A program made the position numbers and the translations under genes. The notes below the pieces were generated by a model. That model saw only the letters and a program-made list of their open reading frames with translations, ran no database searches and was not told where the DNA came from. A stretch of DNA of 32,442 bases from Granulicella sp. (GTDB taxonomy: Bacteria; Acidobacteriota; Terriglobia; Terriglobales; Acidobacteriaceae): assembly GCA_027365345.1 (NCBI GenBank), contig DAHXNO010000164.1, positions 1 through 32,442 of the forward strand, in the 5' to 3' direction. This document shows positions 1 to 32,442 of the stretch, piece after piece. The number at the start of each line of letters is the position of its first letter. Positions within the stretch are counted from its first letter, which is position 1.

Positions 1-319
1 CCTCCAACCGGACGTTACGATCCCAGGTGTCAATGCGATGGAACCAACTGCTAGGCGGGGGATTCGTGTTGCCCCGCAAAAAGACACACAGCAGAAGATA
101 ACGAACCGATTGCGACTCGGGAAGCTCCGGATGAATCCAGATCTTATCTCCCGGTTGGAGGTCGGGCACCGAAGCAATCGGTACGGTCTGGTCTCCGCGT
201 GTCACGCGGACATCGATCCGAGGGCCGATCAGGTCAAAGCGAGCATCGCCGCGACTCGGTTTGCAACTGCAGAAGAGCAGAAAAAGCAGCAGCAGCGACG
301 ATCGGACACACCTCTTCAT
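1..319 (-). CDS. Exported protein of unknown function, 3' end off the window
   Basis: The frame opens at an ATG at 317-319 (an in-frame TAA lies just upstream) and runs open to the window edge, giving 106 residues of a longer protein. The N-terminus is a clear export signal: basic MKRC, then a Leu/Phe-rich core ending in FCSC, so it may be a lipoprotein, although the lipobox is not ideal. The mature part holds a PGDKIW motif and reads as a beta-rich secreted domain. I recognise no enzymatic motif. It lies 81 bases downstream of the ABC ATPase gene on the same strand, so co-transcription with the MacAB-like genes is plausible. It is not the transporter permease, because no multi-helix pattern appears in the visible part. 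Confidence 0.65.
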   Translation of the reverse strand, partial: MKRCVRSSLLLLFLLFCSCKPSRGDARFDLIGPRIDVRVTRGDQTVPIASVPDLQPGDKIWIHPELPESQSVRYLLLCVFLRGNTNPPPSSWFHRIDTWDRNVRLE

Positions 320-400
320 ACTGCTAGTTTAGATGCCCATGCGGAGTTGCGGTAAGCGGAGGAACATCCTTGGCTACATCAAGCTTGACTGGCGGAGATT

Positions 401-1186
401 TCATCTGTTCTTCACACCGTGCGGTAGGCGTCCGCTCGGTCGATCGGACTCCACCGAACCATCACGGATGGAGATCACTCGGTGGGCATAATCGGCGATA
501 TCCGGCTCGTGGGTGACAAGGACAATTGTGTTTCCCTCGGCATGGAGCCGGTCGAAGAGGGCCATGATCTCCACCGATGTCTTCGAGTCCAGGTTTCCCG
601 TGGGTTCGTCGGCCAGAATGATCGATGGCTTGTTGACCAGGGCGCGGGCGATGGCGACGCGTTGGCGCTGGCCTCCAGAGAGTTCGTTGGGCTTGTGGTT
701 CATGCGTTCGGCCAGACCAACCGAGCTCAGAATCTGCTTGGCGCGCTCGATGCGCTCTACCGCCGACGTTCCGTTGTAAATCAACGGCAGCTCCACATTG
801 TGCAGCGCGGTGGCGCGAGCCAGCAGGTTGAAGGTCTGGAAGACAAACCCGATCTCCTTATTGCGAATCCGCGCCATCTCGTCGTCGTTGAGCTGCGAGA
901 CGTCATGACCATTCAGCCAATAACGCCCCTCGCTCGGGCTATCAAGGCATCCGATCAGGTTCATCAGCGTGGATTTGCCCGAACCGGACGGGCCCATGAT
1001 CGCTACATACTCGTTGTGCCGAATCCGAATGTCGATCCCGCGCAGGGCATGAACCAACTGATCGCCCATCTCGTAGGTCTTCCATAGATTGTCAGTCACA
1101 ATGACGTCGCCGGGGCGCGGTCCATCCGCATTGGCGCCAATACGGTTCGTGGCCGGCGTTTCGACTTCGGAGGTGTTGATCGTCAT
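401..1186 (-). CDS. ABC transporter ATP-binding protein, MacB/LolD type
   Basis: A 261-residue cytoplasmic ATPase that would power an FtsX-type permease in lipoprotein release or MacAB-style efflux. Every nucleotide-binding motif is present: Walker [10 protein letters not shown] at residues 65-73, Q-loop Gln117, signature LSGGQ at 169-173, Walker B ending in Asp193-Glu194, the family's DEPTGNLD, and the switch His226. An N-terminal extension of about 28 residues precedes the domain. The ATG is preceded by GGAGA at good spacing. It follows the adaptor gene by 40 bases, forming an adaptor-ATPase pair typical of MacA plus stand-alone ATPase systems. The permease is not the next gene, so it either lies beyond the left edge or is encoded elsewhere. 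The exact substrate cannot be read from sequence. Confidence 0.93.
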
Positions 1187-1226
1187 GCAGATCTCCGTAG
1201 AGCATTGGTTTCGATGGCTGGACTCA

Positions 1227-2627
1227 CTACGAACTTGAGCTGTCGTCTGAGGCTACCGGAGCGGCGATGGAGTTGTCTTGCTTTACCGCAGTCCCTCCGT
1301 GCAACATGCGCAGCACGCGGTAGTGGCCCGTCACCACTTCGTCACCGGGCTGGAGACCGCTGAGCACTTCAATGTCTGTGGCGCCTGTGATGCCGGTACT
1401 GACAGGGACAAAGCGGACACGCGTGCGCCCGTCCGCCTCGGTCAACTTATACACACCTTGGACAAGGTTGGACTCCCCGCCGGTGACGGTGGCAGCGGAG
1501 GATGGGGCTTTCCCGTGCTTTTGGAAGTACTTTGCCTCCAAAGCCGGGTCACGCAACACCAGCGCCTGGATCGGAATGGTAAGGATGTTGGTCTTTTGAG
1601 CGGTGGTAATCTTCGCCGTGCACGTCAGTCCTGGACGCAGATCGACCTTGGTGGAATTCAGGGTAACCACGACCTTGAAGTCTTTGGCCTCTTCTGTTCC
1701 GGTAGTGGACTGAGAAGTTGCCATGCCTGTGGTTCTCAGCAACGCCTGATCGCCCACCTCGGTCACCTTTCCGGTGAAGGTTTGGCCAGGGAAGGCGTCC
1801 ACGGTAACAACTGCGGTCTGGCCGAGAGCGACGTTCGGGATGTCCGTCTCGTCAATCTTGACCTCAGCGGTAATAACGGACATGTCGGCCAAAGTCATCA
1901 GCGTTGACCCTTCTGAGTTCTGAATGCCCTCCACCACCGTCTCGCCCTCCCGGACCGGAACATTGGTCACCAGGCCGTCAAAGGGAGCGACGCTGCGGGT
2001 GAGGGCCAGCGAGTAATCATCCCCCTGCAACATGGCTATGTCCTGCTTCACCTGGCTGCGAGCCGAATCAACCTGGGCCTTCGCCTGCCGAACCTCTGCC
2101 TGGCGCTGGTCTACGGTGGCTACATCGACGTCGTAGGCTGCCTTCTTGGCATCGAAGTCCTGTTTGGCGATCAGGTTGTCCTGGTAGAGAGCCCGAGCGC
2201 GTTGGTAGTCGAACTTCTTCTGTTCCAGATCAGCTTGAGCCTCCAAAACATTGGCCTCGGCCGTCTTTTCATTAGCAATGTAGGATTCGACGTTGGTCTG
2301 CGCGGCCGCAATGGTGGCCTTTTGGGCGTCGACGCTGCTGGCCTGCTGTTCGCTCTCCACGGTTGCCAGTAGCTGGCCAGCCTTGACGTGGTCTCCCTCC
2401 TTCACGTAAAGGCGGGTGATACGGCCGAAGGCGGTGGTCCCCACGTTGACCTGGACCTTGGGCTTGATCTCCCCGGTGCCGCTGACAGTGGACACCAGGT
2501 TTTCGCGAACAGCCTTCACCGTGGTCACTGCCAGTACGTCCGACCGGCTATGCACAATGGTTCCGGCGACGACGCCTGTGAGGAGAAGCAAGAGCAGAAC
2601 GATCAGCGAAATCTTCTTACCAGTCAT
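1227..2627 (-). CDS. MacA/HlyD-family periplasmic adaptor subunit
   Basis: A 466-residue membrane-fusion protein that would bridge an inner-membrane ABC permease and an outer-membrane channel. Residues 6-23 form one hydrophobic N-terminal segment acting as anchor or signal. A first lipoyl half ([11 protein letters not shown]) follows, then a long Ala/Gln/Lys-rich coiled-coil hairpin at roughly 80-200, the second lipoyl half around APFDGLV, and beta-barrel and membrane-proximal domains. The C-terminal tail is Ser/Asp-rich. It is first in a minus-strand unit with the ATPase at 401-1186, which favours ABC (MacA-like) over RND partnership. The Shine-Dalgarno is weak. MacA-like is inferred from length, domain order and context; other HlyD-family ABC adaptors are possible. 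Confidence 0.9.
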
Positions 2628-2800
2628 GTTACCGGTGGCGAACGCTTTCTATTGGCAGAGTGGTCCCAGGTTACGAGACACGACCTCAGTATTCGATTCT
2701 GTCAGATCCTAGTACGCTGCAAGTTTTCCCTTTGTTCCACTTGGTTCCACGCTGCCTCGGCTCCAAAGGGTGGAGCAGCGCGGTCGATCGCCCCGCAACC

Positions 2801-2823
2801 GCGAGCGACGGTCTCTCGCTCGC
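2801..2823. promoter_or_regulatory. Perfect 8-bp inverted repeat (hairpin)
   Basis: Arms GCGAGCGA and TCGCTCGC flank a 7-base loop. The sequence CGCCT..AGGCG directly after it (2822-2835) can form a second short stem overlapping the first. There is no T-run, so it is not a classical terminator. It lies about 60 bases upstream of the -35 of the GWxTD promoter and could be a protein-binding site or a leader structure of the divergent adaptor transcript. Confidence 0.4.
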
Positions 2824-2890
2824 CTCTGGAGGCGGAAATCCAGCCCTCACTATATGATACCAGCGCAGCGTCAGCAGCCTCCCGGCAGCC

Positions 2891-2919
2891 TTGTGCAGCC
2901 TGATAAGCAAGACTAAAAT
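2891..2919 (+). promoter_or_regulatory. Candidate sigma70-type promoter of the GWxTD gene
   Basis: A weak -35 (TTGTGC, 2891-2896) and a good -10 (TAAAAT, 2914-2919) are separated by 17 bases. Transcription would begin near 2926, giving a leader of roughly 35 bases. This argues against using the in-frame TTG at 2891 as start codon. Confidence 0.45.
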
Positions 2920-2962
2920 AGGATTGCTGTATATCAGGACCGGGACCCCTATGAGGATTTCT

Positions 2963-4711
2963 ATGTCGCGTTTGATGCTCTCTGCAATGGTTGTCGTCGC
3001 GTTTTCTTGTGTGGGTGCAAGGATGCCGGCGCAATCTACCTCCACGGACCCATCTGCGGCGCAGACCACGCAAGACAACGGAAGTTCAGCCAACTCCGCC
3101 CCTTCGGCGGAACAGCCCAACCCCTTGAACCGCAAGCTCACTTACAGTGAGGAGCGGCAACGGCGCAAGGCGACTCGGGAGGAGTTGAAGGGCTATTACA
3201 AGAAATGGCTGGATGAGGACGTGCGCTGGATTATCACTCCCGAAGAAGAGTCCGCCTTCAAGAATCTGAGTAACGATGAGGAGCGAGACGCCTTCATTGA
3301 AGCCTTCTGGCAACGCCGAAATCCCAATCCGGACTCCAACGACAATGAATACCGCGACGAGTACTACGCTCGCATCCAGTATGCGAATGAACACTTTGCG
3401 GCAGGCGAGCCGGGTTGGATGACCGATCGCGGCCATATCTATATCGCCTGGGGAAAGCCGGACAGCATCGATTCGCACCCCTCCGGCGGAAGCTATGAGC
3501 GGCCCATCGATGAAGGCGGCGGTGAGACCTCTACCTACCCGTTTGAGGTTTGGCACTACCGTTATTTGGCGGGCGTTGGGGATAACATCGACATTGAGTT
3601 TGTGGATACCTGCATGTGCGGCGAGTATCACGCAACCATCAACCGCGCCGAAAAAGACGCCCTGCTCCACGTTCCGGGCGCCGGGCTGACCCAATACGAA
3701 GAGATGGGTATGGCCAAGAAGGCGGACCGATTCACCGGAGGTGGTCTGGAGCAACTCGGCACCGGGCCCATGTCCTCCTCGCAGCAGAGCAAGGAGTTTG
3801 ATCGTTTGGATACCTTCTCCAAACTGTTCGCTCCACCCCCGATTAAGTTCACCGATCTGGATGACTTTTTGACCTCTTCCAAGGTCTTGACCGGGCCACC
3901 CTTCTTGTTCGATGTCAGAACGGATTACGTCAAGATCACCAACGGCACGGTGATGGTTCCAGTCACGCTGCAGATTCGCAATGGTGATATCACCTACACC
4001 ACCAAGGAAGGCGACTCGGTCGGCCTGGTGAACATTCTCGGGCGCGTGAGCACCATTACGCACCGCATCCTGTATACCTTTGAGGATACGGTGAAGGTAG
4101 AGACGCCGAGTGATTTGCTGGAGCGCACCAAGAACAACGTGTCCGTGTACTGGAACTCCATACCGCTGCCTCCAGGCCGCTACAAACTGGAGATTGCCAT
4201 CAAAGATGTGAATAATCCAGACCACGTCGGCCTGTGGAGACGGAGCATCGATGTTCCTGAGTATGATGACGACCAGTTAGCAACTTCCTCGCTCATTCTT
4301 GCCTCGGATATGGAAAGAGTGCCTTCCAAGGACGTAGGCACAGGAAGCTTTGTGATTGGGAATACCAAGGTAATTCCAAGGGTCCCTCCCACCGTTTCGG
4401 CGCCCGTGGTCTTTCACCGCGGCCAGAATCTTAACTTCTGGATGCAGGTGTATAACCTCGGAATTGGGCAGAATAAACGCAACGACGCCACCATCGAGTA
4501 TCAGATTCTCGATCTGGCGACCAATAAGCAGATTCTGGACACGCAGGAATCAGCCGCCAAGCTGAATCCAAACGCCGATCAGCTTACTTTGGAGAAGACG
4601 ATGCCACTGGCCAGTCTTGAGCCGGGCAAGTATCAGCTTACGATCAAGGTCCATGACGGCGTCCTGAAACAGCGGGTCGCGCAGAGCGCTCCGTTCAACG
4701 TCGAACAGTAA
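2963..4711 (+). CDS. GWxTD-domain secreted protein
   Basis: A 582-residue protein of the GWxTD family, widespread in Acidobacteriota and Bacteroidota-like genomes and of unknown biochemical role. I place the start at ATG 2963 because GAGGA lies five bases upstream; an ATG at 2951 adds four residues. A signal peptide follows, ending near RMPAQ. A low-complexity Ser/Ala/Gln linker leads to a charged helical segment (KKWLDEDVRWI, FWQRRNPNPD) and the name-giving motif GWMTDRG at about residues 151-157, followed by IYIAWGKPD. The C-terminal half is beta-rich, with two repeats resembling Ig-like or carbohydrate-binding folds, including LPPGRYKLEI and LEPGKYQLTI. It stands alone, 720 bases before purF and with its own promoter, so no functional link to purine synthesis is implied. 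Confidence 0.88.
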   Translation: MSRLMLSAMVVVAFSCVGARMPAQSTSTDPSAAQTTQDNGSSANSAPSAEQPNPLNRKLTYSEERQRRKATREELKGYYKKWLDEDVRWIITPEEESAFKNLSNDEERDAFIEAFWQRRNPNPDSNDNEYRDEYYARIQYANEHFAAGEPGWMTDRGHIYIAWGKPDSIDSHPSGGSYERPIDEGGGETSTYPFEVWHYRYLAGVGDNIDIEFVDTCMCGEYHATINRAEKDALLHVPGAGLTQYEEMGMAKKADRFTGGGLEQLGTGPMSSSQQSKEFDRLDTFSKLFAPPPIKFTDLDDFLTSSKVLTGPPFLFDVRTDYVKITNGTVMVPVTLQIRNGDITYTTKEGDSVGLVNILGRVSTITHRILYTFEDTVKVETPSDLLERTKNNVSVYWNSIPLPPGRYKLEIAIKDVNNPDHVGLWRRSIDVPEYDDDQLATSSLILASDMERVPSKDVGTGSFVIGNTKVIPRVPPTVSAPVVFHRGQNLNFWMQVYNLGIGQNKRNDATIEYQILDLATNKQILDTQESAAKLNPNADQLTLEKTMPLASLEPGKYQLTIKVHDGVLKQRVAQSAPFNVEQ

Positions 4712-5433
4712 TTGAACGGCGACCAGCCATGCGGGACAAAGACTGCAAGCGCACAAGCGCCGCTGGAAGTGCATGTGTCCGGAGCTTCTGACGGGTGGTT
4801 TCAAGACCTGAGCCTGTGGATCGCTTTTGATGCAAGGTGAGGTGCATGGCACGTGGCCTGCGAGGAGCCTTCCTGCAAGTTGCCTTCGGCTCGCGCGGCG
4901 AAACGCCGCGATTGCTGGCCTCCGATCTCGGGCATCCTTGGTTTCTCGGGCTTCTCGGATTTTCTCCAACACACTCGATGAGAGAGCCATTCGCCGACGG
5001 TTCGCCCCATGGCCAGACGCTGATTCTTTGACAGATTCCGCATCCACTTCCGCATCCACCCTACTCGCCCCAGCCTTAGTCCCGCTCAGCGCTCGCCCCG
5101 GAGCTGAGATGACTTTCCTCACCGGTATAGGAGATGATGAAGAAGAGCTGTTTTCGATGAGGGACGGCTGGCTCGGGTTCGCCCCAATCTGAAGTTGGTA
5201 AGTCTCTTTTTTGCAAGGTCTTACGCTGTATTCCTTGAACTTGAATGTCGTTTCTCTGTTCTAGCGAACCTTGAAGCCGGACCGAACCTGCATCCCGTGC
5301 ATGAAATGGGGCAGGCATCGTGGCCAGGGAGCGGCTGGCTGGTGGAACGACGGATGGGGAAGAATAGGGCGTCAGACGCCTCGGGGCCCCAGAGGGTGCT
5401 TTCTGTCCATTGGGCGGAGGTAAGTGAGGAACC
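4712..5433. other. Gene-poor region upstream of purF
   Basis: About 720 bases with no gene I can support. Several frames are open on both strands (for example plus 4827-5192 and minus 4801-5055), but their products are Arg/Ser/Pro-rich, lack any motif, and stay open in overlapping frames, as expected of GC-rich sequence. Visible structure: a hairpin with 7-bp arms CGCGGCG/CGCCGCG and loop AAA at 4894-4910, a 12-base tandem duplication at 5036-5059, and a T-rich patch near 5205-5215. The purine operon promoter must lie here, but no confident -35/-10 pair stands out. I saw no riboswitch consensus. Confidence 0.5.
5036..5059. repeat. 12-base perfect tandem duplication
   Basis: The unit TTCCGCATCCAC occurs twice in direct succession. 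The length is a multiple of three and the unit keeps the minus-strand frame open, but no gene is supported there. It may be simple slippage. Confidence 0.8.
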
Positions 5434-6981
5434 ATGTGCGGTATCGTTGGGGTCTTTGGCCGTAGTCCTGTAAGCGCAGTCATCTACGAGAGTCTTTCCA
5501 TGCTCCAGCATCGTGGCCAGGATGCTGCCGGGATTGCGACCTGCTTTGAGGACCGCTTCTATCTGGAGAAGGGAAACGGTCTGCTCACCGATGTCTTCGA
5601 CGCTGGAACCATGGCGCGGCTGTTGGGCAATATGGGGGTGGGCCATGTGCGTTACCCCACGGCGGGTTGCGCGTCCGTAGCCGAGGCGCAGCCGTTTTAT
5701 GTCAACTCTCCCTACGGCATCATCTTTGCCCATAACGGCAATCTGACCAACGTCTCGGAGATTGTGGAGAGCCTGTTTCAGACGGATATGCGCCATCTGA
5801 ATACCAGTTCAGACTCCGAGGTGATGCTCAACGTCTTTGCGCACGCTCTGGCCCGCCGCGGAGCCGTGCATCCCAACGAGTTCGATATCTTTGCCGCTGT
5901 GGAAGAGGTGCATCGCCGCTGTAAGGGCGGCTACGCCGTGGTTGCCATGGTGGCCGGCGTGGGCATGATTGCCTTCCGCGATCTCCACGGCATACGGCCA
6001 TTGGTCTTTGGCCTCCGTGGAGATGGGGGCATGCGCGGCGAAGCGGGAGTTCACGAATATGGACGGGAGGCCGAGTACATGGTGGCCTCTGAGACGGTGG
6101 CGCTTCAGGTGAGTGGGTTTCATGTGGATCACGATCTGGCCCCGGGCGAGGTGATCTTTATTGACATGGAGGGTGTCGTCTATACACACCAAAGCCTCCA
6201 GGCGCATGAAAAATCTCCGTGTCTCTTCGAGTTTGTCTATCTGGCGCGTCCGGATTCGGTGCTGGATGGAGCATCGGTCTATCAATGCCGCATCAATATG
6301 GGAACCAAGTTGGCCAGGAAGATTCAACGCGAGTGGGCCCACGTTCCCATTGATGTGGTCATTCCCATCCCATCCACCAGCCGCGTCGCCGCACAGGAGA
6401 TTGCTACTCGGCTGAACCTCCCTTACCGGGATGCGCTGGTTCGAAATCGATACGTCGGCCGCACGTTTATTATGCCCGGACAGGCCCAGCGCAAGCAGTC
6501 CATTCGACGCAAACTGAATCCGATCCCGCAGGTGTTTCAAGGCAAGAAGGTGCTGCTGGTGGATGACTCGATTGTGCGCGGGACCACCATCCGAGAGATT
6601 ATTGCGATGGTGCGGGAGCAAGGCGCGGAGAAAGTATACGTCTGCTCGGCAGCGCCACCGGTGCGTTTTCCTAACGTCTATGGCATTGACATGCCGGCTC
6701 GTTCTGAGCTGATTGCCAGCGGACGAAACGTGGCTCAACTGGCAAAGGAGATTGGAGCGGACGATCTCATCTTCCAGGATCTTGAGGACCTCAAGCAGGC
6801 GATCACCGAGGCATCCCCCGGCCTGACGCACTTTGACACCTCCGTCTTCGACGGCGTTTACGTCACCGGAGACATCACGGAGGAGTATCTCAATACACTG
6901 GAACAGAAGCGCAACGACGCCGCCAAATATACCTCCGATGTCGCCAGCCATATCACGAGAAATCTCTATGCCCATCTCTAA
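5434..6981 (+). CDS. purF: Amidophosphoribosyltransferase PurF
   Basis: The first committed step of purine synthesis: PRPP plus glutamine gives phosphoribosylamine. The 515-residue protein begins MCGIVG, so Cys2 becomes the N-terminal nucleophile once Met is removed, without a propeptide. The glutaminase domain fills the first half. The PRPP-binding motif VLLVDDSIVRGTT lies at about residues 373-385 in the phosphoribosyltransferase domain. The C-terminal half matches the E. coli type (FPNVYGIDMP, SVFDGVYVTGDI) and lacks the C-terminal Cys pair that holds the [4Fe-4S] cluster in the Bacillus type, so no cluster is expected. A GAGG sequence precedes the ATG. It is the first gene of an eight-gene pur operon and overlaps purL by 14 bases. 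Confidence 0.98.
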   Translation: MCGIVGVFGRSPVSAVIYESLSMLQHRGQDAAGIATCFEDRFYLEKGNGLLTDVFDAGTMARLLGNMGVGHVRYPTAGCASVAEAQPFYVNSPYGIIFAHNGNLTNVSEIVESLFQTDMRHLNTSSDSEVMLNVFAHALARRGAVHPNEFDIFAAVEEVHRRCKGGYAVVAMVAGVGMIAFRDLHGIRPLVFGLRGDGGMRGEAGVHEYGREAEYMVASETVALQVSGFHVDHDLAPGEVIFIDMEGVVYTHQSLQAHEKSPCLFEFVYLARPDSVLDGASVYQCRINMGTKLARKIQREWAHVPIDVVIPIPSTSRVAAQEIATRLNLPYRDALVRNRYVGRTFIMPGQAQRKQSIRRKLNPIPQVFQGKKVLLVDDSIVRGTTIREIIAMVREQGAEKVYVCSAAPPVRFPNVYGIDMPARSELIASGRNVAQLAKEIGADDLIFQDLEDLKQAITEASPGLTHFDTSVFDGVYVTGDITEEYLNTLEQKRNDAAKYTSDVASHITRNLYAHL

Positions 6982-9900
6982 ACAGGGTGGGCTTACCGTG
7001 CGGGTGTTGCCCGGACCAGCGGCGCTGACTTCATTCGAGGCGTCACGGATGCTCCAGCGAATCCGCGCCAATCACCCCACCGAGACGGCCCACGCAATTG
7101 GAGTGGAAGCCCACTACCTGTACCTGCTCTTGCTCTCTTCCGAAGCAGAGAAGCAGATCGATCCTGCGCGCCTGCAGGAACTACTGGGCTCAGGCAAAGA
7201 AATAGATCCAGCAACGGTTCCAGAGGCGATGGAGGGATACGCAGTGTGGATTGGGCCGCGCCTGGGAACTCAGTCGCCGTGGTCGAGCAAGGCAACCGAC
7301 ATCCTGCGCAATACCGGCTTTGAGTCCATTATCAGAATGGAACGTGCGCGGATGGTGCGAATCCTCACCTCCAACGGCCGTCCCGTGGAGAGGCTTTCCA
7401 TCGTCGCGGGTTCACTCCACGATCGCATGACTGAAAGCGTCTTCTACCGTGGAGCGGAGGAGTTGCGGGCCCTGTTTGCGCCCCGGCAACAGAAGCCGCT
7501 CGCGCAAATCGATGTCCTCAGATCGGGAGAAGCAGCGATCCTTACCGCCGACCGCGCTCTGGGACTCTGGCTCGCAAACGATGAGATCCAGTATCTGGTA
7601 AGCGAGTTTCAAAGGCTTGGCCGCAATCCTACCGATGTTGAGTTGTACATGTTTGCCCAGGCCAACAGCGAACACTGTCGGCATAAGATCTTCAACGCCA
7701 CCTGGACCATCGACGGAATCAAGCAGACGCGGTCACTCTTTCAGATGATTCGCAATACCTATGAGGTCTCCGGTCAGGATGTCCTCTCGGCTTACCGGGA
7801 CAATGCCGCGGTGATTCGCGGCGGCAGGGGGGGAAGGTTCTTTCCAGCGCCGGAGGATGGCCTTTACCGGTACCACCAGGAAGAGATCCATCTTCTCGCA
7901 AAGGTGGAGACGCACAACCATCCCACGGCCATCTCTCCCTGGCCCGGTGCCGCTACCGGATCCGGCGGAGAGATCCGCGATGAAGGAGCCACAGGACGGG
8001 GCGCCAAGCCTAAGGCCGGACTCTGTGGATTTACGGTTTCCAATCTGCATCTGCCGCAGTCGCCGCAGCCGTGGGAGCAAGAGTTTGGCCGACCGGCGTC
8101 AATCGCCTCTCCGCTGGAGATTATGATTGAGGGTCCGCTGGGCGCCTCAGCTTACAACAACGAGTTTGGCCGGCCCGCCCTGTGTGGCTACTTCCGCACC
8201 TATCAGCAGCGCGGCGTGGGCGGCGACGGCGGATCGCAACCGTCAGTCGTCTTTGGTTACCATAAGCCGATCATGCTGGCCGGAGGGTTGGGGAATATCC
8301 GTGCGGAGCATGTTGAGAAGGGGCAGATCAGGCCGGGCGATGCGCTCGTCGTGCTGGGCGGCCCGGCGATGCTGATCGGGCTTGGGGGAGGAGCGGCCTC
8401 CAGCGCTGCTGGAAGTGGGGATACCGAGCTCGATTTCGCCTCCGTTCAGCGCGGCAACGCGGAGATGGAGCGCCGCGCTCAGGAGGTCATCGATCGCTGC
8501 TGGCAGCTCGGCGACCGGAATCCCATCGCCTTTATCCATGATGTGGGAGCAGGCGGCTTGTCCAATGCTCTTCCAGAGCTGATCAAGGACGGCGGCTGCG
8601 GCGGCCGCTTCGATCTGGCCGCTATTCCGTGCGCAGAGGCGGGGCTCAGCCCTCTGGAGATCTGGTGCAATGAGGCGCAGGAGCGTTACGTGCTGGCCGT
8701 CGCACCCCAGAACCTGGAGGCGTTCGCTGCCATCTGCAAGCGCGAACGTTGCCCCTTCGCGGTGGTGGGCCATGCTGAACAAGAGAGCCACCTGACGCTG
8801 CGCGGCAGCTCGAGTTCGCCTCAGGCTGCTCCGCCCATCGATCTACCCTTGCCGGTGCTCTTCGGAAAGCCGCCCAGGATGGAGCGAGCCTTCTCCCGCT
8901 CCCGCATCGCAACCCAGCCGCTCAATCTGTCCGGAGTGACCATCGACGACGCGGTTGAGCGGTTGCTTCGCCTGCCCGCTATCGCCTCCAAGTCCTTTCT
9001 CATTACGATTGGAGATCGCAGCATTACGGGCAGCGTTGTTCAGGACCAAATGGTGGGTCCATGGCAGGTACCCGTGGCGGATTGCGCCGTTACCCTGGGA
9101 GCGTATGACGCATTCTGGGGTGAGGCGATGGCGATCGGCGAGCGGACACCGCTGGCGGTGATCGATGCACCCGCCTCAGCGCGAATGGCCGTTGCGGAGG
9201 TGATTACCAATCTTGCCGGGGCGGCAATCGCAAACCTGAGCGACATCAAACTCTCTGCCAACTGGATGGCCGCCGCCGGCGAGGGGCAGGAGGACCAGAA
9301 GCTCTTTGATGCCGTTCAGGCCGTGGGGATGGAGTTCTGCCCCGCTCTGGGGATAACGATTCCGGTGGGCAAGGATTCCATGTCCATGAAGACCATGTGG
9401 CGGCAGGATGGGGAAGACCGCAAAGTCATCTCACCCCTCTCGCTCATCGTCTCCGGCTTTGCGCCGGTCAGCGATGTGCGCCGCACCCTGACGCCACAAC
9501 TGCAGCCCGGCGAAGCCGAACTTCTCCTCATCGATCTAGGCGAGGGAAGGAACCGGTTGGGTGGCTCCTCCCTGGCGCAAGTCTATGGCCAGGTGGGCGA
9601 TGAAACCCCGGACGCACCGGAACCGGCTCTGCTCAAAGAGTTCTTTGCCCTGCTGCGTCAGCTCCACGCCGAAGAAAAAATCCTGGCCTATCACGACCGC
9701 AGCGATGGCGGCCTGTTCGTGACCCTGCTGGAGATGGCCTTTGCCGGCAGGATGGGATTGGAGATTGAGCTGCCCTCGCCAACGCTGGAGGCGCTGTTCA
9801 GTGAAGAACTGGGAGCTGTCATTCAGATTCGGAGCCACGACATCCAGGAGATTCAACTGCGGTTGAAGTCAGCCGGAATCAAGGCGCAACGGGTTGGGTG

Positions 9901-10909
9901 CGCCGTGCCGGGGAATGGTATCATCGTGCGCCGTGCCGGGGAAACAAACGCCGGATCCGGCGCTCCGGTTGTCTACCGCAGGCAGCGTACGGTTCTTCAC
10001 CAGATATGGTCAGAGACCAGCTTCCATATTCAGTCGCTGCGCGATAACCCAGAGAGCGCCTTGCAGGAGTTCGCGCTGCTCCAGGACTCGGATCGTCCCG
10101 GACTTGCGGTGCGCGTGCCCTTCGATCCTGGCGAGCGAGTTTCGGCTCCGTTTGTGCATGGCGCGCGCCCCAGGGTGGCCATCCTCCGCGAGCAGGGAGT
10201 GAACGGACAGGTGGAGATGGCTGCGGCCTTCGATCGTGCCGGTTTTCTCGCCCAGGATGTCACCATGAGCGATCTGCTGGACAAGCGGGTAAACCTCACC
10301 GGATTTCAAGGACTCGCCGCCTGCGGCGGTTTCTCCTACGGGGACGTGCTGGGGGCCGGAAGCGGATGGGCGAAGACGATTCTCTTCAATCAACGGTTGA
10401 AGGATGCCTTCGCAGCCTTCTTCGAGCGGCCAGAGACCTTCTCGCTGGGGGTCTGCAACGGGTGTCAGATGATGGCGCAGCTTCGCCAGATCATTCCGGG
10501 GGCGCAGGGATGGCCCCAATTTGAGCCCAACCTGTCTTCACGCTTTGAGGCGCGTCTCTGCATGGTGGAGATTCAGCCGTCGCCGTCTATCTTCTTTGCC
10601 GGCATGGCCAGAGCGCAGATTCCGATTGTGGTGGCCCACGGTGAGGGCCATGTCGCCTCCATCAGCCCGGATGCCACGGTTGGATTGCGCTACATTGATA
10701 CCTATGGCAAGGTCACGGAGCACTATCCGCTCAATCCAAGTGGATCCGTGCAGGGAGTTGCCGGGGTCAGCAGCGCCGACGGACGGGCGCTGATCCTGAT
10801 GCCGCACCCGGAGCGCGTCTTTCTGGGAGTACAGCACACTTGGACGAGAGACTTAAAGGATAGTCCGTGGCAAAGAATGTTTGATAACGCACGCAAGTGG
10901 GTTGGGTAG
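6968..10909 (+). CDS. purL: Phosphoribosylformylglycinamidine synthase, long single-chain PurL
   Basis: Converts FGAR, ATP and glutamine to FGAM. At 1313 residues this is the fused form (E. coli about 1295) that carries its own glutaminase, so no purS or purQ is needed and none is seen. The conserved NSEHCRH lies near residue 235. The C-terminal class I amidotransferase domain has nucleophile Cys1163 in GVCNGCQ and the His1280/Glu1282 pair in PHPER. I take ATG 6968 as the start: it overlaps the end of purF by 14 bases, giving translational coupling, and the protein from here matches the family N-terminus; in-frame codons further upstream lie deep inside purF. The Shine-Dalgarno is weak, consistent with coupling. 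Confidence 0.97.
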   Translation: MPISKQGGLTVRVLPGPAALTSFEASRMLQRIRANHPTETAHAIGVEAHYLYLLLLSSEAEKQIDPARLQELLGSGKEIDPATVPEAMEGYAVWIGPRLGTQSPWSSKATDILRNTGFESIIRMERARMVRILTSNGRPVERLSIVAGSLHDRMTESVFYRGAEELRALFAPRQQKPLAQIDVLRSGEAAILTADRALGLWLANDEIQYLVSEFQRLGRNPTDVELYMFAQANSEHCRHKIFNATWTIDGIKQTRSLFQMIRNTYEVSGQDVLSAYRDNAAVIRGGRGGRFFPAPEDGLYRYHQEEIHLLAKVETHNHPTAISPWPGAATGSGGEIRDEGATGRGAKPKAGLCGFTVSNLHLPQSPQPWEQEFGRPASIASPLEIMIEGPLGASAYNNEFGRPALCGYFRTYQQRGVGGDGGSQPSVVFGYHKPIMLAGGLGNIRAEHVEKGQIRPGDALVVLGGPAMLIGLGGGAASSAAGSGDTELDFASVQRGNAEMERRAQEVIDRCWQLGDRNPIAFIHDVGAGGLSNALPELIKDGGCGGRFDLAAIPCAEAGLSPLEIWCNEAQERYVLAVAPQNLEAFAAICKRERCPFAVVGHAEQESHLTLRGSSSSPQAAPPIDLPLPVLFGKPPRMERAFSRSRIATQPLNLSGVTIDDAVERLLRLPAIASKSFLITIGDRSITGSVVQDQMVGPWQVPVADCAVTLGAYDAFWGEAMAIGERTPLAVIDAPASARMAVAEVITNLAGAAIANLSDIKLSANWMAAAGEGQEDQKLFDAVQAVGMEFCPALGITIPVGKDSMSMKTMWRQDGEDRKVISPLSLIVSGFAPVSDVRRTLTPQLQPGEAELLLIDLGEGRNRLGGSSLAQVYGQVGDETPDAPEPALLKEFFALLRQLHAEEKILAYHDRSDGGLFVTLLEMAFAGRMGLEIELPSPTLEALFSEELGAVIQIRSHDIQEIQLRLKSAGIKAQRVGCAVPGNGIIVRRAGETNAGSGAPVVYRRQRTVLHQIWSETSFHIQSLRDNPESALQEFALLQDSDRPGLAVRVPFDPGERVSAPFVHGARPRVAILREQGVNGQVEMAAAFDRAGFLAQDVTMSDLLDKRVNLTGFQGLAACGGFSYGDVLGAGSGWAKTILFNQRLKDAFAAFFERPETFSLGVCNGCQMMAQLRQIIPGAQGWPQFEPNLSSRFEARLCMVEIQPSPSIFFAGMARAQIPIVVAHGEGHVASISPDATVGLRYIDTYGKVTEHYPLNPSGSVQGVAGVSSADGRALILMPHPERVFLGVQHTWTRDLKDSPWQRMFDNARKWVG

Positions 10910-10947
10910 TGGCATGGCATGGCAGGGAAGGGAACGCAGGGTATGAG

Positions 10948-12015
10948 GTGGCTGGATTGAGCGCAAAGGTTGATTACAGATCTGCGGGTGTGGATATCGA
11001 AGCTGGGAATGAGGCGGTGCGGCGAATCAAGTCGCACGTTGCCAAGACGCATTCTCCGGCGGTCTTGACCGGGCTCGGATCCTTTGGCAGCCTGTTCTCC
11101 CTGGGCAGCGCACTGAAGGATCTCAAGGATCCGGTGATGGTGCAGAGTACAGACGGCGTGGGGACAAAGAGCAAGGTTACGGTAATGGCCGGACGCTATG
11201 AGGCCCTGGGGCATGATCTGGTGGCTGCCGTTGCCGGCGATATTTTGGTGATGGGCGCAAGGCCACTCACCTTTCTCGACTACCTCGGCTTCCACAAAGT
11301 GGAACCGGAGATTGTTGAGGCCCTGGTGCGCGGCATGAGTGCCGCTTGCCAGGAGGCGGGAATCTCTCTGGTAGGTGGAGAGACGGCGGAGATGCCGGCG
11401 GTCTACGCCGAGGGCGATCTGGATGTGGTTGGATTCGTCACCGGAGTGGTGGATCGCCAGCGGCTCCTGACGGGAGCGAACATCGTGGCGGGCGATGTGC
11501 TCTACGCCATCAACTCCTCTGGACTGCATACCAACGGCTTTTCGCTCGCCCGGAAGCTCATCTTTGAGATCGGGAGTTGTGGAATCAAAGACTGCCCGCC
11601 CGAATTGGGCGGCAAGTCGATTGCCGATGTGCTCCTGGCCCCACATGCCAATTACGTCACGCCGGTGCTGCAAATCCTGGATGCCGGGATTCCCATCAAA
11701 GGCATGGCCCACATCACCGGTGGCGGCCTCGTGGAGAATGTGCCGCGCATCGTTCCAGAGGGCCTGGGCGTGGTGATTGATCGCTCCACTTGGCAGCCTC
11801 AACCCATCTTTGGCTGGATGCAGCGCCTCGGCAGCATCGACGATCAGGAGATGTTCCGTACCTTCAATATGGGTGTGGGATTGGTTTTAATAGGCCCGCC
11901 GGGAATCCAGGCGGATATGGCTGCCGTTCTCAAACAGTTTCCATCCTTCCAATTCTGGGAGTTGGGACGAGTGGAGGCGAATGCATCCGGCGTAAGGTTC
12001 AGTGAGGTGGTTTGA
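10948..12015 (+). CDS. purM: Phosphoribosylformylglycinamidine cyclo-ligase (AIR synthetase) PurM
   Basis: Closes FGAM to aminoimidazole ribotide with ATP. Family hallmarks are all present: DYRSAGVDIEAGN near the N-terminus, STDGVGTK in the ATP-binding region, SLVGGETAEMP, SSGLHTNG and the C-terminal HITGGGLVEN. The start is not an ATG. I favour GTG 10948, with CAGG seven bases upstream, giving 355 residues; TTG 10957, with GAGG eight bases upstream, is nearly as good. The frame is open further upstream to a GTG at 10897 inside purL, but those extra residues look like translated non-coding sequence. It follows purL by 38 bases, the largest gap in the operon, and is one base from purC. Confidence 0.96.
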   Translation: MAGLSAKVDYRSAGVDIEAGNEAVRRIKSHVAKTHSPAVLTGLGSFGSLFSLGSALKDLKDPVMVQSTDGVGTKSKVTVMAGRYEALGHDLVAAVAGDILVMGARPLTFLDYLGFHKVEPEIVEALVRGMSAACQEAGISLVGGETAEMPAVYAEGDLDVVGFVTGVVDRQRLLTGANIVAGDVLYAINSSGLHTNGFSLARKLIFEIGSCGIKDCPPELGGKSIADVLLAPHANYVTPVLQILDAGIPIKGMAHITGGGLVENVPRIVPEGLGVVIDRSTWQPQPIFGWMQRLGSIDDQEMFRTFNMGVGLVLIGPPGIQADMAAVLKQFPSFQFWELGRVEANASGVRFSEVV

Positions 12016-12016
12016 G

Positions 12017-12970
12017 ATGGAACGAAAGATACTTCTGGACGCCATTCCGAGTTGTGTGACAGCAACGGACCTGCCGCTTCCGGCCAAGTATCCGGGCAAG
12101 GTGCGGGATACCTATGACCTGGGAGATGGTCGTCTGCTGCTCGTTACCACCGATCGCCAGAGCGGTTTCGACCGGATGCTGGGCGCGATTCCATACAAAG
12201 GGCAAGTCTTGAACCGGACATCCCTCTACTGGTTTCAACAGACGCGCGAGATCATTCCCAACCATGTTCTATCCAGCCCGCACGCCAACGCCGTGATTGC
12301 TCGCAAATGTAAAGTTCTGCCCATTGAGTTTGTGGTGCGCGGATATATGACCGGCTCGACGGATACCTCGATCTGGACGCAGTACCAGAGAGGCGTCCGT
12401 AGCTACTGTGGGCATCCCTTGCCGGAGGGGATCAAGAAGAATCAGCCGCTCCCTGCTCATATCGTCACGCCAACCACCAAAGAGACCTTGCACGACCGGC
12501 CCATCAGCGCGGACGAGATCGTGGCGGAGGGCTGGATCACCGCACCCCAGTGGGAGATTGCCTCTGCCAAGGCCCTGGAGCTGTTCGCCTATGGTCAGCA
12601 CCTTGCCGCGCAGCGCGGGCTCATCCTGGCCGATACCAAGTATGAGTTTGGTGTCGCCCCGAATGGCGAGGTGTTGTTGATCGATGAGATCCATACGCCA
12701 GACTCCAGCCGTTATTGGCTGGCGGATAGCTACGCGGAACGAATCGCTGCCGGCCAGGAACCCAATATGATCGACAAGGAGTTCTTTCGTCTCTGGTTCA
12801 GGGAGCGCTGCGATCCGTACCAGGATGCTGTGCTCCCAACACCGCCGGATGACCTGATTGTCGAGCTGGCGTCGCGCTACATACAACTCTTTGAAAAAAT
12901 CACCGGAACGGCGTTTCAGCCAGATGAGAGACCGTTGGAAGAGACGGTGATGGCGAGTTTGAGACAATGA
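12017..12970 (+). CDS. purC: SAICAR synthetase PurC
   Basis: Joins CAIR and aspartate to give SAICAR using ATP. I set the start at ATG 12017, one base after the purM stop, with GAGG about ten bases upstream; this gives 317 residues. It is the longer PurC type, like yeast ADE1 (about 306 residues), rather than the short form of about 240 residues in E. coli and Bacillus. Visible motifs are GKVRDTYDLG for nucleotide binding, TTDRQSGFDR, EFVVRGYMTGS and the metal-proximal LIDEIHTPDSSRYW. The final A of its TGA stop codon lies inside an ATGA overlap with purD. Confidence 0.97.
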   Translation: MERKILLDAIPSCVTATDLPLPAKYPGKVRDTYDLGDGRLLLVTTDRQSGFDRMLGAIPYKGQVLNRTSLYWFQQTREIIPNHVLSSPHANAVIARKCKVLPIEFVVRGYMTGSTDTSIWTQYQRGVRSYCGHPLPEGIKKNQPLPAHIVTPTTKETLHDRPISADEIVAEGWITAPQWEIASAKALELFAYGQHLAAQRGLILADTKYEFGVAPNGEVLLIDEIHTPDSSRYWLADSYAERIAAGQEPNMIDKEFFRLWFRERCDPYQDAVLPTPPDDLIVELASRYIQLFEKITGTAFQPDERPLEETVMASLRQ

Positions 12971-14289
12971 GTGAGACCATTCTTGTTGTGGGTTCAGGAG
13001 CGCGTGAGCACGCCATCGCGCGTGCCTTGGCGCACTCGCCGGAGTGCCCCCGGCTGCTCTGCTTCAGCACAGTAAGCAATCCCGGCATTGTGGCTTTGTG
13101 TTCGGAGTATGGCCTGGGGAGCATCACGGATCCGGAGGCTGTTGCCTCCTTTGCCCGGAGACACGGAGCCACGCTGGCTGTGATTGGGCCAGAGGCTCCG
13201 CTGGCCACCGGCGTTGCGGACGCCTTGTGGGCCGCAGGAGTCCCTGTGGTTGGACCGAAACAGAGCCTGGCCCGAATCGAGTCCAGCAAAGGCTTTGCCC
13301 GCGGCCTCTTGGCTAGACATGGGATTTCAGGCAACCCGTTCTTCCAGCGCTTTGCCTCAATGGATGGCGTGGAGAAGGTGCTGGCAGCGTATGACAACCG
13401 GCATGTGATCAAGGATGATGGCCTGGCCGGGGGCAAAGGGGTGAAGGTCTGCGGCGACCACCTGCTCTCCATCCAGGACAGCCTCGCATTCTGCCGGGAG
13501 CTGGTACAGCAGGGGCATCCATTTGTGGTGGAAGAGAAACTTGAGGGCGAGGAGTTCTCTCTGATGAGCTTCTGCGACGGAGAGACGCTGCGGCATATGC
13601 CGGCTGTGCAGGATCACAAGCGCGCCTACGAGGGAGACAAGGGACCAAACACCGGCGGCATGGGAGCCTATACGGCAGCCGGCCACAAACTGCCATTCCT
13701 GAGCGACGAAGATATTCGGCAAGCTCAAGAGATCAACCAGCGCGTTGCCGCCGCGCTCGCTGAAGAGTGTGGCATGCCGTATCAGGGCATTCTCTACGGG
13801 GGCTTTATGGCTACTCGGGAGGGCGTTAAGTTAATTGAATACAACGCCCGGTTTGGAGACCCGGAGTCGCTCAACTTGTTGACGCTTCTGGAGTCAGACC
13901 TGGTCGCCCTCTGCCGAGCGATCGTGAACCAGACATTGAAGGACGTTCAGGCGCATTTCTCTCCGCTTGCCAGCGTCTGCAAGTATCTGGTTCCGGAGGG
14001 GTACCCGGACCAGCCCCGCAAAGGGGACCGGGTTCTGCTGCCGGCAGACCTGCCCAAGGGCGTAACCATGTTCCTGAGCGCAGTGGACGTGAAGGACCAT
14101 ATCCTGGTAGCCACCGGCTCCCGCACTGTTGCCGTGGTGGGAGTTGGGGACAACCTGGCTGAGGCGGAGGCTCGTTGTGAAGAGGTGGTGCGGATGATTC
14201 CGGGCCCCTTTTTTCATCGCGCTGACATTGGTACCGAGCAGGCCATTGCTCGGCGCGTGGAGCATATGAAGGCGGTGCGGCTGTCATGA
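12967..14289 (+). CDS. purD: Phosphoribosylamine-glycine ligase PurD (archaeal-like type)
   Basis: Ligates glycine to phosphoribosylamine, forming GAR with ATP. The 440-residue ATP-grasp enzyme starts at an ATG overlapping the purC stop (ATGA). Motifs are the N-terminal VVGSGAREHAIA, VIGPEAPLATG, the grasp loop DDGLAGGKGVKV, EEKLEGEEFSL, QDHKRAYEGDKGPNTGGMG and the metal site IEYNARFGDPES. Several of these (IESSKGFARGLL, GISGNPFF, GGKGVKVCGDHL, AYEGDKGPNTGG) resemble archaeal PurD sequences as I know them more than the usual bacterial form, which has KADGLAAGKGV and a different loop. That reading is from memory, not alignment. It also overlaps purN by four bases, so it is coupled on both sides. 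Confidence 0.96.
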   Translation: MSETILVVGSGAREHAIARALAHSPECPRLLCFSTVSNPGIVALCSEYGLGSITDPEAVASFARRHGATLAVIGPEAPLATGVADALWAAGVPVVGPKQSLARIESSKGFARGLLARHGISGNPFFQRFASMDGVEKVLAAYDNRHVIKDDGLAGGKGVKVCGDHLLSIQDSLAFCRELVQQGHPFVVEEKLEGEEFSLMSFCDGETLRHMPAVQDHKRAYEGDKGPNTGGMGAYTAAGHKLPFLSDEDIRQAQEINQRVAAALAEECGMPYQGILYGGFMATREGVKLIEYNARFGDPESLNLLTLLESDLVALCRAIVNQTLKDVQAHFSPLASVCKYLVPEGYPDQPRKGDRVLLPADLPKGVTMFLSAVDVKDHILVATGSRTVAVVGVGDNLAEAEARCEEVVRMIPGPFFHRADIGTEQAIARRVEHMKAVRLS

Positions 14290-14879
14290 GTTTGAAGGTT
14301 GGAGTGTTGGGCTCGACGCGCGGAACAGCGTTGCAGGGCGTCTTGGATGCGATCGCCGCCGGGATGCTGGACGCTGAGATTGTCCTCGTGATCTCGGACA
14401 AGCAAACGGCGCCGATTCTGGAGCGGGCCGCCCGCCACGGCGTGGCCGCCCTCTTTTTGGATCCTGCGGGGCTGGAGCGACAGGCGTATGACCGCCAGGT
14501 GAGCCAGGTGCTTCACGGAGCCGGAGCGGAGTTGGTCTTGTTGATCGGCTACATGCGCATCGTCTCAGCATCGTTTGTCCAGACCTGGAAGGGCAGGCTG
14601 TTGAATGTGCATCCATCCCTTCTTCCTCAGTTTCCCGGGCTGATGAATCGAAAGGTGCATGAAGCGGTGCTGGCTGCTGACGTTCCAGAGACCGGATGCA
14701 CCATTCATCAGGTGACCGAAGAGGTGGATGGAGGACCCATTGTTCTACAAAAGCGTTGCTCTGTGCTTCCCGGCGATACGGTGGATCTGTTGAAGGACAG
14801 GGTGCAGAGCCTGGAGCAAGAGGCGTTTGTAGAGGTGCTAAGAGGCTGGAAACAAGGCAGAGGGAGTACCGGAGCATGA
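14286..14879 (+). CDS. purN: GAR formyltransferase PurN
   Basis: Transfers a formyl group from 10-formyl-tetrahydrofolate to GAR. The protein has 197 residues, close to the usual 190-215. The catalytic triad is in place: Asn107 and His109 in [10 protein letters not shown] and Asp148 in VTEEVDGGP (E. coli Asn106, His108, Asp144). The N-terminal phosphate-binding loop reads GSTRGTALQ instead of the common SGxGSNLQ, placing it in a less common PurN subgroup. The start overlaps the purD stop by ATGA, and its own stop overlaps purE in the same way. Its presence makes a formate-dependent PurT unnecessary for this pathway. Confidence 0.95.
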
Positions 14880-15430
14880 CGACGGAGCGGAAGCGGAGCA
14901 CCCACACAAACAGGACGAGGCAAGCCAGCGCAGCATCCCGGCCGACGGCCGCAGTCGGCATCATTATGGGCTCCCGCTCGGACTGGCCAACCATGCAGGC
15001 CGCGGCAGATCTCCTGGAAGAGTTTGGCATCGCCTATGAGCTTCAGGTAGTCTCTGCCCACCGTACTCCGGACAAGATGATGCATTACGCCGAAAGCGCC
15101 GACGAACGAGGTCTGCGCATCATTATTGCTGGCGCAGGAGGAGCCGCGCATCTGCCTGGCATGGTGGCCGCCAAAACAACGTTGCCCGTGCTCGGCGTGC
15201 CCGTCAAGAGTCGCGCTCTCAAAGGTCTCGACTCCTTGCTCTCCATCGCCCAGATGCCCGCTGGCATCCCCGTGGCGACGTTTGCGATCGGTGAGGCCGG
15301 AGCCAGGAATGCCGGCTTGTTTGCCGTATCGATTCTTGCGCTGGAGAATAAGACCTTGGCGCACAAGCTGGAAAAATTTCGCCGCAACCAGACAAAGGCT
15401 GTCTTGAAAGGTCCAGACCCACGTCGATGA
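14876..15430 (+). CDS. purE: N5-CAIR mutase PurE (class I)
   Basis: Rearranges N5-carboxyaminoimidazole ribotide to CAIR, working with PurK. From the ATG at 14876, which overlaps the purN stop by four bases, the product is 184 residues. Core motifs are MGSRSDW (31-37), SAHRTP (60-65, with the catalytic His62) and [12 protein letters not shown]. The first 27 residues are a basic, Thr/Arg/Ser-rich extension absent from E. coli PurE (169 residues); no better internal start codon is evident, so it is probably translated. The adjacent purK supports class I PurE over the direct AIR carboxylase. Confidence 0.96.
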
Positions 15431-16518
15431 GCCAAGTGGATCAGAAAAATAGCCACCCAAGAATCGGTATTCTTGGCGCCGGACAACTAGCCTTGATGTT
15501 GGCCCAGGCTGCCCCAGCACTGGATATCGAGGTTATTTGCGCGGGCAGCCCCGGCGACTGCGCCAGCCAGGCCGCAGAGGTTCGCTCCGTAGATCTGGAT
15601 GACGTCTCTGCTGTGGCGGCGTTCGCGCATACAGTAGACCTGGTTACGGTGGAGAGCGAAAATATCCATGCGGATGTGCTGCAGGGGCTCAACCTCTATC
15701 CCAACGCGCACGCGATTGCCGTCGCTCAGGAACGTTTGCTGGAGAAGCAATTCTTCCGGGAGTGTGGCATTGCCACCGCTCCGTTCGCTCCGGTGGAGAG
15801 CCTCGACGATCTGCAGCGAGCCATCGAAGAGATCCGCCTCCCGGCCATCCTGAAGACCCGGCGCCTGGGATACGACGGCAAGGGCCAGGTGCGCTTGGCC
15901 CATGCGGAAGAGGCAGCCGAGGCATGGGCCTCTGTCGGTGGCGTTCCATGCATTCTGGAGGGGATGGTCCGCTTCGACGCGGAGGTTTCGCTGATCGCGG
16001 CCCGCAGTCGGATGGGAGAGATTGTCTTCTATCCGCTGGTGCAGAACCATCACCATGAAGGGATCCTGCGTGTCTCTATCGCTCCGTTTCTGCATCAGGC
16101 TCTCCAGAATCAGGCGAATCAGTATCTGACGGTTTTACTGGAAAAGCTGAACTATGTCGGCGTGCTCGCCGTGGAGTTCTTCGTAGAGAGCGGAAAATTG
16201 CTGGCCAATGAAATGGCGCCGCGAGTTCACAACTCCGGGCATTGGACCATCGAGGGCTCTGCAACATCCCAGTTTGAGAATCACCTCCGAGCCATTGCCG
16301 GAAGGGAACTGGGCAGTACGGAAAGCCGGCCCACCGTGATGTTGAACTGCATTGGAACCATGCCGCCTGAGATCGAAACGTTGGCCTTCCCAAGTCTATT
16401 TCGTCACGATTACGGCAAAGAAGCACGGCCAGGGCGCAAGGTCGGGCATCTTGCGTTTGTGGCGGCAGACCAACCCGCGATCGTGGAATGGAAGCAGAGA
16501 TTGCAAGGCCGATCATAA
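15427..16518 (+). CDS. purK: N5-CAIR synthetase PurK
   Basis: Carboxylates aminoimidazole ribotide with bicarbonate and ATP to give the substrate of PurE. The 363-residue ATP-grasp protein starts in an ATGA overlap with purE. Features are [11 protein letters not shown] near residues 15-24, [12 protein letters not shown] (grasp loop), [19 protein letters not shown] and the metal/substrate motif [14 protein letters not shown]. The usual TFEFENI is replaced by VTVESENI, which is conservative. It is the last gene of the pur operon; the next gene faces it 40 bases away. Confidence 0.96.
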
Positions 16519-16520
16519 AT

Positions 16521-16542
16521 GCCCGCAGGCGGCCCGCCGGGC
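16521..16542. terminator. Possible bidirectional hairpin between purK and the Usp gene
   Basis: A GC-rich dyad, outer arms GCCCG and CGGGC with further pairing inside, fills the 40-base convergent gap. No T-run follows on either side, so it may pause or protect transcripts more than terminate them. Confidence 0.3.
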
Positions 16543-16558
16543 TGAAGAGATGCGTCGG

Positions 16559-17464
16559 TTATGCGCCTTGCTGCTGAGCATTCGCGCTAAGGTTACGAAT
16601 AGAAAGAACCGGGCTGGCTGCCTTGGACAGAAGATGATAGGCAAGGCAGGTATGAAAATGGCGCTTGAGGCTGGATTCACTCCGAACGCCTAAAACAATC
16701 AGTCCTGATGGTTGGCTCTGCGCTTGTTGGATCATTTGATCCAGTCCCAATCCGTTCTTGAGTTGGAAATCCGGCGAGCACCACTCTGCTTGTTCGTCGC
16801 CAACGATGGACTTCACGCTCTTGCAATACTCCGCAGCCAGGTTCTGAGCTGCCGTCCGGTTTCGAATTGCGGCTTCCGGCAAAAGGTGATAGAACTCCAC
16901 CGGCACGCCAAACTCATCGCGTAAAAACGCGGCGTACGGCGCCGCTGCTGCTGCCTCAGGAGTGAAATCAGAGAAATAGAGGATCTTCTTCATGGGGTGG
17001 GAGAGGTCCACCCCGGAAAGCACATGGGTGCCGACAATCAAGGTAGGACACGGTGCACTGAGCAGGAGCTTCTCTGCATTGGAACCTATCAGAAGATGAT
17101 CGATTCCGCGGTCAACCCCATGTATGCCAAGCACCAGAAGATCCGCTTGCGTCTGCTTCACAGCCTGAAGGATCACATCGGACGGCACCCCATTCTTCAC
17201 CAGCATGGAGACGTTCACTCCCGCGCGGCGCACGCCATCCGCCAGTGCCGCGAGGCGGTCATACTCCGCCTGACGTGTCTGGCTGTAACTTTTGGTTAAG
17301 ACCTCCGCCTCCATCGCCGCCGGCATCAGTTCTACCACGTGGAGGATTACGATCGAAGCCTTGAAGTGAGCCGCAAAAGCCACTGCGTAATCCAGAGCTA
17401 CGCGAGAACTCGCCAGAAAATCTGTTGCAACCAGAATCTGCTTGAATTGAATCTCTCTATCCAT
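16559..17464 (-). CDS. Tandem universal stress protein (two UspA domains)
   Basis: A cytoplasmic protein of about 301 residues with two UspA folds. The first begins ILVATDF near residue 9 and ends with VLGIHGV...IGSNAEKLL, a near-canonical G-2X-G-9/10X-G-S nucleotide-binding loop. The second begins ILYFSDFT and ends VLGVRSESSLK, where the glycine loop is lost, so only the first domain is likely to bind ATP. I use ATG 17464 because residues from there fit the domain start; an upstream in-frame start at 17551 adds 29 residues without domain character. It lies 289 bases downstream of the tolC-like gene on the same strand, with no obvious terminator between, and converges on purK. Confidence 0.9.
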   Translation of the reverse strand: MDREIQFKQILVATDFLASSRVALDYAVAFAAHFKASIVILHVVELMPAAMEAEVLTKSYSQTRQAEYDRLAALADGVRRAGVNVSMLVKNGVPSDVILQAVKQTQADLLVLGIHGVDRGIDHLLIGSNAEKLLLSAPCPTLIVGTHVLSGVDLSHPMKKILYFSDFTPEAAAAAPYAAFLRDEFGVPVEFYHLLPEAAIRNRTAAQNLAAEYCKSVKSIVGDEQAEWCSPDFQLKNGLGLDQMIQQAQSQPSGLIVLGVRSESSLKRHFHTCLAYHLLSKAASPVLSIRNLSANAQQQGA

Positions 17465-17753
17465 ACCTAAGGGTTCTCCGGTAAAGGCTGCCACAGGATC
17501 ACTCCAGCAGTCGAATCTCCGCATGGACCTGTTCGAAAGGATGCAGAGCAAAAGCTAGCTTCAGCCAAGGTTGCATCCAGTTTGAGGTTTGCGCTCAGGT
17601 TCAAGCTCCACTTCTTCTCTGGGTATAATGGACCTCCAGATATGATGGCCCTGTAGCTTCGGTTTGGTGTTTCCTGCGGTTGAATCGCCAGCTAGTCGCA
17701 GTCTTATCCAAAGCCATCCTCGCGGAGGGAACTGCTCCGTCGTAAAAGACGCA

Positions 17754-19229
17754 TCATTGTCCTAACTCGTAGCGCACAACCGCCATCGCAGTCTGATAGG
17801 CATAGCGGGCATTTGCATTGTCAATAGCCGCCTGGGTCTCACTAAGTTGAGATTGGGTTATCTCCACAATGCCGCTCAACCCGAGCTTGTATCGTGCTGA
17901 CGCTAGAGCAAGAGCAAAGTTGGCCTGGTACAGCATCTGCTCTGTTACAGCAATGCGTTGGAATGCAGTCTGAGCGTTCAGAACCGACGTGCGCACGTCA
18001 CGGGCAATGGTATCCCGTAAGTTACGAATCTGCTGTTGCTTGGCCTTGGTCTGAAGATTGGCTTGAGCCTCTTCGGCATTGAAGAGGAAACCGTTAAAGA
18101 TGGGGATACTGACGTTCACGCCAGCTACGCCGAACCACGAACTCTTCATCAGATCGCCGTCGTCGTCGGAGCGTACCGGCTCGCCACCCGCTGCTCCGAG
18201 TGCGTTGATGCTGGGCATCCAAAGATCGCGCTCCGCTCTGGTGTAATGCTGGTCCGCTATGTACTGCTCATTCAATGCCGCAAGATCCGGACGCTGGGCA
18301 AAAGCAACCTTCACCAATGCCTCTGCGTCGTCCGGCGCAGGGGCGGGGTTATTATTCGTCTCATCTACAAGCGAGTACTGAGTGTCCTGCTCGGAACCGA
18401 GGACGTCGTTCAGAGCAGCCATGCTCGCCTGCTCGTTGTTTTGCGCATTCAGCAGCAGCAATTTGGCCTGCGAGAGTTGAACGTCTGCAAAGCTCAGATC
18501 CAGATCGGAGCGAATCTTGGACTTAGTCAGCGCCCGAACCTGTTGGTCAGTGGATTCGCGCTGTTCGACCGTCTGCTGCGCTACTTTGAGCACAGCCTGT
18601 GCCGATAAAGCTGCGTAGAATGCCTCGTCTGTTACCAGAGTGATATCAAGTTCCGTGGCCCTTTCGCTGTCTACCTTTGCTTGTGCATTGAACTTCGCGC
18701 TGCGCACCAGATTGCCGGTATGTCCAAAGTCAGTAATCAACTGGTTGATCTCTGCGCCGGCCGCAGCACGCGGAAGAATCCTCGGGTTATCGTACGGCGA
18801 TTGAGCGTCGGCTGCGATCCTTCCGTTCTGGTTGGCATCCACGGCCATGACAGCGCCTGTTGCTGTAGGAAGTTCGGCCGACCGGACCTCTCTCGTCACC
18901 TGTTTCTGAGCGAGTGCAAGCAGTTGAGCAACACTGATATTAGGATTGTTCTTCAGTGCCATCTCCTCGGCCTGGGCGATCGTCAACTTCGGATAGTTCG
19001 CGGAAGCCAGCCCCATGCTGCTTGGCAAATGCGGCATCGGGGGCATGGGAAAAGGCACTGTCTGGGCTGGGGCCGCCGGGGTTTGAGCGGCGCTGGAGAT
19101 CAGATTGGCGGCAGGCGCTTCAGGCAACCCCTGGCTCTGGGCCTCCATGCTGCAGAATGGCACAGTTCCGCAGGTAATAGCGACAGCGCAAAGCATGCCA
19201 AAGCCAAAGATCTTACGACAATTAAGCAT
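17754..19229 (-). CDS. TolC-family outer-membrane efflux channel
   Basis: The outer-membrane exit duct of the tripartite RND pump encoded just upstream. The start at ATG 19229 has GGGAG six bases before it and overlaps the end of the RND gene by eight bases, giving 491 residues. A signal peptide is followed by a Pro-rich segment (residues 50-75) and two long alpha-helical repeats rich in Ala/Gln, the OEP domains. The first starts near LTIAQAEEMALKNNP and the second near FAQRPDLAALNEQY, both classic TolC-family openings. The strand-rich segment WFGVAGVNVSIPIFNGF is also typical. The long proline linker suggests an extended periplasmic N-terminus. Confidence 0.94.
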   Translation of the reverse strand: MLNCRKIFGFGMLCAVAITCGTVPFCSMEAQSQGLPEAPAANLISSAAQTPAAPAQTVPFPMPPMPHLPSSMGLASANYPKLTIAQAEEMALKNNPNISVAQLLALAQKQVTREVRSAELPTATGAVMAVDANQNGRIAADAQSPYDNPRILPRAAAGAEINQLITDFGHTGNLVRSAKFNAQAKVDSERATELDITLVTDEAFYAALSAQAVLKVAQQTVEQRESTDQQVRALTKSKIRSDLDLSFADVQLSQAKLLLLNAQNNEQASMAALNDVLGSEQDTQYSLVDETNNNPAPAPDDAEALVKVAFAQRPDLAALNEQYIADQHYTRAERDLWMPSINALGAAGGEPVRSDDDGDLMKSSWFGVAGVNVSIPIFNGFLFNAEEAQANLQTKAKQQQIRNLRDTIARDVRTSVLNAQTAFQRIAVTEQMLYQANFALALASARYKLGLSGIVEITQSQLSETQAAIDNANARYAYQTAMAVVRYELGQ

Positions 19230-22200
19230 GTTCAACTCCCTCTGCTCCTGAAGCATCTGACTTGCGGTCACTTTTGACGACCAGATAGACGGCCGGGACC
19301 AGGAATATCGTCACCGCAACAGAAAGTCCCAGGCCGCCAATGATAGCGCGCGCAAGGGGAGCGTACTGTTGGCTGCCCGCTTCGAGCCCCAGGGCTAGCG
19401 GAATCATGCCCAGCAGTGTGGCAAACGAGGTCATCATAATCGGACGTAGTCGGATCTTACAGGAGCTCACCACGGCATCCAGTTGCGACTTACCCTGCTC
19501 ATGCAGAAGTCCTGCAAACTCTACAATCAGAATGCTGTTGGAAACCACGATTCCTGTCATCATGATCACGCCCATCAGAGACATGATGTTGAGCGTCGAT
19601 CCTGTAAGCATCAGGAACAGCAGCACACCCACCAGCCCAGGTGGTACCGCCATCAGAATGATGAACGGATCGATAAAGGACTGGAACTGTGACATCAGCA
19701 CGAGATAGACCATCAGAATAGCGACGGCTAGACCAAGAGAAAACTCCTTGAATGCCAGATTCATGTTGACCGGAGCGCCACGCACCATCAGCACAGTGTT
19801 GCGCCCATGCTTGGTGTTTTTGAGCAATGTTTGAATGCGGTCGATGACGCCGTTCAATGCTTCCGTCTTGGTGGAAACATAAACGTCCATCACGCGCTGG
19901 ATCTGATAGTGATCCACCTCGGTCGGGGTATTCATCAAGACCAGATCAGCGACGGAACTCAACGGCGTATAGCCGTAAGAATGATCACTCTTATGGAAGT
20001 TCGTTGGCATCTTAATCGCCATACGGCCTATGTTGGTCGGGCTGTATCCGGGAGGCTGGACACCGCGAAGCGGTATATTCCCAAGATCTTCCATCGACAT
20101 ATGATCGATCCAGCGATTCGCGTATTGGACTGTCACCATGTAATTGTTACCATTGGTCGGGTCAATCCAGTAACTCGGTGCGATCATGCCGTCTGATGTC
20201 AGCGCGGTGACTACATCGTCCACCACATCTTGCGCGGAAAGACCAATCAGACTCGCTCTCTCGCGGTCCACATCAAGTGCAATGCCCGGATAATCCAGAT
20301 CCTGTGGAACAAAGGCATCGCTTACGTTCGGCATCTTCTTGATCTCAGAGGAAAGTTGTCGCGCTAGATTGAACGCTCCGCGCATGTTCATGGATGTAAC
20401 CTGAACATCGATGGGAGCGATCAATCCCTCGTTGATCACGCTGTCAATCAAACCGCCTACGCTATAAAACGCGGTAACCTCAGGCATTTCACGCGACAAT
20501 GCCTTTTGCACTTGATCCATATACTCATAACTACCCTCGCTGCTGTCTTCCTTCAGACTGGTCTGCACAAAGGCCGTGTCCATGGACGCGTTCGTCGTAA
20601 AAAGTGACGAGAGATCCGGATAGACGCCAATGTTGGACACGATCATGTCAAGATCTTTCGGCTTGACCACGCTGCGAATGACACCTTCAATCCTGGCGAG
20701 GTATTGGTTGCTGACCTCAATCCGGGTACCACTCGGCAAGCGCAGGTAGATCACGAATTGACCGGGATCCGTGCGGGGAAAGTAGGCTCGGCCCAGAAAA
20801 GGGAAGAGTCCGAAGAAGGTAATGGCCAGGCCTCCCAGGAGAACCGTCGCGGTGATCGCCGGCTTCTGCAAGACCCGATAGGCTAGAACCTCATAGGCAT
20901 TCAGGAATTTCTGGAAGTATTCGTTGAATCGGCCTATGATGCGCTGAAAAAGAGATGCTCTGGAGCCATGATCTCCATGCTCCTCATGTCCCTCGGCGGA
21001 ATGAGATAACCGGATAAACTTGGCGCAGAAGAGAGGCACCACGGTCATCGCGAAGAAGTAGGAAGCAAAGATCGAGAGCACCACGCCCAGCGCGAGTGGT
21101 GTGAAGATGTATTTGCTGATCCCAGTAAGGAAAGCGACGGGGAAGAACACGATCGCAGTGGTGGAAGTTGCAGCCAGAACGGCAAGCGACACCTCCATGC
21201 CGCCCTTTTCTGCTGCCTCGCGAGGCGGGCTTCCCATCTCCATGTAGCGGAAGATATTCTCCAGAACCACCACGGAGTCGTCGATGAGTCGAGAGAAGGC
21301 CAGCGCCAATCCTCCAAGAATCATCGTGTTGATCGTGCCACCCATCAGATTGGTAATCAACAGACAAGTCAGGGCCGAGAGAGGGATAGACAGCATGACG
21401 GCAAAGGTCGCCCGAGGACTGCCTAAAAAGAGCAGAATCATCATCCCGGTGAGTCCCAGGCCGATACTGGCCTCCTTGATCAGATTTCGGATAGCAAGTT
21501 TGACGAAGATGGACTGGTCAAATGCGACCGCAACTCTTAACGACGACGGAACGTCAACGAGGTGCTTGATAGCCTCCTTCATGCCGTCGACGATCGTGAT
21601 CGTGTTGGCGCCACCTTGAGGGAATATCGGAACATAGACGGATCGCTGCCCGTCAATGCGCACAATGTTGTATTGCAGCGCTCCTGAATCTTCGGCCCGG
21701 CCTATATCAGAAACCAGAACAGAAGCGTTCCCCTGCGATTTTACCGGCATCTCGTTCATCATCTTGGCGTTGGGGAACTGACTATTGGCGTAGATGTTGT
21801 AATCTTTTGTACCAATACGAACGTCGCCCGCGGGCAGAATCAAGTTGGACGCATTTACTGAATTAACCACATCATTCAGGCTCAAGTTGTGAGCCATCAT
21901 CTTGAGCGGATCCACGTAAACCTGAATCTGGCGGTACGTTCCACCAAAAGGCTGCGGAACCGAGGCTCCGGGCACGTTGGAGATCTGGTCGCGGACCTCA
22001 TACTGCGCCAGATCCTTCAGTTGGATTTCATTAAGGCCTTTACCTTCGAGGGTAATCAGACACACCGGTTCCGTGGAGGCCGTCAAGGCCAATACTACCG
22101 GTGGCAAGGTTCCCGGAGGGAGACGGCGCAGGTCAGCCATGGCAAGATTGGCGATGTCGCTTGCGGCCGCATTCGGGTCTGTACCAGGCTGAAAGTAGAT

Positions 22201-22470
22201 CTTGATGATGCTTACGCCGGTCATCGATCGCGATTCGCTGTGATCGACATTGGATGCCAGAGTGAAAAAGCGTTCAAAGGTGTCGGTGATATCCGCTTCA
22301 ATCTGCTGGGGAGGCATGCCATTGTAAAACGTGGCCACAATCACCACCGGCATATCGATCGGCGGAAACAGGTCTATCGGCATCCTGGAGACCGTGACCG
22401 TGCCTACCAATGTAATCATCAGGCAGAGCATGATGATGAAGAACGGAAACTTCAAAGCAAACTTTGGCAT
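19222..22470 (-). CDS. RND-family efflux transporter, inner-membrane subunit
   Basis: A 1082-residue AcrB/HAE1-like pump with the usual 12-helix, two-porter-loop layout: TM1 at 8-30, a large periplasmic loop, TM2-6, a cytoplasmic linker, TM7, a second loop and TM8-12. The TM4 proton-relay acidic pair is present as Asp397-Asp398 (LIDDSVVVLEN). In TM10 the position equivalent to AcrB Lys940 is Ser977 (VVSNSILIVEF), so the relay differs from AcrB. A His-rich cytoplasmic loop (GHEEHGDHG, about residues 490-498) joins the two halves. AGGAG precedes the ATG by ten bases. It sits between adaptor and channel genes, completing a tripartite pump. The substrate is unknown; residues of the heavy-metal (CusA) type are not evident. 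Confidence 0.95.
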   Translation of the reverse strand: MPKFALKFPFFIIMLCLMITLVGTVTVSRMPIDLFPPIDMPVVIVATFYNGMPPQQIEADITDTFERFFTLASNVDHSESRSMTGVSIIKIYFQPGTDPNAAASDIANLAMADLRRLPPGTLPPVVLALTASTEPVCLITLEGKGLNEIQLKDLAQYEVRDQISNVPGASVPQPFGGTYRQIQVYVDPLKMMAHNLSLNDVVNSVNASNLILPAGDVRIGTKDYNIYANSQFPNAKMMNEMPVKSQGNASVLVSDIGRAEDSGALQYNIVRIDGQRSVYVPIFPQGGANTITIVDGMKEAIKHLVDVPSSLRVAVAFDQSIFVKLAIRNLIKEASIGLGLTGMMILLFLGSPRATFAVMLSIPLSALTCLLITNLMGGTINTMILGGLALAFSRLIDDSVVVLENIFRYMEMGSPPREAAEKGGMEVSLAVLAATSTTAIVFFPVAFLTGISKYIFTPLALGVVLSIFASYFFAMTVVPLFCAKFIRLSHSAEGHEEHGDHGSRASLFQRIIGRFNEYFQKFLNAYEVLAYRVLQKPAITATVLLGGLAITFFGLFPFLGRAYFPRTDPGQFVIYLRLPSGTRIEVSNQYLARIEGVIRSVVKPKDLDMIVSNIGVYPDLSSLFTTNASMDTAFVQTSLKEDSSEGSYEYMDQVQKALSREMPEVTAFYSVGGLIDSVINEGLIAPIDVQVTSMNMRGAFNLARQLSSEIKKMPNVSDAFVPQDLDYPGIALDVDRERASLIGLSAQDVVDDVVTALTSDGMIAPSYWIDPTNGNNYMVTVQYANRWIDHMSMEDLGNIPLRGVQPPGYSPTNIGRMAIKMPTNFHKSDHSYGYTPLSSVADLVLMNTPTEVDHYQIQRVMDVYVSTKTEALNGVIDRIQTLLKNTKHGRNTVLMVRGAPVNMNLAFKEFSLGLAVAILMVYLVLMSQFQSFIDPFIILMAVPPGLVGVLLFLMLTGSTLNIMSLMGVIMMTGIVVSNSILIVEFAGLLHEQGKSQLDAVVSSCKIRLRPIMMTSFATLLGMIPLALGLEAGSQQYAPLARAIIGGLGLSVAVTIFLVPAVYLVVKSDRKSDASGAEGVEHA

Positions 22471-22559
22471 GGAACAAATACTCCTAGAATGGTTGGCCGA
22501 ACTGAATCATTGCCCGCCCCACCTGAGATCGATGGGCAACTGCACGCAGACACGGGATT

Positions 22560-23852
22560 TTAGTTGGGCGCCAGGGACGCGTCAGTCACTGCCTCTTCTT
22601 TTCTCATGTCAATCATTCCGCCAGTCTGCTGGGTGGTCTCGGATGCCGACGTGGAGATGATCCGCGGCTCTACGAGTTCACCCTCCTGATATTTCTCCTG
22701 GCCACCATCAATCACGCGGTCTCCCACGTTCAAGCCACTGAGAACCGCGGCCAGAAACTGTCCTCTCAATCCCAATGTCACATTGCGTACGTGTACGTGA
22801 TTGGTCTTGTCGACTAGATAGACTGTCTGCTGGTCCCCATTCATCACCAGTGCTGAAATCGGAACTGTGATGACGTTCTTTTGCGTATCCAATGGCAGAT
22901 TCGCGTCAGCATACATGCCGGGAGTTAGAGTGAGATCTGGATTCTTAATGTCGATTTCCGTCTCCATGGTCCGTGTCTCAAAGTTCACGCTGCGCGTAAA
23001 CCGAATTACTTTCCCGTAGTACATATGATTTGTGGCGTCCACGCGTACAGGCACCACATCGCCAATATGGATGGTGCGCACATCGTTCTCCGGTACCGGG
23101 AAGCGCAGACGCAACAGACCGCTCTGCGAAACGCGGACGATGGGCAACGCGGAGTCATTGGTATTCGTGCCGCCTTGGATCAGCGCGCCCGTGTCGGCGT
23201 AGCGCCAGATCACAACGCCGTCGAACGGAGCAGTCACGTACGTATAGTTCTCCAGGGCCGTATAGCGTTCGAAATCGGCCTGGGCTGCCGCCTCATGTTG
23301 CTGAGCCGCCGCCATCGCCGCTGTAGCAGCTTCAATCTGCGCCTGGGAATCCAGGTCTTTGGCCCGTGCATCGTCCAGTTCCTGCTGAGCGATCAGGCCC
23401 GGTTGCGTGGCAGCCGCGTTATCCAGTCGAACGGACTCTGCGTGCAGCGCATAGTTCAAGGCGACCGCGCGATTGATCTCCTGCTGAGCTCGCGCGACCG
23501 CTTCCTTGCTCTGTTTCAGCGCATAGGCTGACTGTCGCAGTTGCGCTCGTAGTTCCGGAACGTCAAGTATCGCCAGCACCTCTCCCGTGTGCACAATGTC
23601 GCCAATATCGACATTGATCTTTTCCATATATCCGCTGACTTTGGGATGAACGTCAACTACCTGGTAAGGCTGAAACTGTCCAACGAGCGTCACCGCGGTG
23701 GCCATGTTGCCACGTTGAGCCACAGCTACCTTGGCTGTAGGGATGGAAGGGGCCTTTCCAGCAGCATCGCCGGCGCCCGTATGGCAGGATGTAATGCCGA
23801 TAACAGCGCAAAGGGAAGCCGTGACGGATAGGACTATGTGCGGGTAGCGCAT
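22560..23852 (-). CDS. RND efflux periplasmic adaptor lipoprotein
   Basis: A 430-residue membrane-fusion protein linking the RND pump to the TolC-like channel. The signal peptide ends in a lipobox ITSC (Cys23), so it is probably a lipoprotein held at the inner membrane. Domains in order: beta-barrel/lipoyl half (VVDVHPKVSGYMEKI, GDIVHTGEVLAILD), an Ala/Gln-rich coiled-coil hairpin at about 105-200, the second lipoyl half (VTAPFDGVV), a beta-barrel, and a membrane-proximal domain ending in GLNVGDRVIDGG. The start codon has AGGAG nine bases upstream. It is the first gene of the adaptor-pump-channel operon, 89 bases before the pump gene. A hairpin and a palindrome lie in its 5' region. Confidence 0.94.
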   Translation of the reverse strand: MRYPHIVLSVTASLCAVIGITSCHTGAGDAAGKAPSIPTAKVAVAQRGNMATAVTLVGQFQPYQVVDVHPKVSGYMEKINVDIGDIVHTGEVLAILDVPELRAQLRQSAYALKQSKEAVARAQQEINRAVALNYALHAESVRLDNAAATQPGLIAQQELDDARAKDLDSQAQIEAATAAMAAAQQHEAAAQADFERYTALENYTYVTAPFDGVVIWRYADTGALIQGGTNTNDSALPIVRVSQSGLLRLRFPVPENDVRTIHIGDVVPVRVDATNHMYYGKVIRFTRSVNFETRTMETEIDIKNPDLTLTPGMYADANLPLDTQKNVITVPISALVMNGDQQTVYLVDKTNHVHVRNVTLGLRGQFLAAVLSGLNVGDRVIDGGQEKYQEGELVEPRIISTSASETTQQTGGMIDMRKEEAVTDASLAPN

Positions 23853-23918
23853 TTGCTAGAACTCCTGTTGGTCTTTAAGGATGCGGGAGGATGCCTGGTT
23901 GGCGAAGCAGAGTTTCAA

Positions 23919-23928
23919 CGTTCGAACG
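23919..23928. promoter_or_regulatory. 10-bp perfect palindrome, candidate operator of the RND operon
   Basis: CGTTCGAACG lies about 67-76 bases upstream of the adaptor start codon and touches the hairpin at 23928-23945. The size and position fit a repressor half-site pair, for instance of a TetR- or MarR-like regulator. This is inference from symmetry only. Confidence 0.35.
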
Positions 23929-23945
23929 CTCCTCCGTAGAGGAGC
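23928..23945 (-). promoter_or_regulatory. Stable hairpin with UACG tetraloop in the RND operon 5' region
   Basis: Read on the minus strand, 7-bp perfect arms GCTCCTC and GAGGAGC enclose TACG. In RNA this is a C(UACG)G tetraloop of the unusually stable UNCG class. It lies 76-93 bases before the adaptor ATG. The 3' arm GAGGAGC resembles a Shine-Dalgarno sequence but is too far away to act on the adaptor start. No T-run follows. Confidence 0.45.
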
Positions 23946-24727
23946 ACCCGTCAAAGCCACCGGTAGGGCTTCGCCAGGTTGCAGCAGAGTAGGGACAAAA
24001 TCGAAGACCTGCGGGGGGTTGGCCGGGAGATATGCCAGAGCATGCCCCGCGGAGAGCCAGTCGATCGATCGTGCATGGAGCGCATTCGAGCAGCCAGCGG
24101 CAGCGAGAGGAAGATAGCAGGATCTCAGTGGGCGCCGCACCAGGTCTGTACGGCCGCCGACCATGCGTAACTGGGAATTTGCAGAGAGGGAAGAGGCGGG
24201 GATTGCTCTCGTTTTGTGCCTGCGCCGCTCGCGCCACTTCGTTCCAAGGTTCGCTTCAAGGCGCGTCCAGAGAGGCAGGGCTGTAGCTGAATCGGCTCGA
24301 CGAGCAACATTCCTGGATGCCGATAGAAGAAGGAGCTTGATGTACGTTCCACCATCGAAGACCGCCCTCGCCGGCGCGGCGCTTCGTTCCAGCGTCGTGT
24401 CGCGAGCCAGGACTCTGGTGGCGTAACGTCCATCTCGTATTTTGCAATCAACGAGCCGCATGTTCCTTAGCACTCACCCAGCAATCGTCTGTTTTCCAGA
24501 ACTTTCACCGGACAACTCCAGAACCTCTATGGAAGGCATTCTCATCGCCACGCGCCGGGAAAAATTGGAAAATCAAAGAGCCGGCGCGAAAAAGCCACGA
24601 GAAACAGCCAAAAGGTTACCAGAAAAGCATTGAAGATAAAGGACTTCCAAGTAGAGCTTGAAAGTACTCCCATCTTTGGATGGTTGTGCCATTTCAATAC
24701 CTTACGCCGAAAAGTCCATAGCCAGAG

Positions 24728-25111
24728 CTAGCAAGAAGCGAGCGGAGGGCCGCGCATAGATCTCGGCCCATAGATGGTACGCCGTTGAGCAACAACACGC
24801 CTGGCTCCCCTCTGTCTCATCTCAGATGCGGAAAAGTGAGACTGCGGCAAAGGAAAGCTAAGGCTATCAAACGTGACAGAACGCCGGATCAGGTTTGGCT
24901 TGGTCTGTTGCGGCGCCGAAAGAAACGCCGGACTGGACCGGGTCTCCACGGATAGCTTGGCCGTCGAGTCTGTTGTAGGCAGTTGGTGCTTGGCGGCGTG
25001 GTAGAGATCCAGTTTCGCTCCCAAACCCCAGCCGATAACAAGAACCGAAAGCAAAAGCAGCAGGGCACACTTCGAGAGGCCACCGAGCAGCTTTCGGATG
25101 TTCACTTGCAC
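24728..25111 (-). CDS. Small single-span membrane protein of unknown function
   Basis: The best start is GTG 25111, nine bases after a perfect GGAGG; an in-frame ATG at 25132 includes that GGAGG inside the coding region. The product is about 127 residues: a short basic N-terminus (VNIRKLLGG), one hydrophobic segment of about 16 residues (ALLLLLSVLVIGWGLG, roughly residues 15-30), then a polar, Ser/Thr/Gln-rich tail ending in a basic stretch with RRVVAQRRT. The hydrophobic segment may be a signal or an anchor, with the tail outside. I recognise no family. It is downstream of the GH20 gene on the same strand, 193 bases away. Confidence 0.55.
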   Translation of the reverse strand: MQVNIRKLLGGLSKCALLLLLSVLVIGWGLGAKLDLYHAAKHQLPTTDSTAKLSVETRSSPAFLSAPQQTKPNLIRRSVTFDSLSFPLPQSHFSASEMRQRGARRVVAQRRTIYGPRSMRGPPLASC

Positions 25112-25304
25112 CGATACTTTCCTCCGTACCATCCAGACTGCCTCAGGGTACCAGAATTTTGCCCCCGAGAACATCAACGCGTTTGGTTCAACTGCCACAC
25201 TGCAAAGGGTTAGACGTAGCCACCACCTGAAAGTATGTCGAACGTTTAGATTCGCGTCCCAGCGTCTCGGGTTGCCTATGCCCGCTCGGTTAAATCTTCA
25301 GATC

Positions 25305-27029
25305 CTAACCTTCCAGCAAGGCACAGAAACGGCTCGGGTCCTGCGCCAGCGTTGCGGAATAACGCGCCGCCTGCTTCCACTGGAAGAGCAGTTGGTCCTT
25401 TGGCCGCAGGCCGAACAGAGGCCGCAAGGCTCCGGCAGAGTCCGCGAAACGGCCCACATCCCAATCATCGGTCAGAGCTTCGGCCAGGGCCTTATCTCGG
25501 GCTGAAATTGCCACGATCAGCCATGTCGCCTTTACCCGGTCCAACGGTCGCTGCCGTGCCTGCTCCACCACCGTCGCCTGGCGCCAGAACAATCGGTCCA
25601 GATATTGAACGCACAGTGCAAACGACTGAAAATCATTAAGATTAGTCAGGATGTTCGGCTCCAGCACCACCAGCAGGCTGGCGATGCGCGAGAACGGATT
25701 CTGTGCCGTGGCCCCGGATGCAACTAAAGCCCTAATCTGTTCGTCGCTGCTCCAGGGAACGGACAAAGGAAAACCCTCCCACGATGCCGTTGAAGAATCC
25801 GGCCAGTAGGGCGCCGCGTCGTAAAGGCCCTCGAAGACTTCGGCCCACTGCGGGTTCCAGTCTGTCTGGTAATGCTTCTCCACAAAGCGCCGGAATGCAG
25901 ACATCTGTGCGGTCGCTGTTCCGTCGGTCAGTGCAACCGCGGCATAAGCAAAGCTGTCCCAGATCGAGTTCTGCAGATACCTGCTCGGGATCCAGTTGGT
26001 GACGATCACGCCCAACGAGGCCGCACTACCTGAGGCGAGATACGCGTTCGCAAAGGCGTCCACATTACGCAGTTGCTCGCTGCCCACCCTCGGACCCCAC
26101 TGATAACAGGAAAGCGCCGGCGCTCCGATACCTCGAGCCCCATGCGCCTGGATCCGATCCAGCGAACTCCGCACAGATGCCGCATCATTCGTCCCGTACT
26201 CCCAGTCCATGATGATGATCCCAGGGTCTAGCAACGGCAGTACCTGCGGCAACTTGTGCAACACATAGTCTCCCCAGACGATGAACTCCCTGTGTAGGTC
26301 AACGGCTATTCGATTCAGAGCGTTCAGATACTCCGCCCAGATCTGCGCTCGGGTTCGGCTGCGCAGTGCCTCAGCAGATCGAGCCGAGCCTCCCCAATTC
26401 ACTTCATCGCAGCCGCCGTGGAGATACATCGAAGGAAATATGGAAGCCACTTCAGCATAGAGTTTGGTCATCAACTCCAGCGTCTCAGGGTCTACTGGGC
26501 AGAGGCCGGTAAAGTCGGAAGAGCCATTCGGTTCACGATCCAGCAGGTGCGCATAAAGCGGAGCTCGCGTGATGTACCCTGTATGTCCGAAGGACTCTAT
26601 CTCTGGTAAAAGATTCACGCCCTGTTGCCGGCCATACGCTGCAAGATCTCGAAGTTGCTCCGGGGTAAAGGCGTTCTGATGGGTCAGCAGGCCGGGAACG
26701 GATGCAAACCGCAGGGCGCTGCCCTGGTCGTCCGCAAGACGGAACTGCAGCGTGTTGCATCCCCACGCTGCGCAGAAGTCAATCACCCGGCGGTAGTAAT
26801 CAAGTTTCTCGGGAAGCCGCCCGGCATCGACCATGAGCCCACGAATGGGAACGGGGCTCGCCGCTGGCTCTGCGGCGCCTGGCGGTCGCGCTGGGTTGGG
26901 AGCCGACGCTGACGGCACGGAATGCGTGCTGTTGGGTCTTCCAAACCACGTTGGAACTACCAGGGAGCCGGCCACGGTCATTCCGGCCTCGCGAAGAAAA
27001 TCACGGCGGTTTGGATTCAAATCTGGCAA
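25305..27029 (-). CDS. Tat-exported GH20-type beta-N-acetylhexosaminidase
   Basis: A 574-residue predicted glycoside hydrolase likely to remove terminal N-acetylhexosamine from chitin, peptidoglycan or glycans in the cell envelope. The N-terminus carries a twin-arginine motif NRRDFL (Arg8-Arg9) before a hydrophobic segment, then a Pro/Ala linker to about residue 60. The barrel begins at IRGLMVDAGR, and the GH20 catalytic pair is Asp208-Glu209 in HGGCDEVNWGG, the Asp assisting the substrate acetamido group and the Glu acting as acid. MDWEYG and later Trp residues fit the sugar pocket. The start is TTG 27029, supported by GAGGAG eight bases upstream. Transport through Tat suggests cytoplasmic folding. 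The specificity is not readable from sequence. Confidence 0.83.
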   Translation of the reverse strand: MPDLNPNRRDFLREAGMTVAGSLVVPTWFGRPNSTHSVPSASAPNPARPPGAAEPAASPVPIRGLMVDAGRLPEKLDYYRRVIDFCAAWGCNTLQFRLADDQGSALRFASVPGLLTHQNAFTPEQLRDLAAYGRQQGVNLLPEIESFGHTGYITRAPLYAHLLDREPNGSSDFTGLCPVDPETLELMTKLYAEVASIFPSMYLHGGCDEVNWGGSARSAEALRSRTRAQIWAEYLNALNRIAVDLHREFIVWGDYVLHKLPQVLPLLDPGIIIMDWEYGTNDAASVRSSLDRIQAHGARGIGAPALSCYQWGPRVGSEQLRNVDAFANAYLASGSAASLGVIVTNWIPSRYLQNSIWDSFAYAAVALTDGTATAQMSAFRRFVEKHYQTDWNPQWAEVFEGLYDAAPYWPDSSTASWEGFPLSVPWSSDEQIRALVASGATAQNPFSRIASLLVVLEPNILTNLNDFQSFALCVQYLDRLFWRQATVVEQARQRPLDRVKATWLIVAISARDKALAEALTDDWDVGRFADSAGALRPLFGLRPKDQLLFQWKQAARYSATLAQDPSRFCALLEG

Positions 27030-27115
27030 AACTCCTGCTCCTCGATCGATGGCTTTGGATGCTCTTGGAAGCCTCAGCTTCGCCCCCAGGGAGAGAGAAT
27101 TAACGCTATCACGGC

Positions 27116-27123
27116 AAGCGCTT
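27116..27123. promoter_or_regulatory. Candidate LacI-family operator upstream of the GH20 gene
   Basis: AAGCGCTT is a perfect palindrome with a central CG, within GGCAAGCGCTTCCC, the form favoured by LacI/GalR-type sugar regulators. It is 87-94 bases upstream of the TTG start of the glycosidase gene, a place where repression would be effective. No regulator gene lies in the window. Confidence 0.4.
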
Positions 27124-27449
27124 CCCGGAGCTGCTGAGCCGGCTCGCCTGGCCTTGGTCGCTCGTCTTGCTACTGGCGACCCGCCCGCTTTGGATCAAGG
27201 AATCGGCACATCCCACCACCAAGGGCTGTCAATGGATCATTCCGTATGGGCTGCGAGTTTGCAGAAGTGCAGCGCGTAGCGCGGCAAAGATACCGGGGAA
27301 GCGCCACGGCGCTCTCAAGTCTCGCAGGAAAGAAGCCTCTGGATAGATCGATCTTCAAACCGGTCCATGCCTGCTTGTTTTCAACCAGAAGTGGCGTTCG
27401 GCTTCGGATTGCACAAGAGGACGCCGCAGGCCAAACCCAAGCCGCCGTC

Positions 27450-27480
27450 ATAATGTCTGATAATACATATTCTGTATAGT
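27450..27480 (+). promoter_or_regulatory. AT-rich dyad, candidate promoter/operator of the GT4 gene
   Basis: An AT-rich island in GC-rich surroundings holds the inverted repeat ATACA-5-TGTAT (27463-27477) and a direct repeat of ATAAT spaced ten bases apart just before it. The ATAAT boxes could serve as -10 elements. The start codon is about 170 bases downstream, so a long leader would result. Confidence 0.35.
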
Positions 27481-27650
27481 CAAGCGTCGGCCTGCTCCCT
27501 GGATGCTCTCAGCGTACTTTCCTTGGCCCATCGAACCCCTACTGGACCCCCTTGCCCCCTCCAGCAGCCATCTCCCGTCACCGCTCCCGCACTCCTCCGC
27601 CCAGAATCCTTCCGCTGGGTGGTAACCTTCCCTCAGATGAGGTTTGCTCC

Positions 27651-28802
27651 GTGAACGTCGTGATCGCAACGGGTCGCCAGGCGCATTACAGCCTGCCTGC
27701 TAACGCCTTTGTGCGGCGCGGTTTTGACGTCTGCCTTTATACCACCACTCCCCGCAGCCGCATGCGAAACTTTCATCCTGCCGTTCGCACCCGCTGGGTT
27801 CCCGCTCCGGTCGCTCTCTTCAGCGGGCTCACCCACTGGAAGACCCCGCTGGTCCTGGATGAGCTGGACTCCACCCTGTTTGACCGCTTGACAGCAGCAG
27901 CGCTCAAGAGCTGTGACCTGCTTCTGGGCGCGTCCACATCGAGCCTGGCGACGGGAATCGCCGCAAAACGCGACGGCGGCGTCTTCGTTCTGGACCGCGC
28001 CTGCCCGGACATACGCGTACAACAGAAGATGATGGTCGAAGAGGCGCGCAAGGTCGGCGGCGTCTTTCGCCCCAACTCTCCCTGGTTCATCGAACGTCAG
28101 GTACAGGAGTACGAACAGGCAGACTTCATTGTCGCGCCTTCAGAGTACAGCCGGCGGAGCTATCCAGAGCATCTGCGCAAGAAAACTGTCCTGGCGCCTC
28201 TCTACGGCCGCTCCAAGGTCTCCCCGCGCTCTCCCAGACCAGCCGGCTCCCCCTTTGTTCTGGGCGTAGTGGGTGGCCAGCCGTTGAGAAAGGGATACTT
28301 GTATCTGCTGCAGGCGTGGAAGGAACTCGCCCTGCCCCATGCCCAGCTCAGAATTCGCTCCGGCGACGCCATCTTTCGCTATCCCGTGCTCAACCGCCTG
28401 CTCGCAGAGCTGCCAAACGTTGAGCTGGTCGGCTACGTCCCTGACATCAGCGAATTCTATGCCGCCTGCGATGCCTTCATCCTGCCCAGCGTCGATGACG
28501 GTTTTGGGATGGCCCTCTTTGAAGCGCTCGCCAACGGCGTACCCTCGATTGCTACGCGACACTGTGGCGCCTCCGAGTTGCTTGCTCCAGAGCAAGATTT
28601 CATTTTGATTGAACCGTTTAGCGTGGAAGATATCAAGCAATCCGTGCAGCGTCTTTACGATTCTCAAGAGCTTCGCGAAAGGCTTGCGAATCAAGGGCCG
28701 GTTGCCATTCAGGCACTCGAATCGGCAGGCTTGCCCCGACCGTATGAGGATGGGCTGGACCAGCTCCTCCAGGCCATCCAGGCACACCAGGTCACGGTGT
28801 AA
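27651..28802 (+). CDS. GT4-like (GT-B fold) glycosyltransferase
   Basis: A 383-residue cytoplasmic or membrane-associated sugar transferase. I place the start at GTG 27651: GAGG lies eight bases upstream and the domain begins at once with VNVVIATGRQAHYSLP; the upstream open frame is Pro/Arg-rich noise. The C-terminal Rossmann domain carries the donor-binding signature as DGFGMALFE, Asp283 and Glu291, an EX7E motif with the first Glu changed to Asp. Preceding text such as LVGYVPDISEFYAACDAFILPS is classic for GT4. Donor and acceptor are not readable. It stands alone between two minus-strand units; its stop is 21 bases from the thiS stop. Confidence 0.88.
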   Translation: MNVVIATGRQAHYSLPANAFVRRGFDVCLYTTTPRSRMRNFHPAVRTRWVPAPVALFSGLTHWKTPLVLDELDSTLFDRLTAAALKSCDLLLGASTSSLATGIAAKRDGGVFVLDRACPDIRVQQKMMVEEARKVGGVFRPNSPWFIERQVQEYEQADFIVAPSEYSRRSYPEHLRKKTVLAPLYGRSKVSPRSPRPAGSPFVLGVVGGQPLRKGYLYLLQAWKELALPHAQLRIRSGDAIFRYPVLNRLLAELPNVELVGYVPDISEFYAACDAFILPSVDDGFGMALFEALANGVPSIATRHCGASELLAPEQDFILIEPFSVEDIKQSVQRLYDSQELRERLANQGPVAIQALESAGLPRPYEDGLDQLLQAIQAHQVTV

Positions 28803-28823
28803 CGGTAAATCTATCCCGTTTCT

Positions 28824-29072
28824 CTACATTGGATTAGAAGATAGAGTAGAAGTTCCTCCACCAACAAAGTGAACGATCTCCAGGCGATCACCCTCTACGA
28901 TCTGGACCTCGCTCCAACTCGTCCTGGGGATAATCTCTCCGTTGAGCTCCACGGCAATACGGTCCCCTTTGAGGCCCAGGGATTGGACCACGAGGGCCAA
29001 TGCTGCAGGTGACGAGAGCTCTTCTACGATCTGCTGATGACCGTTGATCTGGATGCTGAGGGATGAAGCCAT
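28824..29072 (-). CDS. thiS: Sulfur-carrier protein ThiS with a C-terminal tail
   Basis: A beta-grasp protein of 82 residues that would carry sulfur as a C-terminal thiocarboxylate for the thiazole half of thiamin. The order SLSIQINGHQ, VVQSLGL, IAVELNGEIIPRTSW, VEGDRLEIVHFVGGG is fully typical of ThiS. Normal ThiS ends at the Gly-Gly. Here three glycines (residues 71-73) are followed by nine more residues, TSTLSSNPM, before the stop, which would block adenylation unless removed. The start ATG 29072 lacks a strong Shine-Dalgarno. It lies 145 bases after thiD; thiG, thiF and thiH are not in the window. Identification as ThiS is firm; function with the tail is uncertain. Confidence 0.88.
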   Translation of the reverse strand: MASSLSIQINGHQQIVEELSSPAALALVVQSLGLKGDRIAVELNGEIIPRTSWSEVQIVEGDRLEIVHFVGGGTSTLSSNPM

Positions 29073-29217
29073 ACACGATAAGCGTAGCAGAGTTGAATCG
29101 GGTGGGATTCCCGCAAAAGATAGCTCCGCCCCCTCTCCCGAGCAGGGATTGCGTATGGAACTGGCTTGAGGGAAGGCGCAGGAGACGCGCGGGAAGACAA
29201 GTAACCTGGCGCTGATC

Positions 29218-30099
29218 TCACATAAACTGCCAAAACAGATGGAGCGGGCCATTTCCGTGGCCCAGGTTGGGAGCATGGCGGATAGCTTCGGAGACGAAGT
29301 GCTTGGCCCCACGGACAGCCTCCACCGGAGTGTCGCGCAGAATCAGGTGACACAGCAGAGACGAAGAGAAGGCGCAACCAGTCCCGTGGGTGGCGTTGGA
29401 CTCAATGTGTTCTCCCGCATATCTGTGCATATCTCCTGACGGCAGCAGCAGAAGATCCGTGGGCTGGGAGTGATCCCCGGCGGTGGCGACGATGTGCAGG
29501 TGAGGGTGTCTCCTGGCCAGAGCGCGGCTGGCGGCTTCGGCTTCATTAAGAGTCTCCACCGGAAGAGTTGTCAGCGCAGAGAGCTCTCTCCAGTTGGGAG
29601 TGATCCAGGTGACCAGGGGCAAAAGAGTCTCGTGGAGAGATTCGACAGCGTCCGGCGGAAGCAGATCGGCTCCGGAGGTCGAGCGGAGGATGGGATCGAG
29701 GATGATCGGTACAGGGGACTGACGGGAGGGGGGCTTATTCCCTGCCACGGCCCGCGCCGCTGGGGCCTGGATCGCTCCCCGATACGCCGCCAGAAACTCC
29801 ACAACTGCGGCGATGGTCGCAATCGAACCTAACATTCCAATCTTGATCCCTGCCGGCGGAAGGTCGGCGGCCAGGTGGTCAAGCGCGTGGCGCACAAAGG
29901 CAGTGTCGACTGGCTGAACCTCCTCCACCCCCAAGGTGGACTGCACAGTAAGAGCGGTCAGAACCGACGTTCCGAAGAATCGGTGGGCTGAAAAGGTCTT
30001 AAGATCCGCCGTAATGCCCGCGCCGTTGGAAGGGTCGTGACCCGCAATCGTCAGGAGCGTTCGCGGCGCAACTGCGGCTGGAGAGGAAAAATCAGGCAC
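29218..30099 (-). CDS. thiD: HMP/HMP-P kinase ThiD
   Basis: Phosphorylates hydroxymethylpyrimidine and its monophosphate, supplying the pyrimidine half of thiamin. The protein has 293 residues against about 266 for E. coli; the extra length includes an insertion of about 20 residues ([15 protein letters not shown] region). Family signatures are [20 protein letters not shown] at the N-terminus, [33 protein letters not shown] (normally TPNxxE) and the anion-hole/catalytic motif [10 protein letters not shown] (Thr237 to Cys242). It is followed by thiS and is divergent from the rlpA-like gene across an AT-rich promoter region. I find no TPP riboswitch consensus before it. Confidence 0.95.
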
Positions 30100-30139
30100 G
30101 TCGGGTAACCCACCAGTGAGAAGAACGTATCACATTCAA

Positions 30140-30170
30140 TTGAAATTTACAAGTCAAAAATCGCTATAAG
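30140..30170 (+). promoter_or_regulatory. Candidate promoter of the rlpA-like gene
   Basis: TTGAAA (30140-30145) and TATAAG (30165-30170) are separated by 19 bases in an AT-rich gap between two divergent genes. A second weaker pair, TTGACT at 30185 and GACAAT at 30208, would make the transcript nearly leaderless. The opposite strand also has TTGACT near 30155, which could serve thiD. Confidence 0.4.
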
Positions 30171-30219
30171 AGCCTTTTATTTGTTTGACTTAGGGAATCA
30201 GCAAGATGACAATAACTGT

Positions 30220-30825
30220 ATGAGTGATCCTACGATGAAAAGCGGGGAAGAACTGCAGAGAACGAGCAGCCGCAAGCGCACCCGCGCTGGCATGCTGGTC
30301 GTGACTCTGGGCTTGACCGTCTCCCTCGCTGCAAGTCCTACGGTGAAACCAGACAACACAGTCCCTGCGAACGATTCACCGTCCGCCAAATCCATTACAA
30401 AGCGTCACTGGTTCCAAATCGGTAAGGCTTCCTGGTACGGAGGAGCCTTCAACGGTCGCAAGACCGCCAACGGGGAGACCTACGACATGTATGCCATGAC
30501 CTGTGCTCACCGCACCCTGCCCTTGGGAAGCTGGGTTCGCGTAACGAACCTTAGCAACAGAAGATCCACTGTACTGCGGGTAAACGATCGGGGTCCCATG
30601 CCCATGAGCCGGATTGTGGACCTGTCCTACGCGGCGGCGAAGGAGCTGGGCGTAGAAGGATTGGCGAAGGTTCGCCTTGAGAAGGTGAATCCGGCCGACC
30701 AGAGACTGGCCGAGAAGATGGTCGCCCAGCTACGAATGGAGGATCCTTCCAGGCTGAAGCCCGCGGGTGATCCACCTACGGTAAGCCTGCTCGATCCCGA
30801 GTTGGTCGCCAATTTTGGCCGCTAA
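30220..30825 (+). CDS. RlpA-like septal-ring/lytic transglycosylase family protein
   Basis: An exported double-psi beta-barrel protein related to RlpA, which in Pseudomonas cleaves naked peptidoglycan strands at the septum. The start is uncertain: ATG 30220 (201 residues) or ATG 30235; neither has a strong Shine-Dalgarno. A basic segment with RKRTRAG precedes a hydrophobic signal (MLVVTLGLTVSLAA), followed by a Pro/Ser-rich linker. The DPBB domain runs from GKASWYGG (near residue 67) through AHRTLPLGSWVRVTN and VNDRGP to RIVDLSYAAAKELG, all family hallmarks. No SPOR domain follows the barrel, so septal targeting by denuded glycan binding is not expected. Paired hairpins lie downstream. Confidence 0.9.
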   Translation: MSDPTMKSGEELQRTSSRKRTRAGMLVVTLGLTVSLAASPTVKPDNTVPANDSPSAKSITKRHWFQIGKASWYGGAFNGRKTANGETYDMYAMTCAHRTLPLGSWVRVTNLSNRRSTVLRVNDRGPMPMSRIVDLSYAAAKELGVEGLAKVRLEKVNPADQRLAEKMVAQLRMEDPSRLKPAGDPPTVSLLDPELVANFGR

Positions 30826-30940
30826 GACCCGGCCTTGGCAAGGCTGGCGTCGGAAGCCGGCAGACCCCCATGGAAAACCCACGCAGACAACCAAGGGAAA
30901 TCCCTGCTTGTGCTCCTGTCCGGGGGCCTGAAGACGTTCT

Positions 30941-30965
30941 GGATCCGCCGACGCTTGGCGGGTCC
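30941..30965. terminator. Hairpin downstream of the rlpA-like gene
   Basis: GGATCCGCC and GGCGGGTCC form a 9-bp stem with one T-G wobble and a 7-base loop. It lies 115 bases after the stop codon and just before a second, stronger hairpin, so the pair may act together. Confidence 0.5.
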
Positions 30966-30973
30966 AGACGCCG

Positions 30974-31000
30974 AAAGGCCCGGAGAGTTCCGGGCCCTTT
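30974..31000. terminator. Bidirectional intrinsic terminator
   Basis: Arms GGCCCGGA and TCCGGGCC enclose GAGT, with AAA before and CTTT after, so each strand ends in a short T-run. It sits between two converging genes, the rlpA-like gene (plus) and the amidinotransferase-fold gene (minus), and probably ends both transcripts. Confidence 0.7.
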
Positions 31001-31047
31001 GGCTTGGATCTGAATGGTCTAAACGCAGCGTGCGGTCCTCAGCCTTT

Positions 31048-31980
31048 CTAAGCGACCGGCATTTGTCCTGGCCGCCCGTGGGTGACCGGCATGTCGCTCA
31101 GGCGCAGCGCCAACGAGTTGGCGCCCCCTCCACCTTTGATGAACTCGCTCAGTTCGAGCTGAACCACGTCAAAGCCGGCATCGAAGAGCCGGGTTGCCAG
31201 TTCACGGCTGATCTCGCCGGTGAAGATGGTGCGGCCAAGATTCAGAGCGCAGCATGCCATGTGGGTGGCATCCAACTCAGAGATCGCGAAGCGGTGGTCG
31301 GCCGGATACGCACGCTCGATCGCAGCGATAGACGCAGCGTCGAAGGCGCCAGGATAGTACAGCAGGTAGCCGTCACCCGCGCCGGTCGGGTTCGCCAGCG
31401 GGGTGAAGCACGTATCCAGATGGTAGAAGCGCGGATCCGTCAGGTGTAGCGAGGTGATAGGCACCTGCCACGCATCAGCCACGTGACGGTGAGCAGCGCG
31501 GCACGTCCGTACGCCATGCGCTGCCCATAACGCAGTCCCCTTTTCGTTGAAAGCTACATCGCCCCCGCCCTCAAAGGGGGTCTCACGCGGCGTCTCCCAT
31601 ATCAGAAATCCCTCGTTACTCAGCCACCGGCGCAGGTGGACTGTCTCCGCGCGGCGCTGCTGCGGGTTGAAGCTGGAGACCGCGGCCACACCATGGTGGA
31701 TAAGAGCTCCGTGGGCAATAAACACCATGTCCGGACAGTCCGGTTCAGGTCGAAGCAGCCGAACGTCGGCTACGCTGCGCAGCACGTTGTGCATGCTCTT
31801 CCATTGGGCGAAGGCAAGATCGCGGGATGATCGATGCACATTTCCCGCCATCCACGGGTTCAACACATAATCGACTCCATACCACTCGGGCGAACACATC
31901 AGGAAGGTTGGGCGGGTAAACTGGGGCGTGGAGGCGAAACTCTTTGAAGCGTCGAGTGAAACAGCAGTACTGATGACCAT
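31048..31980 (-). CDS. Amidinotransferase/DDAH-fold protein lacking the nucleophile Cys
   Basis: A 310-residue protein of the amidinotransferase (guanidine-modifying, PF02274-like) superfamily, whose active members use Cys-His-Glu/Asp to act on arginine-type guanidines. Family landmarks are FIAHGALIHHG-type text near the N-terminus, EGGGD (Glu137 to Asp141), the catalytic-His motif FYHLDTCF (His187), and the C-terminal SEFIKGGGGANSLALRL. In the last motif the nucleophile Cys is expected at the position held here by Ser289 (TCG, 31114-31116), as in DDAH GGLSCLSLR. I take ATG 31980 as start, with AGGA ten bases upstream. The protein may be catalytically dead, may use Ser, or may bind a guanidine or citrulline compound. 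It is monocistronic. Confidence 0.8.
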   Translation of the reverse strand: MVISTAVSLDASKSFASTPQFTRPTFLMCSPEWYGVDYVLNPWMAGNVHRSSRDLAFAQWKSMHNVLRSVADVRLLRPEPDCPDMVFIAHGALIHHGVAAVSSFNPQQRRAETVHLRRWLSNEGFLIWETPRETPFEGGGDVAFNEKGTALWAAHGVRTCRAAHRHVADAWQVPITSLHLTDPRFYHLDTCFTPLANPTGAGDGYLLYYPGAFDAASIAAIERAYPADHRFAISELDATHMACCALNLGRTIFTGEISRELATRLFDAGFDVVQLELSEFIKGGGGANSLALRLSDMPVTHGRPGQMPVA

Positions 31981-32105
31981 AATGAAGAAATTCCTAACAC
32001 CGTGAAGGAGTGTCCTCCCCCGAGATGACAATCGTCAAGTAGGAAAGGTTACTCGAAGGGATCTACTCCTCCGAACCGCACAGATCATGAGACGCAGCGA
32101 GACGC

Positions 32106-32134
32106 AAAAAGGTCCGCCAGACGGCGAACCTTTT
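32106..32134 (-). terminator. Intrinsic terminator of the zinc-ribbon transcript
   Basis: AAAAGGT-C-CGCC, loop AGAC, GGCG-A-ACCTTTT form an 11-bp stem with one mismatch; read on the minus strand it ends in TTTTT. It lies 157 bases after the stop of the zinc-ribbon gene and about 130 bases before the start of the amidinotransferase-fold gene, so it should separate the two. The 32135-32290 stretch between shows nothing else. Confidence 0.65.
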
Positions 32135-32290
32135 GATGGAACGTTGATCAGATGTCTATTGAAAACGCCCGGAAGCCTGGGAGGTTAGGCGCCGCTCATC
32201 GAACCGCAATCAAAAAGCTAACCACCAGCAAACATCGCTGTCAAACCGATGCGGTAGCTTCAGAGCCAAGCCGTTGCTTCCAACCAGCGC

Positions 32291-32431
32291 CTAGAGCTTC
32301 TCAAAGAAGTCGCAGGCCGAGCAGGAGATGTAGACTCCGCCCGGAACCCCACGCTCGCGGTCTTTCACACGCTTCACGATGCGGGTGGGCTTGGAGCACT
32401 TGGGGCAATCCGTGCTCTTCTGTGTATCCAT
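32291..32431 (-). CDS. Small zinc-ribbon protein, possibly 5'-partial
   Basis: A 46-residue frame from ATG 32431 to TAG at 32291-32293. It has two zinc-knuckle pairs, CPKC (residues 9-12) and CSAC (37-40), 24 residues apart, a basic middle (RIVKRVKDRERG) and the ending DFFEKL. Four cysteines at this spacing make zinc binding very likely. The basic character fits nucleic-acid binding, although small ribbons of this type also act as stand-alone domains in larger complexes. The frame is open to the window edge, so a longer protein starting off-window cannot be excluded; a purine-rich AAGAAGG just before the ATG is only weak support for this start. Confidence 0.65.
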   Translation of the reverse strand: MDTQKSTDCPKCSKPTRIVKRVKDRERGVPGGVYISCSACDFFEKL

Positions 32432-32442
32432 GACCTTCTTGC

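Follow-up and report, generated by a model that had tools for sequence, protein, structure and literature searches.

The window is the entire 32,442-nucleotide contig C156 of a Granulicella sp. genome (4.2 Mb, 208 contigs, rated 100% complete). It carries a thiS gene on the minus strand, encoding the sulfur carrier of thiamine synthesis, whose features and immediate neighbours are as follows.

28824..29072, minus strand: thiS open reading frame, 82 amino acids, ATG to TAG (TIGR01683, 69.5 bits; PF02597, 51.7 bits)
28863..29072, minus strand: ThiS beta-grasp core up to HFV, residues 1-70 (AlphaFold2 model)
28854..28862, minus strand: codons GGT GGA GGA for Gly71-Gly72-Gly73, the expected C-terminus of the mature carrier (the TIGR01683 match ends at base 28854)
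28827..28853, minus strand: nine-residue tail TSTLSSNPM (from translation; no DNA conservation between species, low pLDDT)
28824..28826, minus strand: TAG stop codon of thiS
29218..30099, minus strand: thiD (HMP/HMP-P kinase), same strand, upstream of thiS with 145 bases between (TIGR00097, 213.6 bits, cut-off 204.95)
27552..28802, plus strand: convergent glycosyltransferase gene, ending 21 bases from the thiS stop (PF00534, PF13692)

Elsewhere in the window, positions 5434-16518 hold a run of purine biosynthesis genes, in which Pfam confirms PurF-like and PurL-like domains, the others being named from the open reading frame list. The minus-strand frame at 31048-32031 scores 21.5 bits against dimethylarginine dimethylhydrolase (PF19420), below the cut-off of 23, and ThiD (29218-30099) matches its families in two stretches, which suggests that some 20-30 residues are inserted ahead of residue 130. 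A search of the window against Rfam gave no match at gathering scores.

The ThiS match to TIGR01683 is well above the cut-off of 37.45 bits and spans the complete model (1-64). It stops at residue 73, the last glycine, leaving nine residues beyond it, as the initial annotation had claimed and as the translation confirms. The minus-strand translation of 28824-29072 has the C-terminal end EIVHFVGGGTSTLSSNPM, i.e. HFVGGG-TSTLSSNPM-stop, so that Gly-Gly is not terminal in the encoded protein. There is no second domain past the glycines, only the nine residues and then the TAG, and the protein is not a fusion. The AlphaFold2 model has a mean pLDDT of 87.4. Residues 1-70, with block scores between 88 and 97, are predicted to form the strands and helix of a beta-grasp fold; residues 71-80 average 54 and are modelled without secondary structure. 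The solved chain of Bacillus subtilis ThiS (1tyg_B) has a terminal GGG, like the core of the window ThiS, and that of Escherichia coli (1f0z) ends in GG; a Geobacter-type chain (2k5p) shows one residue past GGG in the alignment, although this chain may carry a tag. The third glycine is thus ordinary, and the anomaly lies in the nine residues that follow. The window ThiS is a precursor form, which would expose a terminal Gly-Gly only if processed.

Extensions of this kind turned out to be widespread among relatives. ThiS was found in 55 of 61 related genomes (the second ThiS of G033, at L061, being excluded), and in 42 of the 55 it continues beyond GGG, in two cases as a fusion to ThiG. Counting the tail from after GG plus one further G, 24 of 25 ThiS proteins of the genus carry 1 to 12 residues, only two tails being identical, and the close relatives thus do not all end at GGG. 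In the GTDB family as a whole 41 of 43 are tailed, with a median of 3 and a mean of 4.5 amino acids. The initial annotation's remark that such a tail is not the norm for ThiS holds in general; in this family the tail is the norm. A recent loss of the stop codon, which it offered as one explanation, is unsupported, and together with a sequencing error is rejected on the family-wide occurrence of tails.

The sequence of the tail, in contrast to its presence, is not conserved. Mean DNA identity over 300 pairs drops from 0.77 for the six bases that close the core to 0.30 for the six that follow, and then to about 0.25, and the tail DNA of different species is no more alike than unrelated DNA. A conserved maturation peptide is rejected on this fall in identity, and with it the suggestion that the tail is a maturation signal, in so far as this means a conserved sequence. 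The commonest tail residues are serine, leucine and threonine, and in an alignment of six the stop codon lies at a different position in every close relative. With a freely drifting stop codon, tails would average 28.5 codons at the same base composition; those observed are far shorter (p about 4e-19 if species are taken as independent). Tails are also missing less often in the family than a geometric fit predicts (2 observed vs. 7.8 expected, p 0.01). Tails that are short and yet rarely absent indicate that drift by itself does not fully account for the pattern.

We surveyed the window genome for other carriers and for enzymes that might act on them. The window ThiS is its only TIGR01683 match. 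ThiG also has a single match (355.6 bits), on contig C30, and no ThiS was seen among the open reading frames around it, so that there is no second functional thiS next to thiG. Four proteins match PF02597, namely ThiS, a CysO-like protein, a SAMP1-like protein and MoaD, and all four extend past Gly-Gly. The CysO-like protein, on C113, has 18 residues beyond Gly-Gly, and among NCBIfam models it matches SAMP1 best, narrowly exceeding the cut-off. The SAMP1-like carrier adjoins threonine synthase on C55 (L004, 161-1776) and continues after Gly-Gly for 11 residues, CCPCVEWRAKF. The MoaD domain, on C66, is extended by fusion to MoaE.

A search for a JAMM protease, proposed in the initial annotation, yielded one Prok-JAB gene in the genome (PF14464, 85 bits). 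It lies on C113 in a cysM-mec-cysO-moeZ cluster, adjoining the tailed CysO and MoeZ, and is absent from the window contig; ThiS and the JAMM gene are therefore not in one gene cluster. The protein carries the HxH-x7-S-x2-D motif (HSHPDHPAMWSPTD). Its best NCBIfam match is to desampylase (NF041370), with 79.8 bits against a cut-off of 130, which is too low for assignment to the desampylase equivalog. The genome has two ThiF-family proteins, one being the MoeZ of the C113 cluster, which has a rhodanese domain, the other a protein of 481 amino acids (L097, 1168-2613).

Thirty-one JAMM loci were read. The motif is present in 30 of the 31 JAMM proteins, the pattern failing to match in L075. A CysO neighbour was found in 26 loci, and 25 of these 26 extend past Gly-Gly, many with cysteine-rich tails; those of L078, L081, L069, L091 and L088 are strikingly rich in both cysteine and arginine. 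Three CysO proteins run on into MoeZ-like sequence, one of them confirmed by Pfam. The confirmed case (L082, 1872-3326) is a CysO-like carrier fused in frame to MoeZ, its presumed E1 with a rhodanese domain, and L079 and L084 encode putative fusions of this kind that run off the stretch.

Prok-JAB is nearly universal among the relatives (58 of 61 genomes, and 42 of 42 good genomes), which therefore offer no contrast in JAMM content. We compared the ends of ThiS with the presence of JAMM in two phyla. ThiS was scored as extended if it continued past Gly-Gly, as a tail or as a ThiG fusion. The genome-wide JAMM search covered PF14464 alone; genomes with a match of E below 1e-15 were scored as JAMM-positive and those between 1e-15 and 1e-8 as doubtful (two in Acidobacteriota, counted with the negatives, and six in Pseudomonadota, shown apart), weaker matches being presumed to represent RadC-like proteins. 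The Acidobacteriota sample comprised 149 genomes, 104 with a ThiS match and 97 with a ThiS end that was read; three genomes of the relatives set (G000, G018 and G033) and four with matches only under the cut-off (G093, G103, G128 and G160) are not among the 97, and second ThiS matches in a genome were not counted. The Pseudomonadota sample comprised 130 genomes, in which all 110 ThiS ends were read.

In Acidobacteriota, ThiS was extended in 27 of 52 JAMM-positive genomes vs. 1 of 45 others (Fisher p 1.4e-8, although species are not independent), the 27 consisting of 22 tails and 5 ThiG fusions. Counted by GTDB family, the proportions were 12 of 25 vs. 1 of 20, respectively (p 0.002). In Pseudomonadota, extension was seen in 32 of 66 JAMM-positive genomes, in none of 38 negatives and in none of the 6 doubtful ones (p 1.8e-8 without the six); here 28, the majority, were ThiG fusions, whose ThiS ends look alike, and 4 were tails. 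A set of named loci, 50 of whose 80 were tested for JAMM, gave 22 of 41 vs. 0 of 9 (p 0.003), this set partly overlapping the others (L243 lies in G218). Extended ThiS is thus confined almost entirely to JAMM-positive genomes across two phyla. Together with the gene inventory, this supports the link between the tail and a JAMM protease that the initial annotation suspected. The converse does not hold: about half of the JAMM-positive genomes in both phylum samples have an untailed ThiS, and JAMM is therefore permissive for extension rather than predictive of it. In two Acidobacteriota genomes (L204, 2486-3568; L212, 2471-3580) the in-frame fusion partner of ThiS is a DUF3667 protein, whose cysteine pattern resembles that of a zinc ribbon.

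The most likely explanation is that the window ThiS is a precursor cut by the Mec-type JAMM protease of the genome. From the gene inventory and the co-occurrence we infer the cleavage of ThiS, its position, the identity of the protease and the E1 that acts afterwards. According to this proposal, the gene would encode a normal ThiS made in precursor form; the metalloprotease encoded by the single Prok-JAB gene on C113 would hydrolyse the chain after the glycines, before adenylation, and expose the carboxylate; MoeZ or the second ThiF-family protein would then adenylate this carboxylate, and the adenylated ThiS would receive the sulfur destined for ThiG. The tail, which is short and exposed, would need no particular sequence. 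The stop codon would be free to drift because the protease tolerates whatever follows the glycines, and tails would therefore differ between sister species. The same enzyme may also free CysO, the carrier linked to threonine synthase and the MoaD half of MoaD-MoaE. A broader version, which we consider possible but rather doubtful, is that a single desampylase-like JAMM serves as general maturase in these Acidobacteriota: ThiS, CysO, the threonine-synthase-linked carrier and MoaD would all be made in blocked form, the synthesis of thiamine, cysteine and molybdenum cofactor would wait on one cut, and selection would maintain the short tail seen in 41 of 43 family members as a latent form instead of just permitting it.

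Some other peptidase, a carboxypeptidase or a general protease, might instead trim the tail back to the glycines, the link to JAMM then reflecting its role on CysO and MoaD in the same lineages. Tails that are short and without sequence pattern would suit such an enzyme, as would three incomplete genomes in which ThiS is tailed but no JAMM was detected (G019, 59% complete; G048, 73%; G197, 91% and in about 650 contigs), and which also count against cleavage by JAMM. However, the ThiS-ThiG fusions, which place some 260 further residues behind ThiS and would therefore need an endoprotease and not trimming from the end, obey the JAMM rule in 5 of 5 cases in Acidobacteriota and 28 of 28 in Pseudomonadota. 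We therefore regard trimming by another peptidase as unlikely. It is also improbable that JAMM and extended ThiS simply coincide in the same clades and are mechanistically unconnected. Species are not independent, and sign tests on the ThiS trees do lack power, with only 3 and 2 supported pairs in Acidobacteriota and Pseudomonadota, respectively, and the extension trait changes only 4 times on the Pseudomonadota tree. On the other side, the two phyla show the co-occurrence separately, and in Acidobacteriota the JAMM-positive genomes with extension come from 12 GTDB families, the trait changing 13 times, albeit on a weakly supported ThiS tree.

That the tail is a recent accident of one genome, through a lost stop or a sequencing error, or the mark of a decaying gene, is hard to credit: the stop position does differ in every close relative aligned, but 41 of 43 family members are tailed, and the conserved core (69.5 bits to TIGR01683) is the only such match in a genome rated 100% complete. 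Hardest of all to accept is that the tail stays on with a role of its own, thiazole sulfur being delivered without a free ThiS C-terminus; the scarcity of untailed members (2 of 43 vs. about 8 expected) would fit, but no tail sequence is conserved, and it is established that ThiS and MoaD are adenylated and thiocarboxylated at a free terminal glycine (PMC1779556).

If cleavage by JAMM is correct, a large group of soil bacteria, along with the bacteria that carry ThiS-ThiG fusions, need a JAMM protease to make thiamine; experiments in the literature consulted have so far drawn such a link only for other carriers. It would also provide a genomic rule, that a blocked ThiS implies a JAMM, which would help to assign substrates to bacterial JAMM proteins, and an example of how an enzyme that removes whatever trails a motif can let a stop codon wander. 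The co-occurrence suggests a testable protein-cutting step in the synthesis of vitamin B1.

A literature search for tailed ThiS, or for ThiS together with JAMM, found no paper on tailed ThiS; most subscription journals lay outside it, so that absence is not proven, and 'ThiS' is hard to search for, being also the word 'this'. Searches on HcyS/HcyD, QbsE and PdtH gave unrelated papers. Several known systems nevertheless resemble the one proposed. The initial annotation named two pairs as precedents for tail removal, of which CysO/Mec is only a loose parallel. In thioquinolobactin synthesis, QbsD removes the residues after Gly-Gly of QbsE; there, as proposed here, a JAMM protein removes a short stretch past Gly-Gly before activation, but the two form a dedicated pair in a siderophore operon, whereas here thiS adjoins thiD and the JAMM gene lies on another contig, beside cysO. 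Mec releases cysteine from the CysO-Cys adduct. The JAMM gene of the window genome sits in a cysM-mec-cysO-moeZ cluster, and removal of the ThiS tail would be a second role for an enzyme of this type. Ordinary ThiS proteins, such as those of B. subtilis (1tyg) and E. coli (1f0z), share the family, the fold and a core ending in GG or GGG, but have nothing past the glycines where the window ThiS has nine residues.

Iyer and others (2006, PMC1779556) drew attention to fusions of ThiS with ThiG and of MoaD with MoaE, and proposed that fused ThiS and MoaD are cleaved by JAB proteins. Such fusions resemble the window ThiS in lacking a free ThiS C-terminus, and differ from it in that the window ThiS has a short tail and no fusion partner. 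They also emphasised that operons for thiamine and molybdenum cofactor lack JAB genes, which counts against JAMM cleavage of ThiS; the text consulted mentions neither ThiS tails nor a genome-wide test of co-occurrence. The JAMM idea for fused ThiS is thus old, and what is new here is the family-wide occurrence of short tails and the co-occurrence in two phyla. Mycobacterium MoaX is cleaved at the Gly82-Ser83 bond, and the authors had not identified the protease responsible (PMC4326299), a point that also counts against the JAMM explanation. The DRJAMM protein of Deinococcus radiodurans, on the other hand, cuts the MoaD-MoaE fusion DR2607 to leave a C-terminal glycine (PMC8832034). In both cases a JAMM would free a carrier with an internal Gly-Gly, and the window genome has a MoaD-MoaE fusion as well; in DR2607, however, the carrier is MoaD, which belongs to the molybdenum pathway and is followed by an entire protein, whereas the substrate proposed here is the ThiS of the thiamine pathway, followed by nine unstructured residues.
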